Part shown: positions 1 through 64,000 of the stretch, piece by piece | Position numbering within the stretch: the first letter of the stretch is position 1 | How the letters are laid out: every line of letters begins with the position of its first letter | NCBI GenBank assembly: GCA_020629415.1 | Contig: JAHDDL010000014.1 | Coordinates: forward strand, 22,842-86,841 | Length of the DNA stretch: 64,000 nt | Direction of reading: 5' to 3' | From: Maribacter sp. | GTDB taxonomy: Bacteria; Bacteroidota; Bacteroidia; Flavobacteriales; Flavobacteriaceae | Position numbers and translations under genes: made by a program | Notes under the pieces: generated by a model | The model's input: the letters and a program-made list of their open reading frames with translations, nothing else | The model's database searches: none | Told to the model about the DNA's origin: nothing

Positions 1-381
1 AAAGAAGCACTTACACAATTGAAAACTGCCGGATACAAATTGGTAGCCTTCACCAATTCATCTAAACACGGATTAAAAAAGCAATTTGAATATGCCGGAT
101 TGACCGAGTATTTTGATGACATGCTAAGCGTTGAGCCAACAGGAAAGTTTAAACCTTTTACCGATACCTATGCATGGGGAGCAAAACAAATGGGTGTAGA
201 ATTAAAGGAGTGTATGCTCGTAGCGGCCCACGGCTGGGATGTTGCCGGTGCACTTTGGGCAGGGTGGCGCGCAGCGTTTATCGGTAGACCTGGGCAACAA
301 GAATATCCGTTAGCTCTAAAAACAGAAATTGTAGCGTCAGATTTAAAAAAGGCAGCAGATATTTTAGTGACCTACAGCTAA
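1..381 (+). CDS. HAD-superfamily hydrolase, C-terminal part (gene cut by left edge)
   Basis: The frame is open from base 1, so the gene begins to the left and only its last 126 codons are visible. The fragment looks like a haloacid-dehalogenase type II enzyme: the second HAD motif (FTNSS) is near the start, a conserved lysine lies in GKFKPFTDTYAWG, and the stretch MLVAAHGWDVAGALWAG sits where HAD motif IV is expected. Family members are soluble hydrolases acting on small halogenated or phosphorylated acids. The nucleophile aspartate of motif I is outside the window, so activity and substrate cannot be judged. The next gene starts 82 bases downstream with its own promoter-like box. Confidence 0.8.
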   Translation, partial: KEALTQLKTAGYKLVAFTNSSKHGLKKQFEYAGLTEYFDDMLSVEPTGKFKPFTDTYAWGAKQMGVELKECMLVAAHGWDVAGALWAGWRAAFIGRPGQQEYPLALKTEIVASDLKKAADILVTYS

Positions 382-427
382 ATAATTTGACTATTTCATT
401 TTCAAATAAAATGCATCTTAGAATATG

Positions 428-435
428 TATCTTTG
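428..435 (+). promoter_or_regulatory. Bacteroidota -7 promoter element for the coiled-coil lipoprotein
   Basis: TATCTTTG is an exact match to the Bacteroidota -7 consensus TAnnTTTG, 28 bases before the ATG at 464. No TTG lies at the expected -33 distance, so only the -7 box supports the call. Confidence 0.5.
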
Positions 436-463
436 CAGTACCATTAACTAAAGAAAGTATTAC

Positions 464-1117
464 ATGTTTAAAAGAACACTATTTGTTGCCCTAATTGCCC
501 TTACCCTAACTTCTTGTTGGAAAGATAAAAGTCCGGAAGACCTTATTCGTTTAAAGGATAAATTTAAGTCTCAGGTAGACGATTTTGAAAGTAAAAAGGA
601 AACCGCCAATAAAAATGTGAACAAAGGTCTAGAATCTTTAAATGCATTAAAAAGTGCGTTAGAAGATACCAAGAATGAAGATAAGGAATTTGCCAAGGTA
701 TATGGAGATTGGGAGAAAGTGGATCGTCGTGTCAATAACTTGAATAAGGAGTACGAAGATTTAAAGGAAAAGGCTTCCAATCTATTTACGGCGATGGAAA
801 CACAGACCAATAGTCTTAGTGATGAAAAGGGTAAGAAAACGCTTTTGGGAGCTATTGAAAAAGCTAGAACCAAGTATAACGCTACCTTGGCAAACACTTC
901 GCAAGCGATCGACAAATTAAGATTATTACATGGAGATGCCGTTGAGGTTGTAAAAGCCTTAGAAGTAGCTGCTGCCCTAAATTCTTTCGATAATATCAAT
1001 GATCAAATGAAAAGTATAGAAGGTCGTGTAGACGGTATTATGCAAGAATTGAACGTTGCCGTTGTAGAAAGTAAAAAACTGTACGAAAAGAAAATTACCG
1101 AGTTAGGGGAAGAGTAG
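464..1117 (+). CDS. Coiled-coil lipoprotein of unknown function
   Basis: This 217-residue protein has a clear lipoprotein signal: a basic start, a hydrophobic stretch to about residue 17 and the lipobox LTSC, with Cys18 as the likely lipidation site. The rest is almost entirely charged helix (residues 25-130 and 180-217), rich in K, E and D with spaced leucines, as in a long coiled coil. I do not recognise a catalytic domain. It is probably attached to the outer or inner membrane facing the periplasm. It stands alone, with its own -7 promoter box and a strong terminator directly behind it. The specific role is unknown. Confidence 0.8.
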   Translation: MFKRTLFVALIALTLTSCWKDKSPEDLIRLKDKFKSQVDDFESKKETANKNVNKGLESLNALKSALEDTKNEDKEFAKVYGDWEKVDRRVNNLNKEYEDLKEKASNLFTAMETQTNSLSDEKGKKTLLGAIEKARTKYNATLANTSQAIDKLRLLHGDAVEVVKALEVAAALNSFDNINDQMKSIEGRVDGIMQELNVAVVESKKLYEKKITELGEE

Positions 1118-1140
1118 CATTACACTTTCTTTTAAAATAA

Positions 1141-1173
1141 AAAAGCCAGTATTTTAAAATACTGGCTTTTTTT
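1141..1173. terminator. Perfect palindromic terminator
   Basis: A fully symmetric 30-base hairpin (arm AAAAGCCAGTATTTT, 1141-1170) followed by more T residues. It ends the lipoprotein transcript and, with A residues on the left, could also work leftward. Confidence 0.85.
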
Positions 1174-1374
1174 ATTTCATAGTTTTAAATGAAATGTACT
1201 TATAATATGTAGAAGTAAGTATGGTTTTTAATCATAGAAAAATGTATTATTCCATGAAGATTCAACTGTACTGGTTTTTGCTCAGTTGTTGAATTTCTTA
1301 CAACTAACTATGCCAGTTGACTTTATTAGAATATTGTATCTTTCTTACTTAAAAAAGCAATTGCACATATTTTT

Positions 1375-1385
1375 GTGTTGGCAAA
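1375..1385. repeat. Left copy of an 11-base inverted repeat flanking the toxin-antitoxin module
   Basis: GTGTTGGCAAA here is the exact reverse complement of TTTGCCAACAC at 2889-2899. The two copies enclose the whole two-gene module and its promoter. The bases outside the 11-mer do not match. It may be a cassette or insertion boundary. Confidence 0.5.
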
Positions 1386-1396
1386 CATATCCCAAA

Positions 1397-2404
1397 TCAA
1401 ACGTGAATTAACTCGAAAGAATAATTATAATCTATTAATCCTTTACTTTCCTCATTATCAAGCCACGCTTTTTCTTCGTGACTTTTTTCCATAATTTGAG
1501 TTGCATTACAACTTTTGAAAATACTAACAATTGTATTCAATGATTCTAGTTCCTCAGAACTAAATAACTCTGAATTAAAATCTTTGTTGTTAGATTTATA
1601 AAAACATTTTCCCCAATATCCATTTCCATAATCTTCCATTTTCATAAAAATATAATCTTTATTAGAAGCATAATCAAAAATACCACCAAACCTTACTGGA
1701 ACAGGACCATAATTATGTGCCATGTAATTTGCACCACTTATTGAATATGCAGTATTCTTAAAATTAAGAAAATCAGAATAAAACAGTAGTTTATTCATTT
1801 TTGTTTCTGTTGGATTTAATTTCTCAGCAAAAAACAAAATCATATTTGACATTTTTTCCATATTTGGTTTTCTATAACCGGAAAAATTGCTTGGAAGTTT
1901 ATCTTCAAATAAAATATTTACATATTTTTTATCATCCTTGTTTTCTGTATAATTAGCTTTTACTACATCAATTTTTTTAAGAGCTTTAATTTTCTCTTCC
2001 TCATTTAAATCGTTATTTAAATCGACTTGGTATTTGAAATTTTCTATACTGTTTAAAACTGAACTTATTAATTTACCATTAGCTAAACTTGGAACTTCGC
2101 CTTTTTCATAATTTCTATAACTATTTATTCCAAATCCTAATATACGAGACATCATTCCTGCTGACAAATCATAAGTATTTCTCAAATTGATTATTTCATC
2201 TGGGAATGGAATATTATGCTTATCTCTATATTGATTATAAACTTGATTTAAATTAAATTCATCTAATTCTGTGGTCGTAAATAACTCACCACTATCTTCA
2301 CATAAATAACTTTTGTGATTATATTCAAATTTTTCTTTTCTAAAAACCAAAATACTCTTTTCAATTTGTAAGGACATTTCCTTACCTGTGATTGGACTTT
2401 TCAT
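1397..2404 (-). CDS. Panacea (SocA/DUF4065)-domain antitoxin with MqsA-like N-terminus
   Basis: A 335-residue protein read as a two-part antitoxin. Residues 1-65 follow the pattern of the YgiT/MqsA zinc-finger region, but three of the four usual cysteines are missing: it starts MKSPITGKEM where a CPxC pair is normal, and only LCEDSGELF keeps one. Residues 68-120 resemble an Xre-type helix-turn-helix (LSAGMMSRILGFGINSYRNYEKGE). Residues 200-335 carry the Panacea/SocA-like fold (MNKLLFYSDFLNF, YGPVP). In this family the Panacea domain neutralises a partner toxin and the HTH represses the promoter. The gene lies 13 bases after the putative toxin in the same direction, the toxin-first order seen in mqsRA. 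The lost zinc ligands suggest the N-terminal part is structural only. Confidence 0.75.
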   Translation of the reverse strand: MKSPITGKEMSLQIEKSILVFRKEKFEYNHKSYLCEDSGELFTTTELDEFNLNQVYNQYRDKHNIPFPDEIINLRNTYDLSAGMMSRILGFGINSYRNYEKGEVPSLANGKLISSVLNSIENFKYQVDLNNDLNEEEKIKALKKIDVVKANYTENKDDKKYVNILFEDKLPSNFSGYRKPNMEKMSNMILFFAEKLNPTETKMNKLLFYSDFLNFKNTAYSISGANYMAHNYGPVPVRFGGIFDYASNKDYIFMKMEDYGNGYWGKCFYKSNNKDFNSELFSSEELESLNTIVSIFKSCNATQIMEKSHEEKAWLDNEESKGLIDYNYSFELIHV

Positions 2405-2417
2405 AATTGTTTGTTTT

Positions 2418-2771
2418 TTAGTTTAAATTTTTAAGAGGAAATTCCATAGGGTACTCTGCCTTATGAAAAGATATACATACTGCTGTTCCTGTCATTTTTG
2501 ATATAGTCAATTTAATATAAACTTGCTGACCTTTAATTACCTTTCCGAAAACCCACATTTCTGTTCCACCTTGTTGAGTTTCTTCTAAAGGACCTTCACT
2601 ATAATCCTCTACCTCTAAGTTTAAAATTATTTCTTCACGCATCTTAGCGGTAATACTTAAATCTGCAAGATTCTGAATACTATTTTTAGGGCGATTGGAG
2701 AAGATTATGCCGAGAGACTTTATAATCGCCTTAAGTTCTTGCAAAAAGGATTTTATAGTTGACTTATCCAC
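2418..2771 (-). CDS. Putative MqsR/RelE-like toxin
   Basis: This 117-residue protein is the first gene of the two-gene unit. Its C-terminal third, with GQQVYIKLTIS followed by VCISFHKAEYP, parallels the strand pattern at the end of MqsR-type mRNA interferases (VYxKxT then VxISFxE). A charged helical N-terminus and an 'NLEVEDYSEGP' segment sit where MqsR has its substrate-binding loop. If the assignment is right, the protein cleaves mRNA when not held by the Panacea protein downstream. Sequence similarity is weak and I cannot name catalytic residues with certainty, so the toxin call rests largely on size, gene order and partner. Confidence 0.6.
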   Translation of the reverse strand: MDKSTIKSFLQELKAIIKSLGIIFSNRPKNSIQNLADLSITAKMREEIILNLEVEDYSEGPLEETQQGGTEMWVFGKVIKGQQVYIKLTISKMTGTAVCISFHKAEYPMEFPLKNLN

Positions 2772-2795
2772 AATATTAGCGTGTTAAATTTTTTG

Positions 2796-2825
2796 CAAAT
2801 ATAAAAATAAACTTAACTTAAGCAA
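2796..2825 (-). promoter_or_regulatory. Promoter of the toxin-antitoxin operon
   Basis: On the minus strand TATATTTG (2803-2796) matches the Bacteroidota -7 consensus exactly, and TTG (2825-2823) lies 19 bases upstream, the ideal spacing for the -33 box. The start codon of the toxin is 25 bases downstream of the -7 box. The -33 box is inside the proximal copy of the palindromic operator. Confidence 0.75.
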
Positions 2826-2835
2826 CTTTAAAGTG
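2823..2835. promoter_or_regulatory. Proximal operator copy (CAACTTTAAAGTG)
   Basis: The 13-mer CAACTTTAAAGTG contains the perfect palindrome ACTTTAAAGT (2825-2834). It overlaps the -33 box of the toxin-antitoxin promoter. An identical copy lies 42 bases away at 2865-2877. The likely ligand is the helix-turn-helix of the Panacea antitoxin, which would explain autoregulation. Confidence 0.6.
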
Positions 2836-2864
2836 TAATTATTAACATTTAATAAACAATTTAT

Positions 2865-2877
2865 CAACTTTAAAGTG
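2865..2877. promoter_or_regulatory. Distal operator copy (CAACTTTAAAGTG)
   Basis: Second identical copy of the 13-mer, here framed by the inverted pair TTATC (2861-2865) and GATAA (2876-2880). Centre-to-centre distance to the first copy is 42 bases, very close to four helical turns, so two dimers could bind the same DNA face. Confidence 0.55.
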
Positions 2878-2888
2878 ATAAAATACGA

Positions 2889-3020
2889 TTTGCCAACACC
2901 GTATATAATTTATTGTTAGTTCTAGCCTACTTACGAAAATCCTCGCGGATTTTCTATTCGGTTTTTATTTACTAAATTACGTGCTTAACCATGCAACAAA
3001 CCATATACAAACAAGTTAGC
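2889..3020. repeat. Hairpin-forming intergenic repeat element
   Basis: The element begins with TTTGCCAACAC (exact inverse of 1375-1385) and ends near GTTAGCG (3015-3021). Its ends are roughly complementary (GCCAACACCGTATAT against CATATACAAACAAGTTAGC) and the middle holds a perfect 8-base-pair hairpin, GAAAATCC-TCGC-GGATTTTC, at 2935-2954. I recall similar GCCAACACCGTATAT / CCTCGCGGATTTTC sequences between small hypothetical genes in other flavobacteria, but could not search. It looks like a cassette spacer or a miniature repeat, not a gene, and overlaps the first codons of the broken gene that follows. Confidence 0.5.
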
Positions 3021-3027
3021 GCAAATA

Positions 3028-3672
3028 ATGAAAATGAAAAAACAGCTATTCTAATTCTACTAACCACTTTTTTAAGTTGCAAAGAAAGTCCAATGGTTAT
3101 TAGCTCTTTGAAAAGTGATATCTCAGAAGTTCATAAAAAAGACATTGGAATTTTTATAACACAATCATATAATGATTAAACAAACTTAAATTCCTTAATG
3201 AACTTTAGGAAAATTAGTCAAAATGGAAAAATCGAAGAATCTAATTTGGAAGAGTGTTTGGAATTATATGCAAATAACCTTGAAACCAATAAATCTGATT
3301 ACTACCCCATTTTTGAATACAAAAAGCAAAACAAAGCAATTTTACTTGTAAAGGGAGATGGACTTTGGGACATTATTTGGGGGAAGGTTTTGGTTAATTT
3401 AGATACTAAAGAAATTTCTAGAATAGAGTTTGACCGTATTTCGGAAACCCCTGGAATGGGAAGTGGAATTCGGGATTCTGTCTATGAAAATCAATTTATT
3501 GGTGTAAAACTAGAACTCGATACTATAATTTTTGCTTTAAAGCAAAATTCTAAAAAATATAATTGATGGAAAAGTATTAATAGATGGGATTTCCGGGGCT
3601 ACTATCACCAGTAAAGGGACAGTTTCTATGATGAATTCTGGTTTAAATCAATATAAAAATTACTTACGCTAA
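3028..3672 (+). pseudogene. Broken FMN-binding lipoprotein (NqrC/RnfG-like domain)
   Basis: Three pieces read together as one FMN-binding protein. An ATG at 3028 gives MKMKK; adding one base in the A-run at 3037-3042 would join it to TAILILLTTFLSC, a lipoprotein signal. The same frame meets a TAA at 3177-3179, then continues through the NqrC-like stretch KGDGLWDIIWG and ETPGMGSGI (about 3351-3475). After 3540 the frame moves by +1, and the covalent-flavin motif region DGISGATITSKG (about 3580-3615) and the natural C-terminus follow, ending at the TAA at 3670-3672. In NqrC and RnfG the threonine of SGAT carries FMN. No other nqr or rnf genes are nearby. With up to three lesions it is very probably inactive. 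Confidence 0.7.
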
Positions 3673-3942
3673 TACAGCCTAAACATATACAGATTTAGGT
3701 CTTAAACGGCAAAGTCTGCATAGATTTGTAAAGACGCTAAATCTTTTGGATTTTGCTCTGAACAGGAAAAAATAATTTAAAACAATAAGCCTTAGCTAAG
3801 TCAGCAAACGGAAATGAAACGTCTTCTAGCCTCACTACACGTAGCCGTACCACAAAAAACAAATTTTCAAATAATATAATCTTTAAGCTTAAAAGAGGTT
3901 AATATATACTAATAAAACCACTACAAATCATTTCATCAAAAA
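3673..3942. repeat. Non-coding stretch with a second cassette-type repeat
   Basis: No believable gene. The part from about 3690 to 3870 (including GCTAAATCTTTTGGATTTTG and the stretch around AGCCTTAGCTAAGTCAGC) resembles, from memory, a long imperfect-hairpin repeat found between small genes in flavobacterial accessory regions. AAATCTTTTGGATTT (3739-3753) is itself close to an inverted repeat. AT-rich leader DNA of the next gene follows. Confidence 0.35.
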
Positions 3943-4431
3943 TTGAATCAGTCTAAAAAATACGAAGCTCCGTTTACGGAAGATGACTTGAAAATTATTC
4001 GCTCTAAAAGCAAAAAATCTAATGTGGCATGGTTCATCGCTAACATCATTTTAGGTGTTATTGCAATAGGGTTATTAAAACAACCAGGCTTTGGATTTGT
4101 TGAATTTTTAGCTTGTTTCTTTTTTGCTGTTTCATTTATTCCATACTTACGTTTCTTTTATAAAAGCCCAACTGAGAAAGGTTTAGAAGCGAAAATTAAA
4201 GTTTCTACCGAGCTAAAAGTAAAATACAAAAGAAGAGATTTGGATAACTTCTATCATTATGAAATAGAATTTGAACAGAACCCGGATATTGATAAATATG
4301 GTCTGTTGAAAAAAGATTTTGAAAAAGTAAATGTGGGTGATGTAATTTATATAGAGTTCTCTAAATATGGTCGTTGGATTTTAAAAATTGAATGTAATGA
4401 CGAAGACATTGAAAACCCTAATAATGTGTAA
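3943..4431 (+). CDS. Small two-helix membrane protein, DUF3592-like
   Basis: A 162-residue protein with two hydrophobic helices at about residues 25-42 and 47-68, followed by a soluble beta-rich region (KIKVSTELKVKYKRRDLDN onward) that ends in IEFSKYGRWILKIE. This layout resembles DUF3592-type proteins, in which a membrane hairpin is joined to a small OB-like domain. The start is a TTG; no in-frame ATG exists between it and the upstream stop at 3913, so the start may be rare or the gene may have lost its beginning. It lies alone in the accessory patch. Function unknown. Confidence 0.6.
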   Translation: MNQSKKYEAPFTEDDLKIIRSKSKKSNVAWFIANIILGVIAIGLLKQPGFGFVEFLACFFFAVSFIPYLRFFYKSPTEKGLEAKIKVSTELKVKYKRRDLDNFYHYEIEFEQNPDIDKYGLLKKDFEKVNVGDVIYIEFSKYGRWILKIECNDEDIENPNNV

Positions 4432-4517
4432 TTGGGCGGTGTTTAAATTCAGAAAAAACAACTAACAATATTGTGTTAAATGATTGGAAAAGGTGCTTTG
4501 CCCGTGTCTGGTCTTAA

Positions 4518-4525
4518 TACCTTTA
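4518..4525 (+). promoter_or_regulatory. Probable -7 element of the peroxiredoxin gene
   Basis: TACCTTTA matches seven of eight positions of TAnnTTTG. It is 27 bases before the ATG, with a TTG 17 bases upstream (4498-4500), slightly short of ideal spacing. Confidence 0.4.
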
Positions 4526-4551
4526 CTATTCATATCAAGTAAATTCAAATC

Positions 4552-5202
4552 ATGAAAAGCTTAAAAGAACAAACCGATGCTAAAATTGCTTCTGGCAGAT
4601 TGGCAAAACCTGAATTCATGAAGGGTGTAGATGAAGTAATAGCGGAAGCAAAATCCTTTGAAAAAGGCGCTAATGCGGTAAAGATAGGGCAAAAAGCCCC
4701 TGATTTTGAGCTTCCCAATGCTGTGGGAGAAACAATATCTTTGAGCGATTTAAGAGCAAAAGGCGCGGTAGTGGTTACATTTTATCGCGGAGATTGGTGT
4801 CCATATTGCAATTTGCAATTGAGGGCGCTACAGGCTAGATTGACCGAAATACAAGCTTTAGGTGCTACGTTGGTAGCTATAAGTCCGCAAGTACCAGATG
4901 GCTCCTTGACAAAAAGTGAAATCAATGAAATGGATTTTATAGTATTGTCCGATCAAAATGCAAAAGTAGCTGCCGAATACGGGGTGGCTTGGGATGTACC
5001 TGAGTTTTTGTTGGATCATATGCGAATAGATCGTAGTTTAGATCTAGAAACCATAAATAATGGTAATGGAAATATTCTGCCCATACCGGCTACATTTATT
5101 TTAGGAAAAGATGGTTTTGTTAAATGGAGTTATGTTAATGTGGATTATAGAACACGTTCAGAGCCAGAAGAGATTATAGCGGAATTAAAGAAGCTGTCTT
5201 AG
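4552..5202 (+). CDS. Peroxiredoxin-like protein (AhpC/TSA family)
   Basis: The 216-residue protein has a helical N-terminal extension (1-45) and then a thioredoxin-fold AhpC/TSA domain. The active-site motif FYRGDWCPYC places Cys83 and Cys86 as a CxxC pair at the start of helix 2, and IPATFILGKDG is the usual cis-proline region. Proteins of this kind reduce hydrogen peroxide or organic peroxides using thiols; the CxxC form is common in cytoplasmic peroxiredoxin-like proteins of Bacteroidota. No signal peptide is visible. The gene stands alone, on the edge of the accessory patch. Confidence 0.88.
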   Translation: MKSLKEQTDAKIASGRLAKPEFMKGVDEVIAEAKSFEKGANAVKIGQKAPDFELPNAVGETISLSDLRAKGAVVVTFYRGDWCPYCNLQLRALQARLTEIQALGATLVAISPQVPDGSLTKSEINEMDFIVLSDQNAKVAAEYGVAWDVPEFLLDHMRIDRSLDLETINNGNGNILPIPATFILGKDGFVKWSYVNVDYRTRSEPEEIIAELKKLS

Positions 5203-5484
5203 GTAGTGAAAAGGTAATAAGATCATTTTGTATGCATTAAATACAAATGCGGCCTACAATATTTACTGATGTTCAGTATTTCAGATACTTCAGAGCCTAG
5301 AGGTAATTTACTTCAATGGAAGAAACGCCTAAATACGAAAAGCGCCGGCATACACTTTCATACATACTTGAATGTTAGATGTTGAATCAGCGGTATTTTC
5401 AACTTACTACAGGATATACGTTTACATTTAAAAAAAATGGTAAGACCGCTGCTAGCTTGGTGCTTAAAGGCGAATTACTAAATT
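5203..5484. other. Intergenic stretch, possibly with a decayed gene end
   Basis: No intact gene. On the plus strand about 5380-5480 reads as QRYFQLTTGYTFTFKKNGK and onward, a composition like the C-terminal beta region of secreted serine hydrolases, but without a start and running into the end of the Lrp gene. I treat it as a possible remnant only. Confidence 0.25.
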
Positions 5485-5943
5485 TTAATAGTCTAAATGA
5501 TAACCGGTACTATCTTTCACTGAGTTTAAAACGAACGAACTGTGTATAGTTGAAATTCCGTCGATGATTGATAGTTTTTCATTAATAAATTCATGGAACG
5601 CCGCTATATCATCTAATGCAATTTTTAATAAGTAATCAAAGTTACCGGATACTTGATGGCATTCCATTATATCGGGGAGCAGCAATATTTGTTCTTTAAA
5701 GCTGTCCGCTAATTTCTTCTGTTGTTTGGACAAGGTTACTTGGCAGTAGGCTATTAATTTCTTTTCTATTTTGGTTCTATCCAAAAGCGCAACATAGGCC
5801 TTAATAATTTGTTGCTGTTCCAGTTTTCTTATTCTTTCATAAGTAGGAGTAACACTTAACCCTACTTTAGAAGCAATTTCTTTGGTGTTTTGCTTTGCAT
5901 TTTCTTGAAGCTGCATTAATATTTTACCATCTATCGTATCCAT
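5485..5943 (-). CDS. Lrp/AsnC-family transcription regulator
   Basis: At 152 residues this is normal Lrp/AsnC length. Residues 3-55 form the N-terminal winged helix-turn-helix (IDGKILMQLQENAKQNTKEI, then VTPTYERIRKLEQ) and residues 65-140 the RAM ligand-binding domain, with a conserved MECHQVSGNFDYLLKI strand-turn-strand. Members bind DNA as octamers and sense amino acids. It is transcribed away from the amino-acid decarboxylase gene, with 161 bases between the two start codons, so local control of that gene is the simplest hypothesis. Confidence 0.92.
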   Translation of the reverse strand: MDTIDGKILMQLQENAKQNTKEIASKVGLSVTPTYERIRKLEQQQIIKAYVALLDRTKIEKKLIAYCQVTLSKQQKKLADSFKEQILLLPDIMECHQVSGNFDYLLKIALDDIAAFHEFINEKLSIIDGISTIHSSFVLNSVKDSTGYHLDY

Positions 5944-6104
5944 GCTAGTTTATTTTTCTAATATTCAAATTGTTTTTGGTGAATTTAGTTATTTTAAACT
6001 GTTATTTTAATAAGAATAGTTTTATATTCCGTATTTGTTTTATATGTAGTAATATTTTATTAGTAATTGTAATTTTACAGTATTATTATACGAATAGAAA
6101 TTTA

Positions 6105-7253
6105 ATGACCATGAATAACGAACAACAGATAGATGAGCTGTTAACCAAATTAATTCAAGAGAAAGATAGAGTTATAGGTTACCCGGTAGCAAAGGATTTT
6201 GATTATTCAAGATTGTACGAATTTTTAAAGCACCCCATTAATAATGTAGGCGATCCTTATGAGGATAATACCTATAAGGTTCAAACTCATGAAATGGAAC
6301 GGGAAGTGGTTGATTTCTTTGCAAAATTGTATAGAGCGGACCCAAACGATTTTTGGGGCTATGTAACCAATGGTGGTTCTGAAAGTAATCTATACGGTCT
6401 TTATTTGGCCAGGGAATCCCATCCAAAAGCAATGGTCTATTTTTCAGAATCTACGCACTATAGTGTTAAAAAGAACATTCATTTGTTGAACTTGCCCAGT
6501 ATAACCATTAGAGCGCAAGAGAATGGGGAGTTAGATTATGAGGATTTGGAGAATACCCTTCAATTAAATAGAGATAAGCCAGCTATTATATTGACCACCT
6601 TTGGAACTACAATGACAGAGGCAAAGGATGATGTTTCTGAGGTAAAAAGAATATTGAAGAAGTTGGCGATTCAAAATCACTACATACATTGCGATGCGGC
6701 TTTAGCGGGGTCTTATGGTCAATTTATTGAGCCGCGTATTCCTTTTGATTTTCAAGATGGCGCCGATAGTATCTCCATCAGTGGCCACAAGTTTATAGGT
6801 TCGCCATTTCCATCTGGTGTCATTATAGCCAAGCGATCGTTAAGGGACCGAATAGCTCGGGGAATATCTTATATTGGTTCATTGGATACAACGATTACCG
6901 GATCAAGAAATGGCCACAGTCCTCTTTTTTTATGGTATGCCATTAAGAAAATGGGTGTTGAAGGCTTAGAGGCCCGTTACCGTCATAGTTTGGAGACCGC
7001 AAAGTATTGCAAGCAAGAACTGATAAAAATAGGAGTCAATGCTTGGATGAACGAAGGGGCGATTACCGTAGTATTACCAAAAGTTTCCGATGCTATTAAA
7101 AAGAAGTGGCAATTGGCTACGGATGATATTACGCATGTGATCTGTATGCCCAATGTAACCAAAGAGCAAATAGATGAATTTATAAAAGATATTGTCAGCG
7201 AACAGCAAAAGTCGAAGATCAATGAAGGCCATTATTTGGCACTACAGGACTAG
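6105..7253 (+). CDS. hdc: Histidine-decarboxylase-type PLP enzyme
   Basis: From the ATG at 6105 the protein has 382 residues, the usual size of PLP-dependent histidine decarboxylases (group II). The frame is open back to 5970, but that part encodes a hydrophobic stretch unlike the family. Key features are NGGSESNLYGLYLARE (phosphate and cofactor binding), a STHYS histidine near residue 118 that stacks on PLP, CDAALAG (cofactor aspartate), and SGHKFIG with the Schiff-base lysine near residue 229. The expected reaction is histidine to histamine plus CO2, but serine decarboxylases share this architecture, so the substrate is not certain. The divergent Lrp regulator fits amino-acid control. Confidence 0.85.
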   Translation: MTMNNEQQIDELLTKLIQEKDRVIGYPVAKDFDYSRLYEFLKHPINNVGDPYEDNTYKVQTHEMEREVVDFFAKLYRADPNDFWGYVTNGGSESNLYGLYLARESHPKAMVYFSESTHYSVKKNIHLLNLPSITIRAQENGELDYEDLENTLQLNRDKPAIILTTFGTTMTEAKDDVSEVKRILKKLAIQNHYIHCDAALAGSYGQFIEPRIPFDFQDGADSISISGHKFIGSPFPSGVIIAKRSLRDRIARGISYIGSLDTTITGSRNGHSPLFLWYAIKKMGVEGLEARYRHSLETAKYCKQELIKIGVNAWMNEGAITVVLPKVSDAIKKKWQLATDDITHVICMPNVTKEQIDEFIKDIVSEQQKSKINEGHYLALQD

Positions 7254-7276
7254 TAGAAATTTTTAAGTAAAAGTTA

Positions 7277-7317
7277 GGTTCCATTTCGTTACAATTCGAG
7301 GTGGGACCGTTTTTTTT
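7277..7317 (+). terminator. Terminator of the decarboxylase gene
   Basis: GGTTCCA (7277-7283) pairs with TGGGACC (7302-7308), allowing one G-T pair, extended inward by TCG/CGA, then GTTTTTTTT. Confidence 0.7.
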
Positions 7318-7492
7318 GATAAGTCGGATTTGGATATTAAAAAAAATGGAACTTAAATTTCTGCAAATGTTAACTTTAAAAAGTATACTGGAATATTTCT
7401 GTACTTTAAACAATATGTTGAACATAAAATGAGGTATATTCAAGCCTTGAAATTTTAAGGATCGGTAAAACTTATTTAACCTGTTGCTGTAA

Positions 7493-9769
7493 ATGAAAAG
7501 TCTTTTTTTTAGTCGGATCATGATCAAGATAAAATTGCTTATAGGTTCTGCAAAAACCTATGTAATTCTTTTGATTCTGGCTATGGCCTTATTACTTTAT
7601 ACCGTTAGTGTGGGTTACAAGCAGGTAAATAGACTCCATAAAACGGGTGACCTGGTTTCGCATACACTTGAAGTTCAGCGTGCTATTGTAGAGGTTTCCG
7701 CCAAGTTTTTAGAGGTAGAAACTATTCAGCTTAAAAAACTTTTTGAACAGGAAGAAAGTAATCTTTCTGCCATTACCGTTACGGAAATGGGGCAGTCATT
7801 GGTTAGGTTAAAAAGTCTTACCCAAGATAATGATGCTCAGCAAGAACGTGTAAAGGCTTTACAATTGTTGCATGATAAAATAAAGATTGAAATAGATACA
7901 ACAATTAACGTTGATAGTATTGGTGCAATAGATAGTTTGGTGCCAAAGGACAGTGTTGTAATCAATTTTTCAAAACAGCCTTACAAACGAAACCAGCGTA
8001 TTTCTAGAATAGTGGCAGAATCTCAAGTAATTAAGGATAGGATGCTGGCCGAAGAGAATTATTTAATGGTGGCCCGTAAAGAAGAGTATACCTCACAATC
8101 ATTTTTAACACCAATGTCATCATTATTGGTAGCGCTAACGGCCTTTGGTATATTCTTGATCGGTTTTGTAAGTATCTACAAGCAGAAAGGTGAAATTCAG
8201 GAAGTAAATAACCAGGTTCATCTTCAGAACAAGAAATTACAAGAAACAGAAGAGTTTTTAAAGGGTGTGTATAAAAGCTCTAATAATGTCATCAGTCATT
8301 TTGAACCGGTTAAAGATGTCAATAATAATATAATCGATTTTCAATTTAGGTATACTTCAAATGCCATTGAAAAAGTAACGGGTTCAGAGCAAGATGATAT
8401 CATAGGGGGCTCACTTTTAGAGATGTACCCAATGGTTTTGGATAACGGACTTTTTGCTTTAATGAAAAAGTGTTACATAAGCGGTGATAACCAAGAACAT
8501 GAGAGCATCTATACTTTTGAAGGTCAAAAAAAATACATATACAACACCATAGTTAAATCTGCTAACGGTATTACCAATACAGCTTGGGATACTACCAAGG
8601 TTAAAGAAGCAGAAAAGAACCTTCAAAAACTCAATGAAGATCTAAGCCTTCAGAACACAATTTTCAAGGAAGCTGAAAATGTAGCGGGTGTAGGTAGTTT
8701 TATTTGGTATTTAGATGACGGTAGCGCTACCGTTTCCGATAATTTCTATAGAATATTAGGGGTTGAGCCCAATAGTTTTGACGTAACCTTTAACGCGTAT
8801 AAAAAATACGTACATCCAGATGATGCGGCCATATTTGAATCTTTAAGCATTAATGATATAGAAAAAGGTGCGTCTACGGTTTTTACCTATCGTGTATTTA
8901 CAACAACCAATGCGATAAAATATTTAGATTTAAAAGGGAAATATATTGAAATAGATAATAGGCCCGTATCTGTAGGTATTGTTCAGGATATTACCGGCCG
9001 TGTAGAAAAGGATCGGGCGTTAATAGAAAGTTACGAAAAATTAAAGTTGAGCAACGAGGAGCTAGAATCCTTTAATAGGGTCGCTAGTCACGATCTGCAA
9101 GAGCCTTTGCGTAAAATTCAAATGTTTATATCACGTATAGAAGATGAAGCCGAGGCCGAAAATACTTTGCCAAATGGTGTTCATGGATATTTCAATAAAA
9201 TTAAGGCTGCCACTTTTAGAATGCGTGAATTAATACAAAACTTACTTTCGTATTCAAGAATTGATAAGGTCAATTCAAAATTCGAAAAAATTTCTTTGGG
9301 CGATGCTATTGCTAAAGTTGAAGAAGAATTGTCTCAACTTATTAAAGATACCAATACCGAAATTGTTTATGACAATCTACCCGTAATATTGGGTATACCT
9401 TTTAAGATAGAGCAGTTATGTACTAATCTTATAAGTAATTCCATAAAATATAGAAAAGCGGGTACTGCACCCAAAATTTACATTGTTTCTAAAAGAATGC
9501 GTGGTGCCGAGATCAAAGAAAACTTTAGTAAAACTTCAGAGTATTATTCTAAAATATCATTCACGGATAATGGTATCGGATTTGATCCGGAGTTTGCAAG
9601 TAATATATTTGAAGTCTTTCAAAGACTACATTCAAAAAATGAATATTCTGGTACGGGTATCGGTCTGTCCATTTGTAAAAAGATAGTTGAAAAACACAAC
9701 GGTTATATTTATGCTATTGGTAAAAAAGACCATGGATCTACATTTGTAATTTATTTACCTGTCAACTAA
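7493..9769 (+). CDS. Membrane sensor histidine kinase with PAS domains
   Basis: A 758-residue sensor kinase. A first membrane helix (about residues 20-38) and a second (about 208-230) enclose a periplasmic helical sensor of about 170 residues. Then come a linker coiled coil, two PAS domains (about 255-380 and 390-505), a HisKA dimerisation domain with the phospho-accepting histidine in RVASHDLQEPLRK, and an HATPase domain with N-box NLISNSIKYRK, G1 box DNGIGFD and G2 box GTGIGLS. No receiver domain or response regulator is adjacent, so it is an orphan kinase. A second ATG at 7520 is an equally possible start. The signal is unknown. Confidence 0.93.
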   Translation: MKSLFFSRIMIKIKLLIGSAKTYVILLILAMALLLYTVSVGYKQVNRLHKTGDLVSHTLEVQRAIVEVSAKFLEVETIQLKKLFEQEESNLSAITVTEMGQSLVRLKSLTQDNDAQQERVKALQLLHDKIKIEIDTTINVDSIGAIDSLVPKDSVVINFSKQPYKRNQRISRIVAESQVIKDRMLAEENYLMVARKEEYTSQSFLTPMSSLLVALTAFGIFLIGFVSIYKQKGEIQEVNNQVHLQNKKLQETEEFLKGVYKSSNNVISHFEPVKDVNNNIIDFQFRYTSNAIEKVTGSEQDDIIGGSLLEMYPMVLDNGLFALMKKCYISGDNQEHESIYTFEGQKKYIYNTIVKSANGITNTAWDTTKVKEAEKNLQKLNEDLSLQNTIFKEAENVAGVGSFIWYLDDGSATVSDNFYRILGVEPNSFDVTFNAYKKYVHPDDAAIFESLSINDIEKGASTVFTYRVFTTTNAIKYLDLKGKYIEIDNRPVSVGIVQDITGRVEKDRALIESYEKLKLSNEELESFNRVASHDLQEPLRKIQMFISRIEDEAEAENTLPNGVHGYFNKIKAATFRMRELIQNLLSYSRIDKVNSKFEKISLGDAIAKVEEELSQLIKDTNTEIVYDNLPVILGIPFKIEQLCTNLISNSIKYRKAGTAPKIYIVSKRMRGAEIKENFSKTSEYYSKISFTDNGIGFDPEFASNIFEVFQRLHSKNEYSGTGIGLSICKKIVEKHNGYIYAIGKKDHGSTFVIYLPVN

Positions 9770-10064
9770 GCCTTTATATTTATACTGTTCTTCTGTATAC
9801 ATTTAGTAATCATAAGTTTTAAAAATTGGTATAGTCACTTTTTTGGGTCATTGGTAATTTTTAAGTTTACGAAAGTATGCCTTTGATCTTAATCTTCTTC
9901 AATCAAGAAATTAATGAAGTATTGCACAAAGCGAGGTCATTTTAATTTGAAAAATTGTATTATTGCAACTTTGTTGCATTAGTGTAGAATTTGTTAATTC
10001 ATTTTTTACTTGAAAATGCAGATCAAAGATAATTTTCATATTAAATCATTTTTAATACAGGAAT
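9770..10064. other. Intergenic region without recognisable gene
   Basis: AT-rich DNA of 295 bases. No gene, RNA or strong hairpin was seen; no convincing TAnnTTTG box could be fixed for the next gene. Confidence 0.5.
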
Positions 10065-10973
10065 ATGCATAAAGCGAACAATTTTGATGTAATTATAGTG
10101 GGTGGCAGCTACGCCGGTTTGGCAGCGGCTATGTCTTTGGGTAGATCTTTAAGAAGCGTTTTAATAATTGATAGCGGTAAGCCTTGTAATAGGCAAACCC
10201 CACATTCACATAACTTTTTAACACAAGATGGTAAAACGCCTAAAGAAATCAGCGAAATAGCAAAGTCTCAGGTTTTAGCATATAAGACCGTAACTTTTGT
10301 GGATGATAAAGCAATTAGCGGTTTTAAAAAGGAAGGTATTTTTTCAATTGGTACTCAAATGGGGGCAACATATACCTCCGGGAAATTGGTTTTTGCAACC
10401 GGTATAAAAGATTTAATGCCCTCTATTAAAGGTTTTGCTGAATGCTGGGGAATTTCTGTTGTTCATTGTCCATATTGTCACGGGTATGAGATTAGAAATG
10501 AGAAAACTGGCATTATTGCGAATGGCGAACGTGCTTACCATTTAGCGCCAATGGTAAATAACCTTACCAAGGATATTCGTATTCTGAGCAATGGACCTAC
10601 TTCATTTTCAACGGAACAATCAAGTAAATTAAAAACGCATAATATCGATATTTTAGAAAAGAAAATTGTTGAGGTAGTACATGACAACGGACATGTAAAA
10701 AATGTTGTTTTTGATGACGGAAGCAAAGAGAATTATACTGCCCTTTACGCTGCTTTGCCTTTTCATCAACATAGCGATATACCGGTTTCATTGGGTTGCG
10801 AATTAAGTGATGAAGGTTATATTCAGGTAGATAGTATGTACAAGACTACAATTGAAGGAGTGTACGCCTGTGGCGATAATTGTATAAAAATGCGTTCATT
10901 GGCAAACTCGGTAGCATCCGGTACTATGGTCGGTGCCGTTATTAATATGGAATTGGTCAAAGAGAAATTTTAA
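10065..10973 (+). CDS. Thioredoxin-reductase-like FAD/NAD(P) oxidoreductase
   Basis: A 302-residue flavoprotein of the thioredoxin-reductase fold. The FAD-binding fingerprint VIIVGGSYAGLAAA is at residues 9-22, the redox pair HCPYCHGYE (Cys135, Cys138) has the right place between the two nucleotide domains, and the C-terminal GVYACGDN is the second FAD motif. The NAD(P) fingerprint after the CxxC (GIIANGERAYHLA) departs from the usual GxGxxA/G, so cofactor use may differ from true TrxB. No thioredoxin gene is adjacent. Such proteins in Bacteroidota often act on other disulfide partners or in small-molecule oxidation. Confidence 0.88.
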   Translation: MHKANNFDVIIVGGSYAGLAAAMSLGRSLRSVLIIDSGKPCNRQTPHSHNFLTQDGKTPKEISEIAKSQVLAYKTVTFVDDKAISGFKKEGIFSIGTQMGATYTSGKLVFATGIKDLMPSIKGFAECWGISVVHCPYCHGYEIRNEKTGIIANGERAYHLAPMVNNLTKDIRILSNGPTSFSTEQSSKLKTHNIDILEKKIVEVVHDNGHVKNVVFDDGSKENYTALYAALPFHQHSDIPVSLGCELSDEGYIQVDSMYKTTIEGVYACGDNCIKMRSLANSVASGTMVGAVINMELVKEKF

Positions 10974-11010
10974 TGCCTTAGGTATTAAAGGATAATTTTA
11001 TCTTGCAGTC

Positions 11011-11385
11011 ATGAACTTAAATCAAATTACGGTTCCTTCTTTAGATGTGGAGAAAGCTATAGCTTTTTATGAAACCTTAGGGTTTAGGTTAATTGTACGA
11101 TCATTGCCATACTATGCAAGATTTGAGTGCCCCAATGGCATGTCTACTTTTTCCATACACTTGGTAGAGAAATTACCGGAAGGTGATGGTATCTATGTTT
11201 ATTTTGAATGTGAAGATTTAGATGCGCAAGTAGCGGCATTGCAGAATAAAGGCGTGCAATTTGATCAAGAACCTAGAGACGAAAGATGGCTTTGGAGAGA
11301 GGCAAGATTAAAGGATCTTGACGGTAATCAACTTATTTTATATTATGCAGGCGAAAATAGGTTGAATCCGCCTTGGCGAATTTAA
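11011..11385 (+). CDS. VOC (glyoxalase/bleomycin-resistance fold) protein
   Basis: A 124-residue single vicinal-oxygen-chelate domain. It has the paired beta-alpha-beta-beta-beta modules: ITVPSLDVEKAIAFYETLGF opens the first, and IYVYFECEDLDAQV with the C-terminal KDLDGNQLILY forms the second. Glutamates and aromatic residues typical of metal-site positions are present, but the metal triad cannot be proven by eye. Substrates in this family range from methylglyoxal adducts to antibiotics, so no specific function is assigned. It lies 37 bases after the flavoprotein in the same direction and may be co-transcribed. Confidence 0.85.
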   Translation: MNLNQITVPSLDVEKAIAFYETLGFRLIVRSLPYYARFECPNGMSTFSIHLVEKLPEGDGIYVYFECEDLDAQVAALQNKGVQFDQEPRDERWLWREARLKDLDGNQLILYYAGENRLNPPWRI

Positions 11386-11713
11386 AAATTATAAGGTCTT
11401 TAATTAATTTGTAATCGGCATTTTTTATTCTTTCATTTTATTGTGTAGTCATATCGTGTACACATGATTTCATAATTCTAAATTGCGATGTTGCTAGTTT
11501 AACTACGTTAAATTTAGAAAGTTAACAGCCATATTGTTTTAATTGTATCAATTAGGTAATACTATTCAATTGATGTCAACGTTAATCATTCTTATACTAT
11601 TACAAATAGTATTTTTAACATGATATTCAAGTTGAATATTACATTTGTAAAACTTTTTAGATTGCCCTTGGGTACTTGAAGTTGAATAAAAATGAATAAT
11701 TGAAAAAGACTTT
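11386..11713. other. Leader region of the first GH63-like gene
   Basis: A 328-base stretch with no gene. It holds GTGTACAC (11455-11462) at the centre of an imperfect palindrome, and an exact TAnnTTTG box near the glycosidase gene. Nothing else was seen. Confidence 0.5.
11640..11647 (+). promoter_or_regulatory. -7 promoter element of the first GH63-like gene
   Basis: TACATTTG matches TAnnTTTG exactly, 66 bases before the ATG. No good TTG at -33 distance. Confidence 0.5.
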
Positions 11714-14341
11714 ATGATCCATAAAAATGCAGAGGAAGAAAGATTAGCCGTTGAGGATAATTATAAAAACTGGAAAAGATGGGGTCCTTATTTAGCTGAG
11801 CGTCAATGGGGAACGGTAAGGGAAGATTACAGCCCAGAGGGTCATGCCTGGAGCTTTGTGGGTCATGACAAGGCCAGAAGTAATGCGTATAGATGGGGAG
11901 AAGAAGGTATTGGTGGCTTTTGTGATTCTAGAGAGATCCTATGTTTGGCACCTGCCTTTTGGAACGGTAAAGATACCATTTTAAAAGAACGTTTATTTGG
12001 TCTTACCAATGATGAAGGTAACCATGGTGAAGATGTTAAGGAGCTATATTTTCATCAGGTTTCTACACCCACGCACTCATATGCCAAATATTTATATAAG
12101 TATCCGCATAAAAAGTTTCCCTATTCAGAACTGGTAAAAAAGAATAAGAGTAGAAATCGTAAGGAAGCGGAATTTGAAATTTTAGATACCAAGGCTTTTG
12201 CGAACAATACATATTTTGACTGTTTTATTGAATATGCCAAAGAAGATGTTGGCGATATTTTAATGAAGGTTACGGTCATTAATAGAGGACCAAGAGCTGC
12301 AAATATTCATGTTCTACCACATTTATGGTTCCGTAATTTCTGGAAACATAATAATAGGTTTGAGCGTCCTGAAATGAAAACAATTTCAGATGGTGCCGTA
12401 CTATCCCGTAGCACACGAAATGGGCGTTACTATTTCTATCATGAAGATGGTGAGCAACTTTTTTGTGAGAACGAAACCAACAACCAACGTATTTATGGGG
12501 TGCCCAATGAGGTAGAATATGTAAAGGACGGTATCAATAATTACGTAGTAGACGGGCAGCCAACAATAAATCCGGATAAGAAAGGATCAAAATTTGCCGT
12601 TTGGCATAAATTAAGATTGAAATCCGGGGAGGAAAAAACGATCAAGGTACGCCTTAGTAAGAAAAAACTTGACGACCCTTGGGGCGGCTACGATGCTATT
12701 TTTGAAAAGAGAATTCAAGAATGCGAAGAGTTCTATGGTAATATATTAAATAAAGAATTACCTGCGCAGCAACAGGAAATTGCAAAAAAGGCTTTTTCAG
12801 GATTACTTTGGACAAAGCAGTTCTATTACTACGATGTTTATAAGTGGCTCTTTGGTGGGCCAGAAGAATCTAAGCCATATAGAATTGATTCTCGAAATAA
12901 GCAATGGGAACATTTGACGAATAGGCACGTTATTTCAATGCCGGACAAATGGGAATATCCTTGGTATGCCGCATGGGACCTTGCTTTTCACATGGCATCA
13001 TTTGTAGAAATAGACCCCTATTTTGCAAAGGAACAACTGCTTTTGGTGCTAAAAGAAAGTTACATGCATCCAAACGGTCAAATTCCCGCTTATGAATGGA
13101 ATTTTAGTGATGTAAACCCACCGGTGCATTCTTGGGCCGTTTGGACGGTTTATGAAAAGGATAAAAAACGAACCGGTAAGGGTGATTTTAATTTTCTGGA
13201 AAAGGCTTATCAAAAGCTATTGGTCAATTTTACGTGGTGGGTCAACCAAAAAGATAAAAGCGGAACCAACCTTTTTGAAGGTGGTTTCTTAGGGCTGGAT
13301 AATATTGGTGTTTTTGATCGTAACCACATGCCGGAAGGTATTACACGTATGCAACAGGCAGATGCTACCAGCTGGATGGCGATGTTTACCTTGAACATGT
13401 TGCGTATGTCATTGGAGATGGCGACCATAAACCCAAATTATGAGGACAGTGTCGCTAAATTCTTTAGACATTTCTTAAATATTGCTTGGGCAATGCACCA
13501 CATTGGGCAGAAAGATATTTCACTATGGGATGACGAGGATAATTTCTATTATGATGTTGTAGAAATGGCCAACGGCAAAACGGATCGCCTAAAAGTAAGA
13601 TCTTTGGTTGGGATCATACCAATGTTTGCGGTAGAGATCATTCATAAAGATTTGTTCGATGAACTTAAGCATTTTAAAGTTAGGGCGGCAGAAATAGTTA
13701 GGACAAGACCTGATCTAGCTTCCTTAATTTCTAATATTGAAGAGTTCAACTCAGACGGTAATTATCTGTTCTCCATTATGCGTGGGTTTAGATTAGAGAA
13801 GTTATTGTTCCGTTTATTGGATGAGAATGAATTCTTATCTGATTACGGTATACGATCACTTTCAAAATATCATGAAGAGCATCCCTACGTTTTCCAACAC
13901 AACGGACATCATCAAATTTCATACGAATCTGGGGAAAGTCAATCTAACATGTTCGGTGGTAATTCTAATTGGCGTGGGCCAATTTGGTTGCCTTTGAATT
14001 ATATGATCATTCAATCGCTTCGTAAATATTATTCTTATTACGGTAAACAATATCTATACGAATTTCCAACGGGTTCTGGAGTAAAACTGAACTTGAACGA
14101 GATTGCCAATGAGATTTCTAAAAGGCTTATTAAGTTGTTTGAGCCTAATGAGAACGGTAAATTTGTATACCACTCAGAAGATGAGCAGCAATTATTTACC
14201 AAGAATGAGCAATTTAAAAATGAACATTTCTTCTATGAGTTTTTTGATGGCGACTCTGGTAAAGGTCTTGGAGCATCGCACCAAACAGGTTGGACAGCAT
14301 TAATTGCCAACTTAATTATGGAACTAGAGCAAAATAGTTGA
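11714..14341 (+). CDS. GH63-like (MGH1-type) glycoside hydrolase, copy 1
   Basis: An 875-residue cytoplasmic-looking protein (no signal peptide). The N-terminal half is beta-rich with GPYLAERQWGTVREDYS and conserved KERLFGLTNDEGNHGEDVKE. The C-terminal half is the (alpha/alpha)6 barrel of GH63-type glucosidases, with GLLWTKQFYYYDV, EYPWYAAWDLAFH (a likely catalytic or substrate-binding aspartate), AYEWNFSDVNPP, GGNSNWRGPIWLPLNY and GASHQTGWTALIANLI near the end. GH63 members hydrolyse alpha-glucosides, alpha-mannosides or mannosylglycerate; the substrate here is unknown. A paralogue of exactly equal length lies in the opposite orientation at 21641-24268. A perfect palindromic terminator follows. 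Confidence 0.88.
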   Translation: MIHKNAEEERLAVEDNYKNWKRWGPYLAERQWGTVREDYSPEGHAWSFVGHDKARSNAYRWGEEGIGGFCDSREILCLAPAFWNGKDTILKERLFGLTNDEGNHGEDVKELYFHQVSTPTHSYAKYLYKYPHKKFPYSELVKKNKSRNRKEAEFEILDTKAFANNTYFDCFIEYAKEDVGDILMKVTVINRGPRAANIHVLPHLWFRNFWKHNNRFERPEMKTISDGAVLSRSTRNGRYYFYHEDGEQLFCENETNNQRIYGVPNEVEYVKDGINNYVVDGQPTINPDKKGSKFAVWHKLRLKSGEEKTIKVRLSKKKLDDPWGGYDAIFEKRIQECEEFYGNILNKELPAQQQEIAKKAFSGLLWTKQFYYYDVYKWLFGGPEESKPYRIDSRNKQWEHLTNRHVISMPDKWEYPWYAAWDLAFHMASFVEIDPYFAKEQLLLVLKESYMHPNGQIPAYEWNFSDVNPPVHSWAVWTVYEKDKKRTGKGDFNFLEKAYQKLLVNFTWWVNQKDKSGTNLFEGGFLGLDNIGVFDRNHMPEGITRMQQADATSWMAMFTLNMLRMSLEMATINPNYEDSVAKFFRHFLNIAWAMHHIGQKDISLWDDEDNFYYDVVEMANGKTDRLKVRSLVGIIPMFAVEIIHKDLFDELKHFKVRAAEIVRTRPDLASLISNIEEFNSDGNYLFSIMRGFRLEKLLFRLLDENEFLSDYGIRSLSKYHEEHPYVFQHNGHHQISYESGESQSNMFGGNSNWRGPIWLPLNYMIIQSLRKYYSYYGKQYLYEFPTGSGVKLNLNEIANEISKRLIKLFEPNENGKFVYHSEDEQQLFTKNEQFKNEHFFYEFFDGDSGKGLGASHQTGWTALIANLIMELEQNS

Positions 14342-14360
14342 TTTTCAGTATAGTTAAATT

Positions 14361-14392
14361 CACAAAAGGGGCATTTAAATGCCCCTTTTGTG
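14361..14392. terminator. Bidirectional palindromic terminator
   Basis: A perfect 32-base palindrome with arm CACAAAAGGGGCAT and centre TTAA. It separates two convergent genes and has T-runs on both strands, so it can stop transcription from both sides. Confidence 0.85.
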
Positions 14393-14402
14393 TTGTTAAA
14401 GG

Positions 14403-17225
14403 TCAACCGACCGAAGTAATAGATTGATGTGCGGCCTGCGCAAAACTCTTAATTTTAGGGTTCGGGTCATCAAGATATTGGGCAACTATGTGTAGATACC
14501 TGGGTTCTTTTTGTTGTGCGATAAGATACAATACGGCAAGTTTGATCTTAAGGTCATTGCCCTGTAGAAGAAGTTTAAAACATTCTAATTCCGTTGGTAT
14601 TTTATGTTTGATTTTTTGAAGCTCTTCTTCAGAAGAAATATCCAGGGCAGATTCCTCAATGATGGGTAGCAATCTACGTTTTAGCTCGCCGGTTAAAAGA
14701 TTGTCCAAAAATTCTATGGCATTATGTTGCGCTTCTTGTTTCTGACTCAGTAAACCTTCATAGGCAATAGCTACATCTTTTTGTTGATAGCGTAATCCCA
14801 AAAGTTTAAAAATTCGTTCTAACCCAGAATCCAGTCTGCGTTCCAATAGCTCTAAAAGACTGGTGCGCGCATCTCTTTCTGCATCGCCAATTTCCTTTTT
14901 GGATTTATTTCTATTTCGATATGAAATAATGATTTGGGTGTGCATGGCGGATAAGGTTTGGTGATGCAGTTTGCATTCGTCAAAAATGACCGATACCACC
15001 TTGTACTTATTAAATTTTAATTGCGGGTGCGTTGCCCGTATAGTACTTAATGCCCTCACTACTTCTAAACGAACCGTAAGGTCTTCATGGTTTAAAATAC
15101 CCAATAAGTGATGTACGGCCTCCTTGGAATGGAAAGATTGCATTGCGGTCGGTATAAATCGTAATACCGATAAAGGTTGCCGGCGCTCTGCAACATGGTT
15201 CTTCAGTATAGGCAAAATTTGCTGACCATATACATTAAAGGCTTCCAGTACTGTTGGTCTAAATGCCTTTTCTGCCAAAAGGGGAATAATGTGCTGTACC
15301 ATTTCTGGATCGGTTGCCGTACCTATAGCCTTTATGGTGGTTTTCACGATTTCTTCATTTTTATGCTGTAAAAATGCAACCAACCTGTTGTGGAAAATGG
15401 GCAAGTTGGCTACTCCCAATATTTCAATTACCGATGCAACGTATGGCAGGTCTTTTTGGTCAGATGCTATGGTTTTCAGTGCCAAAGAAATACGGTCCAA
15501 TAGTGAGTAGCGCTGTTTTAAAGAATAGTTGTTTTTTGCCGCTCTAGCCAAGCAATATAGAGCAGCGGTCGCAATACGCTCGTTTGAGTGTTCTAGATAC
15601 GCATCAAATATGAACGATTTGTCTTTATGGGCAAAACTTAGAATATAGGCCAAAGTGGCAATAGTCAATTCACGGTCATCAATTTTTAATAATTCGGATA
15701 CCTCTGCCGTCATACTTTTAGAATTTAAAAAGTATAGATTCTGTATAGCCGATAACTTCACTTTATTACTTGGGTGCTCTAACAGCAACTCTACATCATC
15801 TGCGAATCTCTTGTCATTGATTTCCATCAATTTATCCAACATAAATAGAATTTGCTCTTCGGTACCGTTCTTAAAAACGGTGCGCATGCCTGCAACTACA
15901 GATACTTTGGTGTCCGTGACCTTCTTGGTTTTTTTATAGGAGTCGGTCAGTTCTTCTAAATTGTTTCTAAACGTTTTGTAATATTCAATACGTACTTTAT
16001 AAATAAAATAGAGCCAAAGACATACCAAAGCAATTATAAGAATGCCAATGTAAAAAGAGGGTAGGTCCAGCCCACGTACAACGAATATTAAAAGGCATCC
16101 GGCAATTCCCGTAGCCAAACTATCCACCACCACATCAATAAATGATTTGGTCTTGTTTTTTAGCTCAAAAGGTAAGGGCAAAGTCAACAGTTCAGAGGCA
16201 CTTTTATGTATGGATTGTTTCAATATGCCATCCATCGCTTTAATAACTACAACGGCAGAAAGTTCAGGAAGCATTAAAAACAAAATACTACCACCAAATA
16301 TACCAATGGGCAATAATAAGAGTGAAAACCCTACACCCCAAATGCCCACAATTCTATGGGTGAAAAATAGCTGAATTATCAGCGAAAGTAGATTGAACGT
16401 AGAAAACCAAAAAGCAAAAAATGCGGTAAGCTCATCGGCATCCGTAAAAGACGACGACGCAAAATCACTGAACAAATAATCTACCAATTTAGCGACTACG
16501 ACACTCACGGCTACAATGCTGGCAATATAGGTGAGATGTTTGGATTTTAGTATGAGTTTTAAAGGCGGTTCACTAAGGTTGGTCGCAGATTTATGTTTTT
16601 TTACACTGCCATTTTTTTTAACGCGGATGTTCCAAATATTTCGCAGAAGGGGAATGCAAAAAAATAGAAGCAGGGCGGCTACGAACATTAAGTTTTCATT
16701 GCCGATTATAGGGGCTAGAATAGAAGTTAAGTATCCACCAAAAATTCCACCAATAATAGCTCCCGATCCTATAAAGCCAAACAGTCTTTTAGCCTCACGA
16801 ATATTGAACACCAAATTTGCCAGTACCCAAAACTGAGAGGCGGATAAAACGGCATAAATGGCTACCCAGATGTAAAAGAAATACAACAGAACGCCACTCA
16901 CTACCTCAAATGACAATAGAATGCCTAAACCGATCATGATAATAATAGAACTGATCAGGGTAATCTCAATTACTTTTTTAAGCGAGTATTTTGAAACCGC
17001 CTTTGAGTAAAAAAAAGAGGTGGCTACCGCCGTAACGGCAACCAATAAAAAGGCAAAGGGCAATTGTTCAACACCTAGTTCAGAAAGAAAAAGAGCGTTT
17101 ACCGTAGGTTTTATGATCAGTAATACGGCTATGACCAAAAAAATGTAGGCGAGCATCCAAAGAGATACTTTGAACTCGCCTTCACGTACATCGAATATTT
17201 TTTTAATCAGTCTTTCTACCATCAA
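14403..17225 (-). CDS. Transporter (MFS / ATP-ADP translocase-like) fused to HEAT repeats
   Basis: A 940-residue protein. Residues 15-410 contain about 12 hydrophobic helices in the style of MFS or Npt-type nucleotide carriers (for example IFLVIAVLLIIKPTVNALF, and a conserved ELLTLPLPFELKNKTKSFID loop after helix 10). From about residue 430 to the end the protein is soluble and helical with many HEAT-like repeats, for example HLLGILNHEDLTVRLEVVRALST and LDDPNPKIKSFAQAAHQ. This fusion, known in Bacteroidota, suggests a membrane carrier with a large cytoplasmic protein-binding or regulatory arm. The transported compound is unknown. A beta-lactamase-like gene lies 25 bases upstream in the same direction. 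Confidence 0.85.
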   Translation of the reverse strand: MMVERLIKKIFDVREGEFKVSLWMLAYIFLVIAVLLIIKPTVNALFLSELGVEQLPFAFLLVAVTAVATSFFYSKAVSKYSLKKVIEITLISSIIIMIGLGILLSFEVVSGVLLYFFYIWVAIYAVLSASQFWVLANLVFNIREAKRLFGFIGSGAIIGGIFGGYLTSILAPIIGNENLMFVAALLLFFCIPLLRNIWNIRVKKNGSVKKHKSATNLSEPPLKLILKSKHLTYIASIVAVSVVVAKLVDYLFSDFASSSFTDADELTAFFAFWFSTFNLLSLIIQLFFTHRIVGIWGVGFSLLLLPIGIFGGSILFLMLPELSAVVVIKAMDGILKQSIHKSASELLTLPLPFELKNKTKSFIDVVVDSLATGIAGCLLIFVVRGLDLPSFYIGILIIALVCLWLYFIYKVRIEYYKTFRNNLEELTDSYKKTKKVTDTKVSVVAGMRTVFKNGTEEQILFMLDKLMEINDKRFADDVELLLEHPSNKVKLSAIQNLYFLNSKSMTAEVSELLKIDDRELTIATLAYILSFAHKDKSFIFDAYLEHSNERIATAALYCLARAAKNNYSLKQRYSLLDRISLALKTIASDQKDLPYVASVIEILGVANLPIFHNRLVAFLQHKNEEIVKTTIKAIGTATDPEMVQHIIPLLAEKAFRPTVLEAFNVYGQQILPILKNHVAERRQPLSVLRFIPTAMQSFHSKEAVHHLLGILNHEDLTVRLEVVRALSTIRATHPQLKFNKYKVVSVIFDECKLHHQTLSAMHTQIIISYRNRNKSKKEIGDAERDARTSLLELLERRLDSGLERIFKLLGLRYQQKDVAIAYEGLLSQKQEAQHNAIEFLDNLLTGELKRRLLPIIEESALDISSEEELQKIKHKIPTELECFKLLLQGNDLKIKLAVLYLIAQQKEPRYLHIVAQYLDDPNPKIKSFAQAAHQSITSVG

Positions 17226-17250
17226 GAAATGGGCATCTGTATTTCAAGAC

Positions 17251-18162
17251 CTAAAGTACTGGCTTTTTTAACACCTTTTCAATTGGTTTTACTAAATCTC
17301 TGATTATTTGTTCTCCATTGGCATCATCTATCAACGCAACCAGAATGTATCTTCTATTGCCGTCTTCGCCCCAAACCAATATGGAATCGGAATGATAGGT
17401 ACGCCAAGAGCCCGATTTTCTGAACAACCTGGCATTGGGTGCGATTTTATCCAGCGTATTTACAAACTTATGGTGCAGTTCTGGGTCTTCCATAATATCT
17501 AGCATTTGCTTGGATCGCTTTTCATTGACCAACTTACCGTTCGCCAATAGATAGTAATATCTACATACTTGGGTCACAGATGCGGCGTGACTCAGATTTT
17601 TTAAGGGCTCTCTGTTAGTTTCACCACCACTGCCGTAACGTTTGCCTACCCAAAGACCGCCTCCTTTTTGTTCATCATAAAAGGCATACTTGGGATCGCA
17701 CATCACCGATTCTAATTTTTCATACCCCACGCGATCGATCATTCTTGTAGATGCGGCATTGTCAGATTTACTGATCATTAAACGCATGTCTTTCTTTACT
17801 TCTGTAGTTTCCTTTAGTTCGCCTTTTTCAATAGCATCCATGGCCGCCAATAGAATGGCAATTTTAGGTAGGCTGGCAGCATACATCATATGGTTGCCGT
17901 TGACCCTTGCAAATCTTACCTTTTCCGGATTGCTCAGATCAACTAGTCCAACTGCCATTTTCTTTTGCACGATAAGATCGTTCCATTCTTGGTGAGAAGC
18001 CAGTTCATCCCTTAAATTGGTTTGCAATGAGCTGTCCAACAATTTTTGCAGGGGTTTGATCTTTGAATTGTCCATACGAAGTGGTAGCTCATTTTGTGCT
18101 TGTACTGCGGCACAGCATAGAAGGGAAAAAAGAAAAATTACAGGGGTTGATCTCATTGACAT
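17251..18162 (-). CDS. Class A beta-lactamase-like serine hydrolase, secreted
   Basis: From the ATG at 18162 the protein has 303 residues and a clean signal peptide (RSTPVIFLFSLLCCAAVQAQ); the frame extends to 18201 but that addition would spoil the signal. Active-site motifs of the penicillin-binding superfamily are present: SLPK (Ser97, Lys100), SDN in SKSDNAAS, REPLKNL as a possible omega-loop glutamate, and RKSGSW as the KSG box. It may be a beta-lactamase, but many such flavobacterial proteins are peptidases or amidases of unknown role. It stands upstream of, and transcribed apart from, the PLP/DUF1611/epimerase operon, which may process murein-derived amino acids. Confidence 0.83.
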   Translation of the reverse strand: MSMRSTPVIFLFSLLCCAAVQAQNELPLRMDNSKIKPLQKLLDSSLQTNLRDELASHQEWNDLIVQKKMAVGLVDLSNPEKVRFARVNGNHMMYAASLPKIAILLAAMDAIEKGELKETTEVKKDMRLMISKSDNAASTRMIDRVGYEKLESVMCDPKYAFYDEQKGGGLWVGKRYGSGGETNREPLKNLSHAASVTQVCRYYYLLANGKLVNEKRSKQMLDIMEDPELHHKFVNTLDKIAPNARLFRKSGSWRTYHSDSILVWGEDGNRRYILVALIDDANGEQIIRDLVKPIEKVLKKPVL

Positions 18163-18422
18163 TCGCTTATTTAAAAATGTAGTCAAAATTAGGTAAAGCA
18201 CTCATTGGCTATATGTTAATTTTTATGGTTAGTACATTTTTTAAAAACACCGTAAAATCAATATAAAGACATATATCGCATAAAATAGGGTGTTAATTTT
18301 TAAAATAATTTCGGAATATATAGTACCTATGCGTCCCTTTTTTTGAGGGCAAATGGGTTAAAAATTTATATCTAATTTCAATAAAATAACTGTATCTTAA
18401 AAAATGGAATTTATACAGACTT

Positions 18423-19484
18423 ATGAATCTTAAAGATGGCGTAAAAACGGCTGAGAACAAGGTGTCTACAGAGGCACGTAGACTTAGTGATATGGTCAAG
18501 GATAAACGTAAATCTTTGGTAGATCGCTTAGAGTGCTTTGAAGATATTATAAGTTTGGAAGTAGGCGATACCGGTCTGCACCGTGCCAAGACTTTAGAAC
18601 GTGAGTTCGATGTTCGTCAGCTTTATTTAAAATACGAAGGTGATAACCCTACCGGAACCCAAAAAGATCGTATTGCTTTTGCACAATTGTATGATGCGCT
18701 ACGTCGCGAGTTTAGCGTGGTAAGCTTGGCTACCTGCGGTAACTATGGTGTAGCAATGGCGTTGGCATCTGACCTGGCGGGTATAGCTTGTAAGATTTAT
18801 ATACCGGAAAGTTACCATACCGATCGAGTGATAGAAATGGAAAGCCTAGGCGCAGAGATTATTCGTATACCCGGTAGTTATGAAGATGTGGTTACGGAAA
18901 GTTCAAGGTTGGCGGCAGAACATGGCTGGTATGACGCAAATCCGGGCGGTGCCAATACGCCGCTGCAGATTTCTGCCTATGCGCAGATCGCACAAGAGAT
19001 TTTTGAAGATTTGGGCGACGCCCCAAAATACTGTGCGGTACCCGTTTCTAACGGAACGTTGTTTGCAGGTATTTATAGGGGCTTTGTAAATCTTTACAAA
19101 AGAGGGAAGACCTCGCGTATTCCTAAAATGATCTCGGCTTCTTCTTCGCATAAGAACCCTATTGTAGAATCCTATTTGCAAGGTCTGGATCATTGTAAGG
19201 ATCTTAATCCTGCCGCAATAAAAGAAACCAAATACAATGAGCCATTGATCAACTGGCACAGTTTTGATGGGGAAGAGGCATTGTATGCACTTAAGGAATC
19301 TGAAGGGCATGCCTTCAACATTAGCGACAAAAAACTAAAGGAGATGACTTCTCTTTTACATAAAAAGGAAGGGTTCCGAATTTTACCTGCATCGACAGCG
19401 GGTTTGATCGGACTCTTAGAATTAGACGAAAAAATGAATTTTGAGCCTGACCGATTTGTGGCGGTGCTCACTGCAAAAAATTAA
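18423..19484 (+). CDS. Threonine-synthase-like PLP enzyme
   Basis: A 353-residue fold-type II PLP enzyme. The Schiff-base lysine is Lys81 in EGDNPTGTQKDRIAFAQ, the phosphate-stabilising segment follows as ATCGNYGVAMA, and GVANTPLQ-like and PVSNGTLFAG glycine-rich loops bind the cofactor. The first 40 residues are a helical extension. It is the first gene of a tight three-gene operon (8-base gap to the DUF1611 gene, which overlaps the epimerase gene). It lacks the insertions of true threonine synthase and no thr genes are near, so racemase, dehydratase or beta-replacement activity on another amino acid is more likely. The exact reaction is not known. Confidence 0.85.
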   Translation: MNLKDGVKTAENKVSTEARRLSDMVKDKRKSLVDRLECFEDIISLEVGDTGLHRAKTLEREFDVRQLYLKYEGDNPTGTQKDRIAFAQLYDALRREFSVVSLATCGNYGVAMALASDLAGIACKIYIPESYHTDRVIEMESLGAEIIRIPGSYEDVVTESSRLAAEHGWYDANPGGANTPLQISAYAQIAQEIFEDLGDAPKYCAVPVSNGTLFAGIYRGFVNLYKRGKTSRIPKMISASSSHKNPIVESYLQGLDHCKDLNPAAIKETKYNEPLINWHSFDGEEALYALKESEGHAFNISDKKLKEMTSLLHKKEGFRILPASTAGLIGLLELDEKMNFEPDRFVAVLTAKN

Positions 19485-19492
19485 ATATAAAA

Positions 19493-20566
19493 ATGAAGAA
19501 AGTTATTGACGGTAAGGCACTGGTATATTGTGAGGGGGCATTTAATACGCCTAACGGTAAAACGGCACATGGGCTGGTTCGCTTTACCGAACGTTATGAG
19601 GTGGTTGGTGTGCTAGATGCTAAATATGCCGGTAGAGATGCCGGTGATGTTTTAGATGGCAGACCAAACGGAATCCCTGTTTTTAAAGATCTTGAAGCTG
19701 CTATCATAGCATTAACGGCCAGCGACAATTTGCCAAGTTATTTGGTAATAGGGCTTGCGCCAGATGGTGGTAGGTTGCCACAAGTTGCAAAAGCCACTAT
19801 AAAAGCTGCGTTGCAACAAGGCTGGAACGTTGACAGTGGCTTGCATGATTTTTTAACGAACGATGCAGCATTGGTGGCATTGGCCAAAGAAAAGAATGTA
19901 AAGATCAGGGATATAAGAAAAACACCGGATCGTGATCAATTGCACTTTTTTACCGGAGATATCGAAAAAGTAGACTGTTTAAAATTAGCGGTTTTAGGAA
20001 CGGATTCTGCCCTAGGTAAACGTACAACTGCTTGGATTTTGGTACATGCATTTAGGAATGCCGGTAAAAAGGCGGAAATGATAGGTACCGGACAAACCGG
20101 ATGGATGCAAGGCGCTAAATATAGTATGGTGATGGATAGTTGTATCAATGATTTTGTATCGGGTGAAATTGAACATGCCGTGGTCAGTGCCTACAAGAAT
20201 GAAGATCCAGATGTTATTGTCATAGAAGGGCAGGGGAGCTTAATGAATCCTGCTTACCCGGGCGGATTTGAAATTCTGGCTGCAGGTAGACCGGACTATG
20301 TTATTCTGCAACATGCACCAAAACGATTGGAATACGATGGGTTCCCAGGATATAAAATGCATTCGTTAGAAGAGCAGATCAATGCCATACAAGTGATTTC
20401 GGGTAAAGAAGTAATAGCCATTACCGTAAATCATGAAGGCATGGAGAAAAGTGAAATTCTAGATATTTGCAAAGCAATTACCCTTGAAACTAAATTACCG
20501 GCTTTTGATGTGTTGGAGTACGGTGCAGAAGATTTAATAGCTATTTTGAAGTCAAAATTGAAATGA
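19493..20566 (+). CDS. DUF1611 P-loop protein (DgcN-like)
   Basis: A 357-residue DUF1611 protein. The N-terminal half is a Rossmann-like domain (LVRFTERYEVVGVLDAKYAG), the C-terminal half a P-loop domain with GTDSALGKRTTA (residues about 170-181) and GTGQTGWMQG. In marine bacteria a DUF1611 protein, DgcN, was described as an N-acetyltransferase acting on D-glutamate, working with an enolase-superfamily partner DgcA. The direct coupling here to a dipeptide-epimerase-family gene (shared ATGA) matches that gene pair. Assignment to D-glutamate metabolism is inferred from this context. Confidence 0.8.
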   Translation: MKKVIDGKALVYCEGAFNTPNGKTAHGLVRFTERYEVVGVLDAKYAGRDAGDVLDGRPNGIPVFKDLEAAIIALTASDNLPSYLVIGLAPDGGRLPQVAKATIKAALQQGWNVDSGLHDFLTNDAALVALAKEKNVKIRDIRKTPDRDQLHFFTGDIEKVDCLKLAVLGTDSALGKRTTAWILVHAFRNAGKKAEMIGTGQTGWMQGAKYSMVMDSCINDFVSGEIEHAVVSAYKNEDPDVIVIEGQGSLMNPAYPGGFEILAAGRPDYVILQHAPKRLEYDGFPGYKMHSLEEQINAIQVISGKEVIAITVNHEGMEKSEILDICKAITLETKLPAFDVLEYGAEDLIAILKSKLK

Positions 20567-21630
20567 GAATAACGAACATTTCTTTTGAGCGCTTAGATTT
20601 AAAACTCTCCGATCCTTACACGATCGCTTATGAGACTATAGATCGTACCAGTAACTTTATATTAAAAGTAGAGACCGATGGTAAAATTATAGGTTATGGT
20701 TGCGCAGCGCCAGATCCTATAGTTACCAATGAAACTCCTGATGATGTTGCACATGCCATAGATAGCATTATTATACCGTATTTAAAGGGCAAGGATCCAT
20801 TTACATACGCGCTATTGCTTTTAGAACTTAAACAAGTATTGGGGAAACGGTCTTCTGCATTGGCTATGGTAGATTTGGCATTATTTGATATCATGTCTAA
20901 AAAAGCCGAGGTGCCTTTATACAAGATTTTGGGTGGTTATCGCAATCAAATTGCTACCAGTATTACCATTGGTATTATGGGTGTAGACGAGACCTTGGCT
21001 CAAGCTAGTGAATTTGTAAAGCAAGGTTTTGGCATTTTAAAGGTTAAAGGCGGTTCTAACCTTGAAGAGGATATTGCTAAAATGCGAATGATCCACGAAA
21101 AGTACCCAAATGTTGAATTACGGTTTGATGGTAACCAAGGCTATTCTGTAAAAGAATCGGTTGCATTTGTGAAGGCTACTGCCGCAATTGGGGTAGAAAT
21201 TTTTGAGCAACCCACCAAAGTGGAGGCTGAAGAACGCTTGGGCGAAGTAATGGATCAGGTAAATGTGCCTATTATGGCAGATGAAAGTCTAAAAACATTG
21301 ACCGATGCATTTCGTTTGGCGCAAAATGAACGGGTAGATATGGTGAATATCAAGCTACAGAAAGTAGGCGGTATTTGGGTGGGTATGCATATCAATTCCG
21401 TAGCCAAGGCAGCTAAATTAGATGCTATGGTGGGTTGTATAGATGAGTGCGGACTGGGTATTGCCGCAGGTTTGCACTTTGCCCTATCTAGACCTAATAT
21501 TAAGTATGCCGATTTAGATGGTCATTTAGATATAATCGATGATCCCTATCATTCCATTTTTAAATTGGAAAAGGGAATTTTATATCCGACCGAAAAACAT
21601 GGTTTGGGTTTCTCTGAGTCGGATATGTAA
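20563..21630 (+). CDS. Enolase-superfamily dipeptide epimerase / N-acyl-glutamate racemase type (DgcA-like)
   Basis: This 355-residue protein has a capping domain (1-125) and a TIM-barrel of the muconate-lactonizing subgroup. Catalytic lysines are visible: KVK at 160-162 and VNIK with Lys264. Metal ligands are Asp189 (FDGNQ), Glu215 (FEQP) and Asp240 (ADES). Near the C-terminus ADLDG gives a DxD pair, which in Ala-D/L-Glu epimerases holds the amino group of the substrate. So either murein dipeptides or N-acetyl-glutamate could be epimerised. It overlaps the DUF1611 gene by four bases. It is the last gene of the operon and converges on the second GH63-like gene ten bases away. Confidence 0.87.
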   Translation: MRITNISFERLDLKLSDPYTIAYETIDRTSNFILKVETDGKIIGYGCAAPDPIVTNETPDDVAHAIDSIIIPYLKGKDPFTYALLLLELKQVLGKRSSALAMVDLALFDIMSKKAEVPLYKILGGYRNQIATSITIGIMGVDETLAQASEFVKQGFGILKVKGGSNLEEDIAKMRMIHEKYPNVELRFDGNQGYSVKESVAFVKATAAIGVEIFEQPTKVEAEERLGEVMDQVNVPIMADESLKTLTDAFRLAQNERVDMVNIKLQKVGGIWVGMHINSVAKAAKLDAMVGCIDECGLGIAAGLHFALSRPNIKYADLDGHLDIIDDPYHSIFKLEKGILYPTEKHGLGFSESDM

Positions 21631-21640
21631 TAGGATCTTT

Positions 21641-24268
21641 TTATTCTTCCAATTGCTCAATAAGGTTGGCAACTAAGGCTGTCCAACCTGTTTGATGCGA
21701 TGCTCCCAGACCACGACCGTTTTCTCCGTGAAAATATTCATAGAATAATATCAAGTCCTTAAAATGAGGGTCTTGGTAGTATTTTTCGTAGTTCTTGTTG
21801 ATTGCCCTATTGCCTTTTTCATCTTTCTCGAACATGTGGATCAGGCGTTTGCTCAACTCATCGCTCACTTGTTTAAGGTTCAGGAGTTTGTTGCTCCCGG
21901 TTGGGTATTCAAACAGAAAATCATTACCGTCATACCATTGGTATTCTCGTAGTGCTTGAATGAACAGATAGTTCATGGGCATCCAAATAGGTCCGCGCCA
22001 GTTAGAATTTCCACCGAACAAGGGCACGGTAGATTCCGCCGGCTCATAATCAATGGAATATTCTATGCCGTCAATATGAATTTGATAGGCTTTCTCATGT
22101 ACTTTAGATAATGATCGTATACCATATTCACTTAAAAATTCTTTCTCATCTAAAAGTGCGGTGACCAGTTTTTGCATTCTATCCTTAGGTACCAATGAAA
22201 GCAGTAGGTCGCCATCTGCTTCGTATTGCTGTATTACTTCATATTTTAAGTTTTCTGCACGGTACTTTTTAAACCAAAGAACACTGGCCTTAAACTTAGG
22301 GAATTTATCCAACACACTTTTTTTAATGGTAAGTACTGCCGCTAAGGACAACATACCTGCAATTGAGCGTACTTTAATGGTGGTAGATTGCCCATTAGGC
22401 AGGGTCAACCTGTCATAGAAGAAACCTTCTACATCATCCCAAACATTTGCCTTATCTGTATCCATTTTGTTCAGGGCTTCTGCGATGAATACAAAATGCC
22501 CAAAATATTTTGTCGCCATGTCTTCATAAGTATCGTCATTTTCTGCAATACGAAGACTTATTTCTAGCATGTTTAAACTATATAGGGCCATCCAAGCGGT
22601 ACCGTCAACTTGATCCAAGAATCCACCGCCGGGCACACCATGACTACGATCAAAGACCCCAATGTTATCCAAGCCCAAAAATCCGCCTTGAAAGACATTA
22701 TTGTCATTTCTGTCTTGACGATTTACCCACCAATTGAAGTTCAACGAAAGTTTGTTGAACATGCGTTTTAGGAACTTGATATCGGGTACACCTGTAATGG
22801 ACTTATCGGTACCGTAAATCTGTAATGTTGCCCATGCCTGTACTGGCGGATTTACATCACTGAAATTCCATTCGTATGCGGGAATTTGACCATTAGGAGC
22901 CATATACCATTCTTTGGTGAACAGCAATAATTGATCTTTGGCAAATTCAGGATCTATAGATGCAAAAGAGGCACAGTGAAAGGCAGAGTCCCACGCTGCG
23001 TACCACGGATATTCCCAGGCATCGGGCATAGAAAGTACATCGTGGTTTCTTAATGTTTTCCAATTGCTGTTTCTTCCGTTTTTACGCTGCTCCGGCGGTG
23101 GGGTGGTCTTGTAATCGCCTTCCAGCCATTTTTCAACCTCGTAATTGTAGTATTGCTTTGTCCATAGTAAACCGGCAAAGGCTTGTTTTAAAATCGCCTT
23201 TCGATCAATGGTTGCTTTAGGAGCTATTTCTTCATAAAATTGGGCACATTCTTCTTGTCGTGCTTTAAAAATAGCATCAAAATCTGAAAAAGGTGTATTC
23301 AAAGTTTCTTCTGTCAAACGAAGTTGAAAGGTTTTAGATTCACCGCCACCTATAATTTCTTGGTATAACGGTGCAAATTTGGTCCCGGAGTTATTTTTGG
23401 TGGCCAATTCAAAATCATTGTTGCAAACGGCATCATTAAATAAATCCTTTTTAAAAGGATGGTCGTTTGTATCGCTATATACTTTTTTTCTGTTCGTTTC
23501 ATTTTCGGTAAAGAACAACTGTGCCGCTTTTTGAAAATACAGATTGTAGCTGCCCACATAAGGGTGGTCTATGTGTACAAAGGGGTTTGTTTTGGTCCCT
23601 TTTTTAGTGATAACAGGCTTTTTGGACATTTCTTTAAATGTCCAATGATTACGCATTACCATTTGTGGTAGTAAGGTAATAGGTGCTGCTTGATTGCTTC
23701 TGTTGGTAATGGTGATTTTGATAAGAATATCGGTCTCGTCTCCCTTTGCATATTCGGTACTGACATCAAAATAGGTGTTGTCGTCAAAAATACCGGTATC
23801 CAAAAGCTCAAATTCCAGCTCTTTACGATTCCGTTTTTGGTTTTCGGTTATGAGTTGGTTGTATGGATAAGCATTCTGCGAATACTTGTACAAGTACTTC
23901 ATGTACGAGTGAGACGGTGTATTCTCTAAATAATAGTACAGCTCTTTTACGTCTTCGCCATGATTACCTTGCGGACCTGTTAGCCCAAATAGGCGCTCTT
24001 TTATAATGGGATCTTTTCCGTTCCATAAACCTATGCTAAAACACATGTTGCAATAGCGATCGCTAATACCTGCAATACCATCTTCACCCCAACGAAAAGC
24101 GCGACTTCTGGCATGGTCATGCGGAAAATAGTTCCAGGCATCGCCACCGGCACTATAATCTTCACGTACCGTTCCCCATTGGCGTTCACTTAAATACGGT
24201 CCCCATTTTAACCAGTCTTTTTCTTCTTTTTGTTGTTGGGATAAGCGGATTTTTTCAGGGTTGTTCAT
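21641..24268 (-). CDS. GH63-like (MGH1-type) glycoside hydrolase, copy 2
   Basis: Also 875 residues and clearly paralogous to 11714-14341: shared blocks include ERQWGTVREDYS, KERLFGLTGPQGNHGEDVKE, GLLWTKQYYNYEVEKW, EYPWYAAWDSAFH, AYEWNFSDVNPP, FGGNSNWRGPIWMP and GASHQTGWTALVANLIEQLE. The (alpha/alpha)6 barrel occupies roughly the last 500 residues. No signal peptide. Differences are frequent in the N-terminal beta region (residues 180-300), so the two copies may have separate substrates. It faces the first copy across about 7.3 kb, an arrangement compatible with an old inverted duplication. Confidence 0.88.
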   Translation of the reverse strand: MNNPEKIRLSQQQKEEKDWLKWGPYLSERQWGTVREDYSAGGDAWNYFPHDHARSRAFRWGEDGIAGISDRYCNMCFSIGLWNGKDPIIKERLFGLTGPQGNHGEDVKELYYYLENTPSHSYMKYLYKYSQNAYPYNQLITENQKRNRKELEFELLDTGIFDDNTYFDVSTEYAKGDETDILIKITITNRSNQAAPITLLPQMVMRNHWTFKEMSKKPVITKKGTKTNPFVHIDHPYVGSYNLYFQKAAQLFFTENETNRKKVYSDTNDHPFKKDLFNDAVCNNDFELATKNNSGTKFAPLYQEIIGGGESKTFQLRLTEETLNTPFSDFDAIFKARQEECAQFYEEIAPKATIDRKAILKQAFAGLLWTKQYYNYEVEKWLEGDYKTTPPPEQRKNGRNSNWKTLRNHDVLSMPDAWEYPWYAAWDSAFHCASFASIDPEFAKDQLLLFTKEWYMAPNGQIPAYEWNFSDVNPPVQAWATLQIYGTDKSITGVPDIKFLKRMFNKLSLNFNWWVNRQDRNDNNVFQGGFLGLDNIGVFDRSHGVPGGGFLDQVDGTAWMALYSLNMLEISLRIAENDDTYEDMATKYFGHFVFIAEALNKMDTDKANVWDDVEGFFYDRLTLPNGQSTTIKVRSIAGMLSLAAVLTIKKSVLDKFPKFKASVLWFKKYRAENLKYEVIQQYEADGDLLLSLVPKDRMQKLVTALLDEKEFLSEYGIRSLSKVHEKAYQIHIDGIEYSIDYEPAESTVPLFGGNSNWRGPIWMPMNYLFIQALREYQWYDGNDFLFEYPTGSNKLLNLKQVSDELSKRLIHMFEKDEKGNRAINKNYEKYYQDPHFKDLILFYEYFHGENGRGLGASHQTGWTALVANLIEQLEE

Positions 24269-24479
24269 TTACTTTGAGAGGCTTTGATGTTATTAATTTA
24301 AATATTGAAAAAAATAAAACTTAGAGTCTATTGCGTTACGATGATTTGTATTATTTAAAAACAATAGGTAATTCTAATTTTTTTAAAAATTGTAATTTCA
24401 TTATTGAAAGTTTAAGAAAAATCTTAAATTTTTAGAAGAAAAGAACTGACAATAAATTAATAATATTATTATTGTGAAA

Positions 24480-24487
24480 TAATTTTA
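24480..24487 (+). promoter_or_regulatory. Possible -7 element for the ncRNA
   Basis: TAATTTTA fits seven of eight positions of TAnnTTTG and ends four bases before the G-run at 24491, where the first closing stem of the ncRNA begins. No TTG at -33 distance, so support is weak. Confidence 0.35.
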
Positions 24488-24490
24488 ATT

Positions 24491-24808
24491 GGGCTGGGAA
24501 CATAGCTGATGGTTACGTTTTATTATAAATACATTTAGGTGTATCACATGCAGAATTTGGCTGACGTGTGAAGAATCATTCCAATAATCCAAATGGGAGT
24601 GAAAGCAGTGGAAAGCTGTCCTATCACCTGTAGGAATATTAGGAATGTCTTGAGTTCTGTCTGATATGATTGTAACATGAATATAAGTGTTATAAGTATT
24701 AAAGATATGAATTTAATTCTAACAATGAGTGGCGCTACCTACGTGTAAAATCGGAAGTAGCATAAGGATTGTACCATCATAAAGCAGGCCACGACCAGCC
24801 CTTTTTTT
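24491..24808 (+). ncRNA. Predicted structured ncRNA of the reverse-transcriptase system
   Basis: Non-coding, and its ends pair in two separate long-range stems. GGGCTGG (24491-24497) is the exact complement of CCAGCCC (24795-24801). TGATGG plus TAC (24507-24516, one bulged T) pairs with GTACCATCA (24771-24779). Local hairpins inside include CACATGCAG/CTGACGTGTG (24545-24570, one bulge), GCTAC/GTAGC (24734-24761) and AGGTG/CACCT (24537-24629) around the first. The 3' end is followed by seven T residues (24802-24808), as in an intrinsic terminator. The reverse transcriptase ATG is at 24817. Stand-alone defence RTs such as DRT2 and DRT9 have an essential ncRNA in just this position. Structure read by eye. 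Confidence 0.65.
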
Positions 24809-24816
24809 AAGAATTT

Positions 24817-26391
24817 ATGAATCCAGACTGGTTAAAGTTTAAAAAGTATCCACATATTGGAAAACCACTGACTAATAAAAAAGATTCAGGATGGATTACC
24901 GAATATGTGACTAACCCAAAAAAGATAGCCAAGCACAAATTCACACCTTTATTACACAAGAAAATTTACCAAAGAAAATATAGACCTAATAAAGATGCTG
25001 AAAAAAACAAATTTGGTAAAAAACAAAGGTCAGTACAGAAGCCTAAGGAGCGACCAATTTTTTATGCTTCACATTTGGATTCCATTGTTTATAGCTATTA
25101 TAGTTTTGAATTAACTCGTGCTTATGAAGAATATTTAGTAGATAAAAAGTTTGGTAAAAGTGCTGTTGCTTATAGAAAAATTCCAATAATTAAGGGGCAA
25201 AAAGGGAATAAAAGTAATATTGAATTTGCTTTTGAAACTTTTAAGTTTATTGAAAATAATAAGCATCGTAAGTTATCAATGATAGTTGCTGATGTGACCT
25301 CGTTCTTCGATAATCTTGATCATAAGATTCTTCATAAACAATGGAAACGTATTTTAGAAATTGATAGTTTGCCTGATGATCATTATAATGTTTACAAAAG
25401 CCTGATATCCAAAAGATATGTGAATGAGTTGGATCTATTTAAAAGATTTAAACATAAGCTGATAGTGGAAAGAGGGTTAATTAATGATGATCAACGTACA
25501 AAATTACGTTATAAAAGGGTAAAGCATATTTGGAACTTAAAGAGAGAAAGAGTTGTAGCATATTGTTCAAAAGAAGAATTTTTTAAGACCGCAACGAATA
25601 TAATAAGAGTAGAGAAAAGCTGTAGTGAACAACATAAAAGATGTAGAGGTAAATGTGAATTAAAAGGAATTCCGCAGGGTACCCCTATGAGTGCAACACT
25701 AGCTAATATTTACATGCTAGATTTTGATATGTTAGTATATGATAAAGTTGAAGAAAGAGAAGGCTTTTATCAAAGATATAGCGATGATTTAATTATAGTC
25801 TGTGAACAAAAAGATGAAAATTATTTTAATAATTTAATCCGTAGTTCTATCGAAAATTTAGCTAAACTAGATATACAACCTAAAAAAACTAATATCTATA
25901 GATACGAAAATGTTGATGGTGAATTTAAGGGAGGTATTTTAAATGAAAAATTAGAAATCTCTCCAAATAAGCATTTGGAATATTTGGGTTTTCAATATAA
26001 TGGGAGTAAGGTTAAGGTTAAAACTGTGGGGTTTTCTAAATTCTATAGAAGTATGAAAAGGGCCTTTCGAAGAGGTGTCCATTTTGCAATAAAACCTGAG
26101 AATAAAAATCATGATTTGTTTGAGGAAAGACTATTCAAAAGGTTTACTTACAAGGGAGCGAAAAGAAGATTAATTTATAAGCCAGATCCAAATTCAAAAA
26201 CAGGTTATTCTATATCGAAAGAACAATATTGGGGTAATTATATAAGTTATTTGGATAAGGCAAATCGGGTCATGAAACCTATAAATAAGGATAACACAAT
26301 TAAAAAACAATACTCGAAATTTTGGCCAAATTTTGGTAAGGAAATGAAAAAATCTTACAAGGAAATTGGAAAAAAAATATCTAATTTATAA
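24817..26391 (+). CDS. Stand-alone defence-type reverse transcriptase (DRT/UG group)
   Basis: A 524-residue reverse transcriptase. RT blocks appear in order: RPIFYASHLDSIVYSYY (79-95), AYRKIP (118-123), VADVTSFFDNLDH with the first catalytic Asp159 region, GIPQGTPMSATLANIYMLDF (284-303), and the active site YSDD (321-324). LEYLGFQYNG is RT block 7 or the thumb start. The C-terminal 150 residues are basic and helical. There is no maturase or endonuclease domain (against a group II intron) and no retron VTG motif was found. The N-terminus (KKYPHIGKPLT) and the order of motifs recall DRT2/DRT9-like antiphage RTs. Odd: a cysteine cluster (Cys269, 276, 280) just before block 4. The exact UG class is not certain. 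Confidence 0.85.
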   Translation: MNPDWLKFKKYPHIGKPLTNKKDSGWITEYVTNPKKIAKHKFTPLLHKKIYQRKYRPNKDAEKNKFGKKQRSVQKPKERPIFYASHLDSIVYSYYSFELTRAYEEYLVDKKFGKSAVAYRKIPIIKGQKGNKSNIEFAFETFKFIENNKHRKLSMIVADVTSFFDNLDHKILHKQWKRILEIDSLPDDHYNVYKSLISKRYVNELDLFKRFKHKLIVERGLINDDQRTKLRYKRVKHIWNLKRERVVAYCSKEEFFKTATNIIRVEKSCSEQHKRCRGKCELKGIPQGTPMSATLANIYMLDFDMLVYDKVEEREGFYQRYSDDLIIVCEQKDENYFNNLIRSSIENLAKLDIQPKKTNIYRYENVDGEFKGGILNEKLEISPNKHLEYLGFQYNGSKVKVKTVGFSKFYRSMKRAFRRGVHFAIKPENKNHDLFEERLFKRFTYKGAKRRLIYKPDPNSKTGYSISKEQYWGNYISYLDKANRVMKPINKDNTIKKQYSKFWPNFGKEMKKSYKEIGKKISNL

Positions 26392-26398
26392 GTTATAC

Positions 26399-27082
26399 TT
26401 AAACCGCCCTTTGCACCACTTCAAAAACCTTATTGGCATCGCACTTAATAGTTTTAGAAGGGAATTTTAATATTAAGGCGTAATCGTGTGTTGCCATTAA
26501 AATGGTTCTCCCGGATTTATTGATTTCCTGTAAAACCTTCATCACCTCCACACTGGTTTGTGGATCAAGGTTTCCGGTTGGCTCATCGGCAATGATCAGC
26601 TCTGGGTCGTTCAATAAGGCACGGGCAATGGCAATACGTTGTTGTTCCCCACCAGAAAGCTCGTGCGGAAATTTAAAGCCCTTGGTTTTCATACCTACTT
26701 TTTCAAGTACGTTTGCTACCCTTGCATCCATCTTGGCTTTATCCGTCCATCCGGTTGCCTTTAATACAAAAAACATATTTTGGTTAATATTACGGTCTGG
26801 TAGTAGTTTAAAATCTTGAAAGACAATACCCAATTTTCTACGTAAAAATGGAATGTCCTTTTCCTTTAGCGTCTTAAGATCGAACTCCACCACATGCCCT
26901 TCGCCTTTTTGCAAAGGCAAATCGCCATATAGGGTCTTCATAAAGCTACTTTTACCACTACCGGTCTTACCAATGAGGTAAACAAATTCACCTTTAGCGA
27001 TTTTTAAACTAACTTCACTAAGTACCAAGCTCTCCTTTTGAAAGATAGCCGCATCTTTAAGTTCTAAAACAATCTCTTCCAT
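26399..27082 (-). CDS. ftsE: Cell-division ABC ATPase FtsE
   Basis: A 227-residue ATPase with Walker [11 protein letters not shown] (about residues 38-47), Q-loop [12 protein letters not shown], signature LSGGEQQR and Walker [14 protein letters not shown]. The [10 protein letters not shown] stretch is characteristic for FtsE rather than for LolD or MacB. FtsE works with the membrane protein FtsX to drive peptidoglycan hydrolases at the septum. FtsX is not next to it here, which is common in Bacteroidota. The gene converges on the reverse transcriptase gene with seven bases between them, and is divergent from the TPR gene. Confidence 0.9.
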
Positions 27083-27191
27083 AACACAAATGTTGTCATA
27101 AAAGTAATAAGTTCCATTTGATATTAGAGAACCCTTTTTTAAAATCTTTTATTTTGAGAGGGTATTGCACATACTTAGGTACAATTTTTGA

Positions 27192-27211
27192 CGTTATCAC
27201 ATGTGATAACG
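27192..27211. promoter_or_regulatory. 20-base perfect palindrome, likely operator
   Basis: CGTTATCACATGTGATAACG is symmetric over all 20 bases and lies 27 bases before the TPR gene, in the space shared with ftsE. A dimeric repressor or activator is the likely ligand; a long hairpin in the TPR leader RNA is the alternative. Confidence 0.6.
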
Positions 27212-27237
27212 GTACTACTAAATAGTAACAGAACACT

Positions 27238-30200
27238 ATGCTTAAAAAAATCACTGCTTTTATTCCATTGGTATTCGGGTTGGTCACTTTGACCAATGCA
27301 CAAGAGACTAAGATCTATACCCACGAACAGAAAGCTTTTCAAGATGCGCTAGCGCTTTACAATAACGAACAATACCAAGCGGCACAGACCATTTTTGATA
27401 AGGTAAAAGTGTCTACAAAAGATGAGGAGACCGCTGCCAATAGCGCCTATTATTCTGCCAACGCGGCAGTGCGCTTAAACCAGATGGGTGCCGATAGGTT
27501 GATGGAAGATTTTGTAGAAAAATATCCTACATCTACCAAACGTAATTCTGCCTTTGCCGATGTGGCGGAGTACTATTTTCAAACAGGAAAATATCCGTAC
27601 GCTTTAAAATGGTACAATATGGTTGACCAAAGTTCTCTTTCTCGTGGAGAGATGGATAAGTTTAACTTCAATTATGGCTATTCTTTATTTTCATCACGTA
27701 AAACAAAAGAGGCTGAAAAATACTTGGAGAAGGTTGCCAATTCACCGGTATACGGTTCTCAGGCAAAGTATTACTTGGGGTATATTTCTTATCAACAAGA
27801 TGACTATGAAACCGCAAACCAGCGTTTTGATCAAATTACGGATCAAGATGTATTGGAAGAAAAACTTAGTTATTACCAGGCGGACATGAACTTTAAGCTG
27901 GGCAAGTTTGACGAGGCTATTGCATTGGCAAAAAAGCAACTGCCAAAGGCAGACAGACGAGAAGTGTCCGAATTGAACAAGATCATAGGGGAGAGTTATT
28001 TTAACCTTAAGCAATACGAGAATGCCATACCTTATTTAACGGAATACAACGGTAAAGGTGGTAAATGGAACAATACGGATTATTACTATTTGGGCTATGC
28101 TTATTATAAAGGTGGTGATTATGCCAATGCCATTGCCCAATTCAACAAAATTATAGGTGGTACTAATAGCGTTTCGCAAAATGCATATTACCATTTGGCA
28201 GAATGTTATTTAAAGTTGGATAAAAAGCAGGAAGCTCTGAACGCCTTTCGTAATGCATCGCAAATGGACTACAGTGCCGAGATTCAGAAAGATGCATTCT
28301 TAAATTATGCACGTCTAAGTTATGAAGTCGGTAATGCCTATGAGCCGGTTCCGCAGGTGATTACAAATTACTTGAAGATCTACCCTAAAGATGAGCATCA
28401 AGAAGAGATGCAGACCCTATTGGTAGATTCATACATTACCTCAAAGAACTTTGAAGGTGCAATGAAACTGTTAGAGGAGAATAAAAACTACGCCAGCAAA
28501 TCGGTATACCAAAAAGTAGCTTATTATAGAGGTATTGAACTTTTTATGGAAGGCGATTATAATGCGGCTTCAGAAAATTTTGAGAAATCATTGGGCAGTG
28601 CGGAAGATATGCTGTTCAAGGCCCGTGCCGATTATTGGAAAGCGGAGTCCGATTATTTGTCCAACCGTTTTGATGATGCGGTAAAAGGGTATACGGCATT
28701 TAAGAACAACCCGTCTGCACAAAGTACAGAAATGTATACCGATGTTGATTATAATTTGGCCTACGGATATTTTAAGCAGAAAAATTATAATGATGCCATT
28801 ACCTATTTCAACGTATTTACGTCTAACGGAAATGCAGATGTAGAAAAATTAAATGATGGTTACCTACGTTTGGGCGATAGCTACTATGCGACCAGTAAAT
28901 ATTGGCCTGCCATAGAAACCTACAATAAAGCTTTGGCATTGACAGGACCTGAAAAGGATTATGCCTTCTACCAAAAAGCGATGAGCTACGGATACGTGGA
29001 TAGGGGAGAAAGCAAAATTGAAAATTTAGAGGAGTTTGTAAGTCAATACCCAAGGTCAAGTTTTAAAGATGATGCTTTGTTTGAATTGGGAAATACCTAT
29101 GTTGCCCAAGGTCAGGAAAGCAAAGGTCTTGCCGCCTATGATCGTTTGATCAGTGAATATAGAGGAAGTTCGTTGGTGCCACAGGCGTTGATGAGACAGG
29201 GCCTGGTCAATTATAATGCCGCAAAAAACGAAGCTGCTTTGGCAAAGTTTAAGACGGTTGTTCGCGATTTTCCAAAAACACAAGAGGCTATTCAAGCGGT
29301 AGCCACGGCAAAATTGGTGTATGTGGATATGGGGCGAGTGAACGAATATGCCGAGTGGGTTCGTGGTCTTGATTTTATTGAGGTAACCGATGCGGAATTG
29401 GACAATGCTACTTTTGACGCTGCCCAAAAACAGAACTTGGAGGGTAATGTTGATGCCGCTATTAAAGGATATAAGAATTACATTCAGCAGTTCCCAACAG
29501 GTTTACATGCCGTAGATGCCAACTTCAGTTTAGCTCAATTATATTTTGGAAAAGGAGATAAGGAAGCTGCTTTGGCTTACTATAAATATGTGGCGGATAG
29601 AAGCACGAGCGAGTATGCAGAACAGGCATTAACACGTGTTTGCGAGGTCTATATCTCTAAAAATGATTACCAGATTGCATTGCCATATTTGTTAAAATTG
29701 GAGAGTCAGGCTAATATTCAGCAGAACAGAACATTTGCACGTTCCAATTTAATGAAAGGTTATTACAAGCAAAAGAACTATCCAAAGACATTGGAATATG
29801 CGGATAAGGTATTGTCTACTCCAAGTATTGACGACAGAATAAAGAGCGATGCGCATGTTATGATCGCTAGATCGGCCATTGCCACAAATGATGAGGTAAA
29901 AGCAAAATCCGCTTATGAAGAGGTGTTGAAAATAGCCTCAGGTGCAACGGCTGCAGAAGCTTTGTATTACAATGCCTACTTTGAGAATTTAGATGGGTCA
30001 TATGAGAACTCTAATATTGCGGTTCAAAAATTGGCGAAAGACTATGCCGCATACAAGGAATGGGGCGGTAAAGGTTTGGTGTTAATGGCTAAAAACTATT
30101 ATGCCTTAAACGATGCCTACCAAGCAACCTATATTTTAGAGAGCGTAATAACCAACTTTACGCAATACCCGGAAATTGTTGCCGAGGCTAGAGCGGAGCT

Positions 30201-30255
30201 GGCTATCATAAAATCGAAAGAGGCCAAGAGCAATTCATCTGTAGATCCTAATTAA
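27238..30255 (+). CDS. Large secreted TPR-repeat protein
   Basis: A 1005-residue protein with a signal peptide (KKITAFIPLVFGLVTLTNAQ) and then TPR repeats almost end to end, shown by repeated pairs such as AEKYLEKVANSP, AKYYLGYISYQQDDYETANQ and ALAYYKYVADRSTSEYAEQA. TPR arrays bind proteins; with the signal peptide it should work in the periplasm or at the outer membrane. It is 31 bases upstream of an outer-membrane barrel gene, and the two form a conserved-looking pair, so it may be the soluble partner of that barrel. No catalytic residues are seen. Confidence 0.85.
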   Translation: MLKKITAFIPLVFGLVTLTNAQETKIYTHEQKAFQDALALYNNEQYQAAQTIFDKVKVSTKDEETAANSAYYSANAAVRLNQMGADRLMEDFVEKYPTSTKRNSAFADVAEYYFQTGKYPYALKWYNMVDQSSLSRGEMDKFNFNYGYSLFSSRKTKEAEKYLEKVANSPVYGSQAKYYLGYISYQQDDYETANQRFDQITDQDVLEEKLSYYQADMNFKLGKFDEAIALAKKQLPKADRREVSELNKIIGESYFNLKQYENAIPYLTEYNGKGGKWNNTDYYYLGYAYYKGGDYANAIAQFNKIIGGTNSVSQNAYYHLAECYLKLDKKQEALNAFRNASQMDYSAEIQKDAFLNYARLSYEVGNAYEPVPQVITNYLKIYPKDEHQEEMQTLLVDSYITSKNFEGAMKLLEENKNYASKSVYQKVAYYRGIELFMEGDYNAASENFEKSLGSAEDMLFKARADYWKAESDYLSNRFDDAVKGYTAFKNNPSAQSTEMYTDVDYNLAYGYFKQKNYNDAITYFNVFTSNGNADVEKLNDGYLRLGDSYYATSKYWPAIETYNKALALTGPEKDYAFYQKAMSYGYVDRGESKIENLEEFVSQYPRSSFKDDALFELGNTYVAQGQESKGLAAYDRLISEYRGSSLVPQALMRQGLVNYNAAKNEAALAKFKTVVRDFPKTQEAIQAVATAKLVYVDMGRVNEYAEWVRGLDFIEVTDAELDNATFDAAQKQNLEGNVDAAIKGYKNYIQQFPTGLHAVDANFSLAQLYFGKGDKEAALAYYKYVADRSTSEYAEQALTRVCEVYISKNDYQIALPYLLKLESQANIQQNRTFARSNLMKGYYKQKNYPKTLEYADKVLSTPSIDDRIKSDAHVMIARSAIATNDEVKAKSAYEEVLKIASGATAAEALYYNAYFENLDGSYENSNIAVQKLAKDYAAYKEWGGKGLVLMAKNYYALNDAYQATYILESVITNFTQYPEIVAEARAELAIIKSKEAKSNSSVDPN

Positions 30256-30286
30256 AAGATTCACGTACACCAGTAAAAGAACATCT

Positions 30287-32041
30287 ATGTACAACAAACA
30301 TATATTTACGCTTATATTTTTAACGCTTGGCTTTCAAGTTACTTTTGCTCAAGAAGAGGAAGAGAAAGATTTGGGTACGGAAACCGTAACGGTGACCAAA
30401 GCCTACACGCCAACCGTTTCAGATGCTTTTAAAATTAAATCGGTACCAAACATGAACGATTCTATTGTTCTGCAGAAAAAACCGATCAATTACAGCATAT
30501 TTTCTGTTCCCGTAGCATCTACATTTACCCCCAACAAGGGAACGGCTTCAAAAGTAGAAAAGTTGCCACCGCCTATATTGTATAATTCATATGCTTCTTT
30601 GGGGGCCGGATTGTATGGTAATGTTCTTGGCGAATTTTACACCAGTAGAAAAATAAATAGAGATGAAAATTTTGATATTGGTTTTAACCATTTGTCTTCT
30701 CGTGGAGGAATTGATGGGGTTGAGCTGAACGATACTTTTTATGATACCAAATTAGATGCCTCTTACGCTAAGCGCGATCGCGATTTAGATTGGGGTGCGG
30801 CCATTGGGTTACAACATCAACTATATAATTGGTACGGTATTGAGCCTGGTGTGTTCAGTGAAACTGTCCTTAACGGTATAGATGAACGTCAAAACTATTA
30901 TATGGGCGAAGTAAGCGGTCATATTAATTTAGAAGATGTTTATTTTAAAAGGGCAGATTTAAAGTATAGAAGATTTTTTGATGCCGTAAGTTCTGGTGAG
31001 AATAGGGCTATTTTCAATTCTTCGTTCGTATTTCCCATAAATGACGAGACCTTTAACGCCAAGGTTAATGTAGATTATGTTGGTGGTAGTTTTGAGAATG
31101 CGGATGTAAATAGCAGCACTAATGATAGCGGAATTTCCTATGGTAATTTGCAAGCAGGTATTAATCCGTCATTAACCATGTTGCGTGATGATCTTTCCTT
31201 GAATTTGGGAGTAAATTTGGTCTACGGAATGGACTTGGAGAATAGTGAAAGTAATTTCTATATCTATCCGGCTGTAACGGCTTCGTATAGGTTGTTAGAT
31301 GAAACCGTAATTGCTTATGGTGGGGTAACAGGGGAGTTAAAACAAAACTCGTACTATGATTTTGTAGAAGGTAACCCTTTTGTTTCGCCAACGTTGAATA
31401 TTGCGCCAACAGATAGTCAGTACAATGCTTATGTAGGTTTTAAAGGTCAGTTATTGCCCAATTTAAGTTATAATGTAAAAGGCTCTTATTCAGCGGAGAA
31501 CAACAGACCATTGTATACATTGAACTCTAGAAACGATTTCAGGTCAGATGATAAAGGGTATTATTATGGTAATTCGTTCGGTGTGTTCTATGACGATATA
31601 AAGACCTTGGGAATTTTTGGGGAGTTGAATGTAGATGTGAACCGTAATTTTACCGCAGGTGCAAATGTTGAGGTCTATGATTACAGTACGGAAACCGGCA
31701 ACCCGGCTTGGAACTTACCAAATTTGCAAGCCTCTTTGTTCATGGATTACCAAATTGGAGAGAAGTGGTACGCTGGTGCTAACTTGTTCTATGTTGGTGA
31801 GCGTGATGATTTTTCTTCCACGGTCGTTCAAAATACACAACCAAATGATTTTCCTGCTACACTAATTACCTTAGAAGGCTATTTTGATGCCAATGCACAC
31901 GTAGGGTATCGGTATACAGATCAATGGTCGTTTTTTATAAAGGGTGCAAACCTGTCTAATAATACTTACCAAAGATGGGCTAATTTTCAAGTTCAAGGAA
32001 TACAGATTTTAGGTGGGGCAACCTATAAGTTCGATTTCTAA
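30287..32041 (+). CDS. Outer-membrane beta-barrel protein, TonB-receptor-like without plug
   Basis: A 584-residue protein with a signal peptide ending near FQVTFAQ, an acidic stretch (EEEEKDLGTETVTVTKAYTP) like the start of SusC/TonB receptors, and then about 500 residues of alternating aromatic and polar strands ending in GGATYKFDF, the aromatic C-terminal signature of outer-membrane barrels. A full plug domain is missing: only a short VTVTKAYTPTVSDAFKIKSVP part remains, and the whole protein is shorter than a TonB receptor. Co-transcribed with the TPR gene; a strong terminator follows. Substrate unknown. Confidence 0.8.
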   Translation: MYNKHIFTLIFLTLGFQVTFAQEEEEKDLGTETVTVTKAYTPTVSDAFKIKSVPNMNDSIVLQKKPINYSIFSVPVASTFTPNKGTASKVEKLPPPILYNSYASLGAGLYGNVLGEFYTSRKINRDENFDIGFNHLSSRGGIDGVELNDTFYDTKLDASYAKRDRDLDWGAAIGLQHQLYNWYGIEPGVFSETVLNGIDERQNYYMGEVSGHINLEDVYFKRADLKYRRFFDAVSSGENRAIFNSSFVFPINDETFNAKVNVDYVGGSFENADVNSSTNDSGISYGNLQAGINPSLTMLRDDLSLNLGVNLVYGMDLENSESNFYIYPAVTASYRLLDETVIAYGGVTGELKQNSYYDFVEGNPFVSPTLNIAPTDSQYNAYVGFKGQLLPNLSYNVKGSYSAENNRPLYTLNSRNDFRSDDKGYYYGNSFGVFYDDIKTLGIFGELNVDVNRNFTAGANVEVYDYSTETGNPAWNLPNLQASLFMDYQIGEKWYAGANLFYVGERDDFSSTVVQNTQPNDFPATLITLEGYFDANAHVGYRYTDQWSFFIKGANLSNNTYQRWANFQVQGIQILGGATYKFDF

Positions 32042-32075
32042 TACATAGCATTAGTACAATATGTAATACTATAAG

Positions 32076-32106
32076 AACCCTTCTCATCATAGAGAAGGGT
32101 TTTTTA
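32076..32106 (+). terminator. Terminator of the TPR-barrel operon
   Basis: AACCCTTCTC-ATCATA-GAGAAGGGTT followed by T residues. Confidence 0.85.
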
Positions 32107-32174
32107 CGTATAAAAACGTAGCAAAATGGCCATATTTTATCTTTTCTGTATTTTAGGGAATCTATTTAACGCGC

Positions 32175-33272
32175 ATGTCAACTATAAGACTCTATTTAAA
32201 TTTTCTGCTATTGCTTGCGCTGTGCATACCATTTCTTTTAGCGAGTCAGAATTTGGTGGTGAACCCTAGTTTTGAAGATTATAGGCAATGTCCCGTTGCA
32301 TTGGGCAATTTGGAAAAAGATGTAATGGATTGGAGTATGCCCAGTCTAGGTTCTACTGATTACTTTAATGGGTGTAGCATTGCCATGGGTACCCCTGAGA
32401 ATTTTAATGGAAAACAGCCTGCAAATTTTGGAACAGGCTATGTGGGGTTTTACATGTATGCCCCTAGTGATTATAGAGAATATATTCAAGCAAAGTTGAG
32501 CACGACCTTGACGAAAGGTGAACATTATACGATTTCTTTTTATGTGAGTTTGGCAGAACGGTCAGATTTTGCGGTCAAGGAATTTGGTATCCGTTTTACC
32601 GAGCTTCCTGTTAACGTGGCTACGAGCAAGGTATTATCTGGATTACACTTTTCTAAATTACAGGGAGAAATATCACCGGCCATGGAAATATCGTATTCCA
32701 AATATTTTTCCGATGAAATAAAATGGGTGCAATTGACAACCGAATATTTAGCCACTGGCAAGGAAAACTACATGATTATCGGTAATTTTAAGAACAATAA
32801 ACTTACCCAAAAATACCAGACCAAAAGAAAAATTACCAAAGGCTCATATTATTATGTAGATATGGTAACCGTAAGTAATGTAAAGTCAAAATCTGGTGTT
32901 GCCTTAGGTAAAGAATATGAATTGGATAGGGTACATATTTTTAAAGACGTTCATTTCAATTCTAATAAAGCTAAAATTAGAGGAGCCCATAAACAAGAAA
33001 TGGAATTTTTAATTTCTTATTTAACCGCTCATCCAGCTATTACCATTCAAATTTTTGGGCATACGGACAATATAGGTTCAAATGCTTTTAATCAAAAATT
33101 GTCTGTACAACGAGCAGAAGCAGTAGTAGATTACTTGATAAAAGGTGGTATTCAGAAAAGTAGAATTTCACTGAACGGTTATGGAAGTTCAAAACCTATA
33201 GCTTCAAATCATAAGGAGAAGGGTAGATTTTTAAACCGGCGTGTAGAGTTTGTGTTAAGCAAGCTAGAATAG
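32175..33272 (+). CDS. OmpA-family outer-membrane protein
   Basis: A 365-residue protein. The signal peptide covers residues 1-25, followed by a jelly-roll-like N-terminal domain that starts LVVNPSFEDYRQCP and continues to about residue 235. The C-terminal 110 residues are an OmpA domain that binds peptidoglycan: FNSNKAKIRGAHKQEMEFL, FGHTDNIGSNAFNQKLSVQR and NRRVEFVL hold the diaminopimelate-binding Asp and Arg positions. The N-terminal domain type, found in gliding-bacteria surface proteins, may bind a glycan or protein. Alone in its transcription unit. Confidence 0.85.
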   Translation: MSTIRLYLNFLLLLALCIPFLLASQNLVVNPSFEDYRQCPVALGNLEKDVMDWSMPSLGSTDYFNGCSIAMGTPENFNGKQPANFGTGYVGFYMYAPSDYREYIQAKLSTTLTKGEHYTISFYVSLAERSDFAVKEFGIRFTELPVNVATSKVLSGLHFSKLQGEISPAMEISYSKYFSDEIKWVQLTTEYLATGKENYMIIGNFKNNKLTQKYQTKRKITKGSYYYVDMVTVSNVKSKSGVALGKEYELDRVHIFKDVHFNSNKAKIRGAHKQEMEFLISYLTAHPAITIQIFGHTDNIGSNAFNQKLSVQRAEAVVDYLIKGGIQKSRISLNGYGSSKPIASNHKEKGRFLNRRVEFVLSKLE

Positions 33273-33365
33273 TTATTGTCTTAGCTTCCCATTTTTGGCA
33301 GAGTGGGGTAGGTTGTATAATAACATGCATTATTAAAATCATTATTAACTTTATTGATGAACTTG

Positions 33366-33397
33366 TTGCCGTTCAAGTAGAAATCAATCTATCTTTA
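33366..33397 (+). promoter_or_regulatory. Promoter of the NYN-domain gene
   Basis: TTG (33366-33368), 21 bases, then TATCTTTA (33390-33397), seven of eight consensus positions. The start codon follows 15 bases later, giving a very short leader. Confidence 0.5.
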
Positions 33398-33412
33398 CAT
33401 AAAACACTATAA

Positions 33413-34174
33413 ATGGATTTAAATTTAGCGGTATTGATAGATGGGGACAATATACCTTCTGCATATGTAAAAGAAATGATGGAAGAAATTGCCAAATATG
33501 GTAACCCTACTATTAAGCGTATTTATGGCGATTGGACCAATCCCCGATTGGGAAAATGGAAAAATGTACTGCTGGAAAATGCCATTACGCCTATTCAACA
33601 ATATGGTTATACACAAGGTAAGAATGCCACAGATTCCGCTATGATCATAGACGCTATGGATGTTCTGTATTCTGGTAAGGTAAATGGCTTTTGTATTGTT
33701 AGTAGTGATAGTGATTTTACACGTTTGGCAACTAGATTAAGGGAAGCCGGTATGCAGGTGTTCGGTATTGGTGAACGTAAAACCCCTAACCCGTTTATTG
33801 TTGCTTGTGACAAATTTATATATATTGAAATTTTAAAAAGTAGATCAGAGGAAGAAACTACAGATGCTACCAATAAGACCCCTACAGAAAAAAATACGGT
33901 AGATAAGATTACTCCAAAAGCGTTACGTTTTATTTCAACCACTATTGACGATGTTGCAGATGATGACGGATGGGCGTTTTTAGGAGATGTAGGCAGTTTA
34001 TTGCAAAAAAAACAACCAAATTTTGATTCTCGTAACTACGGGTTTCAAAAATTGACTCCGCTTATAAATTCCATTCCTCATTTTGAAATTGAACGAAGAG
34101 AAGATTCAAAAGGGCGTAAAAAATTGATTTACGTTAAAATAAAGGAGAAGGCAAATTCCAAATCAAAGAAGTAG
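33413..34174 (+). CDS. NYN-domain nuclease-like protein with OST-HTH/LOTUS domain
   Basis: A 253-residue cytoplasmic protein. The NYN (PIN-like) domain covers residues 1-145: LAVLIDGDNIPS carries the first acidic residues, GKNATDSAMIIDAMD the second and VSSDSDFTRLATRLRE the third, together a metal site for RNA cleavage. Residues 165-250 (ALRFISTTIDDV, WAFLGDVGSLLQK, then YGFQKLTPLI) look like an OST-HTH/LOTUS RNA-binding domain. The combination is widespread in bacteria and thought to handle RNA; the natural target is unknown. Monocistronic. Confidence 0.88.
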   Translation: MDLNLAVLIDGDNIPSAYVKEMMEEIAKYGNPTIKRIYGDWTNPRLGKWKNVLLENAITPIQQYGYTQGKNATDSAMIIDAMDVLYSGKVNGFCIVSSDSDFTRLATRLREAGMQVFGIGERKTPNPFIVACDKFIYIEILKSRSEEETTDATNKTPTEKNTVDKITPKALRFISTTIDDVADDDGWAFLGDVGSLLQKKQPNFDSRNYGFQKLTPLINSIPHFEIERREDSKGRKKLIYVKIKEKANSKSKK

Positions 34175-34216
34175 TTCTTTTAAATATTCCGTTAAACAGA
34201 AATTGACCGATCAAAA

Positions 34217-34224
34217 TAGTTTTG
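34217..34224 (+). promoter_or_regulatory. -7 promoter element of the DUF885 gene
   Basis: TAGTTTTG is an exact TAnnTTTG match. It lies after the TTG at 34203 and before the ATG at 34251, which argues for the later start. Confidence 0.5.
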
Positions 34225-34250
34225 TATTTTTCCTTACAAATTCTACTACT

Positions 34251-36074
34251 ATGATCCGCACACTGTGGTTACTTTTATTTGTTGTTGTCATTAGTTCTTG
34301 TAAAGAAACGGCAAAAAATGACCAGCTTAACAATACCAGAACAATTGCCGAAGTTTTTACCGAATTTTATGATTTTAAAAAAAGCATAAATCCAATTGAA
34401 GCTACCAAAGCGGGGTATATGGTTTATAATGATACCATAGCCAACTATATTTCTGATGACTACATTCTACATTTAAAAGACCGTTACACCTATTTTTTAG
34501 AGGAGTTGGGCAAATATGATTCTACCCAAGTAAGCGCAACGGATTATATGAGTATGCGCGTTATGGAATGGGATTGTAACGTTAAGTTAGAGGGGCTAAT
34601 GAATCCTTTGGTTACGGTTGCATCACCAATTTATGACTTGCCAAGTTTTGAGCTTATGCCGCTTTTTCAAATACAATCTTTGCATTTGTACATTGCGCAG
34701 TTGGGCGGTGGCACTAGTGTACAGCCCTTTAATTTTATTGAAGATTATAATAATTGGTTAAACAGGTTAGAAGATTACCTGACTTTTTTAGATACCGCTA
34801 TAGAAAAGATGAAAATTGGTGCGGATAGCGGTATAGTACTGCCAAAAGAACTTACGCTTAAAATGCTACCACAAGTACGATCGTTTATAGATGTTCCCTT
34901 AGAAGAGAACCTGTTCTATAAGCCCATTTTAAATTTTCCAGAAGGCTTGTCTGATGTGGATATGGATATCTTAAAAAGTAACTATGAAGATTTTATAGAA
35001 GAGAGATTAATTCCTAAATATGTGGAATTAGATCGGTTTTTAACTGACGAGTACTTACCGGTTTCTAGGGATACTGATGGATTATTAGACTTGCCAAATG
35101 GTAAAGAGACGTATCAGTATTTAATAAAATTGCATACCACCACCAACATGACGGCAGATGAAATTCATGAATTGGGATTGTCTGAAGTGGCCCGTATTTC
35201 AAAGGAAATGGAAGTCGTTAAAAATGAAATAGGGTTTGAAGGCGATTTAAAATCATTTTTTAAATTTCTGCGTAATAAAAAAGAATTGACACCTTTTTCA
35301 AAACCTGTAGAAGTAATTAAAAATTTTAATAACATTAATGATCGTATAGCTCTTAAAATTGATTCTCTTTTTGCATTAACGCCCAAAGCCGGTTTTCATG
35401 TACGAAGAACCGAGGCGTTTAGAGAAGCATCTGCAAGTGCGGAATATGTTCCCGGGTCAAAAGATGGTTCCAGAAGTGGTATTTTCTATGTGCCGATACC
35501 CACTGTAAAGTCATATAATACTATTCATGATGAAGCTTTGTTCTTGCATGAGGCCATACCTGGCCATCATTTTCAATTAAGTCTACAGCAGGAGAATAAA
35601 AATCTTCCAGAATTCTTGCATCCTGAAAGTATGGGTGTATTTGTAGAAGGTTGGGCATTATATGCAGAATCTTTGGGGAAAGAATTGGGTGTCTATACAG
35701 ACCCTTATCAATATTTTGGCATGCTGAGCATGGAAATGCATAGGGCGATCAGGCTAGTTGTAGATACGGGTTTACATGCAAAAGGATGGAGTAGGGAAAA
35801 GGCTATACAGTATTCATTGGATAACGAAGCTGAGTCAGAAGAAGGTATTATCGCTGAAATTGAAAGGTACATGGCCACCCCGGGGCAAGCGCTGTCCTAT
35901 AAAATTGGTCAGTTAAAGATAAGGGAACTACGGACTAGGGCAGAAACTAGCTTGGGCGAAAGATTCGATGTAAGAAAATTTCATAGTCAAATCCTAAATT
36001 CCGGTAGTTTGCCTCTAGTATTATTGGAAGAAAAAATAGCGCATTGGATTGCCGAACAAAATAATAAATTGTAG
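34251..36074 (+). CDS. DUF885 lipoprotein, predicted metallopeptidase-like
   Basis: From the ATG at 34251 there are 607 residues beginning with a lipoprotein signal, IRTLWLLLFVVVISSCKE; the frame is open to 34203 but an in-between promoter box and the signal favour this start. The body is mostly helical and fits DUF885. A zinc-site motif HEAIPGHHFQ lies near residue 433, preceded by YNTIHDEALFL and followed by EGWALYAESLGKELG, the glutamate region expected in gluzincin-type peptidases. It is probably a membrane-anchored peptidase of unknown substrate. Confidence 0.88.
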   Translation: MIRTLWLLLFVVVISSCKETAKNDQLNNTRTIAEVFTEFYDFKKSINPIEATKAGYMVYNDTIANYISDDYILHLKDRYTYFLEELGKYDSTQVSATDYMSMRVMEWDCNVKLEGLMNPLVTVASPIYDLPSFELMPLFQIQSLHLYIAQLGGGTSVQPFNFIEDYNNWLNRLEDYLTFLDTAIEKMKIGADSGIVLPKELTLKMLPQVRSFIDVPLEENLFYKPILNFPEGLSDVDMDILKSNYEDFIEERLIPKYVELDRFLTDEYLPVSRDTDGLLDLPNGKETYQYLIKLHTTTNMTADEIHELGLSEVARISKEMEVVKNEIGFEGDLKSFFKFLRNKKELTPFSKPVEVIKNFNNINDRIALKIDSLFALTPKAGFHVRRTEAFREASASAEYVPGSKDGSRSGIFYVPIPTVKSYNTIHDEALFLHEAIPGHHFQLSLQQENKNLPEFLHPESMGVFVEGWALYAESLGKELGVYTDPYQYFGMLSMEMHRAIRLVVDTGLHAKGWSREKAIQYSLDNEAESEEGIIAEIERYMATPGQALSYKIGQLKIRELRTRAETSLGERFDVRKFHSQILNSGSLPLVLLEEKIAHWIAEQNNKL

Positions 36075-36083
36075 TAAATGACC

Positions 36084-36091
36084 TACATTTG
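36084..36091 (+). promoter_or_regulatory. -7 promoter element before the small secreted protein
   Basis: TACATTTG, exact consensus match, 57 bases before the ATG at 36149. No -33 TTG at ideal spacing. Confidence 0.4.
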
Positions 36092-36148
36092 TTAAAATAT
36101 TATGAATTTAATATCGTTACTATTTAATATAAAACAATACTTTATAAT

Positions 36149-36580
36149 ATGAACACTAACCATGTTTTAATAAAAGTTGTCTTATTTGCCAATGTTTTAT
36201 GCATTAATTCATTTGTTGAAAACCGAAAGGTAAATTCATCTTACGAGGAATTAAAACATGAGCAAATAAATGATAATAGCCCTGTTGTGGGTGTTTGGAA
36301 TTTTTTAATGCCCAATGCCGATGCTCCTTATAAAACGGGGCGTATTTTTATTTCGGAAAAAAACGGAATTTATGATGTTGTAATCAGTTTAAAGACCGGC
36401 TCACTTAATGGGCAGGATATTAAGGTTGAAGAAAACAGGATCAATTTTAATATCAATCTGGAAGGTATAGAGCGTACTTCTTTTGTACTTGAGGTAGAAG
36501 GCGATAAAATGATCGGCGAGTGTTATTCTGAGAATAGATCAAGTGAAGTTTTAGCTAAGCGCACATTACCTGTAGAATAA
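36149..36580 (+). CDS. Small secreted protein of unknown function
   Basis: A 143-residue protein with a hydrophobic start (VLIKVVLFANVLCINSF) that may be a signal peptide. The mature part reads as a small beta barrel: GVWNFLMPNADAPYKTGRIF, then GIYDVVISLK, VEENRINFNINLE and FVLEVEGDKMIGECYSEN, a pattern of short antiparallel strands as in lipocalin-like domains. Conserved-looking GVW and IGE elements are consistent with that, but I do not recognise the family. Monocistronic between two enzyme genes. Confidence 0.65.
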   Translation: MNTNHVLIKVVLFANVLCINSFVENRKVNSSYEELKHEQINDNSPVVGVWNFLMPNADAPYKTGRIFISEKNGIYDVVISLKTGSLNGQDIKVEENRINFNINLEGIERTSFVLEVEGDKMIGECYSENRSSEVLAKRTLPVE

Positions 36581-36623
36581 AGATTTAAATCTTTCCGAAA
36601 AAATACTTAGTTTTCAATATTAT

Positions 36624-36653
36624 TTGAAGTAGGTACTACCGTACTTACTTTTG
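36624..36653 (+). promoter_or_regulatory. Consensus promoter of the amidohydrolase gene
   Basis: TTG (36624-36626), exactly 19 bases, then TACTTTTG (36646-36653): a full match to the Bacteroidota sigma-factor promoter, 26 bases before the GTG start. Confidence 0.75.
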
Positions 36654-36679
36654 CTATTCTGATAACTAACTATTTTATT

Positions 36680-38305
36680 GTGAAAAAATTACTTCCTATT
36701 TTATTTGTATTTTTATCTGGTTGCGAACTCATGAAAGAGAAAGTTGACCTGGTAATTTTTAACGCCAAGGTTTACACCGTTGACGACTCTTTTTCAGAAG
36801 CACAGGCATTTGCCGTACAAGACGGTAAATTCATAGCTGTTGGTACCACCGAAGAAATTAGGGATGTATATACTTCTGATCAATTGATCGATGCCGATGG
36901 TAGGGCCATTACCCCTGGTCTAATAGATGCACACTGCCATTTTTATGGCTTAGGTCTTAATCAACAATTAGTAGATTTAGTTGGTACTAAAAGTTTTGAA
37001 GAGGTTTTGGAACGTGTTAAAGCTTTTCATGCGGCTAATCCAAAATCGTTTTTAAGAGGTAGAGGTTGGGACCAAAACGATTGGGAAATTAAGGAATTCC
37101 CGACCAAGGCAGAGTTAGATACCATATTCCCTGATATACCTGTTGCTTTAGAACGTGTAGACGGTCACGCATATTTGGTGAACCAAAAAGCGTTAGATAT
37201 GGCCGATATTGATTGGAGTACTAAAGTTGAAGGCGGTGAAATAGTAAGAAAGTGGGAAAACGGATATTCTGGTATCACCGGTGTTTTAGTGGATAACCCT
37301 ATGTCACTTATAGATAGTGTAATGCCGCTGCCAAGTTTGGAAGATAAAATTACGGCGTTGAAAGATGCGGAAAGAATTAGCTTTAACCACGGTCTAACAA
37401 CCGTAAATGATGCCGGACTGGATAGAAGTACCATTGAATTGATAGACAGTTTACAACAGGCAGGCGAGTTGTCTATAAGAATCTATGCCATGGTTAGCAA
37501 TAATAAAGACGACGTTGATTATTTTATAGAAAAAGGGCCTATTAAGACAGGTCGATTAAATGTAAGGTCCGTAAAAGTATATGGTGACGGAGCTTTAGGT
37601 TCTAGAGGGGCTGCCTTGAAAGAGGAGTATAGTGATTTACCCAAACATTTTGGTGCAATGATTACTCCTGTTGCGGATATTGAGGCGCTCGCAGAGAAAC
37701 TTGCAAATTCAGAATATCAAATGAATACGCACGCTATAGGAGATTCGGCCAATATAGCTGTATTAAGGGCATACAAGAATGTATTGAAAGGTAAGGATGA
37801 TAGACGTTGGAAAATTGAACATGCACAAGTTCTTACAGAAGGAGATTTCGATTATTTTGAGGACGGTATAATTCCTTCAGTACAACCTACGCACGCTACC
37901 AGTGATATGTATTGGGCAGAAGAACGTTTGGGAGAAAGAGTAAAAGGTGCTTATGCATACAAAACGTTGTTGAACAAAGCAGGTACTATAGCATTAGGAA
38001 CAGATTTCCCTGTAGAAGATGTAAGTCCGTTTTTAACGTTTTACGCTGCTGTGGCAAGACAGGATATCAGTGGATATCCAGAAGGAGGATTTCAAATGGA
38101 GGAAGCTTTGTCTAGGGAAGAAACATTAAAGGGTATGACCATTTGGGCGGCATATTCAAATTTTGAAGAAGATGAGAAGGGTAGTATAGAGCCGGGCAAG
38201 TTTGCGGATTTTGTTATTTATGATAAGGATATGATGACGGTACCTGTTGCTGAAATACCAACAATTCGTGCAGAACAGACATTTGTAAACGGTATAGTTA
38301 AATAA
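36680..38305 (+). CDS. Amidohydrolase, YtcJ-like, lipoprotein
   Basis: A 541-residue protein starting at a GTG fixed by the promoter just upstream. The N-terminus is a lipoprotein signal, ILFVFLSGCELM. The rest is a metal-dependent amidohydrolase of the YtcJ group: LIDAHCHFYG has the metal-binding HxH pair, NTHAIGD and IEHAQVL provide further histidines, and LGTDFPVED gives the catalytic aspartate. YtcJ-type enzymes act on N-substituted amides and small-molecule linkages; the substrate is not predictable. It is probably bound to the outer membrane. A strong terminator follows. Confidence 0.9.
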   Translation: MKKLLPILFVFLSGCELMKEKVDLVIFNAKVYTVDDSFSEAQAFAVQDGKFIAVGTTEEIRDVYTSDQLIDADGRAITPGLIDAHCHFYGLGLNQQLVDLVGTKSFEEVLERVKAFHAANPKSFLRGRGWDQNDWEIKEFPTKAELDTIFPDIPVALERVDGHAYLVNQKALDMADIDWSTKVEGGEIVRKWENGYSGITGVLVDNPMSLIDSVMPLPSLEDKITALKDAERISFNHGLTTVNDAGLDRSTIELIDSLQQAGELSIRIYAMVSNNKDDVDYFIEKGPIKTGRLNVRSVKVYGDGALGSRGAALKEEYSDLPKHFGAMITPVADIEALAEKLANSEYQMNTHAIGDSANIAVLRAYKNVLKGKDDRRWKIEHAQVLTEGDFDYFEDGIIPSVQPTHATSDMYWAEERLGERVKGAYAYKTLLNKAGTIALGTDFPVEDVSPFLTFYAAVARQDISGYPEGGFQMEEALSREETLKGMTIWAAYSNFEEDEKGSIEPGKFADFVIYDKDMMTVPVAEIPTIRAEQTFVNGIVK

Positions 38306-38322
38306 AATAATATAGGTCAAAG

Positions 38323-38353
38323 AAAAAGCCTCGGTCAATGACCGAGGCTTTTT
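38323..38353. terminator. Bidirectional terminator
   Basis: AAAAAGCCTCGGT and ACCGAGGCTTTTTT with a short loop. It lies between convergent genes and has T-runs on both strands. Confidence 0.85.
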
Positions 38354-38372
38354 TAATATATTAAGTTTTTAA

Positions 38373-38912
38373 TTACATTGTAATTGGAACTGCAACTCTT
38401 GTTTTGTCCCATCCCATAACCAATTCAGCGCCATCATTGGCATCTTTGAAAGCAATTGAAAATTCTTCTAATGATGCGGCATCAGAACCGTTTGGTACGG
38501 TTACACGAGCAACATCGGCGGCTTCATCATAAAAATATGAACCCCATTGGTTTAGGTTTTTGTTTAATATAACCGTCCACTCGTCTCCACCTGGTATGGT
38601 GAATAAAGAGTATGTACCAGCTTTAACAGCTTTACCACCAAAAGTAACATCCTTGTAGAAAGTAATTTCTGGAGCTTCGTTGGCACCGGTTCTCCAAACT
38701 TTTCCGGTAGGCGCCAATTCTTCCATTGAACGGCCTTTTAATTGTGGTCTTCCGTAAATGATACGAACGGCCTTTTCAGAAACTTTGTAATCTGTAGGGT
38801 AGGCGGCCATGTCCATAGGACTTTTATCTATTCCGGAAAATTCTTGGGCTGTTGCAGAAGCGGTAAAAACTAAGGCAAAAATAAGTGTAGCTAGTGTAAA
38901 TACGTTTTTCAT
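38373..38912 (-). CDS. DUF2911 periplasmic protein
   Basis: A 179-residue protein with a signal peptide (FTLATLIFALVFTASATAQ) and a DUF2911 domain. Conserved landmarks are IIYGRPQLKGRSMEELAPTG, KVWRTGANEAPEITF, KAGTYSLFTIPG and WTVILNKNLNQWGSYFYDE. The family is abundant in Bacteroidota and its function is not established. It is alone in its transcription unit. Confidence 0.92.
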   Translation of the reverse strand: MKNVFTLATLIFALVFTASATAQEFSGIDKSPMDMAAYPTDYKVSEKAVRIIYGRPQLKGRSMEELAPTGKVWRTGANEAPEITFYKDVTFGGKAVKAGTYSLFTIPGGDEWTVILNKNLNQWGSYFYDEAADVARVTVPNGSDAASLEEFSIAFKDANDGAELVMGWDKTRVAVPITM

Positions 38913-39157
38913 AATAATTGTTTAGGTTTCTAGGTCATAAAACTAAGCAGTTCCTTACAGTCCGATTAATAAAAAGAAGTTAAATTTTATGTTAGTTACA
39001 TTATGTCATGTTTTAAACTATGCAAATGTTAAATAGATATCAAATTGAATTAATAAATCATTTTATTGTTACAATATGTAACCATAATTAATATATGTGT
39101 TTGTTAATTGAAACTATAAGTTGATATTTGAATTCGAAATGATATAATAATTAGATT
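38913..39157. other. Divergent regulatory region
   Basis: AT-rich DNA of 245 bases between the divergent DUF2911 and asnB genes. No RNA gene or strong repeat seen and no clear TAnnTTTG box fixed. Confidence 0.4.
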
Positions 39158-40831
39158 ATGTGTGGAATAGTATGTGCATTTGATGTTAAGGAAAGTACTG
39201 AGGTACTTAGGCCTCAACTTTTAGAAATGTCAAAAAAGATTAGACATAGAGGTCCGGATTGGAGTGGTATCTATGCTGATGATAAAGCCATTTTAGCTCA
39301 CGAGCGTTTGGCTATAGTTGATCCAGCTTCTGGAAAACAACCATTATTGAGTCCTAATGGTAAATTGATATTGGCTGCCAATGGCGAAATATATAATCAT
39401 AGAGAATTACGTAAGCAGTTTGAGGGTACATATGATTTTCAGACCGAATCTGACTGTGAAGTAATATTGGCTTTATACAAGGAAAAAGGGGTTAAGTTTT
39501 TAGATGAATTGAACGGTATTTTTGGTTTTACCATTTACGATGCCGATAAAGATGAATATTTTGTTGCTCGTGACCACATGGGCATTATTCCTCTATACAT
39601 GGGTTGGGATAAAAACGGTACTTTTTATGTAGCATCAGAGCTAAAGGCTTTGGAAGGTACATGTACCAAGATAGAATTATTTCCTCCAGGACATTATTTA
39701 CATAGTGCTGACGGCGAATTGAAAAGATGGTACTCTAGAGATTGGATGGAGTATGATGCCGTAAAGGATAACGAAACTAGTATACAAGAAGTGAAAGAGG
39801 CTTTAGAGGCAGCAGTTCATAGACAATTGATGTCAGATGTGCCTTATGGTGTATTGTTGTCCGGTGGTTTGGATTCATCTGTTACTTCTGCCGTTGCTAA
39901 AAAATATGCACAGAAAAGAATTGAGAGTGGTGATACGGCAGATGCTTGGTACCCACAGTTACACTCTTTTTCCGTTGGTTTGGAGGGATCTCCAGATTTG
40001 GCGGCCGCACAAAAGGTAGCGGACCACATTGGTACGGTACATCATGAAATTAAATTTACCATTCAAGAAGGTTTAGATGCAATAAAAGATGTTATCTATA
40101 ATATTGAAACGTATGATATTACTACCATTCGTTCATCTACACCAATGTATTTAATGGCCCGTGTTATTAAGTCCATGGGTATAAAAATGGTATTGTCCGG
40201 TGAAGGTGCAGACGAGATTTTTGGAGGTTATCTATACTTTCATAAAGCACCAAATGCTAGGGAGTTTCATGAAGAGACCGTTCGTAAATTAGATAAGTTG
40301 CACATGTACGATTGCTTAAGGGCAAACAAAAGTTTGGCCGCCTGGGGTATTGAAGGTCGTGTGCCATTTTTGGATAAAGAGTTTATGGATGTAGCTATGC
40401 GTATTAACCCAGAAGATAAAATGATCAACGGAGAACGTATGGAGAAGTGGGTAGTTCGTAAAGCTTTTGAGGATATGATACCTGAAAGCGTAGCTTGGAG
40501 ACAAAAAGAGCAATTTAGTGATGGTGTTGGTTATAGCTGGATAGATACCTTAAAGGAACTGGTAGATAAGGAAATAACAGATGAGCAAATTGAAAATGCG
40601 GCGTTCCGCTTTCCGATCAACACGCCATTGAACAAAGAAGAGTATTACTATAGAACTATTTTTGAAGGGCATTTTCCTAGTGATGCCGCAGCCTTAAGTG
40701 TACCACAAGAAGCAAGTGTAGCTTGTAGTACCGCAACGGCATTGGAGTGGGACGAGGCGTTCAAAAATATGAACGATCCTTCAGGTAGGGCAATAGCTAA
40801 CGTACATGACGAAGCTTATGTTAAACAATAG
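39158..40831 (+). CDS. asnB: Asparagine synthase B (glutamine-hydrolysing)
   Basis: A 557-residue protein. It starts MCGIVCAF, so after methionine removal Cys2 is the N-terminal nucleophile of the class II glutaminase domain (to about residue 190; RHRGPDWSG and AANGEIYNH are substrate-site motifs). The synthetase domain has the PP-loop LSGGLDSS (about 233-240) and VLSGEGADEIFGGY, plus GRVPFLDKEF. The reaction is aspartate plus glutamine plus ATP to asparagine, glutamate and AMP. Length equals that of E. coli AsnB. Monocistronic, with a strong terminator. Confidence 0.96.
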   Translation: MCGIVCAFDVKESTEVLRPQLLEMSKKIRHRGPDWSGIYADDKAILAHERLAIVDPASGKQPLLSPNGKLILAANGEIYNHRELRKQFEGTYDFQTESDCEVILALYKEKGVKFLDELNGIFGFTIYDADKDEYFVARDHMGIIPLYMGWDKNGTFYVASELKALEGTCTKIELFPPGHYLHSADGELKRWYSRDWMEYDAVKDNETSIQEVKEALEAAVHRQLMSDVPYGVLLSGGLDSSVTSAVAKKYAQKRIESGDTADAWYPQLHSFSVGLEGSPDLAAAQKVADHIGTVHHEIKFTIQEGLDAIKDVIYNIETYDITTIRSSTPMYLMARVIKSMGIKMVLSGEGADEIFGGYLYFHKAPNAREFHEETVRKLDKLHMYDCLRANKSLAAWGIEGRVPFLDKEFMDVAMRINPEDKMINGERMEKWVVRKAFEDMIPESVAWRQKEQFSDGVGYSWIDTLKELVDKEITDEQIENAAFRFPINTPLNKEEYYYRTIFEGHFPSDAAALSVPQEASVACSTATALEWDEAFKNMNDPSGRAIANVHDEAYVKQ

Positions 40832-40861
40832 GGTTTGAATTAGTCATTATATCTATTGTAA

Positions 40862-40898
40862 AAACCCCGTCTACTTTGTAGGCGGGGTTTGCTTTTTT
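40862..40898 (+). terminator. Terminator of asnB
   Basis: AAACCCCG, T, CTAC / GTAG, G, CGGGGTTT, with a three-base loop, then GCTTTTTT. Confidence 0.85.
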
Positions 40899-40920
40899 AT
40901 AATAAGTATAATTTTAACTT

Positions 40921-41106
40921 TTAGAAGCTATCGATCATATCTTTTAGTTTCTCCTTTGACTCTCCGGTCTTTTCTTGAATACGTCCCAATAGCTCATCAG
41001 ATTTACCTTCGGCATAAGTAAGGTCGTCATCTGTTAGGTCTCCATACTTTTGTTTAAGTTTTCCTTTTGCTATATTCCACTTACCTTTAAATTGTTCTTC
41101 GTTCAT
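40921..41106 (-). CDS. CsbD-family small stress protein
   Basis: A 61-residue CsbD protein, which is the usual length. [20 protein letters not shown] and [20 protein letters not shown] are the two conserved halves. CsbD proteins are highly charged, mostly unfolded, and made under general stress in many bacteria; their molecular role is unclear. Single gene, converging on asnB. Confidence 0.93.
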
Positions 41107-43441
<2,335 letters not shown>

Positions 43442-43461
43442 AATCTAATACTTACACAACA

Positions 43462-43490
43462 AAAACCTGCGTCTACAGCGCAGGTTTTTT
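43462..43490 (+). terminator. Terminator of gyrB
   Basis: AAACCTGCG / CGCAGGTTT hairpin with a seven-base loop, followed by TTTT; 20 bases after the gyrB stop. Confidence 0.85.
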
Positions 43491-43511
43491 AGTTTTAATA
43501 AAATTTTAATT

Positions 43512-44528
43512 ATGAAAAATCTACTTACATGTATTATTGTTGGAACATGCTTGACTGCTTCAGCTCAGGCAGATTTTAATAATGTTCTTTCGGCAGGAGT
43601 TGAAGATGCAGAACGATTTACGACGGATTATATGTCGCCTCTTTCAGAAAGTGTGGTGTATAGCATGTCTACCGGGTGGTACAATACTGCCGATGCAAAA
43701 CCGTTGGGCGGATTCGAAATCTCGATCATAGGTAACATTACCGGCTTTAAGAACAAAGAGGATAAAAAGACCTTCATCTTAGATCCTAGTGATTATCAGA
43801 ATTTAGATTTTGTGGACAACCCGGGAGTTGCAAGAGAAGTGTCTACCGCATTAGGGGATATTTCAGGTACAGAAGTGTTTGTAGAAGGTGAAGTTTTGGG
43901 TGTAACGGTTCGTGAGACTTTTGAACTACCTTCGGGCTTGGCAGGAGAAGATATTGATTTTATTCCTTCAGGATATTTGCAGGGTAGTGTAGGGTTGATC
44001 AAAGGAACGGAGCTAAAAGCAAGATTTCTTCCTAAAATAGAATATGAAGATGCATCTATTGGATTGTTCGGTGTTGGACTTCAGCATGATTTCACAAAAC
44101 TATTACCGGCAGATAAGATACTGCCTGTAGCAATTTCCGCCGTTATTGGTTATACCAACATTAGTGGTGACTATGATTTGGCAAATGCAGATTTAATAGA
44201 TGGTGAAAATCAACGTATAGAAGCTCAAATTAGTAGTTGGGCGTTTGGAGCCGTCGTTTCTACCAAACTGCCGATAATTAATTTTTATGGAGGGGTAAAT
44301 TATATTACAGGTAAATCTGTAACTGATGTGTTGGGAACGTATAGAGTTACCAGAGGTCCTTTTGCTTCTGAAACGTATGAGGATCCATTTTCTATTACAA
44401 AGAAGGTAGATGGTGTAACCGGTACTTTAGGTACCAAACTTAAATTAGGTTTCTTTAGGCTGAATGCCGAATATAATCTAGGAGAGTTCAATACGGCAAC
44501 GGTTGGGGTCAACTTTGGTTTTAGATAA
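43512..44528 (+). CDS. DUF6588-family outer-membrane protein
   Basis: A 338-residue protein with signal peptide ending ASAQA and the recognisable opening DFNNVLSAGVEDAERFTTDY of DUF6588. The body consists of amphipathic beta strands and ends with ATVGVNFGFR, an aromatic C-terminus as in outer-membrane barrels. It is frequent in flavobacteria; no activity has been assigned. It sits between two terminators. Confidence 0.85.
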   Translation: MKNLLTCIIVGTCLTASAQADFNNVLSAGVEDAERFTTDYMSPLSESVVYSMSTGWYNTADAKPLGGFEISIIGNITGFKNKEDKKTFILDPSDYQNLDFVDNPGVAREVSTALGDISGTEVFVEGEVLGVTVRETFELPSGLAGEDIDFIPSGYLQGSVGLIKGTELKARFLPKIEYEDASIGLFGVGLQHDFTKLLPADKILPVAISAVIGYTNISGDYDLANADLIDGENQRIEAQISSWAFGAVVSTKLPIINFYGGVNYITGKSVTDVLGTYRVTRGPFASETYEDPFSITKKVDGVTGTLGTKLKLGFFRLNAEYNLGEFNTATVGVNFGFR

Positions 44529-44545
44529 ATAAAGGTTTTAAATTT

Positions 44546-44590
44546 AAAAGGTCCGATAGGAATTATCTCTAATTCCGTCGGACCTTTTTT
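44546..44590 (+). terminator. Terminator of the DUF6588 gene
   Basis: AAAAGGTCCGA and TCGGACCTTTT outer arms, inner arms GGAATTA / TAATTCC, then T-run. Confidence 0.85.
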
Positions 44591-44649
44591 ATACTTTAAA
44601 AAGTGTAGGTAATACTTTTAAAAAGCTGATCTAGAACAACTATGGGTAT

Positions 44650-44685
44650 AAAAAAGACTGCCCAGATCCCTCCGGACAGCCTTTT
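44650..44685 (-). terminator. Terminator of the small lipoprotein gene (minus strand)
   Basis: On the minus strand AAGGCTGTCC pairs with GGGCAGTCTT (two G-T pairs) around a GGAGGGATCT loop and ends in TTTTTT. Confidence 0.75.
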
Positions 44686-44708
44686 TCCCATGGCCCTGTT
44701 AAAATCGT

Positions 44709-45086
44709 TTATTCCCTTATGGCCAATGTTGCACCATCTTTCTTTTGAAGGTAAGAACCCTCATCCGTTGCTTTAATAGTGATAACATTATTGGGTTTAT
44801 CTTTAAGACCTTTATACTCTACAGTATATACATCGTCTTTTTTGGACCAGTTGAAATCTGTTTTTAGGATAATGGTAGAACCGTCTATCTCTTGATATCT
44901 TCCTAGGTAGACATCGTTAAAAATCCATTCTTTACGAATTGTTTGTTTTGAAGAGCTCTCTGTGACGATTAGCTCAGATTGAGACCATAATCCTATTATA
45001 GGATCGTTGTTCTCTTCTATACGAGAACAGTTTGCAAGAAATACTATGGCACATATGGCCAACAAAGAGAGGAACTTCTTAGTCAT
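44709..45086 (-). CDS. Small lipoprotein, lipocalin-like
   Basis: A 125-residue protein with lipoprotein signal LSLLAICAIVFLANC, Cys20 being the likely lipid anchor. After it, IIGLWSQSELIVTESS, WIFNDVYLGRYQEIDG and DDVYTVEYKGLK follow the G-x-W plus alternating-strand pattern of lipocalin-like Bacteroidota lipoproteins. No ligand is predictable. Monocistronic with its own terminator. Confidence 0.78.
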   Translation of the reverse strand: MTKKFLSLLAICAIVFLANCSRIEENNDPIIGLWSQSELIVTESSSKQTIRKEWIFNDVYLGRYQEIDGSTIILKTDFNWSKKDDVYTVEYKGLKDKPNNVITIKATDEGSYLQKKDGATLAIRE

Positions 45087-45299
45087 AAGTAGGTTAATTT
45101 AATTTTGGATTTGGGATCCACAGTAATTAACGTGAGTAATTTTGCGTTATTATTTTAATTCGATGTATGGTCGCTTTTTGACGATTTCTTCGTTAAAGCG
45201 CAAAAAAAATTAACAAAATGTGCATTTTATCGATGTTTTTAATGCCTTGTAAGGGTAATAAAATCAATAGGTCAGTACGATAATTCATCAATAAATACC

Positions 45300-45307
45300 T
45301 ATTTTTG
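45300..45307 (+). promoter_or_regulatory. -7 promoter element of mdh
   Basis: TATTTTTG, exact TAnnTTTG match, 69 bases before the mdh ATG. No TTG at ideal distance. Confidence 0.5.
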
Positions 45308-45326
45308 GAAAGGAAATTCAATAATC

Positions 45327-45349
45327 ATAAAATGGACATTCCATTTTAT
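45327..45349. promoter_or_regulatory. Perfect inverted repeat in the mdh leader
   Basis: ATAAAATGGA, CAT, TCCATTTTAT: two perfect 10-base arms with a three-base spacer. It starts about 20 bases after the -7 box and ends 27 bases before the ATG, so it can act as an operator at the transcription start or as a hairpin in the mRNA leader. Confidence 0.6.
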
Positions 45350-45376
45350 ATATAATAATTCATAAAATAAAAATAA

Positions 45377-46303
45377 ATGAAAGTTACAGTTGTAGGTGCT
45401 GGTGCGGTAGGTGCTAGTTGTGCAGAGTACATTGCCATTAAGGATTTTGCATCGGAAGTGGTTATTTTGGACATTAAAGAAGGTTATGCTGAAGGAAAGG
45501 CGATGGATTTAATGCAAACGGCCTCTTTAAACGGATTTGATACAAAGATAACGGGCAGTACTAACGATTACGCTAAGACAGCTGATAGTCATGTTGCCGT
45601 AATTACTTCTGGTATACCAAGAAAACCTGGTATGACTAGAGAAGAATTGATCGGTATCAATGCCGGTATCGTTAAAACGGTTTCAAGTAATCTTTTAGAG
45701 CACTCACCTAATGTTATTATCATAGTGGTAAGTAACCCTATGGATACCATGACTTATTTGGTCCATAAAACTACTGGTTTACCTAAAAATAGAATTATTG
45801 GTATGGGTGGTGCTTTGGATAGCGCACGTTTTAAGTATCGTTTGGCAGAAGCAATGGAAGCTCCTATTTCTGATATTGACGGTATGGTAATTGGTGGGCA
45901 TAGTGACACCGGTATGGTTCCTTTAACTTCTCACGCAACTAGAAATAGTATTCGTGTATCTGAATTCTTGTCTGATGAAAGATTGGAGCAAGTTGCTGCT
46001 GATACTAAGGTTGGTGGTGCTACATTGACCAAATTATTAGGAACTAGTGCTTGGTATGCCCCTGGTGCTGCAGTTTCTTCAATGGTTCAGGCAATTGCTT
46101 GTGATCAAAAGAAAATGTTCCCTTGTTCTACAATGTTAGATGGAGAATACGGTTTAAAGGATATCTGTATAGGTGTTCCTGTAATCTTGGGTAAAGATGG
46201 TATCGAGAAAATAGTAGATATTCCATTAAGTGATGCAGAAAAAGCAAAAATGCAAGAAAGTGCTGCCGGTGTAACAAAGACCAATGGCCTTTTAGAGTTA
46301 TAG
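45377..46303 (+). CDS. mdh: Malate dehydrogenase
   Basis: A 308-residue NAD-dependent malate dehydrogenase of the LDH-like type found in Bacteroidota. VVGAGAVGASCAEYIA binds NAD at residues 4-19; TSGIPRKPGMTREELI is the mobile loop with substrate arginines; VVSNPMDTMT and MIIGGHSD-like IGGHSDTGMVP carry the catalytic Asp-His pair (His175). It interconverts malate and oxaloacetate in the TCA cycle. Monocistronic with a hairpin in its leader and a terminator behind. Confidence 0.95.
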   Translation: MKVTVVGAGAVGASCAEYIAIKDFASEVVILDIKEGYAEGKAMDLMQTASLNGFDTKITGSTNDYAKTADSHVAVITSGIPRKPGMTREELIGINAGIVKTVSSNLLEHSPNVIIIVVSNPMDTMTYLVHKTTGLPKNRIIGMGGALDSARFKYRLAEAMEAPISDIDGMVIGGHSDTGMVPLTSHATRNSIRVSEFLSDERLEQVAADTKVGGATLTKLLGTSAWYAPGAAVSSMVQAIACDQKKMFPCSTMLDGEYGLKDICIGVPVILGKDGIEKIVDIPLSDAEKAKMQESAAGVTKTNGLLEL

Positions 46304-46330
46304 TTTAACTACGCTTAACAATAGAACAGA

Positions 46331-46369
46331 GTCCTTATAGTCTAACTATAAGGATTTTGTTTTTTTTAT
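46331..46369 (+). terminator. Terminator of mdh
   Basis: TCCTTATAGT-CTA-ACTATAAGGA perfect hairpin, then TTTTGTTTTTTTT. Confidence 0.85.
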
Positions 46370-46428
46370 TAGGCATACCTTGGTGGTATATATGTAAAAA
46401 ATATACTACTTAGAATAATCTTTCTTTT

Positions 46429-46436
46429 TATATTTG
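46429..46436 (+). promoter_or_regulatory. -7 promoter element almost touching the next start codon
   Basis: TATATTTG matches the consensus exactly and ends only four bases before the ATG at 46441, suggesting an mRNA with little or no leader. Confidence 0.5.
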
Positions 46437-46440
46437 CCGC

Positions 46441-47058
46441 ATGAATGCAAAATGGTGCGTAAGTACTTTATTTATTATTCTAGCCTTATTGGGGCTAAGT
46501 CAAGAGCAAACTAAAGCTTCTAATCAACAAATTGTACTGCAATTTGAAGATGTAGAATTAGCTTCGGAATCCGCGCATGATGATATTTTGGAGGCAATTA
46601 CCACCAAGCTTGAGATTCTAGGAGTTAATAGCGTTGAAATTATAGAGAATAACGGTGCTGAGTTAAGTATACGTTACTATAGTGATATTGATGCAATTAG
46701 TGTAAAAAAGTTTTTGTCCGAAGAAAATGAACGGGCACTTTCCCACGAAGAAGGGTTTCCTTCGGATTATCCATCAGAAGAACTTCCTGAAACGTATAAC
46801 CTTGTTGTATCCGATCTTCATCAGCAAGCTGAACATGGGGTTACTTTAAATGCAACTATCGTTGCTGTTCAAAAGCAGATAACCAAAAAAATAACCGATC
46901 CGGTATTATTACCGTTTTGTAATGCTGTAGCATTAGAACAAGATGTTCTTGTAAATACGGCTTTTAAGATCAATAGAACTATTGCAATAGCAATAGATAA
47001 TACTTCACAAATAATTCCAGAAGTAAGGGCGGGGCCTTGCACATGTGGAAATAGTTAA
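46441..47058 (+). CDS. Hypothetical secreted protein
   Basis: A 205-residue protein with a hydrophobic N-terminus (CVSTLFIILALLGLSQEQ) that should act as a signal peptide or membrane anchor. The mature part has mixed alpha-beta content: a ferredoxin-like start (QQIVLQFEDVELASESAHDD), a middle loop rich in E, S and P, and a C-terminal helix-strand ending GPCTCGNS with two cysteines. I do not recognise a family. It lies between mdh and secDF with its own promoter box. Confidence 0.65.
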   Translation: MNAKWCVSTLFIILALLGLSQEQTKASNQQIVLQFEDVELASESAHDDILEAITTKLEILGVNSVEIIENNGAELSIRYYSDIDAISVKKFLSEENERALSHEEGFPSDYPSEELPETYNLVVSDLHQQAEHGVTLNATIVAVQKQITKKITDPVLLPFCNAVALEQDVLVNTAFKINRTIAIAIDNTSQIIPEVRAGPCTCGNS

Positions 47059-47175
47059 TTTCCGATAACATATACGAACACTAAGGAGCGTAATGACTTT
47101 TAACGTAAAGGTTCGTTGCCTTGGTTTTTAACATACACACAATCTTAATCAACATAAATTAAATAAACTATTAAA

Positions 47176-50163
47176 ATGCAAAACAAAGGACTTATAAAGC
47201 TGTTTGCTTTATTATTTGGGTTAGTCAGTATTTACCAGCTATCCTATACTTTCGTAACCAGTAAAGTAGAAAAAGAAGCGAACACTTTCGCTGCTAGCCG
47301 TATTTCTGAATCTGAAGAAGGCTATATAGCAAAAAGAGAGGCTGCAGCTGCTAGCTATCTTGATTCTATTGGTAACAACCCTGTTTTTGGGTATACCAAC
47401 TATAATGAAGCTAAAAAGAAAGAACTAAATAAAGGTCTTGACCTTAAAGGTGGTATCAACGTTACCTTACAGATTTCTATTAAGGATATCCTTAAAGGGT
47501 TGGCTAATAATACCAAGAGCCCAATATTCAATAAAGCACTAGCTGATGCAGATGCTGCTGCTAGTAATAGTGATGACACGTATATCGATTTGTTTTTTGA
47601 AGCTTTCGATAATATTAAAGGTGATACTAAATTAGCTTCACCAGATATCTTTGCCAATAAAGGTCTTAGTGATGAGATCAACTTTCAAATGTCAGATGAT
47701 GAGGTTAAGCCTATCATCCGTAGAAAAATAGATGAGTCCATCGTTTCTGCTTTTGAGGTACTAAGAGAACGTATAGATGGTTTTGGTGTTACACAGCCTA
47801 ACATTCAAAGAGAAGGTAACTCTGGTCGTATTTTGGTAGAATTGCCAGGTGCTAGAGATATCGCTAGAGCACAAGATCTTTTATCAAGTACTGCTCAATT
47901 AGAATTTTGGGAAACGTACAAGCAAAGTAATACCAGCTTCAGTACGTTCCTTATTCAAGCGAACGAGAAATTAAAAACAATTGTTGAGGTTAAGCAACCA
48001 GAACAAGTTAAAGAAGAGTCTGAATTAGATTCATTATTATCTGATGTTTCTGCTGATTCTTTAGATTTAGCGACACAGGTTAATCCTTTATACGAATTAT
48101 TGATTCCTGCTAACCCAGGATCAAACGCAATGTTCCGTGCCGCAATAAAAGATACGGCAACTATTGGTTCTTATTTAAGAATGCCGGAAATCAGAAGATT
48201 ATTGCCTGCTGATATACAGTTTACAAAATTTGTTTGGGAAAGACCTTCATCAGAAGATACTGAGGTTATTGATTTATACGCATTGAAGTCTAACCGCGAG
48301 GGTACACCAAGAATTAGTGGTGATGTTGTTAGTGATGCTAGAGCAGATTTTGATCAGTTCAGTAAGCCTGCCGTTTCAATGACCATGAATACAAAAGGTG
48401 CCAAGGAATGGGAAAAATTAACCGGTGATGCTTACACCAACCAGACCGGTATTGCTATTGTATTGGATAATAAAGTATACACAGCTCCTGGTGTTTCTTC
48501 AGGTCCAATCTCTGGTGGTCGTTCAGAAATTACGGGCGACTTTACCGTAAACGAGACTAAAGATATTTCTAACGTGCTTAGAGCTGGTAAACTTCCTGCT
48601 TCTGCAGAAATCATTCAATCGGAAATTGTTGGTCCTTCATTGGGTCAAGAAGCTATTGATAGTGGTTTTATGTCATTCTTGATCGCTTTTGTAATCGTTC
48701 TTTTATGGATGATCGGTTATTATGGTAAAGCAGGTGTATTTGCGGATATCGCTTTAATGTTGAACATCTTATTAATATTCGGTGTATTGACTAGTTTAAA
48801 TGCGGTACTGACTTTACCTGGTATTGCCGGTATTGTTTTAACGCTTGGTATGTCTGTTGATGCTAACGTACTGATCTTTGAACGTATTAAAGAAGAGTTG
48901 GCAAAAGGTAAAGGTAAGAGCCAAGCTGTTGCAGATGGTTTTTGTAATGAATTGTCTTCAATTTTAGATGCGAACATTACTACAGGTTTAACTGCGGTTA
49001 TCTTATTTATTTTTGGATCAGGTCCAATTAAAGGTTTCGCAACTACCTTACTTATTGGTATTATAACATCCTTATTTACTGCAATATTCATCACTCGTTT
49101 GTTAATTGACTGGTATATTAGTGGGAAAGGTAGAAGTTTGGATTTCTCTACTGGCATCACTAAAAACCTTTTCAAAGGAATTAATGTTGATTTCTTGAAG
49201 AAAAGAAAAATAGCTTACGTAATATCAGGAATTTTAATAGCAGTTGGTTTATTCTCATTATTAGCAGGACCTGGATTACAAAAGGGTGTAGATTTTATAG
49301 GAGGACGTTCATATACTGTTCGTTTTGAGAATCCAGTAAATCCTTCTGAAATAACATCAGAATTGAATACCGTATTTGGTAGCGGAACAAATGTGAAAAC
49401 ATATGGCGAGTCTAACCAAGTAAAAATTACCACGCCTTATAAAGTAGATGTAGAGGGTATAGAAGTGGATACTGAAATTCAGGATAAACTTTACACTTCC
49501 CTTCAGAAGTATTTGCCGGACGGGTTTAGTAAAGAAGCCTTCGTATTGGGCGGTGTTGATGATGAAGCAGTTGGTATTTTGGCATCTGTAAAGGTTGGTC
49601 CAACAATTGCAGATGATATTCAGAAAAACGCATTCTTGGCTATTTTAGGGTCATTACTTGTAGTGTTCCTATATATTTTAATAAGATTTAGAAGATGGCA
49701 ATTCTCATTGGGTGCTGTAACTGCAGTATTCCATGATGTATTGATCGTACTTGGTGTATTCTCTATATTCGGTAAGCTAATGCCATTTAACATGGAAATC
49801 GATCAAGCGTTCATTGCGGCGATCCTGACCGTAATTGGTTACTCGCTGAATGATACCGTGGTAGTATTTGACCGTATTCGTGAAACTTTGGCCGAACGTG
49901 GCTGGAAAGGTGGTTCTAACATTAACTACGCTATTAATACCACGTTAAGTAGAACATTGAATACATCTTTGACTACATTGGTAGTATTATTGGCAATCTT
50001 TATTTTTGGAGGTGAGTCATTAAGAGGATTTATGTTCGCAATGATCGTAGGTGTTCTTGTAGGTACATATTCATCTGTATTTATTGCAACCCCGGTAATG
50101 TTCGATGCATTGAGCAAGAAAATTACTTCGGGCAATGCTAAGCCTTCTACTGAAGTAGAATAA
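47176..50163 (+). CDS. secDF: Fused protein-export membrane protein SecDF
   Basis: A 995-residue fusion of SecD and SecF, the typical form in Bacteroidota. SecD half: one N-terminal helix, LDLKGGINVTLQISIKD, a large periplasmic head (P1) and five helices including GIVLTLGMSVDANVLIFERI. SecF half (from about residue 650): RKIAYVISGILIAVGL, a small periplasmic domain with GVDFIGGRSYTVRF, and helices with VIGYSLNDTVVVFDRIRE. SecDF uses the proton gradient to pull exported proteins across the inner membrane. A strong hairpin terminator follows; it stands alone. Confidence 0.96.
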   Translation: MQNKGLIKLFALLFGLVSIYQLSYTFVTSKVEKEANTFAASRISESEEGYIAKREAAAASYLDSIGNNPVFGYTNYNEAKKKELNKGLDLKGGINVTLQISIKDILKGLANNTKSPIFNKALADADAAASNSDDTYIDLFFEAFDNIKGDTKLASPDIFANKGLSDEINFQMSDDEVKPIIRRKIDESIVSAFEVLRERIDGFGVTQPNIQREGNSGRILVELPGARDIARAQDLLSSTAQLEFWETYKQSNTSFSTFLIQANEKLKTIVEVKQPEQVKEESELDSLLSDVSADSLDLATQVNPLYELLIPANPGSNAMFRAAIKDTATIGSYLRMPEIRRLLPADIQFTKFVWERPSSEDTEVIDLYALKSNREGTPRISGDVVSDARADFDQFSKPAVSMTMNTKGAKEWEKLTGDAYTNQTGIAIVLDNKVYTAPGVSSGPISGGRSEITGDFTVNETKDISNVLRAGKLPASAEIIQSEIVGPSLGQEAIDSGFMSFLIAFVIVLLWMIGYYGKAGVFADIALMLNILLIFGVLTSLNAVLTLPGIAGIVLTLGMSVDANVLIFERIKEELAKGKGKSQAVADGFCNELSSILDANITTGLTAVILFIFGSGPIKGFATTLLIGIITSLFTAIFITRLLIDWYISGKGRSLDFSTGITKNLFKGINVDFLKKRKIAYVISGILIAVGLFSLLAGPGLQKGVDFIGGRSYTVRFENPVNPSEITSELNTVFGSGTNVKTYGESNQVKITTPYKVDVEGIEVDTEIQDKLYTSLQKYLPDGFSKEAFVLGGVDDEAVGILASVKVGPTIADDIQKNAFLAILGSLLVVFLYILIRFRRWQFSLGAVTAVFHDVLIVLGVFSIFGKLMPFNMEIDQAFIAAILTVIGYSLNDTVVVFDRIRETLAERGWKGGSNINYAINTTLSRTLNTSLTTLVVLLAIFIFGGESLRGFMFAMIVGVLVGTYSSVFIATPVMFDALSKKITSGNAKPSTEVE

Positions 50164-50184
50164 TAGTCTAACTAACTCAAATAG

Positions 50185-50216
50185 AAAAAGCCGTTCAGAA
50201 ATGAACGGCTTTTTTA
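50185..50216. terminator. Bidirectional terminator after secDF
   Basis: AAAAAGCCGTTCA-GAAA-TGAACGGCTTTTT, perfect arms, between convergent genes. Confidence 0.88.
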
Positions 50217-50235
50217 TTTCATAAGGCTTCTTTTG

Positions 50236-51462
50236 CTAGTGAATTATACCTGCTGAGCCATGCTCACCGGGTATAAGTTTTAAAATCTTTTTAGGATGTA
50301 GCCCTTTTTCTTGTCTATGGGAAACAAAAATGATTGCGGTATCTGTTTCATTGGCAAATTTATTGACCAACGCAACCAATAACCTAGCGGATTTACTGTC
50401 CATATCTGCCGTTGGTTCATCCAAAATTAAAATTGGAGGTCTTTTGACCATGGCACGCGCCGTCATTACCAACCGTTGTTGACCCATGGATAAAGCGTTA
50501 AAATATTTATTTTTTACATCTTGTAAACCTAAAAGGTTCAGCCATTGATCAATGATTTTTTTTTGAACATCTGTAGGTATGGTATATAGCCCTACGGAGT
50601 CCGTTAAACCAGAAATGAGCATGTACTGTACAGATTGCCAGCCATGAAATTTAAGAGTCATTGCAGGTGCGTAGTAGCCTATTTTCTCTTTAATGTCCCA
50701 AACACTTTCTCCACTTCCTTTTTTGTTTCCGAACAAATAGATTTCCTGACCGTATGCTTTTGGGTTGTCACCGAATATCATGGAAAGCATGGTAGATTTA
50801 CCACTACCGTTTGCACCAGAAAGCTGCCAGAAATCACCCTTCTTTACTGTCCAATTAATGTTGTTCAATATAGGCTTCTCACCATAGGAGACACTTACAT
50901 CCTTAAAGTCTATTAAGGTATTCTTTAAATTGGTAAAAGATGTGGTAGATGCAGGAATATTGATGAAGTTGAAAGTTTCTGGGATGTCACTTTCATCAAG
51001 TGCCGAATCTTCAATTATCAAAAAATCATTTTTTTCTAAATAGCCAAAGTTGTTTATAAAGGGAAGTGTATCTTCTTTTCTACTTGCCAATTGAATGAAG
51101 GTAATGTCTTTTGCATGTTTTTTCAATATCGATTTTAATTCTTCTTGAAAAGCAAAGTCTAAATTTTCAAATGGATTGTCAAGAATTATATAATCTGGTT
51201 TTTCTGACAGTAAATAATGAAGTAGCGCTCTTTTCTGCTCCCCACTAGACATAGTTTCTAATTTTTGGTGCTCAGAGCTAAGAATTTTCTTGTCATACCT
51301 ATCTTCATCTTCTATAAGCTTGTCTAAAGTCAATGCGGAAAATAGCAGTCCATTTTTAGGTTTGAACTCTTCTAAGGCCAAAGGTATTCTTCTGTGTTGA
51401 AAATCATTGATGAAGCCTTTTTTGTCAGAATTATTATCTAAATATATTACCCAATGATTCAT
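50236..51462 (-). CDS. Double ABC ATPase, ModF-like, with incomplete first half
   Basis: A 408-residue soluble protein with two ABC-type halves. The second half (about 190-408) is complete: Walker A LSGANGSGKSTM, Q-loop region KIGYYAPA, signature LSMGQQRLVM and Walker B ILILDEPTADMDS. The first half keeps the signature MSSGEQKRALL and Walker B-like DYIILDNPFENLD but no Walker A is present in front, so it probably cannot bind ATP on its own. The layout recalls ModF-type ATPases with no membrane partner. Directly adjacent (no gap) to the acetyltransferase gene upstream. Confidence 0.82.
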   Translation of the reverse strand: MNHWVIYLDNNSDKKGFINDFQHRRIPLALEEFKPKNGLLFSALTLDKLIEDEDRYDKKILSSEHQKLETMSSGEQKRALLHYLLSEKPDYIILDNPFENLDFAFQEELKSILKKHAKDITFIQLASRKEDTLPFINNFGYLEKNDFLIIEDSALDESDIPETFNFINIPASTTSFTNLKNTLIDFKDVSVSYGEKPILNNINWTVKKGDFWQLSGANGSGKSTMLSMIFGDNPKAYGQEIYLFGNKKGSGESVWDIKEKIGYYAPAMTLKFHGWQSVQYMLISGLTDSVGLYTIPTDVQKKIIDQWLNLLGLQDVKNKYFNALSMGQQRLVMTARAMVKRPPILILDEPTADMDSKSARLLVALVNKFANETDTAIIFVSHRQEKGLHPKKILKLIPGEHGSAGIIH

Positions 51463-51984
51463 TTATGTATTTATTCTAAAAATATGAACTTTGTTGTTAT
51501 GGTAGGTGGTTGTAAAGTCTAAAAACATTCCGTTTTTTAAAGCAGTTTTTTGTGAGGGTATATTATCAATCTGTATAATTGAAATTAAACTTTTGGTCCA
51601 TTCTTTTTGAAAGGCAATTTTCTTACACTTCTCAGCGGCTTCAAATGCAAAGCCTTGCCGCCAGTATTCTGGCAGTATGGAATAGCCTATTTCAAATTCC
51701 TTTTTACCATCTACTTCTTGTATGAGTACTCCACAAAGACCCACTAACGTATTGGAACCTTTTAAAAATAGCGCGTTCATACCACCTAAATTGTTATTAT
51801 ATCGCTCAAATATTCTGTCAAATTGTTGTTGGCAAGCTGCAATTGGATCTTTTGGTAATCCTGCCCAATATTGGCTACTTAAAGGTTCTTCGTGAAAGGG
51901 TAGCCAATTTTCAAAATCGAATGGTGTTACTTCTTTAAAAAGTAAGCGTTCAGATTCTTCATTGAATAATACGTACTTTGGCAT
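51463..51984 (-). CDS. GNAT-family N-acetyltransferase (RimJ/RimL-like)
   Basis: A 173-residue GNAT protein. RLLFKEVTPFDFENWLPFHE is the family's opening strand-helix, GLCGVLIQEVDGKKEFEIGY is the central beta hairpin, and LPEYWRQGFAFEAAEKC supplies the acetyl-CoA pyrophosphate loop (R/Q-x-x-G-x-A). SLISIIQIDNIPSQKTALKNG is the C-terminal part. Proteins of this subgroup acetylate amino groups of ribosomal proteins or small molecules. The stop codon directly touches the start of the ABC ATPase gene, so the two are one transcript. Confidence 0.88.
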   Translation of the reverse strand: MPKYVLFNEESERLLFKEVTPFDFENWLPFHEEPLSSQYWAGLPKDPIAACQQQFDRIFERYNNNLGGMNALFLKGSNTLVGLCGVLIQEVDGKKEFEIGYSILPEYWRQGFAFEAAEKCKKIAFQKEWTKSLISIIQIDNIPSQKTALKNGMFLDFTTTYHNNKVHIFRINT

Positions 51985-52012
51985 TAAACGATATTAAATA
52001 AGAAAGTCGAAA

Positions 52013-52507
52013 TTACTTTCTGCTAAAACTGATGCTGTCACCAATAGAAAGCCCCAATTCTTGTGCTAGGCCACCATTTATTTCTAGAACATATTTGATG
52101 GGAACCTGTGATGATAGACCGGTTTCGTTAAGTGGCTGTGCATTTTCTTGGAAACTAGCAATTTTTAAATCATCCTTTATGTAAATAATATCTAGAGGAA
52201 ACTCTGTATTTTTCATATAAAAAGAATGCATTCTCTGGTCTGGGAATATAAATAACATCCCTTGATCTTCATCCATTCCTTTGCGGTACATGAGTCCCGT
52301 CTGTGTTTCGTAATCTGTTTCTGCAAACTCTATATTAAACTGACCCTTAATGGTGTCGGTCGTATTTAAAAAGATGGTTAAATCTCCTTCATGTGTAAAA
52401 TCTATACTCTCTGTAGCAATCGTTTTTTTTGGTTCTTCTTTACAGGAGCAGACCAGTAACATTGTTGCCATTATGATAACTGTACTTTTATAGATAGTTC
52501 TCAACAT
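52013..52507 (-). CDS. DUF192 lipoprotein
   Basis: A 164-residue protein with lipoprotein signal MATMLLVCSC. The DUF192 domain follows: FAETDYETQTGLMYRKGMDE, QGMLFIFPDQRMHSFYMKNT (the conserved W/F-M-K/R-x-T stretch) and PLDIIYIKDDLKI, ending in YVLEINGG. The function of DUF192 is not known, though it is nearly universal as a secreted small beta domain. Its ATG overlaps the lgt stop codon (TAATG), so it is translated with lgt, the enzyme that would lipidate it. Confidence 0.9.
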   Translation of the reverse strand: MLRTIYKSTVIIMATMLLVCSCKEEPKKTIATESIDFTHEGDLTIFLNTTDTIKGQFNIEFAETDYETQTGLMYRKGMDEDQGMLFIFPDQRMHSFYMKNTEFPLDIIYIKDDLKIASFQENAQPLNETGLSSQVPIKYVLEINGGLAQELGLSIGDSISFSRK

Positions 52508-53469
52508 TATGCAGTTTTAGTTTTTTTGAACATGAAATAAAAACCAATAAGAATAAATGGTATGCTCAACCATTGACCGGTTGACAATAGCCCTAAAGAT
52601 TCTTCAAACCCACCTTGACTTTTCTTTACAAATTCTGCTAAGAAACGAACAGTCCATAACAACACAAAAAATAGACCGAACAGGTAACCGGGTTTATTCT
52701 TTTTATCAGTTTTCCAGTATAGAAAATATAGCAGTACAAAGATTAAAAGATAGCCTATACCTTCGTATAACTGTGCCGGATGACGGTAGGGTATCTCAGC
52801 TAAATATTGAGAAAATTGCGGGTTGTTCTCTATAGCTGCATAAGCGGCATTTACAGTTTTTTCCTGTGTAATACCCAGTGCCTTTGATGGATGTAAATCG
52901 TCTGAATCGCGAATAAATTTAGTAGCGAATATGAAATTTTCATCTACCACTTTACCATTTATTTCAGAGTTGAAAAAGTTACCTAAACGTACACAGAAAC
53001 AGCCTATTGCCACAGGTATTGTCATTCTGTCGAATATCCAAAGCATATTAAACTCAGGGAATTTTCTGGTGTAAAGGTATGTACCAATTATAATACCTAT
53101 GGTTGCCCCATGGCTTGCCAAACCGGCAAAACCTGTAAATTCATAACCATTAATTAAACCAAACAGTAAACTACCTGTATCACTTTCGCGAACAGGGATC
53201 AAAATTTCAATAAGGTGATTGGAATAATATGCCCAGTCATAAAAAAATACATGCCCTAATCTAGCCCCTAACATGGTACTTAAAACCGTATAAATGAAAA
53301 GCGAGTCTAGTTGCTCTACAGATTTTTTTTCGTTGAGGAATATCTTTTTCATAATAAACCAACCTAAAGCAAAGGCGGTTATCCAAAGTAGGTTGTAATA
53401 CTTAATTTGTATGAACCCTATGTTGAAAAGTGTCTCGTTCGGATTCCAAGTAATTCCTAAGAAATGCAT
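52507..53469 (-). CDS. lgt: Prolipoprotein diacylglyceryl transferase
   Basis: A 320-residue inner-membrane enzyme with about seven helices. Signature elements are present: GARLGHVFFYDWAYY, GFAGLASHGATIGIIIGTYL (catalytic His region), the Lgt signature CVRLGNFFNSEINGK, and YRHPAQLYEGIGYL. It moves diacylglycerol from phosphatidylglycerol to the cysteine of lipoproteins, consistent with the many lipoproteins coded nearby. Overlaps the DUF192 gene by one base. Confidence 0.95.
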   Translation of the reverse strand: MHFLGITWNPNETLFNIGFIQIKYYNLLWITAFALGWFIMKKIFLNEKKSVEQLDSLFIYTVLSTMLGARLGHVFFYDWAYYSNHLIEILIPVRESDTGSLLFGLINGYEFTGFAGLASHGATIGIIIGTYLYTRKFPEFNMLWIFDRMTIPVAIGCFCVRLGNFFNSEINGKVVDENFIFATKFIRDSDDLHPSKALGITQEKTVNAAYAAIENNPQFSQYLAEIPYRHPAQLYEGIGYLLIFVLLYFLYWKTDKKNKPGYLFGLFFVLLWTVRFLAEFVKKSQGGFEESLGLLSTGQWLSIPFILIGFYFMFKKTKTA

Positions 53470-53766
53470 GTGTTGAATTTTGAAAGGCTAAGATAATAAA
53501 ATAGAAATCTACCTAGGCTTTAGAATTGGGAAATCGGTTTTGCTCTTGGTTAAAAAAAGAATATAGAAAAGAGATAATAGAATATAGAATAGATGCTAGA
53601 AAAGAGAAAAACTTGGTTATTTGACTATGTCAAAGTTATTATCAACTGAACTTTTAAATTTAATTAGCTTTTTGTTTGAGTTTGAGTTTGCGATTGATTT
53701 TTGAACTTGAACTTGAACTTGAACTTAAACTTGAATTTTGTGTTTGTGTTTGTGTTTGAACTTGAA
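53470..53766. repeat. Non-coding spacer with degenerate hexanucleotide tandem repeats
   Basis: The part from 53672 to 53766 is made of six-base units: TTTGAG twice, TTGAAC four times (53701-53724), a variant TTAAAC, TTTGTG three times (53737-53756) and TTGAAC again. It begins right after the yidD stop. The part 53560-53610 is a looser repeat of AGAATATAGAAAAGAG-like purine units. No gene is credible here; a low-complexity frame on the minus strand is an effect of the repeat. Confidence 0.75.
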
Positions 53767-53988
53767 TTAGGGAACAGGATCATAACCTTTACCTCCCCAA
53801 GGATTACAGCTAAAAATTCGTTTGGTAGCCATCCATCCACCTTTAAATAGCCCATGTTTTTTTAGTGCCTCAACCGTATAATGCGAGCAAGTAGGAGAGT
53901 ATCTACAGGTAGCCGGCGTATACGGGGAAATTGCCGTTTGATAAAACCGGATTAAAAATATGAAGGGAGCAATAAGAATTTTTTTCAA
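53767..53988 (-). CDS. yidD: Membrane protein insertion efficiency factor YidD
   Basis: A 73-residue protein with all conserved YidD parts: [20 protein letters not shown], the cysteine region [16 protein letters not shown] and the C-terminal [18 protein letters not shown]. It is a small membrane-associated factor that helps YidC-dependent insertion. Tandem hexanucleotide repeats begin directly behind its stop codon. Confidence 0.94.
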
Positions 53989-54103
53989 CGTGATCTTATT
54001 AATAAAATATTGATTCTTACAAATTTACTATAAAACGGCGAACTGCATAAAATAAGAAGTCCGGATGTATTGCATCCAGACTTCCAACAAAAATGGTTTC
54101 TGT

Positions 54104-54478
54104 TTAGGCGCCTATTCTTATGGGTTCTAGATGTTCGGCCTCTTCTTCGGAGTATATTCTGGATTTTATTAAAAACCGAAGTCCTAAAGGAATTTCCAAG
54201 GAAAAGCTTGATCCAATTCCTGGAACGACATCTACAGTCAATTGGGTATGTTTCCAATATTCAAACTGATCTCTGGACATATGAAAATCGCAACCTTCAA
54301 TAGTGCCTAGCCAAACATCGTTATCATCGAGCATTAAATCACCCATTTCAAAACACATGGGCGAGGAGCCATCACAACAACCACCACTTTGATGAAACAT
54401 AAGTTCACCGTGTTTCTCTTTTAGCTGTGCAATTACTTCTGCGGCTTTTTTAGTTACCAAAACTCTTTTTGTCTTCAT
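54104..54478 (-). CDS. DUF779 protein linked to aldehyde dehydrogenase
   Basis: A 124-residue DUF779 protein. FHQSGGCCDGSSPMCFEMG carries a cysteine pair plus a further cysteine, and GTIEGCDFHMSRDQFEYWKH is the second conserved block. The family is regularly found beside aldehyde dehydrogenase genes of the acetaldehyde type, and its cysteines suggest metal or redox chemistry, but the role is not established. Here it lies 12 bases after the dehydrogenase gene in the same operon. Confidence 0.9.
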   Translation of the reverse strand: MKTKRVLVTKKAAEVIAQLKEKHGELMFHQSGGCCDGSSPMCFEMGDLMLDDNDVWLGTIEGCDFHMSRDQFEYWKHTQLTVDVVPGIGSSFSLEIPLGLRFLIKSRIYSEEEAEHLEPIRIGA

Positions 54479-54490
54479 CGTATTTCGTTT

Positions 54491-56014
54491 TTAAAAGAAT
54501 CCCATTTTTTTCTTATCGTAAGAAATAAGCATGTTTTTGGTTTGGCGATAGTGTGCCAACATCATTTTATGGTTTTCTCTACCGATACCAGATTTTTTAT
54601 AACCGCCAAAAGGAGCATGGGCAGGATATAAGTGGTAGCAATTTACCCAAACCCTTCCTGCTTTGATAGCTCTTGAAATCTTGTAGGCTTGGTGGGTGTC
54701 ACGGGTCCAAACGCCTGCGCCAAGACCATACAGCGTATCATTCGCAATTTCTATAGCTTCGGCTTCATCTTTAAAGGTGGTAACACAAAGAACGGGACCA
54801 AAAATTTCTTCTTGAAAGACCCTCATTTTATTATTTCCTTTTAATATGGTCGGCTCTACGTAATAACCGCCTTCCAAGCCTTCATTATATGCCTGAGAAC
54901 CACCAGTAAGCACTTCGCAACCCTCTTCTTTACCTATTTTAATATAACTAAGAATTTTTTCGAACTGGTCGTTAGATGCTTGAGCGCCCATCATGGTGTT
55001 TGGGTCCAACGGGTGTCCCATTTTAATAGCCTTGGTTCTCTCTATTACGCGTTCTATAAATTTATCATATATGCTTTCTTGAACCAGCATCCTAGAGGGG
55101 CAGGTACAAACCTCGCCTTGGTTCAAGGCGAACATATTTGCGCCTTCCAGACATTTGTCAAAGAATTCATCATCGGCATCCATGATACTTTCAAAGAATA
55201 TGTTGGGAGATTTACCACCTAGCTCAAGCGTAACGGGTGTAATGTTTTTAGAGGCATATTGCATTATCAATTGCCCGGTGGTCGTTTCACCGGTAAAGGC
55301 TATTTTGTCTATTCTAGGGCTAGATGCCAATGGTTTACCAGCTTCTGCACCAAAACCGTTTACAATATTTAGCACTCCGTCAGGTAAAATTCCTTCAATG
55401 ATTTCCATTAAAATTAATATTCCTACCGGCGTCTGTTCTGCTGGTTTTAATACTACACAATTACCTGCGGCCAAAGCAGGAGCTAGTTTCCAGGTTGCCA
55501 TTAGTAAAGGGAAATTCCAAGGAATTATTTGACCAACGACGCCTAATGGTTCCGTAACGTTCAATGCCACGGTATTAGAATCCAATTCACTGACCGAGCC
55601 TTCTTCTGCCCTGATAACACCTGCAAAATATCTAAAATGGTCTACAGCCAAAGGTAAATCTGCGGCACGTGTTTCGCGTATGGCCTTACCGTTGTCCCAA
55701 GTTTCAGCCCTGGCAAGAACTTCTAGATTTTGCTCTATTTTATCGGCAATTTTTAAAAGCATATTGCTTCTTTCTGTTGCTGAGGAAGAATTCCATGATG
55801 GTGCCGCTTCCCAAGCCGCATCAATAGCCTTTTCTATATCTTCAGATGTTGATCTTGGTATTTTTGTAAAAGATTTACCGTCTACGGGAGAGATATTTTC
55901 AAAATATTCACCCTTGCTTGGTGCAACCCATTTACCTCCAATAAAATTTTCATACTGGTTTTTAAACTTGGGTTTTTGAAGTACATCTTTTTCTGCAGTT
56001 GCTGTTGTGCTCAT
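54491..56014 (-). CDS. NAD-dependent aldehyde dehydrogenase (AldB/ExaC type)
   Basis: A 507-residue ALDH. The NAD-binding part has [20 protein letters not shown] and [13 protein letters not shown]; the general-base glutamate is in [10 protein letters not shown]; the catalytic cysteine lies in [14 protein letters not shown]; and [20 protein letters not shown] follows. Sequence style and the DUF779 neighbour fit acetaldehyde or alcohol-derived aldehyde oxidation (AldB/ExaC group). A divergent AraC-family gene starts 196 bases away and probably controls it. Cytoplasmic. Confidence 0.93.
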
Positions 56015-56171
56015 AATATAGGATTTAAGTTAATAATAGAAGTCTAATCGCTTTTGGTTTGTAAATACGATATTCTAAATGTACTTCTCATCATTTCAAA
56101 TCATCTGACGAATACTACGAATAATGTGAACTATTCTATCAATAATTGATTTTATGATTTTTTTAAGCATA

Positions 56172-56179
56172 TAATTTTG
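56172..56179 (+). promoter_or_regulatory. -7 promoter element of the AraC-family gene
   Basis: TAATTTTG, exact consensus match, 30 bases before the GTG at 56210; a TTG lies 23 bases upstream (56146-56148). Confidence 0.5.
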
Positions 56180-56209
56180 TAAATTCCTTAAAATTAAAGG
56201 GGTAGTATT

Positions 56210-57133
56210 GTGATTCGGTTAACTGATAATTTTTTTAATGGAAGGCGATTGGAGACTATGGTGGAGAACCAGACCTCTTATACGTTGAACAATGCCGCTA
56301 TGCACGTTTTTGAAACACATGAGAAAGCGGCAAGTGTATTATTACAATTTGAGCAACCTGTTTTGGCAAGTATGATACAGGGAAAGAAAATTATGCACCT
56401 AAGGGATTATGAATCTTTCGATTTTTTACCTGGTGAGTCTTTGGTTTTGCCCGCAAATGAAGGAATGTGTATAGATTTTCCTGAAGCTATGGCAAAGAAT
56501 CCTACCAGATGTCTGGCAATGGCTATTTCTGAAGATAAGATTAACAAGGTGCTACAGTTTATGAATGAAAATATGCCAAAAAGTACGAGAGAGGCGTGGG
56601 GATTAATGGACTATAATTTTCACTTTGTAAACGACAGGGGTATCTATCAAATTATACAACGTCTTTTGTTTCTTTTTTCCGAAGACCATCCATCCAAAGA
56701 TCTATTTGTGGATAATATGTTGCGCGAGCTAATTATTCGCATTTTACAGACAAACGAGCGTAAAATTTATAGTAACGCAACATTAACTATAAAGAAGGAA
56801 AGTAGGCTTACCGAGGTTATCCGTTTTATAAGGGATAATCTACATAAATCATTAAGTGTAGATAGTCTTAGTAAAATAGCCTGTATGAGTCCGTCGCATT
56901 TTTATAGAACCTTTAAGCTGGAACTTGGTATATCTCCGGTAGAATTTATAAATAACGAACGCATAAAATTAGCGGTAGGCTTATTGCAAGATCCTAAACG
57001 TAGTATTAAAGATGTATATCTAGATTGTGGGTTTGAAAGTAGGTCTTACTTCAATAGAGTATTTAAAACTAGACAGCATTTAGCTCCTGGTGAATACCAG
57101 TCTAAAATTCACAAATCTAAATTTTTGGATTAA
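56210..57133 (+). CDS. AraC-family transcription activator
   Basis: A 307-residue regulator. The N-terminal part (about 20-180) is a cupin-like sensing domain ([40 protein letters not shown]). The C-terminal 100 residues carry two helix-turn-helix motifs of the AraC type: [20 protein letters not shown] and [20 protein letters not shown]. The start could be the GTG at 56210, preceded by a purine-rich AAAGGGG stretch, or the ATG at 56258; the promoter position allows both. It is divergent from the aldehyde dehydrogenase operon and most likely controls it. Its stop overlaps that of cysS on the other strand. Confidence 0.9.
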
Positions 57134-58608
57134 AGGCTATATGTAGTCCCTTCTTTACCGTCTTTTAATTGAATACCCAGCGCTGCCAATTGATCACGTA
57201 TTTGATCGGATGTGGCAAAATCTCTATTCTCTCTTGCTGCTTTGCGCAACTCGATCAACAATTCAACAACTCCACCTAGCTTTTCGGTATCGGCATCAGA
57301 ACTACTTTTGTTTTCTAGACCTAAAACATCAAAAACGAAGCCATGTAATGTGTTTTCTAATTCTAGTTTGTCTTCTACGGTAATAGATTCACTACCTTCT
57401 TTGATAAGATTAATGTGTTTAACGGCATCAAACAATTTCGCAATTAAGATGGGCGAATTAAAATCATCGTTCATGGCAGCATAACAAGAAGCTTTCCAAG
57501 CTGCAATATCAAAATCGGTAGTTTTGCCGGTGCTCAAAGATTTAAGGGAATTGATGGCTTCCATCAATTTGTTGAAACCTTTTTCAGATGCCAATAAGGC
57601 ATCATTGCTCATATCTAAAATGCTGGTGTAATGTGCCTGCATCATAAAGAAACGAACCATTGAAGGGGAAAAGGGCTTACTTAAAATTTCGTTTTCACCA
57701 GAAAATATTTCTCCTGGAAGAATACTGTTTCCGGTAGATTTAGCCATTTTTCTTCCGTTCAATGTTAGCATATTGGCATGTAGCCAATAATTTACAGGAC
57801 TTTGGCCATTGCAAGCCTCTGCCTGTGCAATTTCACATTCATGGTGGGGAAATTTAAGGTCCATTCCGCCTCCGTGAATATCAAATGTTTCGCCTAAATA
57901 TTTTGTGCTCATGGCAGTACACTCTAAGTGCCACCCAGGGAATCCATCGCCCCAAGGTGATGGCCAGCGCATAATATGCTGTGGTTCCGCTTTCTTCCAC
58001 AAAGCAAAATCTTGTGGATTGTGTTTGTCGTCTTGCGCGGTAAGATCACGTGTATTGGCGATCATATCTTCAAGCTTTCGCCCGCTTAATTTACCGTACT
58101 CATGTTCTTGGTTAAACTTTGCAACATCAAAATATACAGAGCCATTGGTTTCATAGGCAAATCCTTTCTCAAGAATATCCTTAATTATTTCAATCTGTTC
58201 TATAATATGACCGGTTGCCGTAGGCTCAATACTTGGAGGTAAGAAATTAAATTTCTCCAAGATATTATGGAAATCTACAGTATAACGCTGTACCACCTCC
58301 ATAGGCTCCAATTTTTCTAATCGTGCCTTTTTTGCAATTTTATCCTCACCATCTTCCGCGTCATCTACTAAATGACCTGCGTCTGTAATGTTACGTACGT
58401 ATCTTACTTTATAACCAAGATGTCTAAAGTATCTGAAAATCATATCAAAAGACATGAAAGTTCGGCAGTTTCCTAAATGTACATTGCTATACACGGTTGG
58501 TCCACAAACATACATGCCTATATGGCCCTCGTTTATGGGTTTGAAAACTTCTTTCTTTCCGGTTAGGGAATTATATACTTTTATTTCTTGACTTTCGTAC
58601 AATTGCAT
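57130..58608 (-). CDS. cysS: Cysteinyl-tRNA synthetase
   Basis: A 492-residue class I synthetase. [19 protein letters not shown] holds the HIGH-like HLGN motif with the zinc cysteine just before it; [13 protein letters not shown] and [17 protein letters not shown] provide further zinc ligands; the KMSKS motif appears as KMAKSTGN. It charges tRNA-Cys. The C-terminal DALR domain ends [15 protein letters not shown]. The gene lies 14 bases after folE in the same direction. Confidence 0.96.
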
Positions 58609-58622
58609 GAAGCTATATGCTA

Positions 58623-59303
58623 TTAAAAATGGGTATCTAAATTAAGGTAGTTCAAAAACTCGCGACGTACCAATTCTTCTTTGAATTTACCGCCATATTC
58701 TGCTGTTACGGTGCTACTGTCAATATCGCGAATTCCTCTAGAATTTACACAAAGATGTTTTGCATCTATAACACAGGCAACATCTTCTGTACCTAAAGCT
58801 TTTTGTAATTCTCTTACGATTTGAATGTTCAATCTTTCTTGAACCTGAGGACGTTTAGCGTAATAATCAACTATACGGTTCATTTTGGACAAGCCTACTA
58901 CGGTACCGTTAGATATATAGGCAACATGGGCGCGACCTACAATTGGTAGTAAATGATGTTCGCAAGTAGAATATAATGTGATGTTCTTCTCAACCAACAT
59001 TTCACCGTACTTGTACTTGTTGTCAAATGTAGAAGCTTTGGGCTTTCTTGCAGGGTTTAAGCCACCGAATATTTCGTTGACATACATTTTAGCAACTCTG
59101 TTAGGAGTTCCTTTTAGGCTGTCATCGGTTAAATCCAAACCTAACGTAAGCATGATATCGCGTACATTTTCGCGAATGCGTTCAATCTTTTCGGCATCAT
59201 CCAAATCAAAAGCATCTGAACGTAATGGAGTGTCTTCTGATGTAGAAATATGATCATTTCCCAATTCATCAAATTGATCTTCCAGTGTATCCTCAATTTT
59301 CAT
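58623..59303 (-). CDS. folE: GTP cyclohydrolase I
   Basis: A 226-residue enzyme. The C-terminal 180 residues are the T-fold: [20 protein letters not shown] holds the zinc Cys and His, [20 protein letters not shown] the substrate site, and [17 protein letters not shown] the second zinc Cys. The first 40 residues are an acidic extension without clear fold. It makes dihydroneopterin triphosphate from GTP for folate. Co-transcribed with cysS. Confidence 0.95.
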
Positions 59304-59325
59304 TTTATCAATCTTTTAGAAGCTG

Positions 59326-59333
59326 CAAAGATA
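59326..59333 (-). promoter_or_regulatory. -7 promoter element of folE-cysS
   Basis: TATCTTTG on the minus strand, exact match, 22 bases before the folE start. No TTG at -33 distance. Confidence 0.5.
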
Positions 59334-59437
59334 TACAATATGTGCCACTTTATAACTCATTACGGGCATTACACAACATAAATTAGCCATAACGTGATGG
59401 TCTGGTTAATTTTATTTTTCCAAATCAGAAGTTCCCT

Positions 59438-61240
59438 ATGACCAAGTACGGTATATCTTTCTTGTTTATATGTTTTTTTGGCATATTCACTTGCTTTGCC
59501 CAAGTAGCGGCAGACTGCGCCAATGCCGTACCTATTTGTTACAACACTCCGGTAAATGGAGGTACAAATGGGTACGGAATAGATGATTTTAACGGTGCTA
59601 CTATTTCTGGCTGTATAACCCAAGGTAGCGGCACTATTGAAACAAATTCTGCTTGGTATAAATTTAAAGTTGGTGAAATAGGTCAACTTGGCTTCAATAT
59701 AGGTTTTGATTCTAGTGAAGATTGGGATTTTGCCTTATACAGAACAAGTGACTGTACTTCATTAGGTGAGCCTATTAGATGTAATTATTTTGATAATTCT
59801 GATGATAGTCGTTTTATAGGGGTAGGTGAGGACCCTACAGGTATTGCCAATATACAATATGATGATTGGTTAGATGTAGAGCCAGGAGAGGAATACCTCT
59901 TAATGATCAATAACTTTAGTAACAATAACTCAGGATTTTCAATTCAGTTTTCAGGTAACATATTTGTTGAATTCCCTAATACTGCCTTAGATTGTAATAT
60001 AATAGATAATCTATTGGGACCTCCTGTTATTGCTTGTGATAATGAAACTGTAGTCTTGGATGCTACAACTGTTGATGCGGAAGACTATGAATGGTATTTA
60101 GATGCCGGCACAGGCTATCAACTTATACCAGGTGAAACTAATGCGCAACTTTCTACAGCAGTTTCTGGGATGTACCGTGTTTTGGTAATTAGACCATTGG
60201 AAAATAATTTAATTAGCGAAACCCAAGTGGCCTATGCGCCTTCTCCAGAAACTTTTCCTTTAGAAGATGAAACTGCTTGTTTAGATGGTACGGCTATAGA
60301 TTTTAATGCAAAAGATGCAGAGGCCTTAGGTGCTCAGAGTTCGCTAGATTTTAGGGTATCTTATCATGAAAGTTTTGAAGATGCTTTTGATGGTGCCAAT
60401 GCACTTTCAAAAGAATTTATACCTACAGAAGTTGCCCAAACAATATATGTAAGAACTACATCAATAGAAAACTCTATGTGTTTTGATGCTTCTGAAACTT
60501 TTGAGGTAAACGGAATTGAATTGCCTGTTTTGGATTTTGAAACAGAAGTGTTCATATGTGGTGATGAGCCAATTGCAACTATTGGGCAGCGAATTCCAGA
60601 TAATGATTTTATGTATGAATGGAGCTCCGGCCACACATCTTCATTGATTACGGTTTCAGAGCCCGGTGTTTACACTTTATCGGTAACGAACAAAGAAGGG
60701 TTGATTCAGTGTATTACCGTACGTTCCGTTACAGTTGTATTTTCTAGTCCGCCTGTAATTTCAGATATTACGATAGAGTACGAAGATGATGCCTCTAACG
60801 TAGTTAATGTCAGTTTAGAGGAAAACGGTGATTTTGAGTTTCAAGTTGATAATGGAACACCTCAGGACAGCGGGGTTTTTAATAATCTGTTCCCTGGGGA
60901 GCATACCGTTACCGTAAGTGATGTAAATGGTTGTGGTTCTGATACTAGAGATTTTGTAGTTGTTGGTTTTCCTAAGTTTTTTACGCCCAACGGTGATAAT
61001 GTAAATGATACCTGGGAAGTAGACGGATTATCGGTTTTAGATAATCCTGTAATTACTATTTTTGATCGATATGGCAAGTTGCTTTATAGAATAGTCGAAA
61101 ATTCCCCTGGTTGGGACGGTACTTTTAATGGCACATTATTGCCCGAGTCTGACTATTGGTTCAAGCTTACCTATACCAATTCTCTTGGAGAGGATACCAG
61201 TGCTTCGTTCATAAATAATCATTTTACATTAAAGCGCTAA
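59438..61240 (+). CDS. T9SS type B cargo protein (gliding-motility-associated C-terminal domain), first of two
   Basis: A 600-residue secreted protein with signal peptide (ISFLFICFFGIFTCFAQ). Residues 20-180 are a jelly-roll-like domain starting DCANAVPICYNTPVNGG, with paired cysteines. A beta-rich Ig-like middle follows. The C-terminal 90 residues are the type B sorting domain: FFTPNGDNVNDTWEVDG, ITIFDRYGKLLYRI and WDGTFNGTLLPESDYWFKL. It should be exported by Sec and the type IX system and kept on the surface or released. The next gene encodes a relative of the same design. Confidence 0.9.
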   Translation: MTKYGISFLFICFFGIFTCFAQVAADCANAVPICYNTPVNGGTNGYGIDDFNGATISGCITQGSGTIETNSAWYKFKVGEIGQLGFNIGFDSSEDWDFALYRTSDCTSLGEPIRCNYFDNSDDSRFIGVGEDPTGIANIQYDDWLDVEPGEEYLLMINNFSNNNSGFSIQFSGNIFVEFPNTALDCNIIDNLLGPPVIACDNETVVLDATTVDAEDYEWYLDAGTGYQLIPGETNAQLSTAVSGMYRVLVIRPLENNLISETQVAYAPSPETFPLEDETACLDGTAIDFNAKDAEALGAQSSLDFRVSYHESFEDAFDGANALSKEFIPTEVAQTIYVRTTSIENSMCFDASETFEVNGIELPVLDFETEVFICGDEPIATIGQRIPDNDFMYEWSSGHTSSLITVSEPGVYTLSVTNKEGLIQCITVRSVTVVFSSPPVISDITIEYEDDASNVVNVSLEENGDFEFQVDNGTPQDSGVFNNLFPGEHTVTVSDVNGCGSDTRDFVVVGFPKFFTPNGDNVNDTWEVDGLSVLDNPVITIFDRYGKLLYRIVENSPGWDGTFNGTLLPESDYWFKLTYTNSLGEDTSASFINNHFTLKR

Positions 61241-61365
61241 CCCTGCTTTTTAGGCTTGAAGAGTGCATTTTATCGATTAAACGCAAGAATATCCGTTGTA
61301 AGATACTAAAGCAAGTCATGTGTAGTTATAATATACATCACGTATACTAACTTAGTTACACTTTT

Positions 61366-62802
61366 ATGAGAACACTTTTTTGTTCTATATGCTGTTTATT
61401 TCTTTTCTATTGGAATGTAACCGCGCAGAATTCAGCCGATTGTAGAACGGCAATTCCTGTTTGTGCCGATCAACCTATAATGGGTCTGGCGGGTGGAACT
61501 GGTGATGTAGATGATTTTAACCCAGAGGTAATATTACAAACCGGGTGTCTTGAAAAGGGTAGTCTTTCTTCCGCGAATATTGAATTTAATACTTCTTGGT
61601 TTGTCTTTAGGGCAGGTACGGGTGGTCAGGTCGGTTTTGATATTGAAGCTTTGCCTTCATCTGGATCTACACCAACTGCTGAATGGGATTTTGCCGTTTA
61701 TGGACCAGATGTTGATTGTGTGGATATCAGCAACGGTACGGCACAGCCAATACGTTGTAATTATGAAGTAAACGATACAAATTTTACAGGGCTTGGCGTA
61801 AACCCGCAAAATGGGGAAGAGGGGCGTGCACCGTTAACGGGTAGTCAAAATACATATGATGCGTATTTGGATGTTCAACCCGGAGAGATTTATTACATCT
61901 TAATAAATAATTTTGCAGATAACTTTACGGGTGATCCTGAGCCTTTTATGCTGACCTTTACAGGTAGTTCTGTAAATGATGATCAAGATACAGCTTTGGA
62001 TTGTACTTTAAGAGATGAATTTTTAGGTTTGGATATTGTAGCTTGTGAAGGTGATGATCCTATTACTATTAGTGCGTTGAATTCACCTGCAGGAGCAGAT
62101 ATTGCAAGTGTGGAATGGACTGTGGATTATGAAGATGACGGCATAGTTGACGATATGCTTACGGGTACCGGTGATTTTGGTGCGGAATTGGTAGTTGAAA
62201 GCCCAAATACAGGTCGCTATTTTGCTTCCATTACCACAACAAGTGGTTCGCCTCCAACTGTGGCAGATGAAAGCGGAGTTTTAATAACATTTTTTGGAAT
62301 ACCAATTCTAGAACGCGTAGAAACATTGGATACCAATCTTTCAATTGATCCAGATCAAAATAATATTGAGTTTTTTGTACAGGGAGACGGTGATTATGAA
62401 TATGCTATAAATAACGGTGAGTTTCAAGATAGTTCCGTTTTTAGAAATGTACCTCCGGGATTGAATACGGTAATCATAAATGATAAGAACGGATGTGGAA
62501 TAACGGAACCAATTGAATTTTTGGTAGTAGGGTATCCAAAGTTTTTTACCCCTAACGGTGATAATATAAACGATACTTGGAATATTCTAGGTATAGAGAC
62601 TTTGATTGATCCTGTTGTATTTATTTTTGATAGATACGGTAAACTTTTAAAACAATTAGGACCTACGGATACGTGGGACGGTAATTTTAACGGACAGCAA
62701 ATGCCATCTACAGATTATTGGTTCAGGTTTGAGTATGGTGAAAGGGAGGATGATATGGTAGTGGCTAAAACACGAAAAACACATTTTTCATTAAAAAGAT
62801 AA
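61366..62802 (+). CDS. T9SS type B cargo protein, second of two
   Basis: A 478-residue protein with the same plan as its neighbour: signal peptide, jelly-roll-like N-terminal domain (DCRTAIPVCADQPIMG), a shorter middle, and type B sorting domain FFTPNGDNINDTWNILG with VFIFDRYGKLLKQL and WDGNFNGQQMPSTDYWFRF. It lacks one middle segment of about 120 residues that the first copy has. Most probably a tandem duplicate after domain loss or gain. The gap of 125 bases and the absence of a hairpin between them leave co-transcription open. Confidence 0.9.
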   Translation: MRTLFCSICCLFLFYWNVTAQNSADCRTAIPVCADQPIMGLAGGTGDVDDFNPEVILQTGCLEKGSLSSANIEFNTSWFVFRAGTGGQVGFDIEALPSSGSTPTAEWDFAVYGPDVDCVDISNGTAQPIRCNYEVNDTNFTGLGVNPQNGEEGRAPLTGSQNTYDAYLDVQPGEIYYILINNFADNFTGDPEPFMLTFTGSSVNDDQDTALDCTLRDEFLGLDIVACEGDDPITISALNSPAGADIASVEWTVDYEDDGIVDDMLTGTGDFGAELVVESPNTGRYFASITTTSGSPPTVADESGVLITFFGIPILERVETLDTNLSIDPDQNNIEFFVQGDGDYEYAINNGEFQDSSVFRNVPPGLNTVIINDKNGCGITEPIEFLVVGYPKFFTPNGDNINDTWNILGIETLIDPVVFIFDRYGKLLKQLGPTDTWDGNFNGQQMPSTDYWFRFEYGEREDDMVVAKTRKTHFSLKR

Positions 62803-62805
62803 ACG

Positions 62806-62836
62806 AAAAAAGGGAGCTTCATGCTCCCTTTTTTTT
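62806..62836. terminator. Bidirectional terminator
   Basis: AAAAAAGGGAGC-TTCAT-GCTCCCTTTTTTTT between convergent genes. Confidence 0.88.
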
Positions 62837-62854
62837 ATGTAATTTTTTTATTTC

Positions 62855-64000
62855 TTAAAAATTGATCGTATAGCTTAAAGTGGCGTTGGTGATTGTTCTA
62901 TCAATCATTGCGGGTGTTGTAATACCGGCATTAAATAATCTTTCGCTTACATCTTGTTGAGAACGACTAAGTGAAAAATCTAATTTACTACCACCAAAAT
63001 TATAACCAATTCCACCAGAAATAGCATCTAAATCACCAATCGTGTTGTCATTTGTATAAGGGCTCTGTTCAAAACGATAGCCCGCTCTTAAACTTACTTG
63101 CTGAATTCTGTACTCGCCACCAATTCTAAAAGTAGATACGGCGCCAAGGCTACTGGCAATTTCTGAGTTTACAGTTTGAAAGCTAAAATCATTTGTTGGG
63201 CGTAATTCCGATTGTGAAAAATCTTGATACCCATAATCGAAACTTAATAAACCGTCTTTTGCAAATATTACGGCTAAACTACCTGTAAGCTTGCTGGGTG
63301 TTTTAACCGTGTATTCTTCGAAAAGGTTTACAATCGTAAAGTTGATGAAATTAATATCTTCATGTACATCTGGGTGATCTGTGTTAATACGTTGAGAAGT
63401 ATTATCCTCTAAACGGTACCATGTAGGTGATTGGTAGCTGCCACCTAATCTTACATTATCGTTTAATTTAGCAATTGCACCTAAAGTAAATGAGAATCCA
63501 TTACCTTCAGTTTCTAAATAATTATCAAAAGTAGTTCTGGTAATTCCAGAATTTGGCTCGTAACCATCTTCGGAAAATTGATCATATTGAGTATATAGAA
63601 CACTGTGAAAATTTAAAGAAGCCCCCAAATAAATGTTCTCTTTGTATTGCGAAGCTGCATTGACTGTAAATTTACTGTTGTAACCAGTAGTTCTTCTTAA
63701 AAAATCTTGATTGACAAAATCATAAATTGAATTACTACGATAATCAGTATTGTTATTATCTTCAATTTCTGGAGCGATAATTCTACTGTAATAGCCTAAA
63801 AATGTTTGTTGGTCTCTAAAACCTTGAACTGCTCCAATATCACGATATGCTTCTTCTAAAAATTCACCATCTTGTAATAAAATAGACCCAAATGGTGTGC
63901 CGCCTGCATATTCCAGAAAATAGGTATCAATACCTTCTGTTGCACTTCCTGAAACATAATATTCGTTATCGAAATTGTTCAACAAATCATAATTGAAAGC
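62855..64000 (-). CDS. OmpP1/FadL-family outer-membrane protein (5' end outside the window)
   Basis: The frame is open to the right edge, so the start codon and signal peptide lie beyond base 64000; 382 codons can be read. The protein is a barrel of alternating polar and hydrophobic residues with family traits: AIAKLNDNVRLGGSYQSPTWYRLED, SKLTGSLAVIFAKDGLLSFDYGYQDF, RIGGEYRIQQVSLRAGYRFEQ, and the C-terminus NATLSYTINF. FadL-like channels carry hydrophobic compounds across the outer membrane. Substrate unknown. Confidence 0.85.
   Translation of the reverse strand, partial: AFNYDLLNNFDNEYYVSGSATEGIDTYFLEYAGGTPFGSILLQDGEFLEEAYRDIGAVQGFRDQQTFLGYYSRIIAPEIEDNNNTDYRSNSIYDFVNQDFLRRTTGYNSKFTVNAASQYKENIYLGASLNFHSVLYTQYDQFSEDGYEPNSGITRTTFDNYLETEGNGFSFTLGAIAKLNDNVRLGGSYQSPTWYRLEDNTSQRINTDHPDVHEDINFINFTIVNLFEEYTVKTPSKLTGSLAVIFAKDGLLSFDYGYQDFSQSELRPTNDFSFQTVNSEIASSLGAVSTFRIGGEYRIQQVSLRAGYRFEQSPYTNDNTIGDLDAISGGIGYNFGGSKLDFSLSRSQQDVSERLFNAGITTPAMIDRTITNATLSYTINF

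What the first reader, a model, noticed from the sequence alone, without database searches (positions are those of the whole stretch)
24480..26391. Reverse transcriptase plus upstream ncRNA: probable DRT-type antiphage system of uncertain class
A 524-residue reverse transcriptase with intact YSDD site and no maturase, endonuclease or retron features directly follows a 310-base structured non-coding stretch. DRT2 and DRT9 defence systems have this same arrangement (ncRNA then RT, no other protein). The N-terminal YPHIGKPLT and ASHLDSIVYSYY motifs recall that group, but I cannot place it in one UG class. It could be a new ncRNA variant, which would decide what DNA it makes (protein-coding concatemers as in DRT2, homopolymer as in DRT9, or something else).
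Basis: partly seen in the sequence, partly recalled or inferred. Interest (0 to 1): 0.88.

Follow-up and report, generated by a model that had tools for sequence, protein, structure and literature searches.

The report
Flavobacterial DRT2 with hidden repeat gene
This is a probable antiphage reverse transcriptase with its own RNA template; copying that template round and round should build a hidden, endless gene under a Bacteroidota-type promoter, a new version of the known DRT2 trick.

Summary
In detail: an intact 524-aa reverse transcriptase (24817-26391) follows a structured RNA (about 24491-24808). Its class can be told: UG2/DRT2 by profile (438 bits; next class 79), in a Bacteroidota clade apart from the E. 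coli type, below NCBI's Drt2 naming cut-off and without the ACA jump motif.

Comparison suggests what DNA it makes. Two ATTC sites (24578, 24716) bracket a 138-nt template. Joined head to tail on the minus strand, the repeat is stop-free, a multiple of three, and carries TTTG-N20-TATCTTTA, close to the Bacteroidota promoter, across the junction. In 17 loci of this and the sister subclade, pairs chosen only by homology plus promoter number 18; 18 of 18 are in frame and open. The sites change together (ATTC, TTTC, ATACC). The first ATG after the promoter lies in an open frame in 24 of 24 loci. Shuffles: 1 of 1300. E. coli and Photobacterium loci, as control, show the published sigma-70 layout.

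Best reading: a DRT2 variant that builds a never-ending ORF under a host-type promoter. No experiment was run; synonymous sites show no excess; more distant loci mostly fail the test.

The parts
24480..24487 (+). TAATTTTA, candidate -7 box of the ncRNA's own promoter
   Evidence: sequence; inference from its place before the 5' end, not tested in relatives
24491..24808 (+). ncRNA with template region; ends in a run of seven T
   Evidence: fold z -3.5; covariation in 11 sequences; outer helix GGGCTGG/CCAGCCC, other pairing arms in several relatives; ends inferred
24578..24581 (+). left jump site ATTC (counterpart of ACA-1)
   Evidence: only column pair of 9450 with at least 4 identical bases at both sites in 9 of 9 loci
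24578..24715 (+). 138-nt template of the repeat unit (46 codons on the minus strand)
   Evidence: 0 mod 3 and stop-free through the junction
24590..24593 (-). TTTG, -33 element of the junction promoter
   Evidence: TTTG-N20-TAnnTTT[GA] across the junction in 17 of 17 loci of subclades A and B
24676..24678 (-). ATG start codon of the predicted neo-like ORF (17 nt after the predicted transcription start)
   Evidence: first ATG in any frame after the -7 box lies in an open frame in 24 of 24 loci
24700..24707 (-). TATCTTTA, -7 element of the junction promoter (consensus ends in G)
   Evidence: consensus TTTG/TANNTTTG in PMC6847099 (passages)
24716..24719 (+). right jump site ATTC (counterpart of ACA-2)
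24817..26391 (+). UG2/DRT2-type reverse transcriptase, 524 aa, YSDD
   Evidence: PADLOC Drt2 1.1e-131; NCBIfam Drt2 321 bits, cut-off 390; solved DRT2 RTs 4e-46; tree

Best explanation
A divergent, Bacteroidota DRT2 (UG2) antiphage system. The RT binds the upstream ncRNA and copies the template from 24715 back to 24578. On reaching ATTC (24578) the cDNA end GAAT lets go and pairs with the second ATTC (24716), and copying starts again, giving tandem cDNA repeats of 138 nt. Made double-stranded, each junction completes a promoter of the Bacteroidota housekeeping kind (TTTG-N20-TATCTTTA); transcription from it gives an mRNA whose first ATG opens a reading frame without stops (46 codons per repeat, hydrophobic: KFISLILITLIFMLQSYQTELKTFLIFLQVIGQLSTAFTPIWIIGI), a Neo-type protein that should arrest the infected cell. 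Shown here by comparison: RT class, conserved structured ncRNA, paired jump sites, period in threes, open frame, promoter-like pair across the junction, start codon in frame. Inferred from the Klebsiella system: cDNA synthesis, second strand, phage trigger, expression, growth arrest.
For: RT class. Jump sites: of 9450 column pairs in 9 loci only ATTC/ATTC had 4 identical bases in 9 of 9, with period 0 mod 3 and open minus-strand frame in 9 of 9. Strict criterion (homology of 4 or more, 0 mod 3, open, TTTG-N20-TAnnTTT[GA]): exactly one pair in each of 13 loci, and a hit in 1 of 1300 dinucleotide shuffles. Loci of about 50% RT identity or more that were fetched after it was set: 4 of 4 pass (L055, L056; L069, L070). 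Not filtered for frame: 18 of 18 pairs are 0 mod 3 and open; at spacings 16-19 and 21-24, 10 and 9 of 17. The jump pair changes at both sites together: TTTC/TTTC in L055, ATACC/ATACC in four of five subclade B loci, ATAC in the fifth. First ATG in an open frame, 24 of 24. Hydropathy of the frame is above the mean of shuffled open frames in 24 of 24, mean z 2.5; published Neo is also hydrophobic (PMC12039810, passages). Positive control: E. coli L053, L054 and Photobacterium L050 show T(G/T)GACA-N17-TATAAT across a junction of period 117, 117, 111, in frame and open.
Against: No experiment. Substitutions in the frame show no third-position or synonymous excess (24 synonymous, 88 not, summed over 9 overlapping pairs). 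13 of the 17 strict loci were in view when the strict criterion was set; the looser one (TTG) was set after seeing L057, L020 and L021. In all, 22 of 61 upstream regions pass the looser form (59 places, two counted twice); L017, L018, L020, L038, L051, L058, L066 of the nearer loci fail it, and so do the more distant Bacteroidota DRT2 loci tried. The last G of the -7 box, nearly invariant in F. johnsoniae promoters, is A in the window and in 10 of 17 loci, and the -33 motif is weak in that species (PMC6847099, passages). In the control, each E. coli locus also has a pair of equal promoter score and period 116, out of frame, and an ACA pair of period 105 that is open. The loci are related, so counts are not independent. 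The RT misses NCBI's Drt2 cut-off and the ACA motif is absent.
Confidence: 0.85

Rival explanations
1. A UG2 RT whose cDNA acts as DNA (single copy or concatemer) and codes for nothing; the open frame is a by-product of base composition.
For: No synonymous-site excess. Open frames are not rare: 2 to 37% of dinucleotide shuffles of the 24 repeats are open in some frame.
Against: 18 of 18 pairs chosen without regard to frame are multiples of three and open; first ATG in an open frame 24 of 24; promoter-like pair across the junction at one spacing in 17 of 17 loci of subclades A and B.
Confidence: 0.1
2. The RT works like DRT9 or DRT10: homopolymer or short telomere-like repeats from the same ncRNA.
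For: Both are ncRNA-dependent antiphage RTs (PMC12483538, start of abstract in a listing; PMC12632851, abstract).
Against: RT is UG2 by a margin of 359 bits over the next class; the matched jump sites lie 138 nt apart, not a few bases.
Confidence: 0.03
3. The mechanism is as stated but the borders differ (another site pair), so the repeat and its protein differ in detail.
For: A second pair also passes in L069 (strict form), L019 and L056 (looser form).
Against: ATTC/ATTC is the only pair with 4 identical bases in 9 of 9; one strict pair only in 16 of 17 loci. The register within the identical bases does not change the product.
Confidence: 0.1

Closest known systems
DRT2 (UG2) of Klebsiella pneumoniae and its close homologues (PMC11100668, PMC12039810, PMC12596737; parts read as told in the report)
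   Same: Single RT gene after one ncRNA; RT homologous along most of its length; template bracketed by a short repeated site; repeat 0 mod 3 and stop-free on the opposite strand; promoter elements across the junction; hydrophobic repeat protein.
   Different: RT 524 against 425 aa, with two insertions against the E. coli type (by the Klebsiella domain borders in fingers and thumb, inferred); YSDD against YCDD; jump site ATTC (TTTC, ATACC and others in kin) in place of ACA; TTTG-N20-TAnnTTT[GA] in place of TTGACA-N17-TATAAT; repeat 129-156 nt in subclades A and B against 111-129 reported.
DRT9 and DRT10
   Same: ncRNA-dependent antiphage RTs.
   Different: Other RT classes (labels recalled); products are homopolymers or short tandem repeats (titles and abstracts).

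Membership tests
UG2/DRT2 reverse transcriptases (class) | RT matches the UG2 profile better than any other class | tested here: met
   PADLOC Drt2 438 bits, next class RT_UG17 79
UG2/DRT2 reverse transcriptases (class) | RT-only protein, intact catalytic motif, no further domain | tested here: met
   only RVT_1 in Pfam; YSDD
UG2/DRT2 reverse transcriptases (class) | structured ncRNA directly upstream, conserved with the RT | tested here: met
NCBIfam Drt2 (equivalog NF041746) | score at or above 390 bits | tested here: not met
   window 321; four of its clade 319-374; E. coli and Photobacterium 567-591
Klebsiella-type DRT2 subgroup | ACA-1/ACA-2 jump motif | tested here: not met
   ATTC/ATTC instead
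Klebsiella-type DRT2 subgroup | sigma-70 promoter (TTGACA-TATAAT) across the repeat junction | tested here: not met
   Bacteroidota-like pair instead; control loci show the sigma-70 form
Neo mechanism (works like) | repeat 0 mod 3 and stop-free across the junction, start codon after the promoter | tested here: met
Neo mechanism (works like) | concatenated cDNA made in cells, double strand on infection | not testable with these tools
   needs cDNA sequencing
Neo mechanism (works like) | Neo protein arrests growth and defends against phage | not testable with these tools
   needs experiment
Retron / group II intron RT | score above the curated cut-off of those models | tested here: not met
   group_II_RT_mat 66 bits (cut-off 300), retron_St85 52 (235)

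The most novel reading that the evidence does not exclude
The DRT2 chassis runs a changeable code: in Bacteroidota the two jump sites have drifted as a matched pair and the junction promoter has become the phylum's own, while the protein it makes is constrained only in frame, start and hydrophobicity, not in residues. Neo would then act by bulk property (endless hydrophobic translation) and not through a specific target, which would explain how dissimilar repeat sequences can all serve defence.
Probability: 0.35. Interest if true: 0.75.

Novelty: new variant of a known kind. Interest (0 to 1): 0.62.

Why it matters
The two founding studies left this open. [quoted passage not shown] The other speculated that diverse DRT2 systems make quite different cDNA and that some reconstitute phage-specific promoters (PMC12039810). 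Here sequence comparison suggests the answer for one such clade: same principle, other jump site, and a host-type promoter. It gives sites testable to the base, suggests that the junction promoter follows the host's RNA polymerase, and offers a rule (matched site pair, promoter at fixed spacing, frame) for finding hidden repeat genes where no ACA motif exists. In the library no paper holds both 'DRT2' and 'Bacteroidota'; one review holds DRT2 with 'bacteroid' and 'flavobacter' (not read). Supplements, and the journal version of PMC11100668, were not seen, so an earlier report there is not excluded.

Tried and rejected
Rfam: no match. The first upstream alignment used minus-strand loci in the wrong orientation; redone. 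The codon-position test gave no sign of amino-acid selection. Zinc-finger idea (CSEQHKRCRGKC, RT residues 269-280): seen in the window, L001, L003, L069 and L004, partly in L002, absent in L010-L013, L055 and subclade B; dropped as a family feature. AlphaFold of the RT with 5 sequences: pLDDT 40, useless; no fold search made. Viral contigs: 14 stretches matched a pattern, none a relative. Phage records: 3 matches, 27-31% identity. The more distant Bacteroidota DRT2 loci (L024-L037 and others) do not pass; whether they use ACA or another code was not worked out. L017 has an ATTC pair of period 153, in frame and open, but no TAnnTTT box. Control loci L049 (Psychrobacter) and L052 (Nitratidesulfovibrio) gave no clear site; L050 has no in-frame ACA pair that is open.

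Full report
WHAT IS THERE. The ORF 24817-26391 (+) is a 524-aa reverse transcriptase with YSDD. It sits alone between a glycoside-hydrolase gene (21641-24268, minus; Pfam MGH1-like and GH63) and an ABC ATPase gene (26399-27082, minus; Pfam ABC_tran; the name ftsE is recalled). The 300-odd bases before it fold better than shuffled sequence (z -3.5) and match no Rfam family.

WHICH CLASS. PADLOC's UG2/Drt2 model gives 438 bits, the next class (UG17) 79. The best matches among solved structures are DRT2 RTs (4e-46; species not shown there). NCBIfam Drt2 gives 321 bits, under its cut-off of 390; four others of its clade score 319 to 374, one of a more distant Bacteroidota clade 356, E. coli and Photobacterium DRT2 567 to 591. 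In a midpoint-rooted tree of 32 UG2 RTs, without outgroup, the window lies in a clade of 23 Bacteroidota rows, apart from 9 rows that hold E. coli, Photobacterium, two other plasmid types and four distant Bacteroidota rows (support 100/96). So it is UG2, but not of the studied subgroup.

HOW COMMON. RT matches at E 1e-20 or better in 28 of 397 genomes of its family, 13 of 395 of its order and 12 of 395 of its class; at 1e-60, 4 of 31 of its genus. These sets overlap, include its own genome, and include distant DRT2.

THE ncRNA. Upstream regions align well in the nearest loci. RNAalifold on 11 sequences: 55 pairs, 22 with changes on both sides in at least one sequence. Among the best two long-range helices listed per locus are the outer one, GGGCTGG/CCAGCCC here and ATTAAAGTCAAG/CTTGACTTTAAT in L013, and an inner one, TGATGGT/ACCATCA here and TGGTAGGTACG/TGTATCTACCG in L012; for L001 and L003 other, AT-rich helices ranked first. 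In the window the outer helix is followed by seven T.

FINDING THE TEMPLATE BORDERS. Published DRT2: the RT jumps between two ACA sites; the repeat is a multiple of three, stop-free on the opposite strand, and its junction completes a promoter (PMC11100668: two of three parts of the results, section 10, half of the legends, passages; PMC12039810: passages; PMC12596737: abstract and one section). I scanned 90 x 105 column pairs in 9 aligned loci for identity of the two sites. One pair alone had four identical bases in 9 of 9: ATTC/ATTC. Its period is 0 mod 3 in 9 of 9 and the minus-strand frame is open in 9 of 9. Left of the first hairpin loop no column keeps the mod-3 rule in 9 of 9; that loop varies by single bases.

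THE PROMOTER. Read across the ATTC junction the minus strand gives TTTG-N20-TAnnTTT(G/A). The -33/-7 consensus of Bacteroidota is TTTG/TANNTTTG (PMC6847099, passages; -7 box also PMC9723704, passages). In the window: TTTG 24593-24590, 12 nt to the jump, 8 nt more, TATCTTTA 24707-24700. Against: the last G is nearly invariant in F. johnsoniae, and the -33 motif weak there, whereas 10 of 17 loci here, the window among them, have A. Each of 13 loci has exactly one pair that meets homology of 4 or more, mod 3, open frame and promoter; 1 of 1300 dinucleotide shuffles has one.

GUARDING AGAINST HINDSIGHT. Those 13 loci helped to form the criterion. Four further loci of about 50% RT identity or more, fetched later, pass: L055 and L056, L069 and L070; L069 has a second strict pair, L056 a second looser one. 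When pairs are picked only by homology and promoter, without looking at frame, 17 loci give 18 pairs and 18 of 18 are multiples of three and open; at spacings 16-19 and 21-24, 17 pairs give 10 and 9. The sites change as a pair: TTTC/TTTC in L055, ATACC/ATACC in L014-L016 and L070; in L056 only ATAC is shared.

FURTHER OUT. With TTG in place of TTTG, set after seeing L057, L020 and L021, 22 of 61 upstream regions pass, among them L019, L021, L039, L057 and the later L071, with pairs TAATT, TATT, TATTT, ATTTC, ATAC. L018, L020 (8-nt pair TATTTTAC) and L051 fit only with a weaker box. L017, L038, L058, L066 and the more distant Bacteroidota DRT2 fail.

THE ORF. The first ATG after the -7 box, in any frame, lies in an open frame in 24 of 24 loci (the 22 that pass plus L018, L020; L016 has two open frames). 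Predicted repeat here: 46 codons, KFISLILITLIFMLQSYQTELKTFLIFLQVIGQLSTAFTPIWIIGI. Mean hydropathy exceeds the mean of shuffled open frames in 24 of 24 (mean z 2.5; weak in some, e.g. L004 with 15 of 60 shuffles as high). Against: no synonymous or third-position excess (24 synonymous, 88 not). The Klebsiella authors also ascribe most residue conservation to nucleotide elements and note hydrophobic bias.

POSITIVE CONTROL. E. coli L053 and L054 and Photobacterium L050: TGGACA or TTGACA-N17-TATAAT across junctions of period 117, 117 and 111, in frame and open; the first two with ACA sites, the third with AGAT. The E. coli loci also have an equal-scoring pair of period 116, out of frame, and a second open ACA pair of period 105. 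Psychrobacter L049 and Nitratidesulfovibrio L052 gave no clear site.

SURROUNDINGS. A genome of the same species (G1388), compared over window 15000-30000, matches at 97% up to base 24268 and again from 26398, but holds two other genes between, matching PADLOC's candidate defence pair PDC-M03A/B and no Pfam family. So this slot seems to swap defence cassettes. Two further genomes hold only RT remnants (L005, L006).

VERDICT. A real DRT2 variant, well supported by comparison; mechanism inferred at 0.85. New variant of a known kind.

Noticed in passing
window 24269-26397; L075 12163-14110: The slot between the glycoside-hydrolase gene and the ABC-ATPase gene holds DRT2 here and a PADLOC PDC-M03A/B candidate defence pair in a same-species genome, with flanks 97% identical: a likely defence-cassette swap site.
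   Followed up: partly
L005 5001-5513, L006 5001-5468: C-terminal parts of the same RT (81% identical, residues 354-524 and 369-524) without the rest in two other Flavobacteriaceae genomes: decayed copies.
   Followed up: partly
L048 3001-4560: Marivirga plasmid RT falls into five tblastn pieces (frameshifts or sequencing errors), while its ncRNA keeps the jump sites, promoter and open frame.
   Followed up: no
window RT residues 269-280: CSEQHKRCRGKC, a possible metal-binding cluster before GIPQG, seen only in the nearest kin and L004.
   Followed up: partly
L050 upstream of 1483: Photobacterium plasmid DRT2 seems to use AGAT/AGAT in place of ACA, with a perfect TTGACA-N17-TATAAT across the junction and period 111.
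   Followed up: no
L024-L037 upstream regions: More distant Bacteroidota DRT2 loci have long antisense open frames upstream but do not pass the test used here; their code is open.
   Followed up: no
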